Shown here piece by piece: positions 1 through 64,000 of a stretch of 64,000 nucleotides of DNA (the stretch's first letter is position 1; every line of letters starts with the position of its first letter). The translations under genes and the position numbers were made by a program. Where the stretch lies: assembly GCF_900111115.1 (NCBI RefSeq), contig NZ_FOGD01000003.1:62001-126000 (forward strand), given 5' to 3'. The notes under the pieces are model-generated. The model did not search any database, was not told where the DNA came from, and saw only the letters and a list, made by a program, of their open reading frames with translations. Origin of the DNA: Giesbergeria anulus (lineage in GTDB: Bacteria; Pseudomonadota; Gammaproteobacteria; Burkholderiales; Burkholderiaceae_C).

Positions 1-222
1 GAGCCGCAAGCCTGCCTGCTCGATGAAGAAGGCAAAGTCTATCTGGTGACCGATTTGGGCCTAGGGCTGGTGCATACCCAAGACGTGGCGGCACTGGCAG
101 AAGCCCTAGAGCAATGGCAATGGGAGCCGCTGCCGGTGCAAGCCGCAGAACTGGCGCAGCACTATGGGTTTGTGCGCAGCCCCGTGGCTCCCGCTGGAGC
201 GGCATTTTTTGAAGGACGATGA
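1..222 (+). CDS. 3' end of conserved hypothetical protein (partial)
   Basis: An open frame runs from the first base of the window to a TGA at 220-222, giving the last 73 residues of a protein whose start lies outside. Visible stretches include VYLVTDLGLGLVHTQDV and a C-terminal YGFVRSP. I associate this tail with an uncharacterised protein conserved in Burkholderiales, but I cannot name a function. No membrane segment or catalytic motif is visible in the fragment. The next gene starts one base after the stop, so the two are probably co-transcribed. Confidence 0.6.
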   Translation, partial: EPQACLLDEEGKVYLVTDLGLGLVHTQDVAALAEALEQWQWEPLPVQAAELAQHYGFVRSPVAPAGAAFFEGR

Positions 223-223
223 G

Positions 224-676
224 ATGAGCATTGCCGGACAATTTGTGGTCGTACCTGTCGATGTATTGCGCCAGCATTTGGCGGGGGAACAGGATTTATG
301 TCTGTTTGTGCATGGCGAGCTGCTGGGCCACCCTCCCTTGGTGCTAGACATCGGAGACCACTGGCATGGTGTTAATGCCCTTTGCGATGCACTTGATATT
401 GCCTATGTGACGGGCGAGCACGACATCGCGCTGGACTGCTGCGAAAGTGCTTTCTGGGTGTCAGAAACCCGTGTGCCCCTGATTGCCCATCAGCTTCAAG
501 ATGTATCTGTCGAGGATTTGCAGTCGGCCATAGACACCCTCGATTACGACAGCCTCTACCACGGCGACTATTTGCAAGAGCACCCGCAAGAAGTGGCCGA
601 CACCTTCCGCCAGATTGCTGCGTTGTATGAAAAAGCAAGCCAGTCTGCGCAGGCGGTGCTGTTTATGATTTGCTGA
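224..676 (+). CDS. DUF1877 (YfbM-like) family protein
   Basis: A 150-residue soluble protein beginning MSIAGQFVVV. The layout matches the YfbM/DUF1877 family: an N-terminal strand, an LDIGDHWHGVNALCDAL segment near residue 45 that corresponds to the family's L-D-x-x-x-x-W-x-x-L-x-x-x-L region, and a C-terminal helix ending with AVLFMIC, comparable to the ALTVIVG-type ending of E. coli YfbM. The function of the family is unknown. An in-frame start exists at 164, but the ATG at 224 is preferred because it sits just after the upstream stop with GATGAG before it and gives the usual family length. Confidence 0.65.
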   Translation: MSIAGQFVVVPVDVLRQHLAGEQDLCLFVHGELLGHPPLVLDIGDHWHGVNALCDALDIAYVTGEHDIALDCCESAFWVSETRVPLIAHQLQDVSVEDLQSAIDTLDYDSLYHGDYLQEHPQEVADTFRQIAALYEKASQSAQAVLFMIC

Positions 677-719
677 TCTGCATTCAGCCCACTGGACGGC
701 TATTTGTCCGTTGGTGTGC

Positions 720-1196
720 TCAGGCCAGCGGCAGTTGAATCCGCAGCACGGCTTCTATTTCCGGCAATCGCGCCCGCACGGCTTCTTCCTGCTCTAGCGC
801 TCGCTCGCGCTGCGCGACTGCCCAGACCGGGGCGGGAAAATGGCTGTCCCAATCAAACCGGGCAATCACATGCCAATGCAGGTGCGGCACCATATTGCCC
901 AGTGCCGCCAGATTGATCTTGGTGGGCTGCAACTGCTGGCGCAGCGTGCGCTCCACCGTAGTCACCACCTCTAGGCAATGCAGGCGCTCAAAGGTGGACA
1001 GATCCGACAGTTCAGGCAGGTGCGAGTTCCACACCACCCGGTAAAAGGCCGGAAAGCCGGGCTCGTCGGTGCGAATGACGCGCAAACGTTCATTGCGCCA
1101 GACCACCTCACCGCCATCTTGGCTGCACAGCGCACAGCGGGGCTGAAACACTGGGGGCCGGGAGGGTGGTATGGTGGACATAGCGCGTTCGGTCAT
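720..1196 (-). CDS. HIT family protein
   Basis: A 158-residue histidine-triad protein. The HIT active-site motif [10 protein letters not shown] is near residues 106-115 (H-x-H-x-H), preceded by [11 protein letters not shown], which fits the nucleotide-binding fold of HIT hydrolases and transferases. An N-terminal C-x-x-C pair (CALC) is also visible. Substrate cannot be told from sequence; the family hydrolyses nucleoside phosphoramidates or dinucleotides. Its ATG overlaps the stop codon of the upstream FAD/Fe-S enzyme on the same strand, implying translational coupling in a two-gene operon. Confidence 0.85.
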
Positions 1197-4100
1197 ACTA
1201 AAACTCTTTCTATACCGCCCTGATTGGCTTTAGCCACATACTCGGGCAACCAGTTTTCGCCCAGCAGTTCGCGGGCCATTTCAATCACGATGTAATCGGC
1301 TTCGAGCAGGCCGTTTTGCAGGTCATCACCGTAGCGGGTCAGACCTTGCAGGCAGCTGGGGCAGCTGGTCAAGATTTTGACATTGTCCTGCGCACCCACG
1401 GCACCGCTGGCGCGCAGTGCAGTTTCGCCTTTGCGAATTTCTTCTTCCTTACGGAAGCGCACTTGCGTCGACACATCAGGCCGTGTGACACCCAGCGTGC
1501 CCGATTCGCCGCAGCAACGCTCGCTCTTGAGCACCTGTGGCCCGACCAGCGCTTTCACGGTCTTGAGCGAGTCTTGCAACTTCATCGGGTTGTGGCAGGG
1601 TTCGTGGTAGAGGTAAGCACCCTTGCCTTGCAGGGTGAGGCCCTTTTCTAACAGATATTCGTGAATGTCGATGATGCGGCAGCTGGGGAAAATCTGCTCG
1701 AATTCGTATTTTTGCAACTGATCGTAGCAGGTGCCGCAACTGACCACCACGGTTTTGATGTCCAGATAGTTGAGCGTGTTGGCGACGCGGTGGAACAGCA
1801 CCCGGTTGTCGGTGATCATCTTCTCGGCCTTGTCAAACTGGCCGCTGCCGCGCTGTGGGTAGCCGCAGCACAGGTAGCCTGGCGGCAGCACGGTTTGCAC
1901 CCCGGCATGCCAGAGCATAGCTTGGGTAGCCAGCCCCACTTGGCTGAACAGGCGCTCAGAGCCGCAGCCCGGAAAGTAGAACACCGCCTCGGTCTCAGAG
2001 GTGGTGGTTTTGGGGTTGCGGATGATCGGGACGTAATCCTTGTTCTCGATGTCCAGCAGCGCACGGGCAGTCTGTTTGGGCAGGCCACCGGGCAGCTTTT
2101 TGTTGATAAAGTGGATCACCTGCTCTTTGATGGGTGCGGTGCCCACGGTGGCGGGGGGCTTGGCCGTTTGTTTGCGCCCCATCTTACGCAGCAAGTCCAC
2201 CGCCATGCGTTGGGCCTTAAAGCCCACGCCCACCATCGCCGAGCGCATCAGCTTGATGGTGTCGGGGTTGGTGGCATTGAGCATGGCCATCGCGGCGGCA
2301 TTGCCGGGGCGGAAGCTCTTTTTGCCCATTTTGCGCAGCAGGTTGCGCATGTTCATGGTCACATCGCCAAAGTCGATTTTGACCGGGCAGGGGCTTTCGC
2401 AGCGGTGGCAGACCGTGCAGTGGTCGGCCACGTCTTCAAACTCTTGCCAGTGCTTGATGCTCACGCCCCGGCGGGTTTGCTCTTCGTACAAAAAGGCTTC
2501 GACCAGCAGCGAGGTAGCCAAAATCTTGTTGCGTGGGCTGTACAGCAGGTTGGCGCGTGGCACATGGGTGCTGCACACCGGCTTGCACTTGCCGCAGCGC
2601 AGGCAGTCTTTGACCGAATCAGCAATCGCGCCAATGTCGCTTTGCTGCATGATGAGCGATTCATGCCCCATCAGGCCAAAGCTGGGGGTGTAGGCATGGG
2701 TCAGGTCAGAGAAGGCGACCTGCTCGCTCAGTGCATCGCGGTTGCCTTGTGGGGCGGTGGGCTGGTCTTGCGGGCGCAGCAGTTTGCCCTTGTTAAAGCG
2801 CCCTTGTGGGTCAATTTTGGCCTTGTATTGGGCAAAGGGCAGCAGCTCCTTGTCGGTCAAAAATTCCAGCTTGGTAATGCCAATGCCGTGTTCGCCAGAG
2901 ATCACACCATCCAAGCTGCGCGCCAGCACCATGATGCGCTCTACGGCACCGTGCGCGGCTTGCAGCATCTCATAGTCGTCGCTGTTGACGGGCAGGTTGG
3001 TATGCACGTTGCCATCACCCGCGTGCATATGCAAGGCTACCCACACGCGGCCCTTGAGCACGCGCTGGTGGATGGCATTGCACTCGGCCAGAATCGGCTG
3101 AAAGGCTGCGCCGGTAAAGATGTCTTGCAGGCGGGCGCGGATTTGCGTTTTCCAGCTCGCGCGCAGGCGGTGGTCTTGCAGTTGCGGAAACAGGTTTTCC
3201 ACGTCCAGCAGCCAGCCTTGCCACAGGTCGCGCACTTCTGCCAATACTGCCACGGCTTGGGCCACGCGGTCTTCGAGCATTTCTGCGGCAGGGATCTCGC
3301 TGGTCTCGTCGTGCTTGCCCAGTGGCAGATTGCCACGCAGGAAGAAGGCTTCGAGCGCATCGACCAGCTTGAGCTTATTGCGCAGGCTCAGTTCGATATT
3401 GATGCGCTCGATGCCATCGGTGTACTCGGCCATGCGCGGCAGCGGAATCACCACGTCTTCATTGATTTTGAAGGCGTTGGTGTGCTTAGAAATGGCGGCA
3501 GTGCGCTTGCGGTCGGCCCAGAACTTTTTGCGCGCTTCGGGGCTGATGGCAATAAAGCCTTCGCCGCTGCGCGAGTTGGCAATGCGTACCACTTCGCTGG
3601 TGACGCGGGCCACATCGTCGGCGTTGTCACCGGCAATGTCACCAAACAGCACCATTTTGGGTAAGCCGCCGTGCTTTTTGCTCTTGGTGGTGTAACCCAC
3701 CGCTTTGAGGTAGCGGTCGTCCAAGTGCTCTAAACCGGCCAGCAGCACGCCCGAGCGCTTTTGCTCGGCAAACATAAAGTCTTTAATTTCGACAATGCTG
3801 GGCACGGCGTCTTTGGCATTGCCAAAGAATTCCAGGCACACGGTGCGGGTGTGTTCCGGCATGCGGTGGACTACCCAGCGGGCGCTGGTAATCAATCCGT
3901 CACAGCCTTCTTTTTGGATGCCCGGCAGGCCACTGAGGAACTTGTCGGTCACGTCCTTGCCCAGTCCCTCTTTGCGGAAGGTCTTGCCCGGAATATCGAG
4001 GCGCTCGGTGCGAATAAAGGTTTTGCCGTCGGCTTGGTAGTAGTTCAGCTCAAAGCTAGCCATGTCGGCATCGTGGATTTTGCCGAGGTTGTGGTCTAGG

Positions 4101-5098
4101 CGCGTGACTTCTAACCACTGCGCATCCGGCGTGACCATGCGCCAGCTGGCCAAATTGTCCAGCGCTGTGCCCCAGAGTACGGCTTTTTTGCCACCGGCAT
4201 TCATGGCGATGTTGCCGCCAATGCACGAGGCTTCGGCGCTGGTCGGGTCTACCGCAAACACAAACCCGGCGCGTTCGGCGGCATCGGCCACGCGCTGCGT
4301 GACCACGCCCGCTTCCGTCCAAATTGTGCCCACTTCGCGCTCGACGCCGGGGAGCTTGCGCATCTCCACCTCGGTCATGGCTTCGAGCTTTTCGGTATTG
4401 ATGACGACGCTCTTCCAAGTGAGGGGGATGGCACCGCCGGTGTAGCCGGTACCACCCCCGCGTGGAATGATGGTCATTTCTAGCTCAATGCAGCCCTTGA
4501 CCAACGCGGCCATCTCGGCTTCGGTGTCGGGGGTGAGCACGACAAAGGGGTACTCAACGCGCCAGTCGGTGGCGTCAGTGACATGGCTGACGCGGCTGAG
4601 TGCATCAAACTTGATGTTGTCTTTGGCCGTCAGACGGCCCAGTGTGCGCCGGGTTTGGCGGCGCAGCTCGGCAATTTGGTCAAAAGCGGCATCAAAACGG
4701 CGCACGGCATTACCGGCCAGTTCCAGCAGCTCGCCTACCAACGCATCGCGGGCGGCATCGTCTTGCGGCTTGCGGCGCTTTTGCACCTCGCCCAGCCGGT
4801 GTTGCAGTGCTTGCACCAAGAGCTTGCGCCGGTCGGGGTTGTCGAGCAGGTCGTCTTGCAGATACGGGTTGCGCTGCACCACCCAAATATCGCCCAACAC
4901 TTCATAGAGCATACGGGCCGAGCGACCTGTGTGGCGCTCTTCGCGCAGTTGTTGCAATACCACCCAAGCGCGCGCACCCAACAGGCGGATGACAATTTCG
5001 CGGTCAGAGAAGCTGGTGTAGTTGTAAGGAATCTCGCGCAATCGCACGGGTTCGGGGGACTGCGCCATCAGGGCGGTCAACGCGGTGGGAGCATTCAT
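1193..5098 (-). CDS. large FAD-linked oxidase with C-terminal Fe-S/CCG domains (D-lactate dehydrogenase-like)
   Basis: A 1301-residue enzyme. It joins an N-terminal region of about 180 residues, a PCMH/VAO FAD-binding domain with a glycine-rich loop ([14 protein letters not shown], about residue 215), an FAD-oxidase C-terminal domain ending near [18 protein letters not shown] and SGEHGIGI, a double 4Fe-4S region ([11 protein letters not shown] and [14 protein letters not shown]), and two CCG repeats (PGCGSERL...CCGYPQ and HEPCHNP...CCGESG). By family this oxidises a 2-hydroxyacid, probably D-lactate or glycolate type, and passes electrons through Fe-S clusters toward quinone; the substrate is inferred only. 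A GTG start at 5125 is possible, but the ATG at 5098 with AAGG upstream is preferred. It is coupled to the HIT gene downstream. Confidence 0.85.
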
Positions 5099-5216
5099 GG
5101 GGTGAACCTTAAAGGGGCGGCGCACCCGGCCAAGCCGGGAAATCGCAAAAGGCGATTTTAGAAGCGCAAGACACCATTGTTGATGTCAGGGGCAAGACGG
5201 AGCCATGCTGCACTGG

Positions 5217-5639
5217 TCAACAGATGCGCGGCAGGGCTGCGGCGGCCAGCCAATCGACCATGTGCCGCCTGCCCATATGGGTGTGAATCTGCATAAAACA
5301 GCGCTCGTCGGCAATGATCTCGCTAGGGCGCACCGAAATATATGCCTTTTGCAGTACCACATCGCAGGGCTGGGCATAGGCACCAGACACATTGACATCT
5401 TCGTGCAATACCCCGACGCCCGTGGTCGCGCTAAAAATACCATCGGCTTTGCTGCGCTCCACCACTTCGTAGCGCAGGGGCAGCCGAGCACCATCGTCGC
5501 TTTGGGCTAAAAAATCGTTGTGCAAGGAGCGGGAAAGCAGTTGCTCTATCAACTGCGCCATCACTTGGCTCTCAGCGCCATGTGACTGATCAATGCGGCC
5601 ATGTTGCAAATCCAGCGGGGCAGCGGCAAAGGGCATCAT
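5217..5639 (-). CDS. hypothetical protein
   Basis: A 140-residue open frame starting MMPFAAAPLD. I do not recognise the family. It is soluble, with no signal peptide or membrane segment. It has a central charged region and a C-terminal HTHMGRRHMVDWLAAAAL stretch. The start chosen is the first of two tandem ATGs; an in-frame upstream ATG at 5693 would overlap the divergent lipoprotein gene. It lies divergent to the lipoprotein and downstream on the same strand of nothing obvious. Coding status is moderately likely because composition is like that of neighbouring genes and no better frame covers the region. Confidence 0.45.
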   Translation of the reverse strand: MMPFAAAPLDLQHGRIDQSHGAESQVMAQLIEQLLSRSLHNDFLAQSDDGARLPLRYEVVERSKADGIFSATTGVGVLHEDVNVSGAYAQPCDVVLQKAYISVRPSEIIADERCFMQIHTHMGRRHMVDWLAAAALPRIC

Positions 5640-5684
5640 GTTTTTTCTTGCAGAATGGAGATAAACATTTTCAATTGCTACATC

Positions 5685-5912
5685 ATGCACCACGTTTCCA
5701 CACGACTTTCTTTTTTACGCCCGGCTCTGCTGGCGCTGTTGGTTTTATCTACTTGCACGACGGGCTGCGCGGTGGTCACAGTGGCGGGGGCGGCAGTGTC
5801 GGTAGCTACTACCGCCGTCGGGGTGGGGGTGGCAGTGGTCGGCACGGTAGTCGATGTGGGTGCAGCGGGCGTGAAGGCGGTGGTGGGCAGTAAGAAAGAG
5901 AAAGAGAATTGA
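5685..5912 (+). CDS. small glycine/alanine/valine-rich lipoprotein
   Basis: The reading starts at MHHVSTRLSF and gives a 75-residue protein. It has a basic N-terminus, a hydrophobic stretch (LRPALLALLVLS) and a cysteine-rich boundary STCTTGC, which suggests a lipoprotein signal although the lipobox is imperfect. After it comes a low-complexity A/G/V region (AVVTVAGAAVSVATTAVGV) and a charged KKEKEN tail. Similar small 'CAVVSVAGAAVSV' lipoproteins are common in betaproteobacteria and have no assigned function. An in-frame ATG at 5655 is an alternative start. No convincing ribosome-binding site decides between them. Confidence 0.55.
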   Translation: MHHVSTRLSFLRPALLALLVLSTCTTGCAVVTVAGAAVSVATTAVGVGVAVVGTVVDVGAAGVKAVVGSKKEKEN

Positions 5913-5989
5913 TCGCATAGGTAGTTTGAGGGCATACCACCGGGTATCAAAGTTCGTAACAATCCAAAATTCAAAGAGAGCTTGTGTGC

Positions 5990-8221
5990 ATGAAGAAAAT
6001 TCTGGGTAGTAATCGGTACCTTTCGGAGTGGATCTTGTTGCTTGGTGGTTTGTCGATTGTGGTGGGGGTGATTGGTTTTAGTTTTTACCGAGAATATGTG
6101 AATATTGGCAATCGTGAGCGTGAGCGACTGGCGACCCAAGCTCGTGTCCTAAACAAAAATCTGGGTCAGGCTTTAGAGGTGGTAGATAACGCCTTGATTG
6201 GCATTCGTCATGACCTGCCGGGTTGGCACGGTACTGAAGGAGGAGTATCACAAGCCAGTCACCGCTTGCGCGCTTTTGCCGATGCTATGCGTGTTGTACG
6301 CACTATGTTTGTACTCGATGCAGATGGCAATATGATTGCTGCCAGCCGACCAGAGTTAATCGGGCAAAATGTTAGCTACCGGCCCTATTTCAGCGAGGCC
6401 CGCGCGCATCCTAATCCTGACATTCTTTACGTAACACCACCATTGAAGACTGTGCTTGGTGCTTGGGTTATGAATGTGGTGCGTGTGATTCAGGGCCCTG
6501 AGGGTCAATTTGCAGGTGTGATTGTGGCGGGTCTAGACCCGGAGGGGCTTAGAGAGCAATTGGGTGCTGTGGTTTACCATAAGGATATGTGGGCGGCTAT
6601 TGCACATAGTGATGGCTTGCAAGTAGTAATGGAACCTAATCGACCCGGACAGGATGGTCTAAATTTAGCCCAGCCTGGTTCAATTTTCTCGCGCCATATG
6701 GCTAGCGGCCAAGTTTCACAAGTGCTCGAAGGTACCTCTGTGGCCACAGGAGAGAATAGATTAATGGCTTTACATACCATCATTAATCCGAGTGTGCCGA
6801 TGGACAAGCCCTTGGTGGTTGCAGTCGGGCGCAATATAGAGGCGCTCTATGTCGAATGGTATGCGCAGCTATGGTTAACTGGTGGATTGTTAATTTTATT
6901 AGTGGGAGGATCTTTGCCTGCATTGGCTTATGTTCAGCAGCGCCGCCGGAGTGCTGACGTTATCAAGGCGCAGGCAGATGCCGCCTTAGCCCAAAGTGAG
7001 TGTTTTATGCGCTCATTGATTAATATTATTCCTGGTATGGTGGGGTACTGGACAAAAGATTTACGCAGCACTTTTGCCAATGATGCTTATTTAGATTGGT
7101 TTGGTAAAACGCAAGAACAGATGAATGGAATTCACCTCCATGATTTGATGGGGCAAGAGCTTTTTAAAGAAAATGATTCTTATATCTGTGCTGTGATGGC
7201 TGGAAAGCATCAGAGTTTTGAGCGCACCTTGGTTAAAGCTGATGGCAGTATAGGCTATACATGGACGCATTACATCCCAGATTTTATGAATGGGCAGGTA
7301 CAAGGATTCTTTGTTTTGGTGTCTGATGTGACAGAGCTGAAAAAATCAGAAGCGGCTTTGCGGGAGAGTCGTCGGTTTTTGCAAGACCTGATTGAGCATA
7401 GTGGCACACTGATTTTTGCTAAAGATAAAGAGGGTCGTTATCTTCTGATTAATCAGATGTATGAGAGGTTGACTGGCCATCACCGTGACCAAGTGCTAGG
7501 TCGCACAGATTTTGAAATTTATTCTGGTGAAGATGCTCTGATATTCACAGAAAATGATAAATTTGTCATAGAGTCTATGAAAACCCGGCGTTACGAAGAA
7601 TTGCTTGGCGCACATCACTTCTTAACAACAAAATTCCCTCTATTGGATGCAGACGGCAATGTGAGTGGTGTCTGTGGGATTTCTGCTGATATCACTGAGC
7701 AAAAAGAATTGCAGAAAAAAATGGAGTGGCTTGCCAATACAGATGCGTTAACCCGGCTGGTTAATCGGCGGCGTTTTCATGAGTTGGCTGATTTGGAAAT
7801 ATCACGAGCAAGGCGTTTCATTCATTCCTTGTCAGTATTGATGCTAGATATTGATAATTTCAAGTCTATCAATGATACTTATGGTCATGATGTAGGCGAT
7901 AAAGTGATTGCTTACATTGGCGATATGTGTCGCAATGAATTACGTGATATTGATATTGCTGGGCGTTTGGGGGGTGAGGAATTTGCCATTCTCTTACCAG
8001 ATACATCGCCAGAAACAGCACTACAGGTGGCAGAGCGCCTGCGCCATGAGATTGAAAATTATGAAATGGAATTTTCTGGGGGTGCTGTGCTCAAGTTTAC
8101 CGTGTCGATTGGCTGCGTGAGCAGTACCGATTTGTCATTAGATGTAGAGCAGCTACTTAAAAGGGCCGATCAATGTTTGTATGAGGCCAAAAAATCGGGC
8201 CGCAACCGCGTCGTGGTGTGA
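5990..8221 (+). CDS. membrane diguanylate cyclase (Cache-PAS-PAS-GGDEF)
   Basis: A 743-residue enzyme predicted to make c-di-GMP from GTP at the inner membrane. TM1 is about residues 14-33. A periplasmic double-Cache-type sensor spans about 40-285 (it contains FVLDADGNMIAASR and SYRPYFSEA). TM2 is about 296-316. Two PAS domains follow at about 340-450 and 462-572, then a GGDEF domain from about 580. The active-site loop is GGEEF (661-665), with an RDID inhibitory site five residues before it (652-655) and metal-site region LDIDNFKSIND at 619-629, so an active, feedback-inhibited cyclase is expected. The ATG at 5990 has AAGAGAG upstream. The gene is clearly more AT-rich than its neighbours. 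Confidence 0.9.
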   Translation: MKKILGSNRYLSEWILLLGGLSIVVGVIGFSFYREYVNIGNRERERLATQARVLNKNLGQALEVVDNALIGIRHDLPGWHGTEGGVSQASHRLRAFADAMRVVRTMFVLDADGNMIAASRPELIGQNVSYRPYFSEARAHPNPDILYVTPPLKTVLGAWVMNVVRVIQGPEGQFAGVIVAGLDPEGLREQLGAVVYHKDMWAAIAHSDGLQVVMEPNRPGQDGLNLAQPGSIFSRHMASGQVSQVLEGTSVATGENRLMALHTIINPSVPMDKPLVVAVGRNIEALYVEWYAQLWLTGGLLILLVGGSLPALAYVQQRRRSADVIKAQADAALAQSECFMRSLINIIPGMVGYWTKDLRSTFANDAYLDWFGKTQEQMNGIHLHDLMGQELFKENDSYICAVMAGKHQSFERTLVKADGSIGYTWTHYIPDFMNGQVQGFFVLVSDVTELKKSEAALRESRRFLQDLIEHSGTLIFAKDKEGRYLLINQMYERLTGHHRDQVLGRTDFEIYSGEDALIFTENDKFVIESMKTRRYEELLGAHHFLTTKFPLLDADGNVSGVCGISADITEQKELQKKMEWLANTDALTRLVNRRRFHELADLEISRARRFIHSLSVLMLDIDNFKSINDTYGHDVGDKVIAYIGDMCRNELRDIDIAGRLGGEEFAILLPDTSPETALQVAERLRHEIENYEMEFSGGAVLKFTVSIGCVSSTDLSLDVEQLLKRADQCLYEAKKSGRNRVVV

Positions 8222-8399
8222 GTGGAAACGTGGAGCATGACAGCCCTAAGATGAGAAGGAATCAATAACCCAAGACTTATAGCGTATGGCTGCACGGCAG
8301 CGCAGCTATCGGGGCATGATCTGTGGCGGTTTAACACGGCGCAAGGCCGTGCACTTGCTGCACCCATGCCCTTGGTGCGTATCCGATTGGAGTTTGGTC

Positions 8400-9527
8400 A
8401 TGTCCCTCAAAATTGAAATTGTCCCCTCAGTGGGTGCGGTGCCCGCAGCAGAGTGGAATGCTCTGGCCGGGGGCAACCCTTTCACCCAGCACCATTTTTT
8501 GCACCTGTTGCAAGAAACCTCTTGTGCCACACCAGACACCGGCTGGACACCCTGCCATGTGCTGTTGCGTGAGCAGGGGGTACTACAAGGGGCGGTGGCT
8601 GCTTATCTGAAAACCCATTCGCGCGGCGAGTTTGTCTTTGACCAATCATGGGCGCAGGCGTACCAGCAGCATGGGCTCGATTACTACCCCAAACTGGTGG
8701 TATCGGTTCCGTTCACGCCAGTGGCTGGCCCGCGCCTACTGGCCTACAAGCCAGCGCATCAAGTCTTGTTGATTCAGGCACTGATGGCGCTGGCCCAGCA
8801 GGTACATGCCTCTTCCATCCATGTGTTGTTTCCAGCAGAGCAAGACCTTGCTGCGCTCAAAGACGCCGGTTTTATGGTGCGCGAGAGTGTGCAATTTCAT
8901 TGGCGCAATGCCGCTTATGCCGACATGGACGCCTTTTTGGCAACGATGGCGCAAGAAAAACGCAAAAAATTCAAACAAGACCGCAAAAAGGTGCAGGCAG
9001 CAGGAATCACGTTTTCTTGGTTGGAGGCGGAGACCCTCGATTCTGAGGCGCTGCAATTTTTTTACCGTTGCTACCAGAACACCTACGAGCGCCATTGGGG
9101 CAAGCCTTATTTATCGCTGGAGTTTTTCCTGCGCCTGCATCAGCAAGAGCCCAATGCCTTGATGCTGGTATTGGCGCTGCGGCAGGGCGTGCCGGTGGCC
9201 TGTGCGCTCAATGTCCGGGGGCCAGATGTGTTGTATGGGCGCTATTGGGGCTGTGTAGAACAGGTACCGGGCTTGCACTTTGAAACCTGTTATGCCCAGT
9301 CTATCGCTTACTGCATTGATCGGGGCCTACAGTGGTTTGAGGGCGGCGCTCAAGGAGAGCACAAAATTTCCCGTGGCCTGCTGCCGGTCAAAACCTTTTC
9401 TGCCCATTGGGTGGCCGATCCGCGCTTTGCCGAGGCCATTGCCGAATTTTTGCAGCGTGAAATCCAAGCCGTGGAGGATTATGTAGAGGTGCTTGAGCAG
9501 AGTTCGCCGTTCAAGCGGCAGGGTTAA
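8400..9527 (+). CDS. FemAB/GNAT-like predicted N-acyltransferase (COG3146 type)
   Basis: A 375-residue cytosolic protein with the features of the COG3146 peptidoglycan-type predicted N-acyltransferases: an early NPFTQHHFL region, HSRGEFVFDQSWA, a basic helix AQEKRKKFKQDRKKV near residue 185, a second acyltransferase half containing YGRYWGC, and LQWFEGGAQGEHKISRG near the C-terminus. The substrate is unknown; members are often linked to acylation of amino groups. The ATG at 8400 is preceded by TTGGAG at good spacing and gives the family length; upstream in-frame starts are less convincing. The next region downstream is the hyp relic on the opposite strand. Confidence 0.8.
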   Translation: MSLKIEIVPSVGAVPAAEWNALAGGNPFTQHHFLHLLQETSCATPDTGWTPCHVLLREQGVLQGAVAAYLKTHSRGEFVFDQSWAQAYQQHGLDYYPKLVVSVPFTPVAGPRLLAYKPAHQVLLIQALMALAQQVHASSIHVLFPAEQDLAALKDAGFMVRESVQFHWRNAAYADMDAFLATMAQEKRKKFKQDRKKVQAAGITFSWLEAETLDSEALQFFYRCYQNTYERHWGKPYLSLEFFLRLHQQEPNALMLVLALRQGVPVACALNVRGPDVLYGRYWGCVEQVPGLHFETCYAQSIAYCIDRGLQWFEGGAQGEHKISRGLLPVKTFSAHWVADPRFAEAIAEFLQREIQAVEDYVEVLEQSSPFKRQG

Positions 9528-9539
9528 GGCAGGGGTGGC

Positions 9540-9960
9540 AGTGGCCCGTCCGAGGGTGTCTGCCACCATCGTCGCATCCAAATGGCAGCCCTTGTTGGTG
9601 CCCTAGTGGCACGGATGCGCTTGGCATCAAGGCTGGTTTGTTGATTGCCTTCGATCTGCCATGGGCAATTGTCCGGCAATGCGATCAATGGTTTTGACCA
9701 GTAGGGTGGTTTTGCCTGAGCCGGGGCTAGAGACTACATTGAGCATTAATACGCCCACTTGGGTAAATGTGCGGCGGTTGGTGGTGGCTTGAGCGTTGTT
9801 GTGTGCCAGCAAATTGGTGTACGTGCTCGGACTCTGGGGCGGTGTTGTGGCCGTATTATGGCTGTGCGTATGGTGGCTGCCAGCGGCAGGGTGGTGATGA
9901 GGGTGTCCGTGGTGGTGTTCTGCGGGTATTGCATATAGGGGGTTTCTCCTGATTTCATTC
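9540..9960 (-). pseudogene. hypB: hypB relic (hydrogenase nickel-incorporation GTPase)
   Basis: A decayed copy of hypB on the minus strand. It keeps a histidine-rich nickel-binding-type stretch (AEHHHGHPHHH), then LLAHNNAQATTNRR and the GTPase P-loop context NVVSSPGSGKTTLL (P-loop at about 9705-9731). Near 9658 the frame breaks: the homology continues in another frame as IEGNQQTSLDAKRIRAT, matching the HypB IEGDQQTSxDAxRIRAT motif. It shifts again to NKGCHLDATMVADTL, matching GCHLDAHMV of HypB. The relic ends against the acyltransferase stop, and the C-terminal third is gone. At least two frameshifts make it non-functional. Confidence 0.85.
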
Positions 9961-9989
9961 ACCACATTTAAGTCCCGAACCTGCTTGAG

Positions 9990-10133
9990 CATCCGAGGCT
10001 CCACACAGGCCTGCCCCTCCCCAGCTCCAGACGCACCATCCAGATGCACCATCTACACGCTGCGGAAACCCTCGCGCTGCTGTGCCTGTTCGATCAACTG
10101 CACCATGCTTTCTGCTAAGGACAATTCATTCAG
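9990..10133 (-). pseudogene. hypA: hypA relic (5' fragment)
   Basis: The minus strand reads LNELSLAESMVQLIEQ followed by AQQREGFRSV and then an in-frame TAG at 10053-10055. After the stop the same frame continues MVHLDG...CVEPRML. This matches the HypA N-terminus (M-H-E-L-S-L-A-E-S-M-V-x-L-I-E) and its later HVEPEAL region. The ATG start and the nickel-ligand His2 are lost (Leu-Asn in place of Met-His), and the zinc-binding C-terminal half is absent. The fragment runs in frame into the hypB relic, so a deletion has joined the two genes. Confidence 0.85.
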
Positions 10134-10180
10134 GCATAGCTGCCAGTTTCTGCGTTTTGGCTGGGCTTGTGCAGGCGGAG

Positions 10181-11113
10181 TTACTCCGACTCTGAATCTG
10201 GCTCGGACTGTCGCAATGCCAATGCGCGCTCATACAGAGCATTGCGCGGTGCTCCAGTGATCTGGGCGGCCAAACGCACGGCTGTTTTGAGCGGTAATTC
10301 GGGTAACAGTAGTTCCAGAACACGCTGGCTCTGGCCCGTTTCTTCTACTGCCGCGACCGGGTGCAGTACCACCACAAACTCGCCTTTGGCGCGTTGCGCA
10401 TCGCCTTGCAGCCACGCTAACAATTGCTGCGCGGGTTGGGTGCTCACCTCTTCAAACTGCTTGCTGATTTCACGCGCTAGCGTGACCGGGCGCTCGCCCA
10501 GCACAGCCAAGGCTTGGGCCAAATCAGCAATGCGGTGCGGCGCTTCCAGCAGCAGCACGCAGCGTGGCTCAGAGGCCAAGCGCTGCACGCTGGCGGCGCG
10601 CTCGGCATTTTTTACCGGCAAAAATCCGGCAAAAACAAAGCCGCCATCGGTGCCTGTGGGGGCCACGGCACCGGCCACGCTCAGGGCGGCAGTGAGGCTG
10701 CTGGCCCCCGGCAAGGGCATGGCCCGCAGCCCAGCGGCCCGCACCACTGCCACCAAACGTGCCCCCGGATCACTGACGCCGGGCGTGCCTGCATCGCTGA
10801 CGTAAGCGACGCGCTGACCCGCTTGCAAACGTGCCAGCACGGCTTGTGCGGCCTCGGCCTCGTTGTGCTGGTGCAGGGCCAACATTTGGGCACCGCTTTT
10901 GTCGATGCCATAGGCGCGCAGCAGGCTGTGGGTGTGGCGCGTATCCTCACAGGCCAAGGTGTCGGCCAACTGCAAGACGTGCAGGGCGCGCAAGCTGATG
11001 TCGGCCAAGTTGCCGATGGGCGTGGCTACCACATACAAAGTGCCTTGGGGATAATGCTGTGCAGCCGCCGCATCACGGGCGGCCCCTAGGGCTAAAGCGA
11101 AAGATGCGCTCAA
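10181..11113 (-). CDS. rsmI: 16S rRNA (cytidine1402-2'-O)-methyltransferase RsmI
   Basis: A 310-residue SAM-dependent tetrapyrrole-methylase-fold enzyme that 2'-O-methylates C1402 in the decoding centre of 16S rRNA. Seen in sequence: TLYVVATPIGNLADISLRAL (RsmI signature), CEDTRHTHSLL, SDAGTPGVSDPG, PLPGASSLTAAL and GFLPVK. The start is TTG at 11111-11113 (LSASFALALGAARD), with AAGGAA eight bases upstream; related Comamonadaceae proteins begin at the same residue. A longer ATG start at 11152 would run far into divergent yraN. The 5' end overlaps the 5' end of yraN on the other strand. Confidence 0.93.
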   Translation of the reverse strand: MSASFALALGAARDAAAAQHYPQGTLYVVATPIGNLADISLRALHVLQLADTLACEDTRHTHSLLRAYGIDKSGAQMLALHQHNEAEAAQAVLARLQAGQRVAYVSDAGTPGVSDPGARLVAVVRAAGLRAMPLPGASSLTAALSVAGAVAPTGTDGGFVFAGFLPVKNAERAASVQRLASEPRCVLLLEAPHRIADLAQALAVLGERPVTLAREISKQFEEVSTQPAQQLLAWLQGDAQRAKGEFVVVLHPVAAVEETGQSQRVLELLLPELPLKTAVRLAAQITGAPRNALYERALALRQSEPDSESE

Positions 11114-11514
11114 TGGAATTCCTTGGTAAAAAAGCGGCCAGCGCGCCCACAAAGTCTGCCACAGCGCAGCAAAAAGGCCAAGCCGCAGAAGCGCTGGCGC
11201 TGGCCCATTTGCAGGCAGCCGGCTTGCGCTTGCTGGCGCGCAATTATCGAACGCCCGGACGCGGCGGTGGCGAGATCGACCTGATTGTGCGTGACCGTGA
11301 CGGCACGGTCGTTTTTGTCGAGGTGCGCAGTCGCAGTCGCCGCGATTTTGGTGGTGCCGGGGCTAGTATCAACGCTGCCAAGCAGCGGCGCATCATCTTG
11401 GCTGCGCGCCACTATCTGATGCGTTTGAGCACGCCACCACCCTGCCGTTTTGATGCCGTGCTGATTGACGGCGAGACGCTGCAATGGGTGCGGGCTGCCT
11501 TCGATGCCTCATAA
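11104..11514 (+). CDS. yraN: YraN family (UPF0102) nuclease-fold protein
   Basis: A 136-residue protein of the UPF0102 family, with a restriction-endonuclease-like fold. Motifs: GQAAEALALAHLQAAGLRLLARNYR, GGGEIDLIVRDRDGTVVFVEVRSR (the E-x-D-L-I and V-F-V-E-V-K/R pattern of the PD-(D/E)XK core), and a C-terminal RRIILAARHYL helix. The biological role is not settled. Two ATGs, at 11104 and 11113, are possible; both overlap or abut the divergent rsmI start, so the promoter must lie inside rsmI coding sequence. Confidence 0.88.
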   Translation: MRSMEFLGKKAASAPTKSATAQQKGQAAEALALAHLQAAGLRLLARNYRTPGRGGGEIDLIVRDRDGTVVFVEVRSRSRRDFGGAGASINAAKQRRIILAARHYLMRLSTPPPCRFDAVLIDGETLQWVRAAFDAS

Positions 11515-11550
11515 GCAAGGCACCAAAACGATACGGGTATCATCGCCGCC

Positions 11551-12129
11551 ATGCTAGAGCAACGCATCCAACAGCACTTTATCGACAGCGCCGACCTGCA
11601 ATACCAAGCGGCGCAAGCCTTGGGCCAGCCCATTGCTGATGCCGTGCAAGCCCTGCTGGCCTGTATTACCGGGGGTGGCAAAATCCTCGCCTGCGCCAGT
11701 GGCCCCTCGGTGGGCCATGCCTTGCAGTTTGTCGGTTTTTGTCTGGCCGGGTTTGAGCGCGAGCGCCCTGAATTTGCCGCACTGGCCCTGTCCTCTGACA
11801 GCGCCTTGCTGGGGGCTACCCAGCAGCCCTTTGCCCGCCAAGTGCGGGCGCTGGGCCAAGCGGGCGATTTGCTGCTGGCTTTGTGCGTTGATGGCAACGA
11901 CGCTGGGGTGCTGGCCGCCGTAGAGGCCGCCCACGAGCGTGATATGAGCATTGTGGCCCTGAGTGGCCGCAGCGGCGGGCGTTTGGCCTCAGTGCTGCGC
12001 GAGACCGATGTGCTCTTGTGCGTGCCCCACGACCGTGCGGCGCGGGTGTTAGAGGTACACAACCTTATCGTCCATTGCCTGTGTGATGGCGTGGATGCGC
12101 AATTGTTTGGTGAACAGGAAGAAAGCTGA
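11551..12129 (+). CDS. SIS domain protein, divergent GmhA/DiaA homologue
   Basis: A 192-residue SIS-fold protein matching the GmhA/DiaA family in length and flanking sequence (MLEQRIQQHFIDSADL, GGGKILAC, FERERPEFAALALSSDS, FARQVRALGQ, AAHERDMSIVALSGRSGG, CVPHDRAARVLEVHNLI). The phosphosugar loop that normally reads GNGGSAADAQHFA is here ASGPSVGHALQFV. The second loop, normally STSGNS, is LCVDGND, and a short internal segment before FARQ is missing. The gene is intact and in operon with the BON lipoprotein, so it may keep a structural (DiaA-like, DnaA-binding) role rather than heptose isomerisation. That is inference. Confidence 0.8.
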   Translation: MLEQRIQQHFIDSADLQYQAAQALGQPIADAVQALLACITGGGKILACASGPSVGHALQFVGFCLAGFERERPEFAALALSSDSALLGATQQPFARQVRALGQAGDLLLALCVDGNDAGVLAAVEAAHERDMSIVALSGRSGGRLASVLRETDVLLCVPHDRAARVLEVHNLIVHCLCDGVDAQLFGEQEES

Positions 12130-12785
12130 TGCAAAAATTTTCTACCCGCCGTGTGGGTGCCCTGCTGCTGGCAGCCAGCACTTTGGCGGCTACGCTGGCC
12201 GGTTGCGCCCCAGTGGTGCTGGGTGGTGTGGCCCTGAGCGGCATTGTGGCTGCAGACCGGCGCACCACAGGCACCCAAGTCGAAGACGAAAGTATTGAGT
12301 TGCATGCCGTCAATCTGCTGCACGGCCATTATGGCGACCGTATCCATGTCAACATCACCAGCTATAACCGCCAAGTGTTGCTGACGGGTGAGGTGCCTAC
12401 TGCCGCTGACCGCCAACGGGTGCAAGAGTTGGTGCGCGGCCTAGAAAATGTACGCTCAGTGGTTAATGAGCTGGGCGCTTTGCCCAACACCTCGCTGGCG
12501 CAGCGCTCTAACGATACCTTTATCACGGGCAAGGTGCGCGCCAGCTTGGTCGATGCCAAAGACCTGACCGCTAACGCCTTTAAGGTGGTGACCGAGCGAG
12601 GTGTGGTCTATTTGCTGGGGCGCGTTACCCAGCGTGAGGCACAACGGGCCGCCAGCTTAGCCAGTGGCGTCACGGGCGTGGTCAAGGTGGTGCGGGTGTT
12701 TGAATCTCTGAGCGAAGAAGAACTCTCGCGCATGAGCATCATTCGCCCAGATACGGCAGGTAACGGCAATGCCAGCCCACGCTAA
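12129..12785 (+). CDS. BON domain outer-membrane lipoprotein (DolP/YraP-like)
   Basis: A 218-residue lipoprotein. The signal peptide ends LAATLAGC, giving lipidation at Cys26. Two BON domains follow, at about residues 55-115 and 130-195, each with the conserved hydrophobic-Gly pattern (NRQVLLTGEVPTAADRQ and ERGVVYLLGRVTQREA). DolP in E. coli is an outer-membrane lipoprotein needed for envelope integrity and BAM function; the same role is inferred here. The ATG overlaps the SIS stop by one base, and the yraN-SIS-BON order is the usual neighbourhood. Confidence 0.9.
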   Translation: MQKFSTRRVGALLLAASTLAATLAGCAPVVLGGVALSGIVAADRRTTGTQVEDESIELHAVNLLHGHYGDRIHVNITSYNRQVLLTGEVPTAADRQRVQELVRGLENVRSVVNELGALPNTSLAQRSNDTFITGKVRASLVDAKDLTANAFKVVTERGVVYLLGRVTQREAQRAASLASGVTGVVKVVRVFESLSEEELSRMSIIRPDTAGNGNASPR

Positions 12786-12820
12786 GCAGCGTGGTGGCCG
12801 GATGGGCGCCCAATGTCTGC

Positions 12821-13738
12821 TTAGTCGTCCAACCGTTTGATAAGGCTGGAGGTGTCCCAGCGCTGGCCGCCCATGCCCTGCACGTCGCCATAAAACTGAT
12901 CGACCAGCGCCGTGATGGGCAGGCGGGCACCATTGCGCCGCGCCTCGGCCAGCACCAGCCCCAAGTCTTTGCGCATCCAGTCCACGGCAAAGCCGAACTC
13001 AAACTCACGCGCCACCATCGTCTTGCCCCGGTTATCGAGTTGCCAACTTTGCGCCGCACCCTTGCCAATCACGTCTAGCACTTGGTTCATGTCCAGCCCG
13101 GCGCGCTGGCCAAAGGCCACAGCCTCGGCCAAGCCCTGCACCAGCCCAGCAATGCAGATTTGATTGACCATTTTGGCTAACTGCCCGGCACCCGATGCAC
13201 CCAAGTGGGTAAACGCCCGCGAAAACGCCATGGCCACCGGCTGTACGTTAGCAAACGGCGCTGCGTCGCCACCGCACATCACGGTCAGTAGGCCATTTTG
13301 TGCCCCAGCTTGGCCGCCCGACACTGGCGCATCCACAAAATGCAGGCCCAGCGTGCGCCCGGCACCATACAGCTCGCGCGCTACCTCCGCTGATGCCGTA
13401 GTGTGATCGACAAAAATACCGCCCGGCTCCATACCCGCAAAAGCACCATCAGCGCCCAGCACCACCGAGCGCAAATCATCGTCATTGCCGACGCAGCAAA
13501 ACACGATGTCAGCTCCCTGTGCGGCCAAGCGCGGCGTGAGTGCATGGCGCACGGCTCCGGTGTGTGCGTATTCTTCACACCAAGCCAAAGCCTTGGCCGT
13601 GTTGCGGTTGTACACCGCCACTTGGTGTCCGGCCAGCGCCAAATGCGCTGCCATCGGGTAGCCCATGACGCCCAAACCAATAAAAGCCACCTTGCGCGAA
13701 GGCACAGCGTCGTAAGAGCGGGGGTTGGTACCAGCCAT
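12821..13738 (-). CDS. NAD(P)-dependent beta-hydroxyacid dehydrogenase (3-hydroxyisobutyrate dehydrogenase family)
   Basis: A 305-residue enzyme. An N-terminal Rossmann domain carries VAFIGLGVMGYPMAAHL (about residues 17-33, GxGxxG type). The substrate signature FVDAPVSGGQAGAQNG (about 133-148) and the catalytic Lys region GAGQLAKMVNQI follow, with an all-helical C-terminal domain ending KDLGLVLAEARRNGARLPI. The family reduces or oxidises short beta-hydroxyacids such as tartronate semialdehyde or 3-hydroxyisobutyrate; the exact substrate cannot be told. It lies just downstream of pilU on the same strand but is functionally unrelated. Confidence 0.87.
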   Translation of the reverse strand: MAGTNPRSYDAVPSRKVAFIGLGVMGYPMAAHLALAGHQVAVYNRNTAKALAWCEEYAHTGAVRHALTPRLAAQGADIVFCCVGNDDDLRSVVLGADGAFAGMEPGGIFVDHTTASAEVARELYGAGRTLGLHFVDAPVSGGQAGAQNGLLTVMCGGDAAPFANVQPVAMAFSRAFTHLGASGAGQLAKMVNQICIAGLVQGLAEAVAFGQRAGLDMNQVLDVIGKGAAQSWQLDNRGKTMVAREFEFGFAVDWMRKDLGLVLAEARRNGARLPITALVDQFYGDVQGMGGQRWDTSSLIKRLDD

Positions 13739-13785
13739 GATAAAAATCCGTAAAAAAGGGTAAAAAGAAAAACCGTGCGCTCTGC

Positions 13786-14922
13786 TTAAACAATCGCAAA
13801 GTCTTCGGTGCCCGCTGCCAGATCGGTGCTGCGCGCCCGCTGGCTGCCCAGCTTGATCTGCAAGCGCAGGTCATTGACCGAATCGGCATTGCGCAGCGCA
13901 TCCTCGTAAGTGACGATGTTCGACTCAAACAGATCAAACAGCGCTTGGTCAAACGTCTGCATACCGAGGTTGCGGCTCTTTTTCATGATCTCTTTGATTT
14001 CGGACACTTCGCCCTTAAAGATCAAGTCTGCAATCAGTGGCGTATTGAGCATCACCTCTACCGCCGCAGCCCGGCCCTTGCCGTCTTGCTTGGGCAACAA
14101 GCGCTGCGACACCATAGCGCGCAGGTTGAGTGATAAATCCATCAGCAATTGGGCGCGGCGCTCTTCTGGGAAGAAGTTAATCACCCGATCGAGTGCTTGG
14201 TTGGCACTGTTGGCGTGCATGGTAGCCATGCACAGGTGGCCTGTTTCAGAGAAGGCAATGGCGTGTTCCATGGTCTCGCGGTCGCGGATTTCGCCCATCA
14301 AAATAACATCCGGTGCTTGGCGCAGGGTGTTTTTGAGGGCTGCTTCCCAACTTTCGGTGTCTAAGCCCACCTCGCGTTGCGTGACCACACAATTTTTGTG
14401 CGGATGGACAAACTCTACTGGGTCTTCAATGGTGATGACATGACCAAAAGAATTCTCGTTGCGCCAATCGACCATGGCAGCCAGTGTGGTGGATTTGCCT
14501 GAGCCAGTAGCACCGACCATGATGCACAGGCCACGCTTGGTCATGGTGACTTCTTTGAGCACCTGCGGTACGCCAAGGCCATCAATGGTGGGCAGAATCA
14601 GTGGAATCGTGCGCAGCACCATACCCACGCGTCCCTGCTGAATAAAAGCATTGACCCGAAAGCGCCCAATACCGGCAGGAGAGATGGCAAAGTTGCACTC
14701 TTTGGTGCGCTCAAATTCTGCCGCCTGCTTGTCACTCATGATGGCGCGCGCCAAGGTCAGGGTGTGGCCCGGCGACAGCGGTTGCGGCGAGACCTTGGTA
14801 ATAGCCCCATCGACCTTGATGGCCGGAGGAAACTCTGCCGTGATAAACAAATCACTACCGTGGCGGCTGACCATCAGCCGCAGCAGGTCGTTGATAAATT
14901 TACTGGCCTGATCGCGTTCCAT
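13786..14922 (-). CDS. pilU: type IV pilus retraction ATPase PilU
   Basis: A 378-residue PilT/PilU-family secretion ATPase. Features: N-terminal SDLFITAEFPPAIKVDG PAS-like region, Walker A GATGSGKSTTLAAMV (about 135-149), Asp box VITIEDPVEFVHPHKN, Walker B ILMGEIRDRETM, and His box GHLCMATMHANSANQALDRVINFFP. The longer C-terminal tail (after MQTFDQALFDLF) and the position downstream of pilT identify PilU rather than PilT. It assists pilus retraction with PilT at the inner-membrane base. The ATG has AGGGA upstream. Confidence 0.93.
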   Translation of the reverse strand: MERDQASKFINDLLRLMVSRHGSDLFITAEFPPAIKVDGAITKVSPQPLSPGHTLTLARAIMSDKQAAEFERTKECNFAISPAGIGRFRVNAFIQQGRVGMVLRTIPLILPTIDGLGVPQVLKEVTMTKRGLCIMVGATGSGKSTTLAAMVDWRNENSFGHVITIEDPVEFVHPHKNCVVTQREVGLDTESWEAALKNTLRQAPDVILMGEIRDRETMEHAIAFSETGHLCMATMHANSANQALDRVINFFPEERRAQLLMDLSLNLRAMVSQRLLPKQDGKGRAAAVEVMLNTPLIADLIFKGEVSEIKEIMKKSRNLGMQTFDQALFDLFESNIVTYEDALRNADSVNDLRLQIKLGSQRARSTDLAAGTEDFAIV

Positions 14923-14969
14923 AGGCGGTATCCCTCACTCTGGCACCTACGCGCCAGCGCTGGTTGGTC

Positions 14970-15614
14970 TTATTTTTGGTTTTCGCCCAAATGGGCACTG
15001 ACCGCACGCAGGCGCAGGCACAGCTTGCGCGCCAACACCGCTACCAAGGCAGCGGCTAGTTGGGGGTCTTTTACCATCATCTCATCGAGTGCATGGGCAC
15101 TGAGCACGGCTATCTCGCAATCGGTCATGGTGGTACAGGCGGAAAAGCGGATGCCGCTATCGAGCAGTGACATCTCGCCAATCATGTCGCCGGGGCGCGT
15201 TTGTGCCAGCAGCAATTTCTCGCCCCAAGGCTGAACCCTGTTGACCGCCATGGTGCCTGAGAGCAAAAAGAACATGAAATTGCCATATTCATCTTGGCGC
15301 ACTATTTCGCGGTCGGAGGGCACTTGGGCAAAATCAAAAAACGCGCCCATGCGTGCCGTCAGCTCAGGGGGGAGTTGGGCCATGTACTTGTTCTTGGCAC
15401 ACAACTCTTGCAACAGTTTGCTACTACTGTGGCCCGAGGGCAGGCGTTTGGCTCCAACCTCTACGGCACGGGCCTCCCAAGGCGCCACTGTCGCTGAGTG
15501 GTCTGTACCGTCTGAGAACGCAGTAGAAAAAAACACCGAATCTTGGGAATCAGCAACTTCTGCGGCACCTTTGGCGGGTGCCGAGGATCGCCACATATTA
15601 AAAATGCCATTCAT
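14970..15614 (-). CDS. cyclic nucleotide-binding domain protein between pilT and pilU
   Basis: A 214-residue protein with an unstructured N-terminus of about 85 residues and a cNMP-binding beta-roll at about 85-190. The phosphate-binding cassette reads GDMIGEMSLLDSGIRFSACTT, with the Gly-Glu pair and an Arg where CRP-type domains bind the cyclic phosphate. There is no helix-turn-helix after the domain, so it is unlikely to be a CRP-type transcription factor. Its place between pilT and pilU suggests it ties pilus motor function to a cyclic nucleotide signal. The ATG at 15614 is preceded by AGGAG. Confidence 0.85.
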   Translation of the reverse strand: MNGIFNMWRSSAPAKGAAEVADSQDSVFFSTAFSDGTDHSATVAPWEARAVEVGAKRLPSGHSSSKLLQELCAKNKYMAQLPPELTARMGAFFDFAQVPSDREIVRQDEYGNFMFFLLSGTMAVNRVQPWGEKLLLAQTRPGDMIGEMSLLDSGIRFSACTTMTDCEIAVLSAHALDEMMVKDPQLAAALVAVLARKLCLRLRAVSAHLGENQK

Positions 15615-15668
15615 ACAAAAACTCCTGTTGCCACCCAACAGCGGGGGCTCGCACTATCAGATGGCCTA

Positions 15669-16712
15669 TCAGCCAGGGAAGTTCTCAGGAATCTTCGCTT
15701 TGCTGCGTGCTTCAGCCGGGCTGATAATGTTGCGACGCACCAAGTCGGCCAAATTTTGGTCGAGTGTTTGCATTCCCACATTGCTGCTGGTCTGGATGGT
15801 CGAATACATCTGTGCCACCTTGGCCTCACGGATCAGGTTGCGGATGGCGCTGGTGCCAATCATAATTTCGTGGGCTGCCACGCGGCCTGAGCCGTCTTTG
15901 AGTTTGCACAGCGATTGCGAAATCACGGCCTGCAAAGACTCAGATAACATGGCCCGCACCATTTCTTTTTCTTCGGCAGGGAAGACGTCAATGATCCGGT
16001 CAATGGTTTTGGCGGCGCTGGAAGTGTGCAGCGTGCCAAATACCAAGTGCCCAGTTTCTGCCGCCGTCATGGCCAAACGGATGGTTTCCAAGTCGCGCAT
16101 TTCGCCCACCAAAATGGCGTCTGGGTCTTCACGCAGGGCCGATTTGAGCGCTGCCGCAAAGGACAGCGTCATTGGCCCGACCTCGCGCTGGTTGATAAGG
16201 CACTTTTTGGACTCGTGGACAAATTCAATCGGGTCTTCTACCGTTAGGATGTGACCGTATTCGTTTTCATTCAAATAATTGACCATCCCGGCCAGCGTGG
16301 TGGATTTGCCCGAACCCGTAGGCCCTGTCACCAGTACTAAGCCACGCGGCCTGAGCGCCAAATCGGCAAAAATCTTGGGCGCATTGAGCTGCTCTAGTGT
16401 CAAGATTTTGCTAGGAATGGTACGAAACACCGCAGCTGCCCCCCGATTTTGGTTAAAGGCATTGACGCGAAAACGCGCCAATCCTTCAATCTCAAACGAG
16501 AAGTCCACCTCCAAAAACTCTTCATAGGCTTTGCGCTGGGCATCGCTCATGATGTCGTACACCATACTGTGTACGGTCTTGTGGTCAAGCGCATCGACAT
16601 TGATGCGGCGCACATCGCCATGCACCCGGATCATCGGCGGCAAGCCCGCAGACAGGTGCAAATCGGAAGCCTTGTTTTTGACGCTGAATGCCAGCAACTG
16701 GGTGATGTCCAC
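15669..16712 (-). CDS. pilT: type IV pilus retraction ATPase PilT
   Basis: A 347-residue hexameric ATPase that depolymerises type IV pili and powers twitching motility. Sequence features: MDITQLLAFSVKNKASDLHLSAGLPPMIRVHGDVRR, Walker A GPTGSGKSTTLAGMVNY, Asp box ILTVEDPIEFVHESKKCLINQREVG, Walker B ILVGEMRDLETIR, His box GHLVFGTLHTSSAAKTIDRIIDVFP, and the C-terminal AIRNLIREAKVAQMYS with the conserved AIRNLIRE motif needed for retraction. First gene of the pilT, cNMP-binding protein, pilU series. Confidence 0.96.
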   Translation of the reverse strand: MDITQLLAFSVKNKASDLHLSAGLPPMIRVHGDVRRINVDALDHKTVHSMVYDIMSDAQRKAYEEFLEVDFSFEIEGLARFRVNAFNQNRGAAAVFRTIPSKILTLEQLNAPKIFADLALRPRGLVLVTGPTGSGKSTTLAGMVNYLNENEYGHILTVEDPIEFVHESKKCLINQREVGPMTLSFAAALKSALREDPDAILVGEMRDLETIRLAMTAAETGHLVFGTLHTSSAAKTIDRIIDVFPAEEKEMVRAMLSESLQAVISQSLCKLKDGSGRVAAHEIMIGTSAIRNLIREAKVAQMYSTIQTSSNVGMQTLDQNLADLVRRNIISPAEARSKAKIPENFPG

Positions 16713-16766
16713 AAATCCCTCTGTCGTTTGGTTCGCTTGGCGGTCATTATGACCAGAATCGGGCGA

Positions 16767-17384
16767 TCAGATGTAGTGCGCCGTGGTCGTCATCACCTTG
16801 GCCGCTACCTGCATCAGGGCTTTGGCGGGGGCGGGCAGTTCTAGTGCGCCAGCGGCGAGAGCATCAGCGGCGTGGCGCTCCTCATCGTCTTTCATGCGGG
16901 CGACAATGGCGCGGGAGGCTTCGTCTTCTTCGGGCAAGCGTTCTAGGTGGCTTTGCAAGTGTGCGGACACTTGGTTTTCGGTCTCGACCACAAAGCCTAG
17001 GCTGACGGCATCGCTGATTTTGGATGCCACCACGCCAATGGCAAAGGCCCCGGCGTACCACAGCGGATTGAGCAGGCTGGGCCGGTCGCCTAACTCGTCT
17101 AAGCGCTCGCGCGTCCAAGCCAGATGGTCGCCTTCTTCGCGGGCCGCCTGCCACAGGTGGGCGCGCAGTTGTTCATCGCGGGTCATGGTCGCTTGGGCGG
17201 TGTAAAGGGCTTGGGCACAGATTTCTCCCACATGGTTGACACGCATCAAGGCCCCCGACAGACGCTGCTGCGCAGGTTCCATTTCAGGCTTGGCGCAATG
17301 GCGTGCTGGGGAGGCCTCTTGGGCGCGGTGGGGTGCAAACAGGGTGCGCAGGGCGGCATCAGCAGCAGTGAGCAGGGTATCCAT
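16767..17384 (-). CDS. coq7: 2-polyprenyl-3-methyl-6-methoxy-1,4-benzoquinone monooxygenase (Coq7)
   Basis: A 205-residue di-iron monooxygenase of the penultimate hydroxylation in ubiquinone synthesis. Iron-binding motifs include [16 protein letters not shown] (E-x-x-H type), [17 protein letters not shown] (E-x-x-H), [18 protein letters not shown] and [13 protein letters not shown] (E-x-x-H). The ATG at 17384 with GGAG seven bases upstream is preferred to an in-frame TTG at 17396. A short hairpin (GGGGCA/TGCCCC, 17401-17415) lies in its leader. Confidence 0.94.
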
Positions 17385-17471
17385 CAGGTTCTCCAATTAA
17401 GGGGCATGGTGCCCCGATGTTGCGGCAGTGCAACGGATTTTGCGTTTGACGCCCATTGTGGGGGAATTCCT

Positions 17472-17500
17472 TTGCGAAACTGGCGCGCCTCTGGTGCAAT
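17472..17500 (+). promoter_or_regulatory. candidate sigma-70 promoter for the porin gene
   Basis: TTGCGA at 17472-17477 and TGCAAT at 17495-17500 are separated by exactly 17 bases, about 110 bases before the porin ATG. The -10 match is only partial. The intergenic leader of roughly 227 bases is consistent with a separate promoter for a highly expressed porin. No operator was recognised. Confidence 0.35.
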
Positions 17501-17611
17501 AGGAGCAACTTCCCCACCAGGAGGTTGGCCCGGGGAACCGGCGGGACTGCGCAGGCACTGCAACCGAGCCCCCCGTACCGGCGCCCTCTGTTTAACCTTG
17601 GAGTACTCGCA

Positions 17612-18583
17612 ATGAAAAAATCCCTAATCGCTCTGTCCGTGCTGGCTGCTTCCGGCGCCGCTATGGCCCAATCTTCTGTCACCCTGTACGGCGTGGCTGA
17701 TCTGAGCCTGCAAAAGTCCAATGGCATCTCCACTCAACTGAGCGGCAGCGGCATGTTGAACAACGGCAACAGCCGTATCGGCCTGCGTGGCGTGGAAGAC
17801 TTGGGCGGTGGTCTGAAGGCCTCCTTCAATTTCGAACAAGGTATCAACCCTGAGTCTGGTGCCCTGACCGGTGGCGCTACTGGTGCTTGGAACCGTGCTG
17901 CCTTCTTGGATCTGTCGGGTGGTTTCGGTCGCGTACGTCTGGGTCGTGACTTGACACCTAGCTATATGGGTCTGGCTGCTTGGGAACTGACTGGCGCTGC
18001 CAACTACTCTGCCGTGGCTAACCAATTCGGCTTCGTGGCCGCTGGTGCCCGTAACGACAGCCAAATCGCTTACACCACCCCCAACTTCGGTGGCGTGACT
18101 GCCAGCTTGGCCGTGGTTCTGAAGCCCGATACCCCCGATGCAGTGGGTGACAACGCTAAGTACGACTTGAACGTCATCTACGCAAACGGCCCCATCGCTG
18201 CTGCTCTGTCCTACAACAAGGTGCAAGAGCACAAGGCCAATATGGCTCTGGGCGGTTCGTATGATCTGGGCGTTGCCAAGATCGCTGCTTCCTACCAAGA
18301 CGGTTACAAGGGTGGCGTAGCTCCCTCCAACACCACTGCTATGAAGCAACGTGGTTTCACCCTCGGCGCTACTGTGCCCGTTGGTGCTTTCTCTGTGACT
18401 CTGGACATCGCTCGTGATACCAAGGCCAAAGACACCGACGTGTTGGTCGAAGGCAAGTACGCCCTGTCTAAGCGCACCTTTGCTTACGCTGCTTACTACA
18501 ATGACGGCAAGCAAGACGGCGCTGCTGTCTACAAGACCGGTGCTAAGAACCACCTGGGCCTGGGCATTCGCCACAACTTCTAA
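17612..18583 (+). CDS. general Gram-negative porin
   Basis: A 323-residue outer-membrane trimeric beta-barrel porin of the neisserial/Burkholderiales type. The signal peptide MKKSLIALSVLAASGAAMA is followed by QSSVTLYGVADLSL, the hallmark mature N-terminus. SRIGLRGVEDLGGGLKASFNFEQG and RAAFLDLSGGFGRVRLGRD are conserved, and the protein ends LGLGIRHNF with the terminal Phe needed for BAM recognition. Codon choice is noticeably biased (CTG, GGT, AAC), as expected for an abundant protein. The ATG at 17612 has GGAG upstream. A strong terminator follows. Confidence 0.96.
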   Translation: MKKSLIALSVLAASGAAMAQSSVTLYGVADLSLQKSNGISTQLSGSGMLNNGNSRIGLRGVEDLGGGLKASFNFEQGINPESGALTGGATGAWNRAAFLDLSGGFGRVRLGRDLTPSYMGLAAWELTGAANYSAVANQFGFVAAGARNDSQIAYTTPNFGGVTASLAVVLKPDTPDAVGDNAKYDLNVIYANGPIAAALSYNKVQEHKANMALGGSYDLGVAKIAASYQDGYKGGVAPSNTTAMKQRGFTLGATVPVGAFSVTLDIARDTKAKDTDVLVEGKYALSKRTFAYAAYYNDGKQDGAAVYKTGAKNHLGLGIRHNF

Positions 18584-18617
18584 TCACCCGCTGGCTTAAG
18601 CCAGTCGTGATTGAGAC

Positions 18618-18652
18618 AAAAAGCCACCAGCCTACCGGTTGGTGGCTTTTGC
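18618..18652 (+). terminator. Rho-independent terminator of the porin gene
   Basis: A perfect 10-bp inverted repeat AAAGCCACCA / TGGTGGCTTT (18620-18629 and 18640-18649) with a 10-base loop, followed by a T-rich stretch (TTTTGCTTTTTC). It lies 36 bases after the porin stop codon. Confidence 0.9.
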
Positions 18653-18697
18653 TTTTTCGGCGGATACTTACTGCCTGTGTCTTTTCAGGAGTTTGTT

Positions 18698-19567
18698 TTG
18701 AAAAAAACTACCGTATCCGCAGTGCATCCTTTAGATCAGGCGCTGACCCTGACCCCAGTGGCTAACACCGCCCATGAGCATGGCCGCGAGGCTGCGCGCC
18801 ACTGGCAAGGCCAAACCCATCACGATTACATGAACATGGTGGGGCCGTTTGGTGGCCTCATCGCCGCCCAAGCCATGAATGCCGTGCTCCAGCACCCTGA
18901 GTTGCTGGGCGAACCCATATCGTTTACCGCCAATTTTGCCGCTGCGCTACAAGAGGGCAGCTTTCGTGCCGAGGCCCGGCCCGTGCGTACCAACCGTTCT
19001 ACCCAGCACTGGCAAATCACCCTCTCACAAACCAACAGCGAGGGTGTGGATTCGGTGGTGCTGACGGCCACCGCTGTTACTGCCAAGCGTCGCCAGACTT
19101 GGAGTGCGGTAGATGCTGTGATGCCCGATGTGCCGCCACCGGCTACGGTGGCGCGGGCCACGCAGCCCAAGCCGGTGGCTTGGGTGCGCCGCTACGATAT
19201 GCGCCCTTGCGCCGGTGAGGTGCCCACGGAGTGGAACGGCACCGAGGCTGACAGCCTAACCCAGCTCTGGATGCGCGACGACCCACCGCGCCCGCTCGAT
19301 TTTTGTAGCCTGACGGCGCTGGCCGATGTGTTTTATCCACGGGTGTGGCGTCGCCGCGCCTTCATGACGCCAGTGGGCACGGTATCAATGACGGTGTACT
19401 TTCATGCCAGTGCGGCTGAACTGGCTGCCACTGGCACCGATTACCTGCTGGGGCAGGCGCGGGCGCAATCGTTTTTTAATGGCTTTTTTGACCAAAGCGC
19501 TGAGCTGTGGAACGAGTCCGGCCATCTGCTGGCCACTACGCACCAGATTGTTTACTTCAAAGAATGA
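18698..19567 (+). CDS. acyl-CoA thioesterase family protein (TesB-like double hotdog)
   Basis: A 290-residue protein with two hotdog-like halves. The N-terminal half carries GPFGGLIAAQAMNAVLQHPEL and GEPISFTANFAAALQEGSFRAEARPVRTNRSTQHW (split here for length); the second half carries RPLDFCSLTALADVFYPRVW and a final TTHQIVYF. This pattern fits the acyl-CoA thioesterase family that hydrolyses acyl-CoA to free acid. The best start is TTG at 18698, with CAGGAG six bases upstream; no ATG fits. The gene ends in an ATGA overlap with the enoyl-CoA hydratase, suggesting an acyl-CoA operon. Confidence 0.78.
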   Translation: MKKTTVSAVHPLDQALTLTPVANTAHEHGREAARHWQGQTHHDYMNMVGPFGGLIAAQAMNAVLQHPELLGEPISFTANFAAALQEGSFRAEARPVRTNRSTQHWQITLSQTNSEGVDSVVLTATAVTAKRRQTWSAVDAVMPDVPPPATVARATQPKPVAWVRRYDMRPCAGEVPTEWNGTEADSLTQLWMRDDPPRPLDFCSLTALADVFYPRVWRRRAFMTPVGTVSMTVYFHASAAELAATGTDYLLGQARAQSFFNGFFDQSAELWNESGHLLATTHQIVYFKE

Positions 19568-20349
19568 ACCCGATGAGTACCTCCAATACCGATATCTTGG
19601 TGCATACCGAAGCTGGCATCAGCACCATCACCTTTAATCGGGTGGGAAAAAAGAATTCCATCACCAGCAGTATGTACGCCACGCTGGCCGATTTATTCGA
19701 GGCGGCCGCCACCGATGCGGCCGTGCGCGTGGTGGTGTTGCAGGGCGATGTAGCCGTGTTCAGTGCTGGCAATGATATTGCCGACTTTTTGCAAAATCCA
19801 CCCGAGACGCTGGATGCGCCGGTGTTTCGCTTGATGCGGGCCGTGGCTGCCTTTCCTAAGCCCTTGCTGGCCGCCGTGTGCGGCCCCGCCGTGGGTATTG
19901 GCACCACGCTGTTGTTCCATTGCGATCTGGTCTATGCGGGCGACAATGCCGCGTTTTCCATGCCTTTTGTCAATCTGGGCTTGTGCCCTGAGGCAGCATC
20001 GAGCTTGTTGGTGCCGCAGATGTTGGGCTACCACCGCGCCGCTGAAGCCCTGTTGTTGGGTGAGCCGTTTTTTGCCGAGGCGGCGCTGGAGGTGGGCTTG
20101 GTCAACCGCATACTGCCGCCCACCGAATGCAACGCGGTAGCGCAAGCGCAGGCGCGCAAACTGGCAGCCAAGCCACTAGCGGCGCTGATCGAGACCAAGC
20201 GCCTGCTCAAGCTGGGCCAAGCCCCCGCCGTGCTAGAGCGCATCGAGCAAGAGGGCGCGCGCTTTATCCGTATGCTGGCCGAGCCAGCGGCCCGCGAAGC
20301 CTTCAGTGCCTTTGTGGAGAAGCGGCGGCCAGACTTTCAGCAGCTTTGA
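19564..20349 (+). CDS. enoyl-CoA hydratase/isomerase family protein
   Basis: A 261-residue crotonase-fold enzyme. Motifs: ISTITFNRVGKKNSIT near the N-terminus, the oxyanion-hole segment FSAGNDIADFL, and AAVCGPAVGIGTTLLFHCDLVYAGDNAAFSMPFVNLGL, a conserved crotonase core (residues about 107-142). Pro-Glu (CPEAASS) sits where the catalytic Glu is expected. Acts on acyl-CoA in fatty acid or related catabolism; exact substrate unknown. The start may be the ATG at 19564 (overlapping the previous stop) or at 19573. Confidence 0.88.
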   Translation: MNPMSTSNTDILVHTEAGISTITFNRVGKKNSITSSMYATLADLFEAAATDAAVRVVVLQGDVAVFSAGNDIADFLQNPPETLDAPVFRLMRAVAAFPKPLLAAVCGPAVGIGTTLLFHCDLVYAGDNAAFSMPFVNLGLCPEAASSLLVPQMLGYHRAAEALLLGEPFFAEAALEVGLVNRILPPTECNAVAQAQARKLAAKPLAALIETKRLLKLGQAPAVLERIEQEGARFIRMLAEPAAREAFSAFVEKRRPDFQQL

Positions 20350-20412
20350 AATTAGCGCCAGCCAGAGTGCTTGACATGCTCGGTACACTCTAAAAAACCT
20401 TGGTTGGTTCCT

Positions 20413-20455
20413 GCAAGCACCACGCCCGTTGGCGGGCGTGGGTGTTGCTTTCAGG
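20413..20455 (+). terminator. GC-rich hairpin between enoyl-CoA hydratase and CobW-family gene
   Basis: GCAAGCACCACGCCCG at 20413-20428 pairs with CGGGCGTGGGTGTTGC at 20433-20448 around a TTGG loop; 13 of 16 positions pair. A short TTTCAGGTATTT follows. It may terminate the upstream operon or be a structured leader of the CobW-family GTPase, whose ATG lies 41 bases later. The T-tract is weak, so the terminator role is uncertain. Confidence 0.5.
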
Positions 20456-20488
20456 TATTTGTATTTCCCCATCGAAAGTGCTGCTTCC

Positions 20489-21574
20489 ATGTCTCTCATT
20501 CCTGTCACTATCCTCACTGGCTTTCTGGGTTCAGGTAAAACCACGCTGCTCAAGCGCATTCTGAGCGAGGCCCACGGCCAGAAAATTGCCGTGATTGAAA
20601 ACGAGTTTGGCGAAGAAAACATCGACAACGATATTTTGGTCACGGATGCCAAAGAGCACATCATTCAGATGAGCAATGGCTGTATTTGCTGCACCATCCG
20701 CGAAGATCTGCGCGAAACGCTGCAACTGCTGGCTGCCAAAAAGCGCAAGGGCTCGCTCGATTTTGAGCGTGTGGTGATCGAAACCACCGGCTTGGCCGAC
20801 CCCGGCCCGGTGGCGCAAACCTTCTTCATGGATGAAGAAATTGCCGAAACCTACCTGATCGACTCCATCATCACTTTGGTGGATGCCAAGCACGCCGCCC
20901 AGCAACTCAATGACCGCCAAGAAGCGCGCCGCCAAGTAGGCTTTGCCGACCAAATCTTTTTGTCCAAAACCGATTTGGTCACTAGCGAAGAGGTAGATGC
21001 CCTGACGCACCGTCTCAAGCACATGAACCCACGTGCCCCGATCAAAGCGGTGCATTTTGGCGAGGTATCCCTGAAAGAGGTGCTGGACTTGCGCGGCTTT
21101 AACCTCAATACCAAGCTCGATATTGACCCAGATTTTCTCAAAGAGGAACCAGCGCAACACGAGCATGACCACGACCATAGCCACTGCGGCCATGACCATG
21201 CGCACGACCACGGCGAGCACTGCCACCATCCATCGCACCAGCACAGCCACGGTCACCACCATCACCACGACGATGACGTCAAGAGCTTTGTTTACCGCTC
21301 TCCGCGCCCCTTTGACCCGGCCAAGCTCGAAGATTTCTTGGGCGCTATCGTCAACATTTATGGCCCGCGCATGTTGCGCTACAAAGGTGTACTGTACATG
21401 GTGGGTACGGAGCGCAAGGTGATTTTTCAGGGCGTACACCAGCTCATGGGTAGCGATCTGGGGCCTGCTTGGGCACCGGGCGAGGAGCGCAGCAGCAAGA
21501 TGGTGTTCATCGGCATCGACCTGCCCCAAGACATTTTGTTGCAAGGGCTCGAGCAGTGCTTGGGCAGTGTTTAG
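20489..21574 (+). CDS. CobW/COG0523 family GTPase, putative metal chaperone
   Basis: A 361-residue G3E P-loop GTPase. Walker A GFLGSGKTTL (11-20), the family metal motif GCICC (64-68, C-x-C-C), ETTGLADPGP (98-107), the guanine-specificity SKTDL (159-163), a histidine-rich linker at about 224-260 (HEHDHDHSH...HGHHHHH), and the CobW C-terminal domain from about 265. The family inserts or buffers Zn or other divalent metals. Metal specificity is unknown. No cobalamin genes are adjacent (cobS lies 40 kb away). No Zur site could be recognised by eye. It is followed by dksA. Confidence 0.9.
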   Translation: MSLIPVTILTGFLGSGKTTLLKRILSEAHGQKIAVIENEFGEENIDNDILVTDAKEHIIQMSNGCICCTIREDLRETLQLLAAKKRKGSLDFERVVIETTGLADPGPVAQTFFMDEEIAETYLIDSIITLVDAKHAAQQLNDRQEARRQVGFADQIFLSKTDLVTSEEVDALTHRLKHMNPRAPIKAVHFGEVSLKEVLDLRGFNLNTKLDIDPDFLKEEPAQHEHDHDHSHCGHDHAHDHGEHCHHPSHQHSHGHHHHHDDDVKSFVYRSPRPFDPAKLEDFLGAIVNIYGPRMLRYKGVLYMVGTERKVIFQGVHQLMGSDLGPAWAPGEERSSKMVFIGIDLPQDILLQGLEQCLGSV

Positions 21575-21754
21575 CCTGAACGCTATTGCCACCGTGTATG
21601 CTTCATACTGTGGCTATGGCACCACGCTGCGCGCTGGGGCGGTGCCAGCCGATACAATCGCGCCCCGGTAAACACATGGGCTTATTGCCCCAGTGCCTCC
21701 TGGCGCGCCGCTGGCGTCGCCACAGGCGCGCCGTACTGTGAGGAGACAGCAAAC

Positions 21755-22504
21755 ATGACAGCCGACACCAGCAAATCCAAGGCCCCTGCGGCCACCACTG
21801 CTGCCGCTAAGGCACCAGCAAAGTCTGCTGCCAAAACGTCCGCCAAGGCCAGCAGCCCTGTGGCGGTGGCCGCCGCCGCCCCCGCCGGGGCAAGCCAAGA
21901 GCCTGTGCGCAGTACCCGGCCTTCCTCGCGTCTGGCCTCATTGACGGTTCCGTCCATGGCCCAAACCGTGGCCTCCACTGCTGCCAAAGCCAGCTATACC
22001 AACACCATGCCCTCTACTATGCAAGTGTCGCCGCTCGCCGGCTCTATCAAGAAAGACGCCAAACTGGCCAACAATTGGAAAATCAAGCCTCTGCCAGAGC
22101 TGACCGATGCTGACGTGCTGGCCATGCCCGACAGCGAGTACATGAACGATGTGCAGATGGCTTTTTTCCGCCTCAAGCTGGTCAACCTCAAGAACGACAT
22201 GCACACCAATGCCGGTGAGACCACCGAGCACCTGCGTGAAGACACTGTGGTGGTGCCCGATCCCGCTGACCGTGCCACCATTGAGGAAGAGCACGCCCTA
22301 GAGTTACGCACTCGCGACCGCGAACGCAAACTGCTGAAAAAGATTGAGCAATCCATTGGCCGCATTGATGCGGGCGACTACGGTTATTGCGATGAAACCG
22401 GCGAGCCTATCGGTGTCGGGCGCCTATTGGCGCGGCCCACGGCCACGTTGTCCTTAGAAGCACAGCAACGCCGCGAACTCAAGCAAAAAATGTTTGGCGA
22501 TTGA
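21755..22504 (+). CDS. dksA: RNA polymerase-binding transcription factor DksA (single-Cys, long N-terminal extension)
   Basis: A 249-residue DksA. Residues 1-110 are an Ala/Ser/Lys/Pro-rich low-complexity extension. The conserved part begins near LTDADVLAMPDSEYMNDVQMAFF, has the coiled-coil tip VPDPADRAT (D-x-x-D-R-A, needed for action in the RNAP secondary channel), and ends with GYCDETGEPIGVGRLLARP. Only the first of the four zinc-finger cysteines remains; the later positions read TATLSLEAQ. This type is zinc-independent in other proteobacteria. It acts with ppGpp on rRNA and amino acid promoters. AGGAGA precedes the ATG. Confidence 0.92.
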   Translation: MTADTSKSKAPAATTAAAKAPAKSAAKTSAKASSPVAVAAAAPAGASQEPVRSTRPSSRLASLTVPSMAQTVASTAAKASYTNTMPSTMQVSPLAGSIKKDAKLANNWKIKPLPELTDADVLAMPDSEYMNDVQMAFFRLKLVNLKNDMHTNAGETTEHLREDTVVVPDPADRATIEEEHALELRTRDRERKLLKKIEQSIGRIDAGDYGYCDETGEPIGVGRLLARPTATLSLEAQQRRELKQKMFGD

Positions 22505-22557
22505 TATGCGCACCAGCACTGCTTGATGTGCTTTAGCATCCTCCGGTCTATATTGCC

Positions 22558-24339
22558 ATGAGCAAAGAAGAATCTCCCCCTGGTGGTCTGCTGTCCAAGG
22601 TGGTGCGCTTTGTGCGCAACCCCACCGCGAACTGGACGGACCTCGATGCCATTGAGACCGACCGTGAGAGCCAGTACAGCAAGCAGATGCTCAAGGAGAT
22701 GCTCGAACGCAAGCGGCGCAACGATTTTGTGCGCAAGCGCGAGTTTGACTACCTGCGCAAGCTACGCCAGCGCGATGCGTTGGCTGGGCACCGGGTAGAA
22801 GACCCGGCGGTGCGCCCCTCGTTCTTTCAAAGCAGCCTGACTTTGCCTGACGACCGGGCTGGCACCATCAAAAAAATCGACGAAATCGAAGCCCAGATGT
22901 CGATGCAGTGGTGGAAAGGCAAACCGGCCACCCCTGAGGCTGGTTTTGCTGCCCAGCTTCCGGTCTCGCCACTGGCAAGGGCAGGCGTGCAGCCACCGGC
23001 ACCGCCAGAGTCTCGGCCACACTTGGGCGCATTGCCTGGCTTGCTGGCCGATTCGGTGCCTGCGGGCAATACCAGTGCTACGCCCTTGAGTGTGTCGTTC
23101 GCCTCGACGGTACCTGTGTCTTTGCACGGTAATCTTGACCCCCAAGCTGCGGCTGAACCCCTCTTTGCCCATGACAGCATGCTCATCGCCAATTTTGGTG
23201 GTGTGGCGGCGCAGTGGTTGTCTTCGCCCCCGGATGCCCCGCTGGAGTTCTCGCCCTTGCCTGCGGCGGCACCTGTTCCCTTGGAGCCTTTCGTGCACGA
23301 TCCCGACCTGGAAGAAGCCGCCATTTTGTTTGCCAATGCCGACTATGCCGGTGCCGGGGCTTGTCTGCTGGACGCGTTGGCCCAGCATCCCACCGAGGCC
23401 ACGCCCGCGTTGCAAGAAATCTGGATGACCCTGTTTGACCTGTACCGGGCCACTGGCAACCAAGAAGCATTTGACAAACTGGCTATTGATTTTGCTGCGC
23501 AATTTGGCCGCTCGGCACCGTTGTGGTTTTCTATGCCTGAACAGTTGGGCTTGGCCACAGCAGCCCAAAACAGTGCCGCCGCCCCAGTGCGCCGTGATTT
23601 CAACTGGAATGCGCCGTCCAGCATGACATTGCAATCGGTAGCGGCGCTGCAAGCCTCGTTGGGGCGCACTAGCCCGCCTTGGACGATGGTTTGGAGCCGC
23701 TTGGCCTCCATTGATGAGGCTGCCCTGCCCGCCCTTACCCAAGAGTTCAACCGCTGGGGTGACCAAAAAGCCCAACTGGTGTTTGTGGGGGCCGAGCGTT
23801 TGCAGGCGCTGTTGCAGGCGCACACCCAGTCCGGCGATCGCAGCAACAACCCCGAATGGTGGCGCTTGCGCATGGCGGCGCTGCGTTTTATGGCGCAGCC
23901 CGAAGAGTTTGAGCTGGTAGCGCTCGATTATTGCGTCACCTACGAGGTCTCGCCGCCCTCTTGGATCGATCCGCGTTGTACCTATGTCGATGCGGCCCAA
24001 GGCGATACGGCCAGCCATGACCTGCTGGCCCCCAGTACGCCCGCCGAGGGGGCGCAAGCGGCTGCGCCAGTGGGTTTGGCTGGCCATATCGAGAGCGATG
24101 CCACCGAAGTCCTACAGACGCTGGAAGTATTGGCCCACCCCGGTGAGCCTTTGGTGGTGCCCTGTGACCGGCTGATCCGCGTCGATTTTTCTGCGGCAGG
24201 CTCCATCTTGAACTGGGCGGCAGAACAGCAGGCGCAAAAGCGCGAAGTACATTTCAAGAACCTGCACCGGCTGGTGGCGGTGTTGTTCAATGTGGTTGGC
24301 ATCAATGACCACGCTTGGATTATTCCGCGCAAAAATTGA
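22558..24339 (+). CDS. hypothetical protein with C-terminal STAS-like domain
   Basis: A 593-residue protein. N-terminal charged helices (residues about 1-80, rich in R/K/E), a proline-rich linker, a TPR-like segment around LEEAAILFANADYAGAGACLLDAL (about 245-310), a middle domain, and a C-terminal portion reading LIRVDFSAAGSILNWA with HFKNLHRLVAVLFNVVGI, which resembles STAS domains of the MlaB/SpoIIAA type. The function is unknown. It sits between dksA and hslV, a position where I recall an uncharacterised STAS-tailed protein in relatives. Ribosome-binding site is weak. Confidence 0.75.
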   Translation: MSKEESPPGGLLSKVVRFVRNPTANWTDLDAIETDRESQYSKQMLKEMLERKRRNDFVRKREFDYLRKLRQRDALAGHRVEDPAVRPSFFQSSLTLPDDRAGTIKKIDEIEAQMSMQWWKGKPATPEAGFAAQLPVSPLARAGVQPPAPPESRPHLGALPGLLADSVPAGNTSATPLSVSFASTVPVSLHGNLDPQAAAEPLFAHDSMLIANFGGVAAQWLSSPPDAPLEFSPLPAAAPVPLEPFVHDPDLEEAAILFANADYAGAGACLLDALAQHPTEATPALQEIWMTLFDLYRATGNQEAFDKLAIDFAAQFGRSAPLWFSMPEQLGLATAAQNSAAAPVRRDFNWNAPSSMTLQSVAALQASLGRTSPPWTMVWSRLASIDEAALPALTQEFNRWGDQKAQLVFVGAERLQALLQAHTQSGDRSNNPEWWRLRMAALRFMAQPEEFELVALDYCVTYEVSPPSWIDPRCTYVDAAQGDTASHDLLAPSTPAEGAQAAAPVGLAGHIESDATEVLQTLEVLAHPGEPLVVPCDRLIRVDFSAAGSILNWAAEQQAQKREVHFKNLHRLVAVLFNVVGINDHAWIIPRKN

Positions 24340-24394
24340 CGCTGGCCGCAGCGGCTGGCTTGTAAATCGGGCCTTTGCTCCCAATTAGGGTTTT

Positions 24395-24958
24395 ATGCAA
24401 TCGAACAGCGAACAGGCCGTGTTTCACGGCACTACTATTTTGAGCGTACGCCGCCAAACCCCCGATGGGGTGCAGGTGGCTATTGGTGGCGATGGTCAAG
24501 TCACTTTGGGCCATATCGTGGTCAAAGGCACGGCGCGCAAAGTGCGCAAGCTCTACCACGGCAAGGTGCTGGCCGGTTTTGCCGGTGCCACTGCCGATGC
24601 TTTTACTTTGTTTGAGCGCTTTGAAGCCAAACTCGAAAAGCACCAAGGCCACCTGACCCGTGCCGCCATTGAGCTGACCAAAGACTGGCGCACCGACCGC
24701 GTGCTGCGCCGCCTAGAAGCCATGCTGGCCGTGGCCGACCACAGTGCCAGCCTCATCATCACCGGCAATGGCGATGTTTTGGAGCCTGAGCAGGGCATTG
24801 TGGCGATTGGCAGTGGTGGCGCTTATGCCCATTCTGCTGCCAAAGCGCTGCTCAACAACACCGATTTGCCCCCGGCTGAGATCATCAAAAAGTCGCTGGA
24901 AATTGCGGGCGAGCTGTGCATTTATACCAATATGCACCACACCATTGAGACGCTCTAA
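24395..24958 (+). CDS. hslV: ATP-dependent protease subunit HslV
   Basis: A 187-residue proteasome-like peptidase that forms double hexameric rings with HslU. The catalytic threonine follows FHG in [11 protein letters not shown] (Thr near residue 13, exposed by removal of the propeptide). Conserved [39 protein letters not shown] and [15 protein letters not shown] are present. hslU begins 12 bases after the stop. Confidence 0.96.
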
Positions 24959-24970
24959 AAAGGTTTGCCC

Positions 24971-26287
24971 ATGTCTTCTATGACTCCCCAAGACATTGTT
25001 ACTGCGCTCGATCAGCACATCATTGGTCAGCCTGCCGCCAAGCGGGCCGTAGCCATTGCTTTGCGCAACCGCTGGCGTCGCCAGCAGGTGGCCGAGCCGC
25101 TGCGCCATGAAATCACGCCCAAAAATATTTTGATGATTGGCCCCACGGGTGTGGGCAAGACCGAGATCGCCCGGCGCTTGGCCCGTTTGGCCGATGCGCC
25201 CTTTATCAAGGTAGAAGCCACTAAGTTCACCGAGGTGGGCTATGTGGGCAAAGATGTCGATGCCATCATCCGCGATTTGGCCGAGATTGCCGTCAAGCAA
25301 GAGCGCCAAGCGCAAGTGCAAAAATTGCGTGAACGCGCCGAAGACGCTGCCGAAGAGCGTATTTTGGATGTGTTGCTGCCATCGGCACGCACCGGCGAGC
25401 CACCCGCCGACAGCACGGCGCGCCAAGTGTTTCGTAAAAAACTGCGCGAAGGCCAGTTGGACGACAAAGAAATCGACATTGATCTGGCCGATGCCCGCCC
25501 CCAAGTCGAAATCATGGGGCCACAGGGCATGGAAGAGATGGCCGAGCAGTTGCGCAGCGTGTTTAGCCAAATGGGCCAAGACAAGCGGCGCACGCGCAAG
25601 CTCAAAATTGCCGAGGCCCGCAAGCTGCTGATCGATGAAGAAGCGGGCAAGCTGGTCAATGAAGAAGAAATCAAAACCCGCGCCCTGCACAACGCCGAGC
25701 AAAACGGCATTGTGTTTATTGACGAAATTGACAAGGTAGCGGCGCGCCAAGAAACCAGCGGTGCCGATGTGTCACGCCAAGGCGTGCAGCGCGATTTGCT
25801 GCCGCTGGTAGAGGGCACCACCGTCTCCACCAAATATGGCATGGTCAAAACCGACCACATTTTGTTTGTGGCTTCGGGGGCCTTTCACCTGAGCAAGCCC
25901 AGTGACCTGATTCCAGAGTTGCAGGGGCGCTTTCCGATCCGCGTCGAGTTGGATTCGCTCTCGGTGCAAGATTTTGAGGGCATCCTGAACCAAACCAACG
26001 CCTCACTGGTAAAACAATACCAAGCGCTGTTGGCCACTGAGGGCGTGCAGCTTGAATTTACCCCTGAGGGCATCACCCGCTTGGCGCGCATTGCCTTTGA
26101 AGTGAACGAGCGTACCGAGAACATTGGTGCCCGGCGTTTGTCTACCGTGATGGAGCGCCTACTCGATGAGGTCAGCTTTGATGCCACCCAGCGCAGCGGC
26201 CAAACCGTGTTGGTTGATGCGGCTTATGTGGATGAGCGCTTAAAAGCTTTGAGCCAAGACGAAGACCTGTCCCGTTACATTTTGTAA
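24971..26287 (+). CDS. hslU: ATP-dependent protease ATPase subunit HslU
   Basis: A 438-residue AAA+ unfoldase of the HslUV protease. [16 protein letters not shown] at the N-terminus, Walker [15 protein letters not shown], pore motif GYVGKDV, an inserted I-domain (about 100-240), Walker [11 protein letters not shown], sensor and C-terminal [23 protein letters not shown] and terminal LSRYIL, which docks into HslV. ATG at 24971 with AAGG upstream is preferred to a TTG at 24965. Confidence 0.96.
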
Positions 26288-26357
26288 CGCCAAAGACCTC
26301 TGGATAGCTGCCCCCAAACTTGCTAAATTGGGGTATGGCCTTGGGGGGGAATGCCAA

Positions 26358-26425
26358 TTCCTGCTACAGTGCAAATAGTTTGCGCTATGGCAGGAAAAAG
26401 CGCATTTTTCCCCGGTTTTTCGGGG
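26358..26425 (+). repeat. two hairpins in the dcw leader
   Basis: First hairpin: TTCCTGC (26358-26364) pairs with GCAGGAA (26390-26396), and inside it AGTGCAAA (26368-26375) pairs with TTTGCGCT (26379-26386) with one G-U, leaving a TAG loop. Second: CCCCG / CGGGG (26410-26414, 26421-26425) with a GTTTTT loop. They lie between hslU and the mraZ remnant and may end hslVU transcription or structure the dcw leader. Confidence 0.6.
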
Positions 26426-26455
26426 CAAGTCAACGAAAAAATAGCTGGGGTGTCT

Positions 26456-26563
26456 GTGTTTCAAGGGCGTTGTTCGCGGGGTCGGGGTGCGAAGGGGCGG
26501 CTGTGGCTGTGCGTCCCTACAGGATGGGCACGCTTGGGCGCTCACTATGGGAGGCAGCCATGA
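26456..26563 (+). pseudogene. mraZ: mraZ remnant (35 codons, overlaps rsmH start)
   Basis: From GTG at 26456 the frame reads [20 protein letters not shown] then [15 protein letters not shown] and stops at 26561-26563. MraZ proteins begin M-F-x-G-x-x-x-x-x-x-D-x-K-G-R-L-x-V-P-T. The F-x-G, KGRL and VPT elements are kept in order at nearly the right spacing, exactly where mraZ sits in dcw clusters. Everything after the first AbrB-like motif is lost, so DNA-binding function must be gone. The TGA overlaps the rsmH ATG (ATGA), so the mini-ORF could still couple translation. Confidence 0.7.
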
Positions 26564-27516
26564 CGCTCGCTTCCCCAGTGTTGCAACACACCACGGTGCT
26601 GCTAGACGAGGCCGTGGCGGCTTTGTTGGGCAATACCGCCGCTGTGCCCCCAGACAGCCTCTGGATTGATGCCACCTTTGGCCGGGGCGGGCACTCTAGG
26701 CATATTTTGTCGCGATTACCGCCCGTCGGGCGCTTGCTGGCGTTCGACAAAGACCCCGAAGCCATCTCCGAAGCAGCGCGCATCCACGATGCGCGTTTTT
26801 CGATTCGCCATGAGGGGTTTTGTCACTTGGCCGATCTGCCTGCGGGCAGCGTGGCCGGGGTGCTGATGGACTTGGGCATCAGCTCGCCGCAGATTGACAG
26901 CCCAGAGCGCGGCTTTAGTTTTCGCTTTGATGGGCCGCTGGACATGCGCATGGACACCACGCGCGGCCAAAGTGTGGCCGACTGGCTGGCCCAAGCAGAT
27001 GCGGGCCAAATTGCCCAAGTAGTGCGCGACTATGGCGAAGAGCGCTTTGCGGGCCCGATTGGTCGGGCGATTGTGGCGCGGCGTCAAGAGCGTGGCCCAC
27101 TGCAAACCACGGCAGAACTGGCCGATTTGGTAGCCAGCGTGGTCAAAACCCGCGAAGGCGGCCAACACCCGGCTACCCGCACTTTTCAGGCGCTGCGCAT
27201 TTTTATCAATGCCGAGCTAGACGAATTAGAGCAAGCCTTGCAGGCTAGCCTGAACGTGTTGCAGCCGGGCGGGCGCTTGGTGGTGATTAGCTTTCACTCG
27301 CTAGAAGATCGCATCGTCAAGCAGTTTATTGCCCAACATGCCAAAGAGGTTTATGACCGGCGTATGCCTTTTGCCCCGCCCCAAGCCATGCGCTTGCAGG
27401 CGCTCGAGCGCATCAAGCCCTCTGCGGCTGAAGTGGCGGCCAATCCGCGTGCGCGCAGTGCCGTGATGCGTGTGGCCCAGCGCACCGAGGTGACAGCAGG
27501 AGATGCGCGGGCATGA
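26560..27516 (+). CDS. rsmH: 16S rRNA (cytosine1402-N4)-methyltransferase RsmH (MraW)
   Basis: A 318-residue SAM-dependent methyltransferase that N4-methylates C1402 of 16S rRNA, the same nucleotide that RsmI 2'-O-methylates. Motifs: [29 protein letters not shown] (SAM motif I), [68 protein letters not shown] at 26560 with GGGAGG upstream. First intact gene of the dcw cluster. Confidence 0.96.
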
Positions 27517-27791
27517 TGCGCTTGAATTTGGTGTTGTTGGTGCTGGTCATCCTCAGCGCCATGCAGGTGGTGCGCACGCAGTATGAGTCGCGGGTGCTGT
27601 ACACAGCGCTTGACCGTGCTGTGGCTGAGGCGCGGCGGCTAGAAACTGAACATGAGCGCTTGCAGGTAGAAAAGCGCGCCCAAGCCACCCCGTCGCGGGT
27701 AGAAACCATGGCCCGCGACCAATTGCACATGCACACCGCTACACCCCCCATCACGCAGTATGTGGCGTTACCAGCTAAGGGGCAGCCATGA
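27513..27791 (+). CDS. ftsL: cell division protein FtsL
   Basis: A 92-residue bitopic membrane protein: short cytoplasmic end, TM segment [17 protein letters not shown] (about 4-20), then a periplasmic coiled coil ([21 protein letters not shown]). FtsL joins FtsQ and FtsB in the divisome and activates FtsWI. Identity rests on size, topology and position between rsmH and ftsI. It overlaps both neighbours by four bases. Confidence 0.92.
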
Positions 27792-29533
27792 GCCGCAGTG
27801 TGCTCTATACCTCCAGCCCGCTGCTGGCCAGTAAGACGCCCGCTTGGCGCAGTCACTTCATTGTGGGCATGATTGCGTTGGGCTTTGTGGGGTTGGGTGC
27901 GCGGGCCGCCTATGTGCAGGTACTAGACAACGATTTTTTCTTGCGCCAAGGCGAGGTGCGCTTTGCCCGTACGCTGGAGTTGCCTGCCAACCGGGGCAAA
28001 ATTTTGGATCGCAATGGCCTGATTTTGGCCTCTAGTGTGCCGGCGGCCAGTATTTGGGCCATTCCAGAAGACGTAGAGCTTGATAACCCTGAAGTGCGGG
28101 CCAAGCTGCCAGCTTTGGCCAAGCTGCTGGAGATGCCGCTGCCTGAATTGCAGGCCAAGCTGGCCGATGAAGACAAAACCTTTGTGTGGATCAAGCGCCA
28201 GCTCGATTGGGATATCGGGCAAAAAATTGCCGCCTTAGACATCAAGGGCGTGTACCAACGCAAAGAATACAAGCGCCAATACCCTGAGGGTGAATCTGCC
28301 GCGCACGTCGTAGGCTTTACCAACGTCGAGGACAAAGGCCAAGAGGGCATGGAGCTGGCCTTTGACAAGTTGCTGTCAGGAAAGGCCGGTTCGCGCCGTG
28401 TGATTAAAGACCGGCTGGGTCGGGTGGTCGATGGCTTGGGCGAAGAGATTCCGCCGCAAGATGGCCGCGATATGCAGTTGTCCATTGACAGCAAGGTGCA
28501 GTTCTTTGCCTACCAAAAGCTGCGTGACCAAGTAGAAGCGCACAAGGCTAAGGCGGGCAGTGTGGTGGTACTCGACGCCAACACCGGCGAGGTGCTGGCG
28601 CTGGCTAACTACCCCAGTTATGTGCCAGACAAGCGTAAAAACCTCACTGGCGAACAATTGCGCAACCGCGCCATTACCGATACCTTTGAGCCGGGCTCGA
28701 CCATGAAGCCCTTTACCATCGGCATTGCACTAGAGACCAAGCGCGTGCGTCCCGAAACGGTGATCGATACCAACCCAGGGCGCATCACTATCACTGGTTC
28801 CACCATTTCAGATACGCACAACTACGGCGCATTAACGGTCGAGGGCGTGATCCAAAAATCGAGCAACGTGGGCACCACCAAGCTGGCGATGCAGATGCCC
28901 GCTAAAGAGATGTGGGAAACCTTCTCGGCAGCCGGTTTTGGTCAAAAGCCCCAAATTGCGTTTCCGGGGGCCGTTAGTGGGCGCTTGCGGCCGTACAAAA
29001 CATGGCGTCCGGTGGAGCAGGCCACCATGTCGTATGGCTATGGCCTCTCGGCCAGCCTGTTCCAGATGGCACGTTCGTACACCGTGTTTGCCCACGATGG
29101 CCGCATCATTCCGGCCACCATGCTCAAGAGCAGCGAGCCTGCGGTGGGCGTGCCGGTGTTTTCACCCAAAACGGCCAGCCAGATTCGCAAGATGCTGCAA
29201 ATGGCCGCTGGCCCCGGTGGCACCGGCCAGCGCGCACAAACCCAAGGGTATTCGGTGGGTGGTAAGTCGGGCACGGCGCGCAAGCAAATTGGCAAGAGTT
29301 ATGCCGCTGGCAAGTACCGTGCTTGGTTTACCGGCATGGCCCCTATCGACAAGCCGCGCATCATCATTGCCGTCATGGTCGATGAGCCGAGCAACGGCCA
29401 AGTCTATGGCGGCTTGGTGGCAGCCCCGGTATTCAGTGAGGTGGCACAGCAAACTTTGCGCATGATGGGTGTGCAGCCCGATATTGACGTCAAGCCGCAG
29501 ATTGTGGCCAACCCAGTAGAGGAGTCTCTGTGA
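27788..29533 (+). CDS. ftsI: peptidoglycan D,D-transpeptidase FtsI (PBP3)
   Basis: A 581-residue class B penicillin-binding protein making septal crosslinks. TM anchor at about 23-42, pedestal domain RTLELPANRGKILDRNGLILA, then the transpeptidase domain with catalytic Ser304 in STMK (304-307), SSN about residue 356, and KSGT in VGGKSGTARKQ near 495. Pairs with the FtsW glycosyltransferase encoded 5 kb downstream. It overlaps ftsL and murE by four bases each. Confidence 0.96.
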   Translation: MSRSVLYTSSPLLASKTPAWRSHFIVGMIALGFVGLGARAAYVQVLDNDFFLRQGEVRFARTLELPANRGKILDRNGLILASSVPAASIWAIPEDVELDNPEVRAKLPALAKLLEMPLPELQAKLADEDKTFVWIKRQLDWDIGQKIAALDIKGVYQRKEYKRQYPEGESAAHVVGFTNVEDKGQEGMELAFDKLLSGKAGSRRVIKDRLGRVVDGLGEEIPPQDGRDMQLSIDSKVQFFAYQKLRDQVEAHKAKAGSVVVLDANTGEVLALANYPSYVPDKRKNLTGEQLRNRAITDTFEPGSTMKPFTIGIALETKRVRPETVIDTNPGRITITGSTISDTHNYGALTVEGVIQKSSNVGTTKLAMQMPAKEMWETFSAAGFGQKPQIAFPGAVSGRLRPYKTWRPVEQATMSYGYGLSASLFQMARSYTVFAHDGRIIPATMLKSSEPAVGVPVFSPKTASQIRKMLQMAAGPGGTGQRAQTQGYSVGGKSGTARKQIGKSYAAGKYRAWFTGMAPIDKPRIIIAVMVDEPSNGQVYGGLVAAPVFSEVAQQTLRMMGVQPDIDVKPQIVANPVEESL

Positions 29534-31035
29534 TCGTTCATCTCGCTTCGCCTCAGGAGGCCATGCACTGGCTGCGCGCCCGCGTCACCGGAACTTTGCA
29601 CACCGACAGCCGCCAAGTGCAGCCCGGTGATGGCTTCATCGCTTGGCCCGGAGCCAGCAGCGATGGCCGTGCCCATGTGCGCGATGCCCGCGCCCGTGGG
29701 GCGGTGGCTTGTTTGGTAGAGCTGACCGGGGTAGAGCCCTTTGCCCTAGAGGGCGAAGATGTAGCCACTTATGCTGGCCTGAAAATGGCTACCGGTTTGA
29801 TCGCTGCCGATTGGTTTGCAGCCCCTAGCAAGGCGCTGGATGTGGTGGCTTTTACGGGCACCAATGGCAAGACCAGTAGCGCTTGGTGGTTGGCCAATGC
29901 CCTGAGCGGGTTGGTGCGTGAGCCGGAACACGATACGCCCATTCCTTGCGCCCTCGTGGGCACTTTGGGCATGGGTATTTTGCCGCGCCTGACCATGACC
30001 GGCCTGACCACCCCTGACCCGCTGCGCCTGCAACGCGCATTGCGCCAGTTTGTGGATGCTGGTGTGCGTAGCTGTGCCATTGAGGCCTCGTCCATCGGGC
30101 TGGCCGAGCACCGCCTTGAAGGCACCCGCATCCGCGTGGGCGTGTTTACCAACTTCACCCAAGACCATCTGGATTACCACGGCACTATGGAAGCCTACTG
30201 GCAGGCCAAGGTGGCGCTGTTTGACTGGTTGGGCATGGAAGCGGCGATCATCAACATTGATGACCCGCATGGAATGCAGCTCCATGCCTCGCTGGAAGGG
30301 CGTGGGCTGGACTTGTGGAGCGTGTCCATGCACCAAGAGGCCCGTTTGCAGGCACAAGACTTGGACTTGGGCGGCGATGGTCTGCGCTTTGTGGTGGTAG
30401 AAGGGCAAGAGCAGTACCTGCTGCAAACAGCACTGATTGGTGACTACAACGTTTCTAATTTGCTGGGGGTGATTGCTGCACTGCGCACCTTGGGTATCCC
30501 GTTACAAGCGGCGGTACAGGCGTGCGAGCACTTGGAGCCGGTGCCGGGCCGGATGCAGCGCATTGCGGCCCCCGGTGTGCCCTTGGTGGCCGTGGACTAT
30601 GCCCATACCCCCGATGCGCTGGCCCAAGCCTTGCGCGCATTGCGCCCTGTGGCCGCTGCCCGTGGCGGCCAGCTGTGGTGCATTTTTGGCTGTGGTGGTG
30701 AGCGTGATAGCAGCAAGCGCCCGCTGATGGGTGCTGCGGCCCAGCAAGGGGCCGATTGGATAGTAGTGACCAGCGACAACCCGCGCAGCGAGCCGCCTGA
30801 GCACATCATCCACCAAATTTTGCAGGGCACGATTGCGGGCACCACCTTACTGGTCGAGCCAGACCGGGCCGCTGCCATCTCCGAGGTGCTGGCCGAAGCC
30901 GATGCAGCTGATGTGGTGTTGATTGCCGGTAAAGGCCACGAAGATTACCAAGAGACCGCAGACGGGCGTCGGCCCTTTTCCGACATGGCCCAAGCCCAAG
31001 CGGCCTTGCAACGTCGGGGAGGCGGTGCTTTATGA
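29530..31035 (+). CDS. murE: UDP-N-acetylmuramoyl-L-alanyl-D-glutamate--2,6-diaminopimelate ligase MurE
   Basis: A 501-residue cytoplasmic Mur ligase that adds meso-diaminopimelate to UDP-MurNAc-L-Ala-D-Glu. N-terminal HTDSRQVQPGDGF, ATP-binding FTGTNGKTSSAWW, central FTNFTQDHLDYHGTMEAYW, and the DNPR motif (SDNPRSEPP) that marks meso-DAP specificity. The start is GTG at 29530, overlapping the ftsI stop (GTGA). It ends with a four-base overlap with murF. Confidence 0.96.
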   Translation: MIVHLASPQEAMHWLRARVTGTLHTDSRQVQPGDGFIAWPGASSDGRAHVRDARARGAVACLVELTGVEPFALEGEDVATYAGLKMATGLIAADWFAAPSKALDVVAFTGTNGKTSSAWWLANALSGLVREPEHDTPIPCALVGTLGMGILPRLTMTGLTTPDPLRLQRALRQFVDAGVRSCAIEASSIGLAEHRLEGTRIRVGVFTNFTQDHLDYHGTMEAYWQAKVALFDWLGMEAAIINIDDPHGMQLHASLEGRGLDLWSVSMHQEARLQAQDLDLGGDGLRFVVVEGQEQYLLQTALIGDYNVSNLLGVIAALRTLGIPLQAAVQACEHLEPVPGRMQRIAAPGVPLVAVDYAHTPDALAQALRALRPVAAARGGQLWCIFGCGGERDSSKRPLMGAAAQQGADWIVVTSDNPRSEPPEHIIHQILQGTIAGTTLLVEPDRAAAISEVLAEADAADVVLIAGKGHEDYQETADGRRPFSDMAQAQAALQRRGGGAL

Positions 31036-32471
31036 ACAGCATGATGAAACTCGCCCAAGCACAGGGCTGGATAGGCTCGTGGCAGCCGCAGGCCAAGCTG
31101 GTGGGGGATGGTACGGTGGCGGTAGCCCGCGTGCATACCGATAGCCGTACTTTGCAGCCGGGCGATTTGTTTGTTGCCCTCAAGGGTGAGCGCTTTGATG
31201 CCCACGATTTTCTGGCCCAAGCCCGTGCTGTGGGGGCGGTAGCAGCCATTGCCCACGCTGGCTTGGCAGAGGTGGGCCTGCCCGGCATTGAGGTGCCCGA
31301 CACCCTTGTTGCCTTGGGTGCCTTGGCTGCCGGTTGGCGCAGCCAGTTTGCCCTGCCACTGATTGCGGTGACGGGCAGCAATGGCAAAACCACCGTGACG
31401 CAGATGGTCGCCTCCATCTTGCGCGCCCATGCGGGCGAGGCCGCGTTTTTTACCCAAGGCAACCTGAATAATGCCATTGGCGTGCCACAAACGCTGCTCC
31501 GCCTCACGCCTGCCCACCGCGTTGGTGTGGTGGAGTTGGGCATGAACCACCCCGGCGAGATCGCCGAGCTGGCCCGCATCGCCCAGCCCACGGTGGCGCT
31601 GGTGAATAACGCGCAGCGTGAGCACCTCGAATTTATGGGCACGGTGCAAGCCGTGGCTGAAGAAAACGGCTCCGTGCTCACGGCGCTGCCTGCCGATGGC
31701 GTAGCGGTGTTTCCCGCTGATGAACCCCATACCCCGCTTTGGCAAGGTCTGGCTGGGGCGCGCCGCTGCCTGACCTTTGGCGGCACAGGTGCGGATGTGC
31801 AGGTGCTGGCTGCCGACTGGCACGCTGGTGCTTGGCAAGTACAGATCACCACCCCGCAAGGGCCGTTGGCTTGTGCCTTGCATATTGCGGGCCGCCACAA
31901 TGTGCGCAACGCGCTGGCCGCTACTGCCTGTGCGCTGGCAGCTGGGGTGCCGCTGGCGGCGATTGCGCAGGGCCTAGAGGATTTTGCGCCGGTCAAGGGG
32001 CGCTCACGCGCTTTGGACGTGGTGCTGGCTGGGCGCAACGTTACCGTGGTGGACGACACCTACAACGCCAACCCCGACTCGGTGCGCGCCGCCATTGACG
32101 TACTGGCCGATTTGCCCGGCCCGCGCCTGCTGGTGCTGGGCGATATGGGCGAGGTGGGCGACGAGGGGCCGCAGTTCCATACCGAAGCGGGGCAACACGC
32201 CCGCGCCAGTGGCATAGCGCAACTGCTGGCGCTGGGGACACAAACCAAGCACGCTGTGGCCGCCTTTGGCCCCGGCGCGCAGCATTTTGACAACATGGCG
32301 CAACTGCAAGCCGCAGTGCGCGCAGCCCTGCCCACGGTGGGCAGTGTGCTGATTAAGGGATCACGCTTCATGAAGATGGAACAGGTGCTGGAGGTGCTAC
32401 CAGCGCCCGCACAAACACAAACCGTAGCCACGACTATCCAAGCACCAGCCACCATGGGGGTTGCATGCTGA
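31032..32471 (+). CDS. murF: UDP-N-acetylmuramoyl-tripeptide--D-alanyl-D-alanine ligase MurF
   Basis: A 479-residue Mur ligase that adds D-Ala-D-Ala to give the UDP-MurNAc-pentapeptide. N-terminal [30 protein letters not shown]-binding [54 protein letters not shown] and [13 protein letters not shown] are diagnostic. The D-Ala-D-Ala comes from Ddl encoded at 38.9 kb. Its 3' end overlaps mraY by seven bases. Confidence 0.96.
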
Positions 32472-33643
32472 TTTGGTTAGCGCAGTGGTTGCAGGGCTTG
32501 TCGCCCGATTTTGGGTTTTTCCGGGTTTTTCAGTATTTGACGTTTCGCGCCGTGATGGCGGCCTTGACGGCGCTGCTCATCGGCTTGGTGGCCGGGCCAG
32601 CGGTGATTCGCCGCCTTACTTCTTTAAAGATCGGCCAGCCCATCCGCACCAACGGCATGGAAACCCACCATGTCAAGAGCGGCACGCCCACGATGGGCGG
32701 TGTGTTGATTTTGATGTCGATTGCCGTCTCTACTTTGTTGTGGTTTGACTGGGCCAATCGCTTCGTTTGGATTGTGCTCATCGTCACTCTGGGCTTTGGA
32801 GCCATCGGCTGGGCCGATGATTGGCGCAAGGTAGTGAACAAAGACCCTGAGGGCATGCCCTCGCGTGAGAAATACATGTGGCAGTCCATCATTGGGCTGC
32901 TGGCGGCGTTGTATTTGGTGTTCAGCATTTCTGAGAGCAACAACTACAAGGTACTGGAGTTGTTCATGTCGTGGGTGCGCTCAGGCTTTGATGTCAATTT
33001 GCCCGCGCAGGCCGGGCTGCTGTTGCCCTTCTTTAAAGAAGTGAGTTACCCGCTGGGCGTGCTGGGCTTTGTCATCATGACCTATCTGGTGATTGTCGGG
33101 GCTAGCAATGCCGTCAATCTCACTGATGGCCTCGATGGCTTGGCGATCATGCCGGTGGTCATGGTGGGGTCGGCGCTGGGGGTGTTTGCCTATGTCACTG
33201 GCAATGTGTTTTACGCCAAGTACCTGTTTTTGCCGCATATTCCGGGGTCGGGCGAGCTGCTGATTTTCTGCGCTGCGATGGCTGGGGCGGGGCTGGCATT
33301 TTTGTGGTTCAACACGCATCCGGCGCAAGTGTTTATGGGCGATGTGGGGGCGCTGGCGCTGGGCGGCGCGCTGGGCACGATTGCCGTCATCGTGCGCCAA
33401 GAGATCGTGCTGGCCATCATGGGCGGCATTTTTGTGGTCGAGGCGCTGTCGGTGATGGCGCAGGTGACTTGGTTCAAGTTCACCAAAAAGCGTTACGGCG
33501 AAGGCCGCCGCCTGCTAAAAATGGCCCCACTGCACCACCACTTTGAAAAGAGCGGCTGGAAAGAGACCCAAGTGGTGGTGCGCTTTTGGATCATCACCAT
33601 GCTGTTGTGCTTGGTCGGCCTGTCCACCCTGAAACTGCGGTAA
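32465..33643 (+). CDS. mraY: phospho-N-acetylmuramoyl-pentapeptide transferase MraY
   Basis: A 392-residue polytopic inner-membrane enzyme (about ten TM segments) that transfers phospho-MurNAc-pentapeptide to undecaprenyl phosphate, forming lipid I. Signatures: [25 protein letters not shown] (catalytic Asp pair), [30 protein letters not shown] and [15 protein letters not shown]. It starts inside the murF end and is followed by murD with a six-base gap. Confidence 0.97.
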
Positions 33644-33648
33644 ACGCC

Positions 33649-35166
33649 ATGTCCTTGCAAGAGCAGCATATTCTGATTTTGGGCCTGGGAGCTTCTGGGC
33701 TGGCCATGGCGCGTTGGTGCGCGCGTGCCGGTGCCCACGTCACGGTGGCCGATACCCGCGCCCAACCGCCGCAGTTGCCAGCCTTGCAGGCCGAGTGGCC
33801 GCAGGTGGCCTTTGTGGCTGGGCCGTTCAGTGCTGATCTGGTGCAAGGGCGACCTGTGCAGGCGGTGTACCGCTCGCCGGGGTTAAGCCCAGAGGCGGTG
33901 GCCCCAGTGCTGGCGGCAGCCCAGGCCAGTGGCATCGTGACCGGGGGAGAACTCAGTTTATTTGCGGCCGCCTTGCAGGATTTGCAGACTGCCCAAGGTT
34001 ATGCCCCAGCGGTACTGGCGATTACCGGCACCAATGGCAAAACCACCGTCACTTCTCTGACTGGGCAATTGGTTGAGCGGGCCGGTAAAACAGTGGCCGT
34101 GGCGGGCAATATTGGCCCCACGCTGCTCGATACGCTGGCGGCGCGGCTAGAGGCTGGTGTTTTGCCCGAGGTTTGGGTGTTGGAGTTGTCCAGCTTCCAG
34201 CTCGATAGCGTGACTGGCTTTGAACCCACCGCTGCAGCGGTGCTCAATGTCACGCAAGACCATTTGGATTGGCATGGCAGCATGGAGGCTTATGCCAGCG
34301 CCAAGGCGCGCATCTTTGGTGCCAACGCCCTGATGGTGCTCAACCGCGAAGACCCAGCGGTAATGGCGATGCTGCCCGCGCCCGTGCGTACCAAGTTGCA
34401 AAAGCCCCAGCAGCGTGCCCATGTCACCTTTGGTGGCGACCTGCCCCGGCGTCCCGGCGATTTTGGCATCGAAACTGTGAGCGGCATGGCGTGGCTGGTG
34501 CGTGCCGCTGAGGCCGACGAGACGCGCCAGCGCAGCCGCAGCCAAGAGCCAGAGGAACTGCATATCCAGCGCCTCATGCCCGCCGATGCCCTGCGCATCC
34601 GGGGCCGGCACAATGCCATCAACGCCTTGGCAGCTTTGGCCTTAGCCCAGTCGGCTGGATGTGCGCTGGCCCCGATGCTCTACGGCCTGCGCGAGTACCA
34701 AGGTGAGCCGCACCGTGTGGAGTCCATCGGCTTAGTCAACGGTATTGAATACTTTGACGACAGCAAAGGCACCAATGTGGGTGCCACGGTGGCGGCGCTC
34801 ACCGGTTTGGGGGCAGATCGGCGCTTGGTGGTCATTTTGGGTGGTGATGGCAAGGGGCAAGATTTTTCTCCGCTGGCCGTGCCAGTGGCCCGCCACGCCC
34901 GTGCTGTGGTGCTGATCGGGCGTGATGCGCCCCACATCACCGCTGCCCTGCAAGACACCGGCGTGCCTTTGTTACAAGCCGCGACCCTGCCGGAGGCCGT
35001 GCAACTGGCCACGCAGCAGGCCCATGCTGGCGATGCCGTGTTGATGTCACCCGCCTGCGCCAGTCTGGATATGTTTAAAGACTACGCCCACCGCGCCCAA
35101 GTATTTTGCGCTGCGGTGCAAACTTTGGCCGATGAGTGCGGCCAAACACTGGCAGGGGGGCTGTGA
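33649..35166 (+). CDS. murD: UDP-N-acetylmuramoyl-L-alanine--D-glutamate ligase MurD
   Basis: A 505-residue Mur ligase that adds D-Glu. N-terminal Rossmann [19 protein letters not shown]-binding [45 protein letters not shown], and [16 protein letters not shown] in the C-terminal domain. There is an extra charged insert ([19 protein letters not shown]) around residue 287-305 that makes it longer than E. coli MurD (438). The ATG at 33649 gives the normal N-terminus. It overlaps ftsW by one base. Confidence 0.95.
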
Positions 35167-36440
35167 TGGACGCCGCAGCTGCACCGATGGGCTTGCGCCA
35201 CCGCATTCGGGGTTGGTTTCACCCTGCCCAAGGGCAGGCGTTCGATGGTCTGCCGGTGCGGGTGGGGGGTATGGAGTACCGCCAGACGTCCACCACCCCA
35301 GCCAGCGTGCTGGGGTTCGATCAGGCGCTGCTATGGGTGGTGGTGGCTTTGTTGGCTTGGGGGCTGGTGATGGTCTATTCGGCCTCCATTGCGCTGCCCG
35401 ACAACCCACGCTTTGGCAAGATCACACCCATGCACTTTTTGGTGCGCCACATGGTGGGGCTGGTGCTGGCCTTTGTGGCTGGGCTGATGGCTTTTCAGGT
35501 GCCGATGGCGATCTGGGAGCGCTATGCGCGCAGCTTGTTCTTATTGTCTTTGTTCTTGCTGGTGCTGGTGTTGGTGCCCCATGTGGGCACAGTGGTTAAT
35601 GGGGCGCGGCGTTGGTTGTCGTTGGGGGTGATGAATTTTCAGCCCTCTGAACTGGCCAAGTTTGCCGTGCTGATCTACGCCGCCGACTACATGGTGCGCA
35701 AGATGGAGGTCAAAGAGCGCTTCTTCCGCGCGGTGCTGCCTATGGGTGCTGCCGTTGCCATCGTCGGGGCCTTGCTTCTGGCCGAGCCAGACATGGGGGC
35801 CTTTATGGTGATTGCCGTCATTGCAATGGGCATTCTCTTTCTGGGCGGCGTCAATGCGCGCATGTTTTTCCTGATTGCCGCCATCTTGGTGCTGGCGTTT
35901 GCCGCCATGGTTTGGTTTTCTGACTGGCGGCGCGAGCGCATTTTTGCCTACCTTGACCCGTGGAGCGAGAAGCACGCCTTGGGCAAGGGCTATCAGTTGT
36001 CGCATTCACTCATCGCTATTGGCCGGGGTGAGATTTTTGGCGTGGGGCTGGGCGGCAGTGTTGAAAAGCTGCACTGGCTGCCCGAAGCGCACACCGACTT
36101 TTTGTTGGCAGTGATTGGTGAAGAGTTTGGCCTGATTGGCGTGTTGGTACTGATTGGCCTGTTTTTCTGGCTCACTCGGCGCATCATGCATATTGGCCGC
36201 CAAGCCATTGCCCTAGATCGGGTGTTTGCCGGGCTGGTGGCCCAAGGGGTAGCGATGTGGATGGGCTTTCAGGCATTTATCAATATGGGCGTGAACCTTG
36301 GGGCTTTGCCCACCAAGGGGCTGACCTTGCCTTTAATGAGTTTTGGTGGTTCGGCCATTTTGATGAATCTGGTAGCACTGGCGGTGGTGTTTCGGGTCGA
36401 CTATGAAAACCGCTTGTTGATGCGTGGGGGCCACGCATGA
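35166..36440 (+). CDS. ftsW: septal peptidoglycan glycosyltransferase FtsW
   Basis: A 424-residue SEDS-family polymerase with about ten TM segments after a cytoplasmic N-terminus of roughly 45 residues. Signatures include [50 protein letters not shown] (with the catalytic-type acidic residue), [21 protein letters not shown] and [17 protein letters not shown]. It polymerises lipid II at the septum with FtsI. The ATG overlaps the murD stop by one base; murG begins in its last codons. Confidence 0.95.
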
Positions 36441-37501
36441 AGCAAAGAACAGCTCTCATCATGGCCGGTGGTACTGGCGGACATATCTTTCCAGGGTTGG
36501 CCGTGGCGCATGCGCTGCGCGAGCGCGGCTGGAAGGTGCATTGGCTGGGTGCGCCCGCCAGCATGGAAGCGCGCTTGGTGCCGCCGCAAGGCTTTGCACT
36601 CGAAACCATTGATTTTTCTGGTGTGCGCGGCAAGGGCCTCAAAACTTTGGCGTTGGCACCGCTGCGCTTGCTCCGTGCCTGTGGGCAAGCGCTGGCCGTA
36701 GTGCGGCGCGTGCAGCCTGATGTGGTGGTCGGGCTGGGGGGCTACATCAGCCTTCCGGGTGGCCTGATGGCGCGGCTGGCAGGCAAGCCGCTGGTGCTGC
36801 ATGAGCAAAACTCTGTGCCGGGCATGGCCAACAAGCTGTTGGCCCGCGTGACCGATCAGGTGTTTACGGCCTTTCCGGGTGTGTTTGCCCAAGGGCATTG
36901 GGTGGGCAATCCCTTGCGTGCCCCCTTTTTGCAGCAAGCCGCACCGCAAGAGCGCTTTGCTGGGCGCAGCGGGCCGTTGCGCCTGTTGGTGGTGGGGGGC
37001 AGCTTAGGGGCCAAGGTACTCAACGAGGTGGTGCCCCAAGCGCTGGCCCTGTTGCCGCCGGGGCTGCGGCCTTTGGTCACGCACCAAAGCGGCGCGGCAC
37101 AAATTGATGCTCTACGCCAAAACTATGCTGCTGCCGGGGTGGAGGCCACCCTGACGCCATTCATTGACGATACTGCCCAAGCTTTTGCCGACGCCGATGT
37201 CATTGTTTGCCGGGCCGGGGCTAGCACTGTCACCGAGATTGCTGCCATTGGTGCCGCTGCCATTTTTGTGCCCTTTCCGGCGGCAGTCGATGACCACCAA
37301 ACCGCCAACGCCCGCTTTTTGGTAGACGCTGGTGCCGGTTGGTTGCTGCCACAGCCCGAATTGTCAGCGCAGATGCTGGCCAAAATGTTACAAACCCTAG
37401 AGCGCCCAACGCTGTTGCAGCGCGCAATCAAGGCAAAAGAAATGCAGAAAACAGAAGCGACGCTGATGGTCGTCAGTGCGTGCGAGGCGCTGATCGCATG
37501 A
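36437..37501 (+). CDS. murG: UDP-GlcNAc--lipid I N-acetylglucosaminyltransferase MurG
   Basis: A 354-residue GT-B glycosyltransferase acting at the inner face of the membrane to make lipid [19 protein letters not shown] (N-terminal glycine loop), [69 protein letters not shown] and [17 protein letters not shown]. Overlaps ftsW and murC by four bases each. Confidence 0.96.
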
Positions 37502-38928
37502 AGCACGCAGTACAACATATCCATTTTGTTGGCATGGGTGGCTCTGGCATGAGCGGCATTGCCGAGGTGCTGCACAACCTGGGCTACACCATCTCTGGCT
37601 CCGATTTGGCCGATAGCGCCACGCTGCGCCGCTTGCAAGGGCTGGGCATTGCCACCCACTTGGGCCACGATGCCGCCCACATTGCCGGGGCCGATGCTGT
37701 GGTCACGTCCACCGCTGTGCAGGCCGACAACCCTGAAGTGCAGGCCGCCCGCGCCAAAAAAATCCCGGTGGTGCCCCGCGCCCTGATGCTGGCCGAGCTG
37801 ATGCGCATGAAGCAGGGCATTGCCATTGCCGGTGCCCACGGCAAAACCACCACCACCAGTTTGGTCACCAGCGTGCTGGCCGAAGGCGGCCTTGATCCCA
37901 CTTTTGTCATTGGAGGCCGTTTGAATAGTGCTGGGGCCAATGCCAAATTGGGCAGTGGCGATTACATCGTGGTCGAGGCCGACGAGTCTGATGCCTCGTT
38001 CCTGAACCTGCTGCCGGTGATGGCCGTGGTGACCAACATCGATGCCGACCACATGGAAACCTACGGCCACGATTTTGGCCGTTTGAAAAAGGCGTTTGTT
38101 GATTTTCTGCACCGTATGCCGTTTTATGGCACGGCTATTTTGTGCATCGATAGCCCCGCCGTGCGCGACATCTTGCCGCAAGTCACCTGCCCCATCACCA
38201 GCTATGGCTTTGCCGAAGATGCCCAAGTGCGTGCCGTTAACGTGCGCGCCCAAGCCGGGCAAATGCACTTTACCGTCCAGCGGCGCAACGGCGTTACTCT
38301 GCCCGACTTGGAGGTGGTGCTTAACTTAGCGGGCGAGCACAACGTCCTCAATGCCTTGGCTGCCGTGGCCGTGGCGGTAGAGCTCAATATCCCCGATGAA
38401 GCCCTGCTGCGCGCATTGGCCGGTTTCCGGGGCGTTGGGCGGCGCTTCCAACATTATGGTGACTTGCCCTCCCCCGCCAGTAGTGGCATTTTTACCCTGA
38501 TTGACGATTACGGCCACCACCCGGTAGAGATGGCCGCCACACTGGCGGCGGCGCGTGGGGCTTTTCCGGGGCGGCGCTTGGTGCTAGCCTTTCAGCCACA
38601 CCGCTACACCCGCACCCGCGACTGCTTTGAAGACTTTGTCAAAGTCATTGGCAGTGCCGATGCCGTGCTGCTGACTGAGGTCTATGCCGCCGGTGAGGCC
38701 CCCTTGGTGGCCGCCGATGGCCGCGCTTTGGCCCGTGCTTTGCGTGTGGCCGGGCGCATTGAGCCGGTATTTATCGACAATATCGCTGATCTGCCGCACA
38801 CCATCCTCAACCAAGCCCAGCCGGGCGATGTGGTGCTGTGCATGGGCGCAGGCTCCATTGGCGCTGTGCCAGGTAAGGTGGTCGATTTGTTAAAGAAGCA
38901 AGAGCTGCCCAGCGCAGCGTCGGAGTAA
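37498..38928 (+). CDS. murC: UDP-N-acetylmuramate--L-alanine ligase MurC
   Basis: A 476-residue Mur ligase catalysing the first amino-acid addition. [18 protein letters not shown] at the N-terminus, ATP-binding [44 protein letters not shown], and [18 protein letters not shown] near the C-terminal domain. ATG at 37498 overlaps the murG stop (ATGA). ddl starts five bases after its stop. Confidence 0.97.
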
Positions 38929-38932
38929 AGGC

Positions 38933-39934
38933 ATGAGCCTTCAGGATAACAACATAGATACAGCGGCCCTAGGCAAAGTGGCCGTATTGATGGGTGGCAG
39001 CTCCGCCGAGCGCGATGTCTCGCTCATGTCGGGCAGCGGTGTTTTGCAGGCACTGCGGGCGCGTGGTGTCGATGCCCATTCCTTCGATCCTGCCTACAAC
39101 AACTTGGGTGATCTGAAACGCGATGGCTACAGCCGCTGCTTTATTGCCCTGCATGGCCGCCACGGCGAAGACGGCACCGTGCAAGGCGCGCTAGAACTGC
39201 TGGGTATCCCTTACACCGGCTCAGGCGTGCTGGCCTCCAGCATTGCCATGGACAAAATCATGACCAAGCGCCTGTGGCGCGCCGAGGGCCTGCCCACCCC
39301 CGATTGGCGTTTGGTAGCCAACGCCACCGAGACCGAACAGGCCCTGCAAGCGCTGGGCGCGCCCATGATCGTCAAGCCCGCCCGCGAAGGCTCCACCATC
39401 GGCCTGACCAAAGTCACTGATGTGGCCCAATGCGCCCAAGCGTACGCGCTGGCCTCACGTTACGACCCTGAAGTGCTGTGCGAGCAATTTATTGCTGGTG
39501 ATGAGACCACCTGCCCGGTGCTGGGCGAGGCCGCCAGCGCGCAGGCCTTGCCCGTGATTCGGATCGTCGCTCCCCAAGGCAACTACGACTACGAGCACAA
39601 ATACTTTACTGACGACACCCAATACCACTGCCCCAGCGGCCTGCCCGAGGCAGAGGAACAGGCCATCCAAGCGCTGGTGGTGCAAGCCTTTCGCACTTTG
39701 GGTTGCCGGGGTTGGGCGCGTGCTGACATCATGATCCGCGCCACCGACCGTCAGCCTTTTCTGCTAGAGATCAACACCTCGCCGGGCATGACCGGGCATT
39801 CTCTGGTGCCTATGTCGGCTCGTGCTGCTGGTGTCAGTTATGAAGACCTGTGCTTGCGCCTGCTGGCCCAGGCCACCCTCGACACCCCGTTGCCAGACCG
39901 CGATACCGCCGCGCACTCCGGAGATGCTGCATGA
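38933..39934 (+). CDS. ddl: D-alanine--D-alanine ligase
   Basis: A 333-residue ATP-grasp enzyme that makes the D-Ala-D-Ala used by Mur[48 protein letters not shown] (in two parts of a conserved block), [14 protein letters not shown], and [17 protein letters not shown] near the C-terminus (Mg-binding E-x-N). Position in dcw indicates the DdlB type. It overlaps ftsQ by four bases. Confidence 0.96.
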
Positions 39935-40716
39935 CAGACACCCTGCCCGCACCGCTGGACGTCCGGCTCATGAACCTGGCCGCCTCGGTCTTGTTCTTGG
40001 GCTGCGTCGTACTGGTGTTGGCAGCCGGGGCCTGGTGGGCATTACGCCACCCCGCCTTTGCCATCGGGCGCATTGTGGTGCAGGGCGAGCTGGTGCACAA
40101 CAATGCCGTGACCTTGCGTGCCAACGTGGCCCCTGAGCTGACCGGCAACTTCTTTACCGTCGATCTACCCGCAGCGCGCAAAGCGTTTGAGCAGGTGCCG
40201 TGGGTGCGCAAGGCGCAAATCCGACGTCAATACCCGCGCACCTTGCAGGTAGTGTTGCAAGAACACCACGCTGTGGCCCATTGGGGCAAAGAGCCAGGCG
40301 AAGCAATGGTCAACACCGAGGGCGAGGTGTTTGAAGCCAATGGTGAAGATGCCGAGTTAGAAAGCCTGCCACGCTTACATGGCCCCGAAGACCAATCAGC
40401 CCAAGTCTGGCAGATGTACCAGCAGTTGCAGGGCCTATTGGCTACGCCCATCAAAACACTCGAGCTGTCTGGCCGTGGTGGCTGGAAAGTCACCCTAGAG
40501 GGCGGTGCCGTGGTGGAATTGGGGGGAGGAAGCGCGCAGGAGGTACGCCAGCGCGCCCAGCACTTTGTCAGCACACTGGGGCAGGTGGCAGCGCATTATG
40601 GCCGCAAGCCCGAGACCTTAGAGTCGGCAGACTTGCGCCACAGCAACGGCTACGCCGTGCGCTTGCGCGGCGTGACCACGGTGGCACCGGGCACACCAAC
40701 AGTAGCGCGTAAGTAA
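39931..40716 (+). CDS. ftsQ: cell division protein FtsQ
   Basis: A 261-residue bitopic divisome protein. Cytoplasmic N-terminus, TM at about 14-37 ([23 protein letters not shown]), then a POTRA domain ([22 protein letters not shown], about 42-110) and a beta domain containing [24 protein letters not shown]. It links FtsL/FtsB with early division proteins. ATG overlaps the ddl stop. Confidence 0.94.
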
Positions 40717-40749
40717 AGCGGCACAGCACAACAAAAGGCAGACACGGAT

Positions 40750-41979
40750 ATGGCAAGAGAATACAAAGATGTAGTGGTTGGGCTGGATATCGGTACCGCC
40801 AAAATCATGGCGGTGGTGGCTGAAGTGTTGCCCAACGGTGCCCTCAAGTTGGTGGGTTTGGGTGTAGCGCCCAGCAATGGACTCAAGCGCGGGGTGGTGG
40901 TCAATATCGACGCCACCGTGCAAAGCATCCAGTTGGCGCTCAAAGAGGCCGAGTTGATGGCCGACTGCAAAATCCAGCGCGTCTATACCGGCATCACTGG
41001 TAGCCATATCCGGGGCCTCAACTCTAGCGGTATGGTCGCTATCAAAGACAAAGAAGTTACCGCCGCCGATGTGGCCCGCGTGGTCGAAACCGCCAAGGCC
41101 ATCAACATCTCGAGCGACCAGCGTCTGCTGCTGGTCGAGCCGCAAGAGTTTGTCATTGACGGCCAAGACGTTAAAGAACCCATAGGCATGAGTGGCATTC
41201 GCTTAGAAGCCAAAATTCATATCGTTACCGGCGCGCAAAGCGCTGCTGAGAACATCATCAAATGTGTGCGCCGCTGTGGCTTAGAGGTTGAGCAGCTCAT
41301 GCTCAATCCGCTAGCTTCTAGCCAAGCTGTACTCACCGACGACGAGCGCGAACTGGGCGTGGCGGTGGTGGACATTGGTGCTGGCACCACCGATGTGGCT
41401 ATTTTTACCGGCGGTGCTATCCGCCACACTGCCGTAATTCCGGCAGCGGGCGATTTGATTACCAGCGACATCGCGATGGCCTTGCGCACGCCCACCAAAG
41501 ACGCAGAAGACATCAAGGTCGAAAGCGGCTATGCCAAACAACTGCTGGCTGACCCTGAGGCCCAAGTGGAGGTGCCCGGTTTGGGTGACCGTGGCCCGCG
41601 CATGCTTAGCCGCCAAGTGCTAGCAGGTGTGGTGGAGCCGCGCGTAGAAGAAATTTTCTCCTTAGTGCAGCAGGTGATTCGTGAATCTGGCTATGAAGAA
41701 GTGCTGTCTTCGGGTATCGTACTGACTGGCGGCAGTTCCGTCATGCCCGGCATGGTGGAGTTGGGAGAGGACATCTTCCTAAAACCCGTGCGCCGGGGCA
41801 TTCCAAAATATTCCAGCGCCCTGGCCGACATGGTGGCTCAGCCGCGTGCTGCTACCGTGATGGGCTTGCTCGAAGAAGCACGATTGGCGCGCATGCGCGG
41901 CTTCAAGGTAGCACAAAAAACCGGTACGGTGCAAACCGTTTTTGGCCGGTTCAAGGATTTCATCGTAGGAAACTTCTGA
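40750..41979 (+). CDS. ftsA: cell division protein FtsA
   Basis: A 409-residue actin-like ATPase that tethers FtsZ to the membrane. VVGLDIGTAKIMAVVAEV (phosphate 1), 1C-domain region around KEAELMADCKIQRVYTGITG, VVDIGAGTTDVAIFTGG (phosphate 2), SGIVLTGGSSVMPGMVEL (adenosine motif) and a C-terminal amphipathic helix FGRFKDFIVGNF for membrane binding. It is 33 bases after ftsQ and 106 before ftsZ. Confidence 0.96.
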   Translation: MAREYKDVVVGLDIGTAKIMAVVAEVLPNGALKLVGLGVAPSNGLKRGVVVNIDATVQSIQLALKEAELMADCKIQRVYTGITGSHIRGLNSSGMVAIKDKEVTAADVARVVETAKAINISSDQRLLLVEPQEFVIDGQDVKEPIGMSGIRLEAKIHIVTGAQSAAENIIKCVRRCGLEVEQLMLNPLASSQAVLTDDERELGVAVVDIGAGTTDVAIFTGGAIRHTAVIPAAGDLITSDIAMALRTPTKDAEDIKVESGYAKQLLADPEAQVEVPGLGDRGPRMLSRQVLAGVVEPRVEEIFSLVQQVIRESGYEEVLSSGIVLTGGSSVMPGMVELGEDIFLKPVRRGIPKYSSALADMVAQPRAATVMGLLEEARLARMRGFKVAQKTGTVQTVFGRFKDFIVGNF

Positions 41980-42085
41980 TCGTGGCGCTGCGCGAGAACT
42001 TACATTGCGCGGCAAAAAAACACAGCTTTTATCTTTTATTTACTTTTGCCAGCGCATACCATTCAGGGACAGGAGCACCAACAAC

Positions 42086-43321
42086 ATGCCAATTGAGATC
42101 ATCGACGTTGAAGAGTTCAACCAAGGCACACAAATTAAGGTCATTGGTGTCGGTGGTGGTGGCAGCAACGCGGTAGAACACATGATTGCACGTCATGTGC
42201 AAGGTGTCGAGTTTGTCAGTGCCAATACCGACGCACAGGCACTCAACCGCAGTTCTGCCCACCGCATCATCCAACTGGGCCAAAGTGGCCTAGGGGCGGG
42301 AAGCCGCCCCGAAAAAGGCCGCGACGCCGCCGAAGCCGCCATTGATGACATCCGCGCCGCTATCCAAGGCGCACACATGCTGTTTATCACGGCGGGTATG
42401 GGTGGCGGTACCGGCACGGGTGCTGCGCCCGTGATTGCCCGCGTCGCCAAAGAAATGGGCATCCTGACCGTCGGCGTGGTCACCAAGCCCTTCGATTGGG
42501 AAGGCAACCGTCGGATGCAAAACGCCGACAACGGCTTGGCCGAGCTCGAATCGAATGTTGATTCGCTCATTGTGGTGCTCAACGAAAAGCTGCTTGACGT
42601 GCTGGGCGACGAAGTCACCCAAGACGAAGCCTTTGCCCATGCCAACGATGTGCTGCGCAATGCCGTGGGTGGTATTGCCGAAATCATCAATGAGTACGGC
42701 CAAGTCAACGTGGACTTTGAAGACGTGCGCACCGTGATGGGGGAGCCGGGCAAGGCCATGATGGGCACCGCCACTGCCAGCGGCCCCGACCGTGCCCGCA
42801 TTGCCGCCGAGCAAGCCATTGCCTGCCCACTGCTAGAAGGCATTGACTTGTCGGGTGCTAAGGGCGTGCTGGTGCTGGTCACGGCCAGCCGGGGCAGCCT
42901 CAAGCTGTCTGAGTCGCGTTTGGCTATGAACACCATCAATGCCTATGCCTCACAAGATGCCCATGTCATTTTTGGTGCCGCTTACGACGAAACCTTGGGC
43001 GAGGCTATCCGCGTGACTGTGGTAGCCACTGGCCTATCGCGCCAAAATGCGCGCCGCCAAAACATCCAAGTGGTGCAAGGTGGCCTGCGCACAGGCACCG
43101 ACAACGTGGCCTATCAAGTGGCGGGCTTGGGTGGCAATATGGGTTCCAGCTCTGGCTTGGGGGTGGGCAGTGCTTCGGGCACCGACTACCACAGCGGTAT
43201 GGCTGTACCCAGCGTCTGGCGTAACAACCGCAACCAAGCGGCAGCGCGGGTGGATGCGTTGTCGTCGGGTGGCATGGACGACCTCGAAATACCCGCCTTC
43301 CTGCGCAAGCAGGCCGACTGA
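42086..43321 (+). CDS. ftsZ: cell division GTPase FtsZ
   Basis: A 411-residue tubulin homologue forming the Z ring. IKVIGVGGGGSNAVEHMI (17-34), tubulin signature GGGTGTGAAP (106-115), T7-loop region ENADFEDVRTVM equivalent (NVDFEDVRTVMGEPG), a flexible linker, and the C-terminal binding peptide DDLEIPAFLRKQAD for FtsA/ZipA-type partners. The ATG at 42086 has AGGAG upstream; longer in-frame starts are not supported. The gap of 106 bases before it may hold its own promoter. Confidence 0.97.
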   Translation: MPIEIIDVEEFNQGTQIKVIGVGGGGSNAVEHMIARHVQGVEFVSANTDAQALNRSSAHRIIQLGQSGLGAGSRPEKGRDAAEAAIDDIRAAIQGAHMLFITAGMGGGTGTGAAPVIARVAKEMGILTVGVVTKPFDWEGNRRMQNADNGLAELESNVDSLIVVLNEKLLDVLGDEVTQDEAFAHANDVLRNAVGGIAEIINEYGQVNVDFEDVRTVMGEPGKAMMGTATASGPDRARIAAEQAIACPLLEGIDLSGAKGVLVLVTASRGSLKLSESRLAMNTINAYASQDAHVIFGAAYDETLGEAIRVTVVATGLSRQNARRQNIQVVQGGLRTGTDNVAYQVAGLGGNMGSSSGLGVGSASGTDYHSGMAVPSVWRNNRNQAAARVDALSSGGMDDLEIPAFLRKQAD

Positions 43322-43323
43322 TC

Positions 43324-43352
43324 CTGTGCGGCGCGGCATACCGCGCGCACAG
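43324..43352 (+). terminator. hairpin after ftsZ, terminator-like without T-tract
   Basis: CTGTGCGGCGCGG pairs with CCGCGCGCACAG (one bulged G) around a CATA loop, directly after the ftsZ stop. No run of T follows, so it may be an RNA-stabilising 3' hairpin or an attenuator rather than a full terminator. Confidence 0.4.
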
Positions 43353-43383
43353 ACTGTAGTAGCGTTGGTTGCCATAGCCCATG

Positions 43384-43420
43384 TTTTGGGGGCCGGGCCT
43401 GTGCATTGCTGCCCCCAAAA
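43384..43420 (+). repeat. 10-bp inverted repeat in lpxC leader
   Basis: TTTTGGGGGC at 43384-43393 and GCCCCCAAAA at 43411-43420 are perfect inverse complements with a 17-base loop. The repeat ends about 15 bases before the lpxC ATG, where no clear ribosome-binding site is seen. It could fold in the mRNA leader and affect translation or be an operator; either is inference. Confidence 0.6.
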
Positions 43421-43435
43421 AACTAAAATCGGCCT

Positions 43436-44359
43436 ATGCTCCAGCAACGTACTCTGAAAACGCTGACCCGTGCTGTCGGCGTCGGTCTCCATAGCGGCCA
43501 GCGGGTAGAACTGACCCTGCGCCCCGCCCAACCCAACACCGGCATCATCTTTCGCCGCATTGATCTGCCAGAGCCGGTAGATATTCCGATCTCGGCCACT
43601 GCTGTGACCGACACGCGCATGGCCTCCACCATCTCGGTGGGCCAAGCCAAGGTGCATACGGTCGAGCATTTGATGTCGGCCTGCGCCGGTTTGGGCATCG
43701 ACAACCTGTATGTGGACATCACTGCCGAAGAAGTTCCCATTTTGGATGGTTCTTCGGCTTCTTTTGTCTTTTTACTGCAAAGCGCCGGTATTGCCTTACA
43801 AAAAGCGCCCAAGCGCTTTATTCGTGTTAAGCGCCCAGTACAGGTAGCCCAAGGTGAAGGCGCACAGGCCAAATGGGCCACGCTAGAGCCTTACCACGGT
43901 TTCAAACTACGCTTTGAAATCGACTTTGCCCACCCGGCGGTAGACTCTACCGGCCAGTGCGTCGAGTTTGACTTGGGCACCGGCAACTACAGTCGCGATA
44001 TTGCCCGTGCCCGCACTTTTGGCTTTACCAAAGATGTGGAGATGATGCGTGCCAACGGGCTGGCCTTGGGCGGCGGCTTGGACAACGCCATCGTCATGGA
44101 CGACTACAAGGTGCTCAATGCCGATGGCCTGCGCTACGACGACGAGTTTGCCAAACACAAAATTTTGGATGCGATGGGCGATCTGTACCTGATTGGACAC
44201 CCGTTGCTGGCCGCCTACAGTGCCTTTCGCTCCGGACATGCCTTGAATAACCTGCTGCTGCGCGAGTTGCAAGCCCAGCCCGACGCTTGGGAGTGGGCCA
44301 GCTTTGAGAGCGAACGCCAAGCGCCCAAGGGTTTTGCCCTGCCAGCGCGGGCTTGGTAA
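43436..44359 (+). CDS. lpxC: UDP-3-O-acyl-N-acetylglucosamine deacetylase LpxC
   Basis: A 307-residue zinc deacetylase, the committed step of lipid A synthesis. [19 protein letters not shown] at the N-terminus, [20 protein letters not shown] (first Zn His), [48 protein letters not shown] (Zn H-x-x-x-D) and [13 protein letters not shown] with the catalytic His. As in many proteobacteria it closes the dcw cluster. Confidence 0.97.
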
Positions 44360-44374
44360 AGCGGCTGCTGCGCC

Positions 44375-44551
44375 ATGCTGTTGTTTCGTGGGCTGGTCAT
44401 TTTTCTGCTGTTGGTGGCCGCCGTGTGTTTTGCCTTTTATGTGGGCACGGGGCGGCCTTACTACCAGCGGCTGGGTTTCATGGTGCTCAAGTGGACGTCG
44501 ATTGCTGCCGCGCTGTTTTTTGCGGTGCTGATTGCCGAACGGGTGTTCTAA
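44375..44551 (+). CDS. small two-TM membrane protein downstream of lpxC
   Basis: A 58-residue protein starting MLLFRGLVIFLLLVAAVCFA. TM1 is about 5-23, a short loop GTGRPYYQRLG, then a second TM region (SIAAALFFAVLIAERVF, about 42-58). The gene begins 15 bases after the lpxC stop and has the composition of a real gene. I recall a short membrane protein of this kind after lpxC in relatives, with no known role. Confidence 0.6.
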   Translation: MLLFRGLVIFLLLVAAVCFAFYVGTGRPYYQRLGFMVLKWTSIAAALFFAVLIAERVF

Positions 44552-44564
44552 GGCACCTGCTATG

Positions 44565-44576
44565 TCGGAAATCCGA
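44565..44576 (+). promoter_or_regulatory. putative upstream activator site 1 (TCGG-N4-CCGA)
   Basis: TCGGAAATCCGA is a perfect TCGG-AAAT-CCGA palindrome about 110-120 bases upstream of the sigma-54 promoter. It matches the core of the TTCGG-N4-CCGAA site known for the AauR regulator of acidic amino acid uptake. The cognate regulator is likely the sigma-54 activator at 51174-52484. Confidence 0.65.
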
Positions 44577-44596
44577 TGGCCTGTAGTGCCGCATTG

Positions 44597-44608
44597 CCGA
44601 AAATCCGA
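44597..44608 (+). promoter_or_regulatory. putative upstream activator site 2 (imperfect)
   Basis: CCGAAAATCCGA repeats site 1 (14 of 16 bases over the longer TCGGAAATCCGATGGC block) exactly 32 bases downstream, about three helical turns. The left half-site is degenerate (CCGA for TCGG), so it may bind more weakly and cooperatively. Confidence 0.5.
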
Positions 44609-44644
44609 TGGCGCTGGGTATTGGTTGCTAAGTTAATATATAAA

Positions 44645-44657
44645 AATCAATAGGTTA
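44645..44657 (+). promoter_or_regulatory. IHF consensus site
   Basis: AATCAATAGGTTA fits WATCAA-N4-TTR without mismatch, in an AT-rich patch between the activator sites and the -24/-12 promoter. DNA bending by IHF is typical at sigma-54 promoters. Confidence 0.6.
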
Positions 44658-44682
44658 TATGCATTGATTGGGGCAGTGCAAG

Positions 44683-44699
44683 CTGGCACAGTGTTTGCA
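44683..44699 (+). promoter_or_regulatory. sigma-54 (-24/-12) promoter of gltIJKL
   Basis: CTGGCACAGTGTTTGCA has GG at 44685-44686 and GC at 44697-44698 with exactly ten bases between, matching the YTGGCACG-N4-TTGCW consensus at all but one position. Transcription should begin near 44710, about 45 bases before the gltI ATG. Confidence 0.85.
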
Positions 44700-44753
44700 A
44701 AATGAAGAGCGTGAAGCCGACAGTCGGCACTCACCTGTTTTGGAGACAAACCC

Positions 44754-45644
44754 ATGAAAAACATTGCCCTCATCGCTACCTTGTTTGCTGCCACCTTGGC
44801 CTCTGGTGTTCAGGCGCAGGAGTCGCCCACGCTCAAGAAGATCAAGGATAGCGGCACCATCACGCTCGGCCATCGTGAATCCTCCATTCCCTTCTCCTAC
44901 TATGACGACAAGCAGCAGGTGATTGGCTATTCGCAGGAGTTGATGCTCAAGGTGGTAGAGGGCGTCAAGGCTGAACTCAAGCTCGCCAAGCTCGATACCC
45001 GGTTGATGCCCGTCACCTCGGCCAACCGTATCACCCTGGTGCAAAACGGCACGGTAGACATTGAATGCGGCTCCACCACCAACAACAGTGAGCGCCAGAA
45101 GCAGGTCGCATTTTCTAACAGCATCTTTGTCGTCGGCACGCGCTTGATGGCAAAGAAGACCTCCGGCGTCCAAGATTTTCCAGACTTGGCGGGCAAAAAT
45201 GTCGTCTCCACGGCGGGCACCACGTCTGAGCGTCTGATTCGCAAGATGAACGAGGACAAGAAGATGCGCATGAACATCATCTCGGCCAAAGACCACGGCG
45301 AATCCTTCCTGACACTGGAGAGTGGCCGTGCAGTTGCCTTCATGATGGACGATGCCCTGCTCTACGGTGAGATGGCTAAGGCCCGCAAGCCCGATGACTG
45401 GGCCGTGGTGGGCACCTCGCAATCGAAAGAAGCTTATGGCTGTATGTTGCGCAAAGACGACCCCGGCTTCAAGCAGGTTGTAGATGCCGCGCTGGCCAAG
45501 GCCATGACCTCTGGCGAGGCCACCAAAATTTACGCCAAGTGGTTTACCAGCCCGATTCCTCCCAAGGGACTCAATCTCAATATGCCCATGTCGGAAGACA
45601 TGAAAGCGTTGCTCAAGGCTCCTAACGACAAGTTCTTCGATTAA
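44754..45644 (+). CDS. gltI: glutamate/aspartate ABC transporter substrate-binding protein
   Basis: A 296-residue periplasmic binding protein with signal peptide MKNIALIATLFAATLASGVQA. Conserved GltI-type stretches: LKKIKDSGTITLGHRESSIPFSY at the mature start, ANRITLVQNGTVDIECGSTTNN, AGTTSERLIRKMNED and YAKWFTSPIPPKGLNLNMPM. It captures L-glutamate/L-aspartate (or related amino acids) for the GltJK permease. GGAG lies upstream of the ATG. First gene of the sigma-54 driven operon. Confidence 0.92.
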   Translation: MKNIALIATLFAATLASGVQAQESPTLKKIKDSGTITLGHRESSIPFSYYDDKQQVIGYSQELMLKVVEGVKAELKLAKLDTRLMPVTSANRITLVQNGTVDIECGSTTNNSERQKQVAFSNSIFVVGTRLMAKKTSGVQDFPDLAGKNVVSTAGTTSERLIRKMNEDKKMRMNIISAKDHGESFLTLESGRAVAFMMDDALLYGEMAKARKPDDWAVVGTSQSKEAYGCMLRKDDPGFKQVVDAALAKAMTSGEATKIYAKWFTSPIPPKGLNLNMPMSEDMKALLKAPNDKFFD

Positions 45645-45702
45645 CAGCCAACTGGGTGGCCCGCAGCCTTAAAAGTTGCGGGTGCCTAGATAAGGAGATC
45701 GC

Positions 45703-46440
45703 ATGAGCTATCAATGGAATTGGACGGTCTTCCTGCAGCCGAGTGCCAGCGGGGATGACACCTATCTGGGCTGGATGTTGGCGGGTCTGCAAATGACCGT
45801 CTCGCTGTCATTAGCAGGCTGGCTGCTGGCGCTGCTGCTGGGTGCGGTGGTGGGGGTGCTGCGTACGGCACCCAACCGCGTGCTGGCGGGCATCGCGGCG
45901 GCCTATGTGGAGCTGTTTCGCAACGTGCCGCTGTTGGTGCAGTTGTTTGGCTGGTACTTTATCTTGCCCGAACTGTTGCCGCCTGCGCTGGGCGATGCCT
46001 ACAAGCAATCGAATCCGGTGCTGCAACAGTTTTTGGCCTCGATGATCTGCTTGGGACTGTTTACCAGCGCCCGCGTGGCCGAACAGGTTCGGGCCGGTAT
46101 TGAGTCTTTGCCACGCGGCCAGCGCAATGCTGGATTGGCGCTCGGTCTGACGCTGCCACAAACTTACCGCTTCGTGATTTTGCCAATGGCCTTTCGCGTC
46201 GTGGTGCCACCGCTGACATCGGAGTTTCTCAACATCTTCAAGAACTCGGCGGTGTGCTCCACCATCGGCTTGCTGGAGTTGGCAGCCCAAGGGCGGCAGT
46301 TGGTCGATTACACAGCGCAGCCCTATGAGTCCTTCATTGCGGTCACGGTGGCCTACCTGCTGCTGAATGTGACGGTCATGACGGTGATGAAAAAAGTCGA
46401 GAGCCGCATTCAGGTGCCCGGCTACTTGGGAGGAAAGTGA
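45703..46440 (+). CDS. gltJ: glutamate/aspartate ABC transporter permease GltJ
   Basis: A 245-residue inner-membrane permease of the HisM/GltJ type. [54 protein letters not shown] and the EAA-type loop [32 protein letters not shown] (split across conserved residues) are visible. It forms a heterodimer with GltK. AAGGAG precedes its start. Confidence 0.92.
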
Positions 46441-46441
46441 C

Positions 46442-47122
46442 ATGCATGAATTTGATTGGTCTTCCATCCCCGGAGCGCTGCCTTTTCTTTGGGAGGGTAT
46501 GCAGACCTCGCTCAAGATCACCTTCATTGCGATGGTGGTCGGCATTGTCTGGGGTACTTTGCTGGCGATGATGCGCCTGTCGTCGGTGCGCTGGTTGTCA
46601 CTTTTTGCGGCCAGCTATGTCAATTTGTTCCGTGCCATCCCATTGGTGATGGTGTTGCTGTGGTTCTTTTTGATCGTGCCGCGCTTCATTGAGGAGTTGT
46701 TTGGCCTGCCTCCGGGCACCGATTTGCGTCTGGCGTCGGCGATGGCCGGGTTTGCCCTGTTTGAGTCTGCGTATTACTCGGAAATCATTCGGGCTGGTAT
46801 TCAGAGTGTGCCTAAGGGACAGTTGAGTGCTTGCTATGCGCTGGGCATGAACTACCCACAGGCGATGCGCTTTGTCATCTTGCCGCAGGCGTTTCGCAAC
46901 ATGGTGCCGCTGCTGTTGACACAAGGTGTGATTTTGTTCCAAGACACCTCGTTGGTTTACGTGTCGGCGCTGGCGGACTTCTTTGGCGCGGCCTACAAGG
47001 TGGGCGACCGCGATGGCCGTTTGATTGAGCTGTTGCTGTTTGCAGGGGTGGTCTATTTTGTGATCTGCTTTGCGATTTCGATGCTGGTCAAGCACGTACA
47101 GAAAAAACACCGTCCGGCCTAA
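46442..47122 (+). CDS. gltK: glutamate/aspartate ABC transporter permease GltK
   Basis: A 226-residue permease: [20 protein letters not shown], several TM segments, [19 protein letters not shown], the EAA loop [20 protein letters not shown] followed by [16 protein letters not shown], and a basic C-terminal end [10 protein letters not shown]. It begins two bases after gltJ, with the SD inside the gltJ end (GGAGG). Confidence 0.92.
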
Positions 47123-47145
47123 GAGCCGCACTCTAGGAGACTTTC

Positions 47146-47874
47146 ATGATCCAGATTTCTAATGTTGGCAAGCACTATGGTGCTTTCCAGGTACTGAAAA
47201 ATTGCACCACCACGATCAACAAGGGTGAGGTGGTGGTGGTGTGCGGCCCCTCCGGTTCGGGCAAATCAACGCTTATCAAGTGCGTGAATGGGCTGGAGCC
47301 GTTCCAGTCGGGCGATATCGTGGTCAACGGCACCTCGGTGGGGGCGGCGGGCACCAATTTGTCTAAGCTGCGGGCGCATGTGGGAATGGTGTTTCAGCAT
47401 TTCGAGCTGTTTCCCCACATGAGCATCACCGACAACCTGAGCTTGGCCCAAGTCAAGGTGTTGGGTCGCTCCGAAGACGAAGCGCGTGACAAGGGCCTCA
47501 AATTGCTCGAACGCGTGGGGCTCAAAGCCCATGCCCACAAGTTTCCGGGCCAGCTTTCGGGCGGTCAGCAGCAGCGCGTCGCCATTGCACGGGCGCTGGC
47601 GATGGACCCGATTTGTATGTTGTTTGATGAGCCCACCTCGGCACTCGACCCCGAAATGGTCAACGAGGTGCTGGACGTAATGACCGAATTGGCCCAAGAG
47701 GGCATGACCATGATGTGTGTGACCCACGAAATGGGCTTTGCCAAGCGGGTGGCAAACCGGGTGATCTTCATGGATCAGGGCAGCATTATTGAAGACGACC
47801 AGAAAGAAGCCTTCTTCAGCAATCCGCAGTCGGAGCGGGCGCGCCAGTTCCTTGCAAAAATCTTGCAACACTGA
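47146..47874 (+). CDS. gltL: amino acid ABC transporter ATP-binding protein GltL
   Basis: A 242-residue ABC ATPase. Walker [15 protein letters not shown] (about 33-46), Q-loop [13 protein letters not shown], signature [15 protein letters not shown] (about 139-153), Walker [15 protein letters not shown] and H-loop CVTHEMGFA. It energises GltJK uptake. Operon continues to the glutamate dehydrogenase 37 bases later. Confidence 0.94.
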
Positions 47875-47911
47875 GCCGCAAGACGACAAAAAGTAACTAT
47901 AGGAGACAAAA

Positions 47912-49213
47912 ATGAACCAGACCACCACCAACCACCAAGCCAAGGACAGTCTGTCCTTTCTCAACCCTGCTGCACCGGAGCCGTGGGCCAGCTTTATCGA
48001 GCAAATTGACCGCGTAGCTCCACACCTAGGCCCACTGGCCAAGTGGATCGACACCCTCAAGCACCCCAAGCGCATTTTGATTGTGGATGTGCCTATCGTG
48101 CGTGACGATGGCACGGTGGCCCATTACGAAGGCTACCGCGTGCAACACAATATGTCGCGTGGGCCGGGCAAAGGTGGGGTGCGCTACCACCCAGCGGTCA
48201 CGCTCAATGAGGTCATGGCTCTGTCGGGTTGGATGACGGTGAAGAACGCGGCCCTCAACCTGCCCTATGGCGGTGCCAAGGGCGGTATCCGGCTTGATCC
48301 GCGTGCCCATTCGCGCGACGAGTTGCAGCGCATTACCCGCCGCTACACCTCCGAAATTGGCGTCATCATCGGGCCAGAAAAAGATATTCCGGCCCCCGAT
48401 GTCGGCACCAATGACCAAACCATGGCGTGGATGATGGATACCTACTCCATGAACGTCGGTTGCACGGCCACCGGCGTGGTCACAGGCAAGCCGGTGTCAC
48501 TGGGCGGCTCCTTAGGCCGCCACGAGGCTACTGGGCGCGGCGTTTTTATCGCCGCGCGTGAGGCGGGCCAGCGTATGGGCGTTGCTATTGCTGGTGCGCG
48601 GGTGGTGGTGCAGGGCTTTGGCAATGTGGGCGGTATTGCGGCACGCATGTTCCATGAGGCGGGCGCGAAAGTAGTGGCCTTGCAAGACCACTCGGCTACG
48701 CTAGCCAACGAGGCGGGCATTGATGTGCCTGCTGCGTTGGCCTATGTCCAAGCCCACGGCGGGTTGGCAGGCTTTGGTGGTGCAGCCCCGATCTCTTCGG
48801 ACGATTTTTGGCTGTTGCCCAGTGATTTTTTGGTACCAGCAGCCTTAGAAGGCCAAATTGTGCCAGAGCGCGCCCAGCAGTTGCGCACCAAAATCATTGT
48901 GGAAGGTGCTAATGGCCCCACTACCCCAGCCGCCGACGACATCTTGCGCGAGCGTGGCATTTTGGTGGTGCCCGATGTCTTGGCTAATGCCGGGGGCGTC
49001 ACGGTGTCTTATTTTGAGTGGGTGCAAGACTTCTCTAGCTTCTTCTGGAGCGAAGAAGAAATCAACAGCCGCTTGGAACGCATCATGGTCGGGGCTTTTG
49101 ATGGCATCTGGAAGATGGCTACGGAACGCGGGGTCTCGCTGCGCACCGCCACCTTCATCATCGCTTGCCACCGCGTGCTGGCAGCCCGTGAGCAACGTGG
49201 CCTCTACCCCTGA
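47912..49213 (+). CDS. gdhA: Glu/Leu/Phe/Val family dehydrogenase (glutamate dehydrogenase)
   Basis: A 433-residue NAD(P)-dependent dehydrogenase that interconverts glutamate and 2-oxoglutarate plus ammonium. Motifs: [34 protein letters not shown] with the substrate and catalytic lysines, [37 protein letters not shown] (GxGNVG nucleotide loop), and [15 protein letters not shown]. Its place after gltIJKL under the same sigma-54 promoter suggests a catabolic role: imported glutamate is deaminated. AGGAGA precedes the ATG. Confidence 0.9.
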
Positions 49214-49261
49214 CAAGCTGCACGGCTGGATGCGCTCACGCCCTAAGATGCCGCTGTAGCC

Positions 49262-51181
49262 ATGCCAGACCCCCACCACGCCCACCCGTCTTCTTTGCCA
49301 CCGGGGCGACGGCGTGCGGCGTGGCTGTTGTTGGCTACGGTGCTGATTGTGGTGGTGGCGGGGCTTGTTTTTCGGTACTCCGAGCGCTTAGAGGTGGAGC
49401 GTATGCGGGGAGTAGCCAGCCACGAACTGAATGTCCGTGCCGCTGCCATTGATGGGGTTGTGACCCGCCATGCGGCCATTCCGGCAGCCATCCAGCTCCA
49501 CCACGGCGTGCTCGATCTGCTGCGCGCTCCGGCATCGCAGCAGACGGTGTTGGTGCAGGAGGTGAACCTCTTTTTGCAGCAACTAAACGACCATTTAGGT
49601 GGGCCAGCCATCTTTGTGCTGGATGCTCAGGGCCGGGTGGTGGCCTCTAGCGACTGGATTTTCTCGGACAACCTGTTGGGTACCGACCTGTCTTACATGC
49701 CATTTTTTCGCAGTGCCATCAGCGGGATGCCTGCGCGCCACTATGGCATTGACCCTGTTCGGCCAGAACCGGGCTACTATTTTGCCCAGCCGATTCGCGA
49801 TGAAAAACACGGCTGGCGCGTGATGGGGGTGGCGGTGGTCAAGTCCAGCATCCGCGAGTTGGAGCGGCGCTGGCTGCAACAGGATGCCCCAGCAGTGATT
49901 GTGGACAACAATGGCATTGTGCTACTGTCGTCCCCACCCGAATGGCGCTATGCCAGTTTGCAGCCGTTGTCCGGTGAGGCTTTTGCCGATATTGACCCGC
50001 GCCACTTTTCGGGGCAAGAGGTGGGGCAGCATAGCCTGAACATCTCGATTGATGGCTCGGACGAGGGCGTGGTGGTGCGCTTGCCCAAGGATTTGCGCGA
50101 CGATGTGCGCCAGTTCTCTGGCATTGGCCCCTATTTGGCGTTGTCGCGCAACCTGCCTGAAACTGCGTGGAAAATCGTCGTTTTTGCCGATTTACGGCCT
50201 GTGGCCCTGCTGGCTGCCACCCATGCCGCGCTGGCGGTGGCAGCATTGGGTTGCATGTTGCTGGGGGCCTTGTATTGGAGCCAGCGCCGCCGCTTGGCCT
50301 TGAGCCGCGAGCAGGCCCGTGTGCTGATGGAGCGCTCACACCAGCAATTGGAGCGCATGGTGCAAGAGCGTACCGCAGACCTCAGCCATGCCATTACCTC
50401 GTTGCAGCACGAAGTGCTGGAGCGCCAGCGCGCCGAGCGCACCTTGCGCGCTGCCCAAGATGAATTGGTGCAGGCGGCCAAATTGGCGGTATTGGGGCAA
50501 ATGGCGGCAGGCATTACGCACGAGCTGTCGCAGCCGCTGGGGGCCATCCGCATCTTGTCGGAAAACGCGGCAGAGTTTATGCGCCGGGGCGATCAGGCCA
50601 CCGCTGAGCGCAATCTTGCCACAGTAGGGCAGTTGGCGGGCCAGATGGGCAATATCATCAATCCGCTCAAAACCTTTGCCCGCAAATCGTCTGCGGTGTC
50701 TTCTGCCGTGGATTTGGCCCATGCCACAGATGCAGCGCTGTTCTTGTTTGAGCAACGCTTGCAAAAATTGCAGGTGAAAGTGCAACGCAATCTGGAGCCG
50801 GGTGTCTGGCTGGCCTATTGCGACCCCAACCGCTTGCAACAGGTGCTGGTCAATTTGATTGGCAATGCGCTGGACGCGATGGCCCAAGCGCCACAGCGGC
50901 AATTGGGTTTGCAGGCCGAACGCCAAGCGCAACAGATTATCTTGCGGGTGTCCGATACCGGCTGTGGGCTAAGTGAACAGGCCCGCCAGCATTTGTTCGA
51001 GCCGTTTTTTACCACCAAGCAACCCGGCGAGGGGCTGGGCTTGGGCCTGACGATTTCGCGTGACATCCTGCGTGATTTTGGCGGCGACCTGCAAGCCGAA
51101 GCCTCCCCCAACGGCGGCGTATGCTTCGTTATTAGCCTGCCCAGTATTCCTTCTGAACAAGACGATCCCACCCATGCTTAA
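49262..51181 (+). CDS. sensor histidine kinase, DctB/AauS type
   Basis: A 639-residue membrane kinase. TM1 about 20-37; periplasmic double-Cache-like sensor about 40-305 (IFVLDAQGRVVASSDW, DLSYMPFFRSA, YYFAQPIRDE); TM2 about 315-338; coiled coil 345-405; HisKA with phospho-acceptor His420 in GITHELSQPLGAIR; HATPase with N-box NLIGNALDA (531-539), DTGCG (565-569) and GEGLGLGL (589-596). Family members sense C4-dicarboxylates or acidic amino acids; the context points to glutamate/aspartate. It overlaps the response regulator by eight bases. Confidence 0.9.
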   Translation: MPDPHHAHPSSLPPGRRRAAWLLLATVLIVVVAGLVFRYSERLEVERMRGVASHELNVRAAAIDGVVTRHAAIPAAIQLHHGVLDLLRAPASQQTVLVQEVNLFLQQLNDHLGGPAIFVLDAQGRVVASSDWIFSDNLLGTDLSYMPFFRSAISGMPARHYGIDPVRPEPGYYFAQPIRDEKHGWRVMGVAVVKSSIRELERRWLQQDAPAVIVDNNGIVLLSSPPEWRYASLQPLSGEAFADIDPRHFSGQEVGQHSLNISIDGSDEGVVVRLPKDLRDDVRQFSGIGPYLALSRNLPETAWKIVVFADLRPVALLAATHAALAVAALGCMLLGALYWSQRRRLALSREQARVLMERSHQQLERMVQERTADLSHAITSLQHEVLERQRAERTLRAAQDELVQAAKLAVLGQMAAGITHELSQPLGAIRILSENAAEFMRRGDQATAERNLATVGQLAGQMGNIINPLKTFARKSSAVSSAVDLAHATDAALFLFEQRLQKLQVKVQRNLEPGVWLAYCDPNRLQQVLVNLIGNALDAMAQAPQRQLGLQAERQAQQIILRVSDTGCGLSEQARQHLFEPFFTTKQPGEGLGLGLTISRDILRDFGGDLQAEASPNGGVCFVISLPSIPSEQDDPTHA

Positions 51182-52484
51182 AGTCCTGCTGGTCGAAGAC
51201 GATCCCCATGTGCGGCTGGGCTGCGAACAAGCCCTGCAACTCGATGGCATTCCTGTCTTGGCCGTGGGTTCGGTAGAGGAGGCCGAGCGGGCGCTGCTGG
51301 CAGAAGATTTTGGCACCGTGGTCACGGATATGCGCCTGCCCGGTGCCAGTGGCATGGAGTTGCTGCGCCGCGTGGTCGAGCGCGACCCCGGCCTGCCCGT
51401 CATCATCATTACCGGCCACGGCGATGTGACGCTGGCGGTGGAGGCCATGCGCAATGGGGCGTACGACTTCATGCAAAAGCCCTTTTCTACCGCCGATTTG
51501 GTTGATGTGGTGCGCCGGGGATTGGAAAAGCGCGGGCTGGTGCTGGAAGTGGAAACCCTGCGCCGCCGCCTAGACCACCGCGATGTATTAGAGACCCGAC
51601 TGATTGGCCGCTCTCCCCAGATGAGCCGGGTGCGCCAGCGCATTTTGGACGTGGCCGAGGCCGCCGTGGACATCCTCATCATTGGGGAGACTGGCACCGG
51701 CAAAGAAATGGTGGCTCGCTGCCTGCACGACCTCTCCCACGGTAGCCAAGAAAATTATGTCGCTCTCAACTGCGGCGGCATGACCGACACCTTGCTCGAC
51801 AGTGAACTGTTTGGCCACGAACCCGGTGCCTTTACCGGCGCACAAAAGCGTCGCATTGGCAAAATCGAATACGCCAGCGGCGGCACATTGTTCTTGGATG
51901 AGGTCGAATCCATGCCCATGGCGATGCAGATCAAGCTGCTACGGGTGCTGCAAGAGCGCGTGATTGAGCGGCTGGGGGCGAATCAGCAAATACCGGTATC
52001 GTGCCGGGTGGTGGCGGCCAGCAAAGCCGACCTCAAGGTGCAGGCCGAGCAGGGCCGCTTTCGCGCCGATTTGTACTATCGGCTCAATGTGGTGCCGATT
52101 GAGTTGCCGTCGCTGCGCGAGCGGCGCGAAGATATCCCTGAGCTGTACAACGAGTTTTTGCTCCAAGCCGCCAAGCGCTACAACCGCCCCCCGCCCACGC
52201 TCACTTCCGAGGCCCTGCGCCGTTTGATGGCACAGGACTGGCCGGGCAATATCCGAGAGTTGCGCAACGTGGCCGATTGTCATGCGCTGGGCATTAACCG
52301 CAGCACAGCCAGTGCCAAAGAGTTGCCCGTGCAGTCCCTGACCGAGGCGGTAGAGAGTTATGAGCGCCTGTTGATTGCAGACGAGTATGGCCGCCAATCG
52401 TGCAACATCACCCGCACCGCAGAGGCCCTGAAAGTGGCCCGCACCACCTTGCACGATAAATTGAAAAAATACGGCCTGCTGTAA
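51174..52484 (+). CDS. sigma-54 dependent response regulator (DctD/AauR type)
   Basis: A 436-residue NtrC-family activator. Receiver domain with acidic pocket E8-D9-D10, phospho-acceptor Asp52 (VVTDMRLPG), T80 and K102; AAA+ domain with Walker A GETGTGKE (171-178), the sigma-54 contact loop GAFTGA (218-223) and Walker B LFLDEVE; C-terminal Fis-type HTH (NITRTAEALKVARTTLHDKL, about 411-430). Predicted to bind the TCGG-N4-CCGA sites before gltI and open the -24/-12 promoter. Start is the ATG inside the kinase end. Confidence 0.92.
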   Translation: MLKVLLVEDDPHVRLGCEQALQLDGIPVLAVGSVEEAERALLAEDFGTVVTDMRLPGASGMELLRRVVERDPGLPVIIITGHGDVTLAVEAMRNGAYDFMQKPFSTADLVDVVRRGLEKRGLVLEVETLRRRLDHRDVLETRLIGRSPQMSRVRQRILDVAEAAVDILIIGETGTGKEMVARCLHDLSHGSQENYVALNCGGMTDTLLDSELFGHEPGAFTGAQKRRIGKIEYASGGTLFLDEVESMPMAMQIKLLRVLQERVIERLGANQQIPVSCRVVAASKADLKVQAEQGRFRADLYYRLNVVPIELPSLRERREDIPELYNEFLLQAAKRYNRPPPTLTSEALRRLMAQDWPGNIRELRNVADCHALGINRSTASAKELPVQSLTEAVESYERLLIADEYGRQSCNITRTAEALKVARTTLHDKLKKYGLL

Positions 52485-52565
52485 CTGCCCGTCTGGCCCG
52501 TTAGGCCGGGTGGTCTTGTGGGCAGGGCTGTGCTTTAACCGGGGCTGCGCCCTATACTTGGGCCT

Positions 52566-52664
52566 GCTCCGGGGTGTGCGTTGCACTGAGATGGGGGTGG
52601 CCAAGCCAATGGCGCATCCGCGAACCCGACGAACTTGATCCGGTTCATGCCGGCGGAAGAAGAG
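52566..52664 (+). promoter_or_regulatory. TPP riboswitch (THI element) upstream of thiC
   Basis: The conserved thi-box bases are present in order: CTGAGA at 52586-52591, ACCCGA at 52624-52629, GAACTTGATC at 52631-52640, and CGGTTCATGCCGGCGG at 52641-52656. This is the pyrimidine- and pyrophosphate-binding pattern of TPP aptamers. It lies about 90 bases before the thiC ATG and should repress thiC when thiamine pyrophosphate is abundant. Confidence 0.93.
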
Positions 52665-52751
52665 CCAATGCCCCCCTGCCCGCCTTGGCGCAAGGGCCAG
52701 GGCAACGATCTACACCGGAGCGCAACCCCCGCCACAGCCTCCGGAGATTGA

Positions 52752-54650
<1,899 letters not shown>

Positions 54651-54668
54651 TCGGCGTTTTCCGCCCGC

Positions 54669-56531
54669 TCAGTCGAAATACTTGACCAGCTGATCTAGCT
54701 CGCGGGCGGTTCGCTCTAGCCGCTGCGAGGCAGCCCAAGCACCTTGGACGTCTTCGCGGTTTTGTACGATCAGCCGCGCCACTTGGTGCAGTTGGCTAGA
54801 CACCTCTTCCACCGCCAGCGCTTGGCTGCGCGCTTCGCTGGCCACGGTTTGCACCTGTGGGCCTAAATCGGTGGGGGCGGGGGTGAATGTAGGCCCTGCG
54901 CTCGGTGCCGGTGCGACGACTGGCTGCGCGGCAGGTTCTGGTGTTGGTGCGGGGGCTGGTGGCGACAGGCTGTCGCCAAACACCGCCATCAGTTCTGCGG
55001 GCATCAACTCAAAAGCGGGCATGGGGGCTTCGGCCTGCACTGGTGCCATCAACGCGGGGTGGCCGTTGTCGTTGTCACCAGCATGAACGGCTTCTAGCAA
55101 GGCGTCCATGTGCTCAGCAATCGCCGTCATGGCGGTGCGTGAGGCTTTGACGGCATCCACGGTTTGGTAGATGCGCTCTTGCTGCTCATCTGAGTGCTCT
55201 GCCAAGTCCATCATCACCCGGTTAAGCTGGTTGCATTGCTGGTGGATGGAGCCAGACGATTGCCGGATTTCGTGCAGCATCACTTTCAGGTGCATTTGTG
55301 TCACCATCACGGCGGTCATCACACGGCCCGGCTCGCCGTAGCCCGAAGGATCGACGTTGTCCGACAGTTTGCCTTCGGCAATGTTTTCTAAGGCCAGTAC
55401 CGCTTTTTCCAGTGGGCGCGCCGTAATGCGGAAGAAGAAGAATCCGGCCACAATCAGCACCAAGCAGCTCAGGGCAATACCTGCCACGGCCATCTTGAAA
55501 ATTAACTCACCGCGCTCGGTGGTGTCTACCAGTTTGTTGTGGGCGCGCTCAGACAGGTAGGTCAATAACGCCGAGGCGTGGGTATTGGCCGTGTCGTACA
55601 GGGGATTGACTTGGTTAAAAAACACCCGCTGCGCTTGTAGGTAGTCTTCCTCCTCCACCGCTTGGCTCCCTTGTGTCAGCCCCTCATTGACATAACGGTT
55701 GCGTGCTTGGATGTAGGCGCTGGCTAGTTGCTGCTCTTTGGCATCGGTGACTTGGCCGATATAACTGGCCCAGAGGCGGTTGATTTCGCTCTTGTTGGCG
55801 GCAATGGCCTGCATGTGGTTATTGCCTGCGCCATTGTTAAGCACCACATCCGAGTGGGCACCAAACTTAAAATTGAGGGCCAGTGCTAGCTGGGTGCGGT
55901 TGTCGGCCATCAAAAAGTTGATGCGCTGGATGGCCTGCACGGGCACCATTTCTTTGTGATAAAGCGCCTGAATATCCGCCTTGGACAAATTGAGGCCAGT
56001 AATGCCCAAAACGCCACCGCCAATCATCAGCAGGGTGACAAATGCAATCCACAGCGGAATCCCATTTTTGATCGATAGGTGTTTTTTCCAGCCCGGCGAC
56101 AAATCTTCTTTCAGGATTTCAGGGCGGCTCTTGGCGCTTTCGTAGGCCGCTTCGGCGGCTGCCACATCTTCGCGCGAGGGGCAGCTACGCACCGACATAT
56201 AGCCAGTGACCTCACCGTTTTTCTTGATGGGCACGATGCGGGCATCGACCCAATAATGGTCGCCGTTCTTGCAGCGGTTCTTGACGATGCCGCGCCACGG
56301 TAGGCCACGTTTTAAGGTTTTCCACATGATCTCAAAGGCCACCGGCGGCATGTCCGGGTGCCGGATCAAATTGTGGTTTTTGCCGACCAGTTCTTTTTCC
56401 GAAAAGCCACTGACCTCGACAAAATCTTGGTTGGCAAAGGTGATGATGCCCTTGGTGTTGGTCTTGGTGACCATGCTCTTGTCGGCAGAGAAGCGTTGTT
56501 CCTGTCCGGTGACCGGTAGATTCATTTTCAT
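54669..56531 (-). CDS. PAS-4HB-HAMP membrane receptor without the MCP signalling tip
   Basis: A 620-residue chemoreceptor-like protein. N-terminal Aer-type PAS (KGIITFANQDFVEVSGFSE, NLIRHPDMPP, PWRGIVKNRCKNGDHYWVDA; about 20-125), TM1 about 152-175, a periplasmic four-helix bundle about 178-338, TM2 about 345-368, HAMP about 365-420, then a helical part (MHLKVMLHEIRQSSGSIHQQ). The highly conserved MCP hairpin tip (E-I-x-x-I-x-x-I-A-x-Q-T-N-x-L-A-L-N-A-A-x-E-A-A) is missing; instead there is a Pro/Ala-rich linker (about 500-560) and a short C-terminal helix. It cannot couple to CheA/CheW in the usual way. The output is unknown. Confidence 0.82.
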   Translation of the reverse strand: MKMNLPVTGQEQRFSADKSMVTKTNTKGIITFANQDFVEVSGFSEKELVGKNHNLIRHPDMPPVAFEIMWKTLKRGLPWRGIVKNRCKNGDHYWVDARIVPIKKNGEVTGYMSVRSCPSREDVAAAEAAYESAKSRPEILKEDLSPGWKKHLSIKNGIPLWIAFVTLLMIGGGVLGITGLNLSKADIQALYHKEMVPVQAIQRINFLMADNRTQLALALNFKFGAHSDVVLNNGAGNNHMQAIAANKSEINRLWASYIGQVTDAKEQQLASAYIQARNRYVNEGLTQGSQAVEEEDYLQAQRVFFNQVNPLYDTANTHASALLTYLSERAHNKLVDTTERGELIFKMAVAGIALSCLVLIVAGFFFFRITARPLEKAVLALENIAEGKLSDNVDPSGYGEPGRVMTAVMVTQMHLKVMLHEIRQSSGSIHQQCNQLNRVMMDLAEHSDEQQERIYQTVDAVKASRTAMTAIAEHMDALLEAVHAGDNDNGHPALMAPVQAEAPMPAFELMPAELMAVFGDSLSPPAPAPTPEPAAQPVVAPAPSAGPTFTPAPTDLGPQVQTVASEARSQALAVEEVSSQLHQVARLIVQNREDVQGAWAASQRLERTARELDQLVKYFD

Positions 56532-56573
56532 GGTGAGTCCCTTCAGGCTTCAATGGCGTAAATGTGGGCGTAT

Positions 56574-57719
56574 TTAACCGGCCCAGACTTGCCGGATGGA
56601 GACGACAGCCGTCTGGCAGTCAGAAAACGGCACCAGACCGACAATTTCGCAGCCAGGCTGCGAGGTGTCACGGCGTGCGGGTGTGGTCAAAATCATGCCA
56701 GTTTTGCCATAAACGCTATAGACAATCGCGGCGTCCGATTTGACGGTGGGGCTTTTGACCACAGCAATCTCACCCGACTTGAGTCTGACCAAGGTTCCGG
56801 GCGAGAGTAGCCCAACCTTAGAGATCAGGATGCGCGCGATTTCTTCATCCACTTCCGTATCCTTTTTCAGATAGATTTCTTTCAGGGCGTTTTGCGGAAA
56901 GTGGGCTTGAGCGCGGTAGGGGCGCATTTTGGTCATGGCGCTGTAGCGATCAGACACAGCCAATATTTTGGCACCTAGGCTGAGTTCTTCGCCGCGCAAA
57001 CCTGCCGGATAGCCCTTGCCGTCTGGGCGTTCGTGGTGGCTACGTACAGTAGCCAGCCAGACTGGATCAGTCACCCCGGCATGTTCTAGCAATTGGGCGC
57101 TACGCTGTGGGTGCTGGCGCATTTGTGTGAGCACATCGTCGGGTAGGTAGCCGGGGTGCTTGTCCAATTCAGGCTGCAACATGATTTGTCCGATGTCGCG
57201 CGTCAGGGCTGCGCACAGCAGTGGCAACCGCTGCGTGGCGTCTAGCCCTTTGCCTTGGGCAATTAGCTCGGTGAGTACAGCACCCATCATTTGGTGCGCT
57301 ACAAGGTAGGGCACATGGGTATCTACCGAAGGGGCAGCCAGAGCGCTGTCCACATCTTTATGGCAAATGGTTTGCACGGCTTGGGCCATTTTGCCGATAC
57401 GTGCGGTCACGTCTATTTGTTCGGGGCTTTTGAGGGTGGTGCCCAGTACGTGCTTGAGGTTGAGCAGCAGCCCGCTGAGGTGATCAAACGGGGGTGGGTC
57501 TTCGTAGACTGGTTCGGGTGGCGGCTCATTGGAGGCGTAGGGGCGTGGGTCGATAGTTTCGGCCTCGTTGTATTGGGCACCACGCACTAGCAAGCGCGAT
57601 ATCTGGTCGGGCATATGGATGACCGATCCCCGGCGAAAAAGCAGGGTGCCGTCCTCGCTGTAGATGGAAAACCCGATGGGTTGGCCAAGAACGATATCGC
57701 TGTGCATTACCTTCTTCAC
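56574..57719 (-). CDS. HD-GYP domain protein with altered HD motif
   Basis: A 381-residue protein. The N-terminal domain (MKKVMHSDIVLGQPIGFSIY...) is followed by an HD-GYP-type domain with HPQRSAQLLEHAG, HHERPDGKGYPAGLRGEEL and KILAVSDRYSAMT. The segment that should read L-x-H-D-I-G-K is LTRDIGQIML, so the metal-binding His is Arg. The GYP motif is intact. Phosphodiesterase activity on c-di-GMP is therefore doubtful; a c-di-GMP-binding or scaffold role is possible. The GTG at 57719 with AAGG seven bases upstream is preferred to ATG at 57707. The receptor gene follows 42 bases downstream on the same strand. Confidence 0.83.
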   Translation of the reverse strand: MKKVMHSDIVLGQPIGFSIYSEDGTLLFRRGSVIHMPDQISRLLVRGAQYNEAETIDPRPYASNEPPPEPVYEDPPPFDHLSGLLLNLKHVLGTTLKSPEQIDVTARIGKMAQAVQTICHKDVDSALAAPSVDTHVPYLVAHQMMGAVLTELIAQGKGLDATQRLPLLCAALTRDIGQIMLQPELDKHPGYLPDDVLTQMRQHPQRSAQLLEHAGVTDPVWLATVRSHHERPDGKGYPAGLRGEELSLGAKILAVSDRYSAMTKMRPYRAQAHFPQNALKEIYLKKDTEVDEEIARILISKVGLLSPGTLVRLKSGEIAVVKSPTVKSDAAIVYSVYGKTGMILTTPARRDTSQPGCEIVGLVPFSDCQTAVVSIRQVWAG

Positions 57720-57929
57720 TGCTGCGCCTTTTCTTGCTCGCCCAAATTTAGCTTTGCTATAACAAAAAAATCGCTGGCGCACAGGGCATCCGCGATCAGT
57801 AGAGGACAGGGTACAGCAAAAAATGGCGGCTTTGGGTTGGTGGTGCTATGCCTTTTTGCTATCGATATTGCAAACAGCGTAGGAAATTTATTACATCGCA
57901 TTGAACAAGAGTGCCCGCCACTTGCATGG

Positions 57930-58640
57930 CTAATGCCTGTAGCCAAAAATGCCGCTGCCTACGCGCACCAAGGTGCTACCGGCCAGAATGGCCGCTTCAA
58001 GGTCGGCGGTCATGCCTAGAGACAGGGTGTCCCATTGTTCTAACCCGGCGCTGGCACTGTTTTTGATCTGCTCAAACAGATTTTTGGCTGCTAAGTGAAC
58101 GGCATACTGTGCGTGAAACTCTGGGGCAGGCTCTGGGATAGCCATCAGGCCACGCAGTTGCAAGCGGGGCAGTGTAGCCACGGCTTGGGCCAGTGCCAAA
58201 GCCTCGTCGGGGGAGACGCCCGATTTGTTCATCCCGCCATCCATATTGACTTGAATACACACTTGCAGCGGTGGCAGGTGCGCTGGCCGCTGCTCGGACA
58301 GGCGTTGTGCAATTTTGAGCCGATCCACCGTGTGCATCCAGTCAAAGTATTCGGCCACCAGCCGCGTTTTGTTGCTTTGCACCGGGCCAATGCAATGCCA
58401 TTGCAGGGGCTGGGCCAGTGTGGCATCGTGGCGCAGCAGCGCGATCTTTTCTACGGCTTCTTGGAGGTAATTCTCGCCAAAAGCACATTGTCCGGCATGG
58501 GCAGCCTCGCGCACGGCGTCGGGGCCAAAGGTTTTGGATACCGCCAGCAGAGTCACACTGTGGCGCTCGCGCCCGGCGGCAATGCAGGCGCGTGCGATGC
58601 GTTCATGCAGCTGTTGGAGGCTGTGGGCAATGGTGCTCAT
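57930..58640 (-). CDS. yggS: YggS family pyridoxal phosphate homeostasis protein
   Basis: A 236-residue alanine-racemase-fold PLP-binding protein. VTLLAVSKTFGPDAVREAA carries the PLP lysine (SK), then CAFGENYLQEAVEKI, WHCIGPVQSNKTRLVAEYFDWMHTVDRLKIA (shown in parts), VNMDGGMNKSGV, LRGLMAIPEP and LSLGMTADLEAAI. It controls PLP and amino acid balance and has no known catalysis. It starts directly after the osmC stop, so the two form an operon. Confidence 0.94.
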   Translation of the reverse strand: MSTIAHSLQQLHERIARACIAAGRERHSVTLLAVSKTFGPDAVREAAHAGQCAFGENYLQEAVEKIALLRHDATLAQPLQWHCIGPVQSNKTRLVAEYFDWMHTVDRLKIAQRLSEQRPAHLPPLQVCIQVNMDGGMNKSGVSPDEALALAQAVATLPRLQLRGLMAIPEPAPEFHAQYAVHLAAKNLFEQIKNSASAGLEQWDTLSLGMTADLEAAILAGSTLVRVGSGIFGYRH

Positions 58641-59090
58641 TCAAGCAGCCACCAAGTCAAAACTGGTGGTGATGTCAGCCGTTTTGCCTAGCATGATGCT
58701 GGCCGAGCAGTATTTGTCGTGACTCATGGCAATGGCGCGCTCTACGGCACCGGGCGGGATGTCTTTGCCGGTCACGGTAAAGTGCATGTGGATTTTGGTA
58801 AACACCTTGGGGTCGGTATCGGCGCGCTCGGTGGTCAGTTTGACGCTGCAAGCGCGTACATCGTGGCGGCCACGCTTCAAAATCAGCACCACGTCGTAGG
58901 CGGTGCAGCCACCGGTGCCTGCCAGCACGGTTTCCATTGGGCGTGGTGCTAGGTTCTGGCCGCCGTTTTCGGGCCGGGCGGCATCGGGGGCACCGTCCAT
59001 CACCAGCGTGTGGCCACTGCCGGTTTCGGCGATAAAACCCATGCCTGAGCGTGTGCCCGCAGCGCCCGTCCAGCTCACTGTGCATTCCAT
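58641..59090 (-). CDS. OsmC family peroxiredoxin-like protein
   Basis: A 149-residue OsmC/Ohr-fold protein. The two redox cysteines are in GTGGCTAYDVV (near residue 62) and HDKYCSASIML (near 128). The fold is a swapped dimer that reduces organic hydroperoxides in known members; here the activity is inferred. AAGGAA lies upstream of the ATG at 59090. First gene of an osmC-yggS pair, divergent from the small RNA and ilvA. Confidence 0.9.
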   Translation of the reverse strand: MECTVSWTGAAGTRSGMGFIAETGSGHTLVMDGAPDAARPENGGQNLAPRPMETVLAGTGGCTAYDVVLILKRGRHDVRACSVKLTTERADTDPKVFTKIHMHFTVTGKDIPPGAVERAIAMSHDKYCSASIMLGKTADITTSFDLVAA

Positions 59091-59172
59091 GATGGTTTCC
59101 TTGATGGTTGTTTTTTAACCACAGCATTGTCGTGGATTTTGTTGCTGTGCAACATAAGATCACACCGTGGCT

Positions 59173-59178
59173 TATAAT
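59173..59178 (+). promoter_or_regulatory. -10 box of the candidate small RNA
   Basis: A perfect TATAAT. No good -35 is seen at 17 bases (CAACAT), so the promoter assignment rests on the -10 element and on the terminator at the right distance downstream. Confidence 0.5.
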
Positions 59179-59182
59179 TCAA

Positions 59183-59292
59183 ATCACGCAATGCTTACTT
59201 TGGTATTAACCCGAAGCATTGCACCATTTGTCTCCTCCATCTCCTCAAAGGATGGATTCAGCCCCAAGCCTCACGGCTTGGGGCTTTTTTTT
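59183..59292 (+). ncRNA. candidate anti-Shine-Dalgarno small RNA (betaproteobacterial toxic sRNA-like)
   Basis: An intergenic transcript of about 105-110 bases is predicted between a TATAAT box and a strong terminator. Stem 1: GCAATGCTT (59188-59196) with AAGCATTGC (59214-59222), perfect nine pairs, 17-base loop. Then a single-stranded pyrimidine tract TCTCCTCCATCTCCTC (59231-59246), which contains two CTCC-type anti-SD elements. Stem 2: TCCATC / GATGGA (59236-59241, 59251-59256) with the second TCCTC in its loop. Stem 3 is the terminator. The arrangement recalls the Rfam betaproteobacteria toxic small RNA, known for a conserved anti-SD sequence; I could not run a covariance search. Confidence 0.65.
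59260..59292 (+). terminator. Rho-independent terminator of the small RNA
   Basis: AGCCCCAAGCC / GGCTTGGGGCT, 11 perfect pairs around a TCAC loop, followed by eight T (59285-59292). Strong on the plus strand. It lies before ilvA and after no plus-strand protein gene, so it must end a non-coding transcript. Confidence 0.92.
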
Positions 59293-59336
59293 GCTTTGGG
59301 CCCTATGATGTTCGCCATATTCTCTGCTGTCCAATC

Positions 59337-60905
59337 ATGACTGAGCCTCTTTCTCCCCTTGATTATCTAAAAAAAATCCTCACGGCCCGCGTCTATGACG
59401 TTGCCATTGAGACCGACTTGCAAGTGGCGCGTACCCTGAGCCAGCGCTTGGGCAACAAAGTCTTGCTCAAACGCGAAGACCAGCAGCCGGTGTTCAGCTT
59501 CAAGCTGCGCGGTGCTTACAACAAGATGGCGCACCTGACGCCCGGTCAGTTGGAGCGTGGCGTGATTTGCGCCTCAGCGGGCAACCACGCCCAAGGCGTA
59601 GCCATGAGCGCGCGCAAGCTGGGGGCGCGGGCGGTCATTGTTATGCCCACCACCACGCCACAGCTCAAAATTGACGCCGTGCGGGCTTTGGGCGGCGAGG
59701 TGGTGCTGGCAGGTGAGAGCTATTCCGATGCTTACGCCCATTCGGTCAAGCTAGAGCAAGAGCAGGGCCTGACTTTTGTCCATCCCTTTGATGACCCTGA
59801 CGTCATTGCCGGGCAGGGCACTGTTGCCATGGAAATTTTGCGCCAGCTGCAAAAGCTAGGCAGCAACCGGCTCGATGCGGTGTTTGTCGCCATTGGCGGC
59901 GGTGGCTTGATTGCCGGTGTGTCTAACTACATCAAAGCCATCCGCCCTGAGATCAAGGTGATTGGCGTACAAATGAGGGATTCTGACGCCATGGTGCAAT
60001 CGGTGCTCAAGGGGGAGCGCGTTACGCTGCCCGATGTGGGCCTGTTTTCTGATGGCACGGCGGTCAAGTTGGTGGGTGAAGAAACTTTCCGCATTGCGCA
60101 AGGGTTGGTGGACGAGTTCATCACCGTCGATACTGATGCCGTGTGTGCGGCCATCAAAGATGTTTTTGTCGATACGCGCTGCATTGTGGAGCCAGCGGGT
60201 GCGCTGGCGGTGGCCGCCATCAAGCAGTATGTGACCACGCACCACACCGAAGGCGAAACCTACGCCGCCATTTTGTGTGGTGCCAATATGAACTTTGACC
60301 GCCTGCGCTTTGTGGCCGAGCGTGCTGAGGTGGGCGAAGAGCGCGAGGCCCTGCTGGCTGTGACCATCCCCGAAGAGCGTGGCAGTTTTAGGCGCTTTTG
60401 CGAGATCATTGGCGGTTTGCCGGGTGGCCCGCGCAACGTCACTGAGTTCAACTACCGCATCAGTGATGCCGCACGCGCCCATGTTTTTGTCGGCCTGACC
60501 ACGCACGGCAAGGGCGAATCAGCGCAATTGGCCCAAGCCTTTAGTCAGCACGGCTTTAACGCCCTCGACTTGACGCACGACGATCTGGCTAAAGAGCACC
60601 TGCGCCATCTGGTGGGCGGCCTGTCGAACTTGGCGCAAGATGAGCGCTTGCTGCGCTTTGTCTTTCCAGAGCGCCCCGGTGCCTTGCTCAAGTTTTTGAG
60701 CCTGATGCAGCCCAGCTGGAATATCAGCTTGTTTCACTACCGCAACCAAGGGGCCGACTATGGCCGTATTTTGGTTGGTATTCAGGTGCCGCCTGAAGAT
60801 GGCGCGGCTTTTGCTGATTTTCTGGCAACCTTGGGCTACCCTTACGTGGAAGAGACGCAAAATCCGGCTTATCGCCTGTTTTTGCAGGCACCCGCCACCC
60901 ACTAA
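59337..60905 (+). CDS. ilvA: threonine ammonia-lyase, biosynthetic (IlvA)
   Basis: A 522-residue PLP enzyme converting threonine to 2-oxobutanoate, the first step to isoleucine. PLP lysine K56 in PVFSFKLRGAYNK, CASAGNHAQGVAMSA, IGGGGLIAGVSNYIKAIRP, then two ACT-like regulatory domains in the C-terminal 190 residues (VTIPEERGSFRRFCEIIG and FPERPGALLKFLSLM), the full-length form inhibited by isoleucine. No clear ribosome-binding site precedes the ATG. Confidence 0.95.
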   Translation: MTEPLSPLDYLKKILTARVYDVAIETDLQVARTLSQRLGNKVLLKREDQQPVFSFKLRGAYNKMAHLTPGQLERGVICASAGNHAQGVAMSARKLGARAVIVMPTTTPQLKIDAVRALGGEVVLAGESYSDAYAHSVKLEQEQGLTFVHPFDDPDVIAGQGTVAMEILRQLQKLGSNRLDAVFVAIGGGGLIAGVSNYIKAIRPEIKVIGVQMRDSDAMVQSVLKGERVTLPDVGLFSDGTAVKLVGEETFRIAQGLVDEFITVDTDAVCAAIKDVFVDTRCIVEPAGALAVAAIKQYVTTHHTEGETYAAILCGANMNFDRLRFVAERAEVGEEREALLAVTIPEERGSFRRFCEIIGGLPGGPRNVTEFNYRISDAARAHVFVGLTTHGKGESAQLAQAFSQHGFNALDLTHDDLAKEHLRHLVGGLSNLAQDERLLRFVFPERPGALLKFLSLMQPSWNISLFHYRNQGADYGRILVGIQVPPEDGAAFADFLATLGYPYVEETQNPAYRLFLQAPATH

Positions 60906-60914
60906 ACAAGGCCC

Positions 60915-63839
60915 ATGCTGCCCCAAGTCCAACCGATCGGTTCACTCAAGACCCGCATCACCTTGTTCACGCTGGCCATTTTTATGACCAGCCTGTGGTC
61001 ATTGACGTTTTATGCTGGCCATATGCTGCGCCAAGACATGCAGCGGCAGTTGAGCGATCAGCAGTTTTCGGTGGTGTCCTTTATTGCCAGCGCCGTGGAT
61101 GTGCACTTGACGGAACGCATCCGGACGTTGGACTTGGTGGTCAGCAGCATTGACCCGTCGATGATGGGTCAGCCCACGGTTTTGCAGCACCTGCTGGATA
61201 ACCGCACGGTGCTAGGAACCATGTTCAGTGGTGGCGTGCTCATTACTGATAAGTTGGGCACTGCCGTGGCCGAGGCCCCGCGCTCGGTAGGGCGGGTGGG
61301 CCTCAATTTTATGGATCGAACCGCAGTGGCTGGGGCCTTAAGTCAAGGCCAAACCGTGATTGGTACTGCCGTACTGGACAAGCGTTTGGGCGTGCCGGTA
61401 ATTGGTATTGCGGTGCCGATACTCGATGCTCACGGGCGCAGCATTGGCACCCTCGCGGGGGTGATGGCACTAGAACACGCCGGGTTTTTAGACCAACTGA
61501 CCCAAAGCGCTTATGGCAAGACGGGCAGCTATTTTTTGATGGATCGCCAGCAGCGGCTGATTATTGCAGCCACCAACAGAGAGCGCGTGTTGCAGCCTTT
61601 GCGCCCGCGTGGTGAAATTCCGGCCATTGACCGCTTTGTGGATGGCTTTGAAGGCTCGCAGGTGTACAGCAACTTAGCTGGGGTAGAGGTGCTCAACTCG
61701 GTCAAGCGCCTCACGGTGGCCGATTGGGGCGTTTCGGCCTCTATTCCTACGGCAGAAGCGTTTGCGCCTATCCGCGCCATGCAGCAGCGCATGGTGATGG
61801 CGGCATTGCTGCTCACGGTGCTGGTGGGCGCTTTGACTTGGTGGCTGTTGCGGCGCAATTTATTGCCACTGACCAACACTACCAAAATTTTGGCGCAGAT
61901 GGCATTGTCGCCAGAGCTGCCGCAGCCCTTGCCGGTAGAGCGCCAAGACGAGATTGGCATCCTGATCCAAAGTTTTAACCACCTGCTCCACAGCATGGCG
62001 CAGCAAAAAGAGGCGCTAGAAGTGCAGTTGCGCTTGTTTTCTGCGTTTATCGATGCGCTGCCCAACCCGGTTTTTATCAAAAACAAGGAAACGGTTTTTA
62101 CGGCCTGCAACAAAGCCTACGAGGAAGCCTTTGGCATCGAGCGCGCCCACTTTATCGGCAAGACGGTGCTAGAGCTGGACTACCTGCCCTTGGCAGCCCG
62201 GCAAGCTTTTCAAGTCGCTGATGTGGCCTTGATAGCACAGGGTGGCCAGACCAGCGAGGAGATTGAGCTGATTTTTTGCGATGGCCTGCGGCGTACGGTG
62301 CTGTACCAGCGCTGCACCTTTGATTTGGGGCCAGAGCAGGGCGGGGGCATGTTGGGCTTGCTGGTGGATATTTCTGAGCGCAAACAGGTAGAAGAAGCCC
62401 TGAAGCTGCGCGAAGCGCAGTACCGGCTGCTGGCAGAAAATGCCAACGATGTGATTTGGACACTGGATGTGCAGGGGCGCTTTACCTATGTTAGCCCCTC
62501 GGTGGCTAAACTGCGCGGCTACACCAGTGCCGAAGTAATGCAGCAATCGTTGCAACAAGCCCTGATGCCCCAAGGCGTGCCGTTGGTGCTACAGGCCTTG
62601 CAAAAAAGCCAAGCCGCTGCCAAAGCGGGTTTGACCATTCCAGAATGGCGCGCTGAGTTAGAGCAGCCTTGTAAGGACGGCAGTACAGTTTGGACGGAAG
62701 TTACTACCAATGGGGTGCTAAATGCCGACGGCGAGTTTTTGGGCCTGTTGGGCATTACCCGCGACATTTCTGAGCGCAAAGAACGTGATGATTACCGGCG
62801 CTTTCACAGCCAAATTTTAGAAAAACTGGCCGCTGGCACCCAACTCAAGGCCATCTTAGAAGCCATTGTGTTGGGCATTGAGGCGTTGCACCCCAACAAG
62901 CTGTGCAGCATTTTGCTGCTGGATGAGGCGGGCCAGCGTGTCACGGGCTGCATTGGCCCTAGTCTGCCCGACTTTTACAACAAGGCTTTGGAGGGGTTGG
63001 TGGTAGAGCTGGGCATGGGCTCGTGCGGTACCTCGGTATGTACTGGGCAGCGGGTGGTGGTGGAAGACATTGCCACCCATGCTTACTGGGCACCGTTTCG
63101 GGTGTTGGCCGCCCAAGCACGGTTGGGGGCTTGCTGGTCGGAGCCGATCCGCTCTGGTTCAAACCGGATTTTGGGGGTTTTTGGCATTTACCACCGCAAC
63201 AAACACACCCCCAGCGATGCCGACATCGCCTTGATCGAACAAACGGCCCGGCTGGCTAGTATTGCGATTGAGAAAACGGTTGCTGAGGAGCAAATCCGCA
63301 ATTTGGCCTACCGCGACAGTCTGACCCGGCTGCCCAACCGGCGTCTTTTGGATGAGCGTTTGGCCTTGGCCTTGGCCAGCAGCCGACGCACTGGGCTGCA
63401 TGGTGCGCTGATATTGTTGGACTTGGACAACTTTAAGCCACTCAATGACACCTACGGCCATGCGGCAGGCGATTTGTTGTTGATCGAGGTGGCTCGCCGC
63501 TTGAGTGCCAGCATCCGGGAGGTAGATACTGTGGCCCGTTTGGGCGGGGATGAGTTTGTGGTGGTGATTGGTGATTTGGAGGCTGATGCCAAAGTGGCCT
63601 TAGAACACGCGCAGGCAGTGGCCGAAAAAATTCGGGCAGCATTGGCCCAACCCTACCTGTTGACCGTGGTAGCACACCAAAACACCCCAGCCATCATGAT
63701 TGAGCACCACGGCTCATGCAGCATGGGTTTGGCCCTGTTTACGGGGCAAGATACCCAGCGCCAAACAGAACTGCTCAAGCAAGCCGACGATGCCATGTAC
63801 CGAGCCAAGCAATCGGGCCGCAACACCATTCATCTGTGA
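60915..63839 (+). CDS. multi-sensor diguanylate cyclase (Cache-HAMP-PAS-PAS-GAF-GGDEF)
   Basis: A 974-residue inner-membrane c-di-GMP synthase. TM1 about 13-35; double-Cache sensor about 40-288; TM2 about 293-313; HAMP about 314-367; PAS1 373-490 (LPNPVFIKNKETVFTACNKAYE); PAS2 500-622 (NDVIWTLDVQGRFTYVSPSV); GAF about 640-790; GGDEF domain from 796 with GGDEF at 877-881 and inhibitory site REVD at 868-871. All catalytic residues are present. It lies nine bases after ilvA. There is no EAL domain. Confidence 0.93.
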   Translation: MLPQVQPIGSLKTRITLFTLAIFMTSLWSLTFYAGHMLRQDMQRQLSDQQFSVVSFIASAVDVHLTERIRTLDLVVSSIDPSMMGQPTVLQHLLDNRTVLGTMFSGGVLITDKLGTAVAEAPRSVGRVGLNFMDRTAVAGALSQGQTVIGTAVLDKRLGVPVIGIAVPILDAHGRSIGTLAGVMALEHAGFLDQLTQSAYGKTGSYFLMDRQQRLIIAATNRERVLQPLRPRGEIPAIDRFVDGFEGSQVYSNLAGVEVLNSVKRLTVADWGVSASIPTAEAFAPIRAMQQRMVMAALLLTVLVGALTWWLLRRNLLPLTNTTKILAQMALSPELPQPLPVERQDEIGILIQSFNHLLHSMAQQKEALEVQLRLFSAFIDALPNPVFIKNKETVFTACNKAYEEAFGIERAHFIGKTVLELDYLPLAARQAFQVADVALIAQGGQTSEEIELIFCDGLRRTVLYQRCTFDLGPEQGGGMLGLLVDISERKQVEEALKLREAQYRLLAENANDVIWTLDVQGRFTYVSPSVAKLRGYTSAEVMQQSLQQALMPQGVPLVLQALQKSQAAAKAGLTIPEWRAELEQPCKDGSTVWTEVTTNGVLNADGEFLGLLGITRDISERKERDDYRRFHSQILEKLAAGTQLKAILEAIVLGIEALHPNKLCSILLLDEAGQRVTGCIGPSLPDFYNKALEGLVVELGMGSCGTSVCTGQRVVVEDIATHAYWAPFRVLAAQARLGACWSEPIRSGSNRILGVFGIYHRNKHTPSDADIALIEQTARLASIAIEKTVAEEQIRNLAYRDSLTRLPNRRLLDERLALALASSRRTGLHGALILLDLDNFKPLNDTYGHAAGDLLLIEVARRLSASIREVDTVARLGGDEFVVVIGDLEADAKVALEHAQAVAEKIRAALAQPYLLTVVAHQNTPAIMIEHHGSCSMGLALFTGQDTQRQTELLKQADDAMYRAKQSGRNTIHL

Positions 63840-63853
63840 GGTTGCCGTTTCTC

Positions 63854-64000
63854 ATGCAAGCTATTCGCCACTATCTGCTGGCCGTGCAGTTTTTTACCCG
63901 CATCCCTATCACGGGGCGGTTGGCCCACTGGGTTGGCTTTAGCCCAGCCATGTTGCGTGCCAGCAGCGCGCATTTTCCCGGCGTTGGTTGGATCGTGGCG
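63854..64000 (+). CDS. cobS: adenosylcobinamide-GDP ribazoletransferase CobS (5' part)
   Basis: The first 49 codons of an ORF that continues past the window: MQAIRHYLLAVQFFTRIPIT, then AMLRASSAHFPGVGWIVA. CobS begins with an L-x-F-x-x-F-T-R-I/L-P motif and a P-G-V/I-G segment, both visible here. The enzyme joins adenosylcobinamide-GDP to alpha-ribazole at the membrane in the last steps of cobalamin assembly. No cobalamin riboswitch is seen before it. Confidence 0.85.
   Translation, partial: MQAIRHYLLAVQFFTRIPITGRLAHWVGFSPAMLRASSAHFPGVGWIVA

Follow-up and report, generated by a model that had tools for sequence, protein, structure and literature searches.

What kind of RNA is encoded between the divergent osmC-like gene and the ilvA-like gene of this Giesbergeria anulus genome, and what controls it? 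We addressed both questions in a window of 64,000 nucleotides, the whole stretch of DNA analysed, to which all coordinates below refer. The sRNA gene is compact, and it and its neighbours comprise the following features.

58641..59090, minus strand: osmC-like gene, divergent (Pfam OsmC, PF02566)
59140..59154, no strand assigned: perfect palindrome TGTTGC-TGT-GCAACA at the -35 position, a probable PhaR (PhbF-type) operator
59173..59178, plus strand: -10 box TATAAT, 18 nt 3' of the palindrome, read from the sequence
59184..59292, plus strand: predicted primary transcript of about 110 nt, its start placed from the -10 box and its end at the terminator
59188..59222, plus strand: 5' hairpin with a nine-pair stem (predicted fold)
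59229..59291, plus strand: RF02278 core of 63 nt, with a CU-rich 5' end, a hairpin and the terminator (cmscan)
59229..59238, plus strand: seed 1, UGUCUCCUCC, complementary to GGAGGAGACA ribosome-binding sites (read from the sequence)
59243..59249, plus strand: seed 2, CCUC in the loop of hairpin 2, whose stem is 59236-59242/59250-59256 (predicted fold)
59260..59292, plus strand: intrinsic terminator with 11 pairs, a 4-nt loop and eight T (sequence and terminator scan)
59337..60905, plus strand: ilvA-like threonine dehydratase gene, downstream (Pfam PALP and Thr_dehydrat_C)

A cmscan search against Rfam 15 identified RF02278, 'Betaproteobacteria toxic sRNA', at 59229-59291 on the plus strand, with 69.4 bits (gathering score 50), E = 6e-12 and a match covering model positions 1-64 of 64. 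The earlier note had proposed an anti-Shine-Dalgarno RNA of the betaproteobacterial toxic class or a new member of it, and this end-to-end match supports its class reading; the sRNA is a fresh member of the already known RF02278 family. It has the architecture of that family, with UGUCUCCUCC at the 5' end, followed by a hairpin and then by an intrinsic terminator. The CU-rich 5' end, the conservation of which had been raised as a check, recurs together with hairpin 2 in most of the order loci displayed, as does the start of seed 1.

We identified a single RF02278 match at E <= 0.001 in the G. anulus genome itself. Counting this genome, matches at E <= 0.001 were found in 32/40 relatives and in 192/300 genomes across the order, of which 27 and 116, respectively, reach the cut-off, and none was found in 14 control genomes. 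No Rfam family other than RF02278 and TPP reached its gathering score within the window (the TPP riboswitch lies at 52560-52678, plus strand, 59.1 bits), and a plasmid search with the RNA of the window gave no match. For comparative analysis we oriented 119 RF02278 loci: 30 from relatives (of which three score under the Rfam cut-off), 29 additional ones from the order, and 60 further loci taken nearly by rank among the above-cut-off matches listed, not all of them, with two near contig ends omitted. We additionally observed that four genomes of family f8 carry several matches each (nine in G030, eight in G188 and in G079, seven in G273), some copies in this family being arranged in tandem about 200-380 bp apart. 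In families f15, f44 and f50, many of the RF02278 loci without the PhaR-type site described below have a different, A+T-rich promoter resembling ATATTAGANAAT.

The earlier note's observation of an sRNA holds as a whole, with three imprecisions. The perfect TATAAT is present at 59173-59178, as is the nine-pair stem, formed by the arms GCAATGCTT/AAGCATTGC at 59188-59196/59214-59222, and the 11-pair terminator with eight T was likewise correctly read; its stem-loop spans 59260-59285 and its T run 59285-59292, such that the first T doubles as the last base of the stem. The pyrimidine tract does contain CTCCTCC (59232-59238) and CTCCTC (59241-59246), but it is not wholly unpaired as had been described, since 59236-59238 are paired in the stem of hairpin 2 in the predicted fold. 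Hairpin 2 itself is predicted as proposed, with a loop that reads CCUCAAA rather than presenting TCCTC. The statement that the region has no open frame is not strictly correct, as a 57-codon GTG frame (59167-59340, plus strand) spans the sRNA; we judge it a chance frame, which could not be read from the predicted transcript because its start precedes the predicted -10 box.

The predicted fold of 128 nt has an energy of -46.7 kcal/mol (z = -6.4), and none of 200 shuffles was equally low. A conserved sequence for the 5' hairpin was considered and dropped: that of the nine-pair stem is common only to L001 and L002 and, less exactly, to L004, and fold support elsewhere is modest. A hairpin is nonetheless often predicted at this place in other loci of the genus, where the 48 nt upstream of the core have a mean fold z of -1.4 in 22 loci compared to -0.3 for 66 control segments, and z values below -1 occur in 14/22 and 17/66, respectively. 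The 5' hairpin is probably removed by processing, as reported for the Bordetella pertussis RNA S17 and indicated for the Burkholderia cenocepacia RNA NcS27.

A promoter scan of the window did not report the TATAAT at 59173-59178, because there is no near-consensus -35 hexamer at the correct spacing; that position is occupied by the perfect palindrome. The earlier note, right as to the -10 box, had overlooked this operator-like element. Positions 59140-59152 are an exact fit to TG-N-TGC-N3-GCAA, the sequence reported as protected in the footprint of PhbF, the PhaR homologue that regulates PHB in Herbaspirillum seropedicae (PMC3206438). Within 200 nt upstream, the strict form TGYTGC-N3-GCARCA was found in 26/119 sRNA loci, compared to 1/1532 control windows drawn from the same loci. 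It is present in 20/22 sRNA loci of the genus and in 5/8 of the remaining family, the genus misses being L030, which is a phaP 3' UTR element, and L008, which is one letter off.

We also checked 13 strict sites elsewhere in the G. anulus genome, 12 of which lie within an open frame according to a rough gene caller, the phaP site being counted in-frame only through an over-extended start from that caller. Two of the other strict palindromes lie close to genes, one preceding a GNAT acetyltransferase gene by 45 bp (L084, position 1542), and one about 110 bp upstream of zapD, within another frame by the same caller (L087, position 1588).

The phasin gene, phaP, is a classic PhaR target. The G. anulus genome encodes PhaR (PF07879 match, E = 4e-30) and has TGCTGCGTCGCAACA roughly 100 nt 5' of the phaP ATG. 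In the genus, 23/24 loci have the strict site ahead of the phasin domain, often in two copies about 58 bp apart (the one miss, L114, is a cut locus), and a wider form of the site occurs in 24/30 phasin loci of other genera. The motif TG-N-TGC-N3-GCAA additionally occurs about 90 nt before the phaR domain in 15 of the 18 genus phaR loci scanned. No site was found upstream in the phaR promoter of the G. anulus genome (L053), where autoregulation would be expected to place one, and of 39 phaR loci from other genera only 5 carry one in the 200 nt preceding the domain; PhaR autoregulation is reported not to be universal (PMC9049629).

Outside the genus, the published motif alone was found in 27/76 sRNA loci of phaR-bearing genomes and in 0/21 of phaR-less genomes (p = 6e-4), and by family a widened motif was found in 12/15 phaR-bearing and in 0/5 phaR-less families (p = 0.004), both p-values being optimistic because the loci are related. 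Control windows outside the genus contained the published motif in 6/1772 cases. The widened motif, whose consensus was extended after viewing the promoters, occurs outside the genus in 49/76 loci with phaR and 0/21 without, and in 7/1772 controls. A weight matrix built from the phasin sites alone, applied outside the genus at the 5% level, recovered 47/76 loci with phaR and 1/21 without. A further reservation is that upstream regions are poorer in G+C in phaR-less (0.40) than in phaR-bearing genomes (0.49). The only phaR-less genome with the site, G007, is a member of the genus and 84% complete. Not all phaR-bearing lineages have the site at the sRNA: it was not found in families f49, f31 and f5, in 2/3 loci of f44, or at the sRNA copies on a B. 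cenocepacia and a P. phymatum megaplasmid, and it is present in part of f32 (6/12 loci), f8 (5/12) and f21 (4/8).

From these sequence patterns we consider it likely that this gene encodes a stand-alone RF02278 sRNA under the control of PhaR, a repressor that senses PHB granules. The alternative that fares best, albeit an unlikely one, is that a different regulator, one that happens to co-occur with PhaR, binds the palindrome of this RF02278 anti-SD sRNA. It is the site and not the protein that is seen, the phaR promoter of the G. anulus genome and most phaR loci of other genera are without it, and a strict site also precedes the acetyltransferase gene. Against this stand the PhbF footprint on such a site in a related betaproteobacterium (PMC3206438), the presence of the site upstream of phaP in most loci order-wide and of phaR in most of the genus, and its absence at the sRNA in the 21 phaR-less loci outside the genus.

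A second alternative, that the palindrome serves the divergent osmC-like gene while the sRNA is transcribed from a simple growth-phase promoter, appears improbable. On the far side of the palindrome, osmC starts at a distance of about 50 bp, and an osmC-like gene is a conserved neighbour, being found in divergent orientation within 1.5 kb upstream in 74/119 loci from 16 families; most of these loci have it near the sRNA, whereas in f29, f49, f50 and part of f4 it is about 1 kb off. However, among the 27 own-family loci measured (L030, L146 and L161 excluded), the palindrome stands anywhere from 49 to 114 nt from the osmC start, whereas its end is separated from the best -10 box by 9-11 nt (19 loci) or by 18-20 nt (8 loci). 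These gaps take two values, one helical turn apart, while the osmC distance is variable, which ties the site to transcription of the sRNA. The site moreover lies 35-37 nt before the UGUCUCC core in f18 and part of f32, and the sRNA apparently starts directly at the core. In addition, the site at S17-type promoters overlaps the -35 element assigned from a mapped start (mapping in PMC11722255). On spacing, we therefore judge osmC unlikely as the owner of the palindrome.

Still less probable is a toxin RNA of the toxin-antitoxin kind, an idea that draws on the name of the family, which reportedly derives from a cloning screen and refers to clone toxicity in E. coli. Among the neighbours looked for, only the osmC-like gene is conserved across families, an antitoxin lying outside that search; S17 is reported not to have impaired exponential growth of E. 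coli BL21 (PMC11722255), and NcS27 acts on metabolism (PMC10987360). Finally, although the sRNA ends about 45 nt before ilvA on the same strand, we rejected a cis-acting leader or attenuator of ilvA, the least probable reading of all, on account of the strong terminator ahead of ilvA, the full RF02278 match, and the restriction of the ilvA neighbour to family f1 (28/119 loci, all f1) while the sRNA is found order-wide. The link to the two neighbours, which had been called unknown, is clearer in this respect: because osmC spans 16 families and ilvA adjoins only in f1, the osmC-linked copy looks ancestral, and the ilvA neighbour looks incidental.

PhaR leaves DNA once PHB granules form. For the preferred reading, an RF02278 sRNA under PhaR, we infer PhaR binding, processing, a part for Hfq and the targets as follows. 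In the absence of PHB, PhaR at 59140-59154 would block RNA polymerase; under carbon excess, granules would titrate PhaR, and the sRNA would be made alongside phasin. Cleavage of the RNA of about 110 nt just 5' of UGUCUCC, of the kind reported for S17 and indicated for NcS27, would leave a stable form of about 63 nt. Seed 1, UGUCUCCUCC, and the loop CCUC would then base-pair with ribosome-binding sites in mRNAs for uptake and catabolism, probably assisted by Hfq, such that these mRNAs would be translated less and a carbon-storing cell would take up less additional carbon. An RF02278-like element in the phaP 3' UTR may be a second contributor to the same output.

Evidence for such an element comes from the relatives, in which eleven weak RF02278 matches sit just 3' of phasin genes. 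GTCTCCT or CTCCTCC occurs within 420 nt past the phaP stop in 17/24 loci of the genus, the G. anulus genome included, and [TC]GTCTCC within 300 nt in 8/30 loci of other genera. The predicted folds of the phaP 3' elements of the genus contain a hairpin and a terminator. In 25 such elements, arm 1 of the hairpin makes 146/150 standard pairs, compared to 115 +/- 3 for arm-1 shuffles (0/500 as high), and 17 different arm combinations are represented; as arm pairing beats the shuffles across these combinations, the helix persists through changes of its bases. RF02278 was matched at E <= 0.1 in 8/14 phasin loci tested, with 28-36 bits; because these scores lie under the cut-off of 50, we do not assign the phaP 3' elements to RF02278.

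In the G. anulus genome itself, a TGTCTCC-hairpin-terminator element lies 3' of phaP on contig C18 (L094, L088), and this element (L094) has no RF02278 match at E <= 0.1. It is possibly a second anti-SD RNA, and we infer that phaP 3' elements are released as RNA. The ribosome-binding site of phaP in this genome is GGAGAC, complementary to the sRNA seed.

We searched the G. anulus genome for candidate targets of the sRNA. Perfect eight-base targets, GGAGGAGA-N3-13-ATG, occur at 7 genome sites, two of them antisense to the sRNA itself, and one of the other five opens a long frame. The shorter pattern GGAGACA-N2-12-ATG occurs at 77 sites, with no excess over the permuted patterns GGAGAAC (49) and GGAGCAA (81) in this genome. 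We fetched 30 GGAGACA loci and examined 27 (L293, L299 and L314 were omitted because they overlapped others or were already covered); annotation was obtained for 20 frames of at least 80 codons. These include six periplasmic binding proteins, a branched-chain amino-acid permease, benzoate dioxygenase, phenol hydroxylase, two catechol-dioxygenase-like proteins, an aldehyde dehydrogenase, an AMP-binding protein of the acyl-CoA ligase type and a GAF/sigma-54 activator, among others. When the same filter was applied to 60 control loci, 30 frames remained, none of them encoding a periplasmic binding protein. Functions in transport or catabolism, as sorted by the author after viewing the matches, were assigned to 13/20 GGAGACA frames and to 9/30 controls (9/18 GGAGAAC, 0/12 GGAGCAA). 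An uptake and catabolism target class is suggestive only, and is to be read as a lead because many control frames are metabolic too.

More broadly, and more tentatively, with the chances close to even, in much of the Burkholderiales the 'toxic' RF02278 RNAs might be the riboregulatory arm of PHB sensing. PhaR would stand over the osmC-side anti-SD sRNA and, via the phasin promoter, over the anti-SD-type element in the phaP 3' UTR; granules would brake the translation of carbon-uptake and aromatic-catabolism genes; and PhaR would be the repressor postulated for S17-type promoters. The PhaR site offers a concrete candidate regulator for RF02278 RNAs, the control of which the authors of the NcS and S17 studies left open. 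If PhaR-controlled, the RNA makes physiological sense as a report of stored carbon, and a hidden brake of this kind on substrate uptake would be relevant to the engineering of bioplastic producers.

Comparable RNAs have been described in other betaproteobacteria. The 'double-hairpin RNAs' NcS27, NcS03, NcS05 and NcS62 of B. cenocepacia belong to RF02278 (PMC5688073) and resemble the G. anulus sRNA in family, CU-rich anti-SD stretches and two hairpins; unlike them, the G. anulus sRNA has a promoter with a full PhaR-type palindrome and a 5' hairpin of other sequence. NcS27 is reported to be 92 nt long with a processing site (PMC5688073; PMC10987360). The three B. cenocepacia RNAs measured rose 8.0-, 6.9- and 4.3-fold in glucose medium (PMC5688073), a 4- to 8-fold rise as expected for release by PHB, and also rose in biofilm (PMC5688073; PMC10987360). 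Overexpression of NcS27, according to a review, slowed growth on several carbon and amino-acid sources and affected catabolic and transport genes (PMC10987360). The regulator of accumulation is called unknown by the authors, who mention an upstream motif shared by three homologues and shown in a supplementary figure (PMC5688073); this motif may be the PhaR-type site.

The 5' end of S17 from B. pertussis matches RF02278 RNAs, and RNase E converts its long form of 190 nt into a short one of 67 nt (PMC11722255). S17 is reported to repress a sigma-54 activator through pairing with the ribosome-binding site (PMC11722255), and one candidate target of the G. anulus sRNA is likewise a sigma-54 activator. 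Its levels follow Bvg, and its authors argue for an unnamed repressor; its promoter reads TTGCAT, 17 nt, TACTAT (PMC11722255). A scan of named genomes for this geometry identified nine stretches, including Bordetella hinzii, two other Bordetella and two Achromobacter, B. pertussis not being among them. In 9/9 the -35 region reads TTGCAT(C/T)GCACAA, though the pattern fixed only TTGCAT. These named relatives carry a site variant, TTGTGC-N3-GCAA, at the S17-type promoter, and the same variant is found upstream of phasin genes in other families.

The RNAs Hsnc059, 063, 086 and 107 of H. seropedicae are also RF02278 members, 93-115 nt long with 24-47 nt before the core (PMC7011215), and these toxic sRNAs occur in the species whose PhbF site was footprinted. 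In the main texts, PhbF is not mentioned in the H. seropedicae sRNA paper (PMC7011215), nor PhaR in the S17 paper (PMC11722255), nor PHB in the 2017 NcS paper (PMC5688073); in the limited body of literature covered, we found no publication linking RF02278 to PhaR. Finally, MmgR of Sinorhizobium meliloti is reported to rise when phaR is depleted and to tune PHB and phasins (PMC12542648; PMC9049629). It differs in being alphaproteobacterial and nitrogen-responsive and, as far as Rfam tells, in being another RNA, and it is an alphaproteobacterial precedent for a PhaR-linked sRNA.
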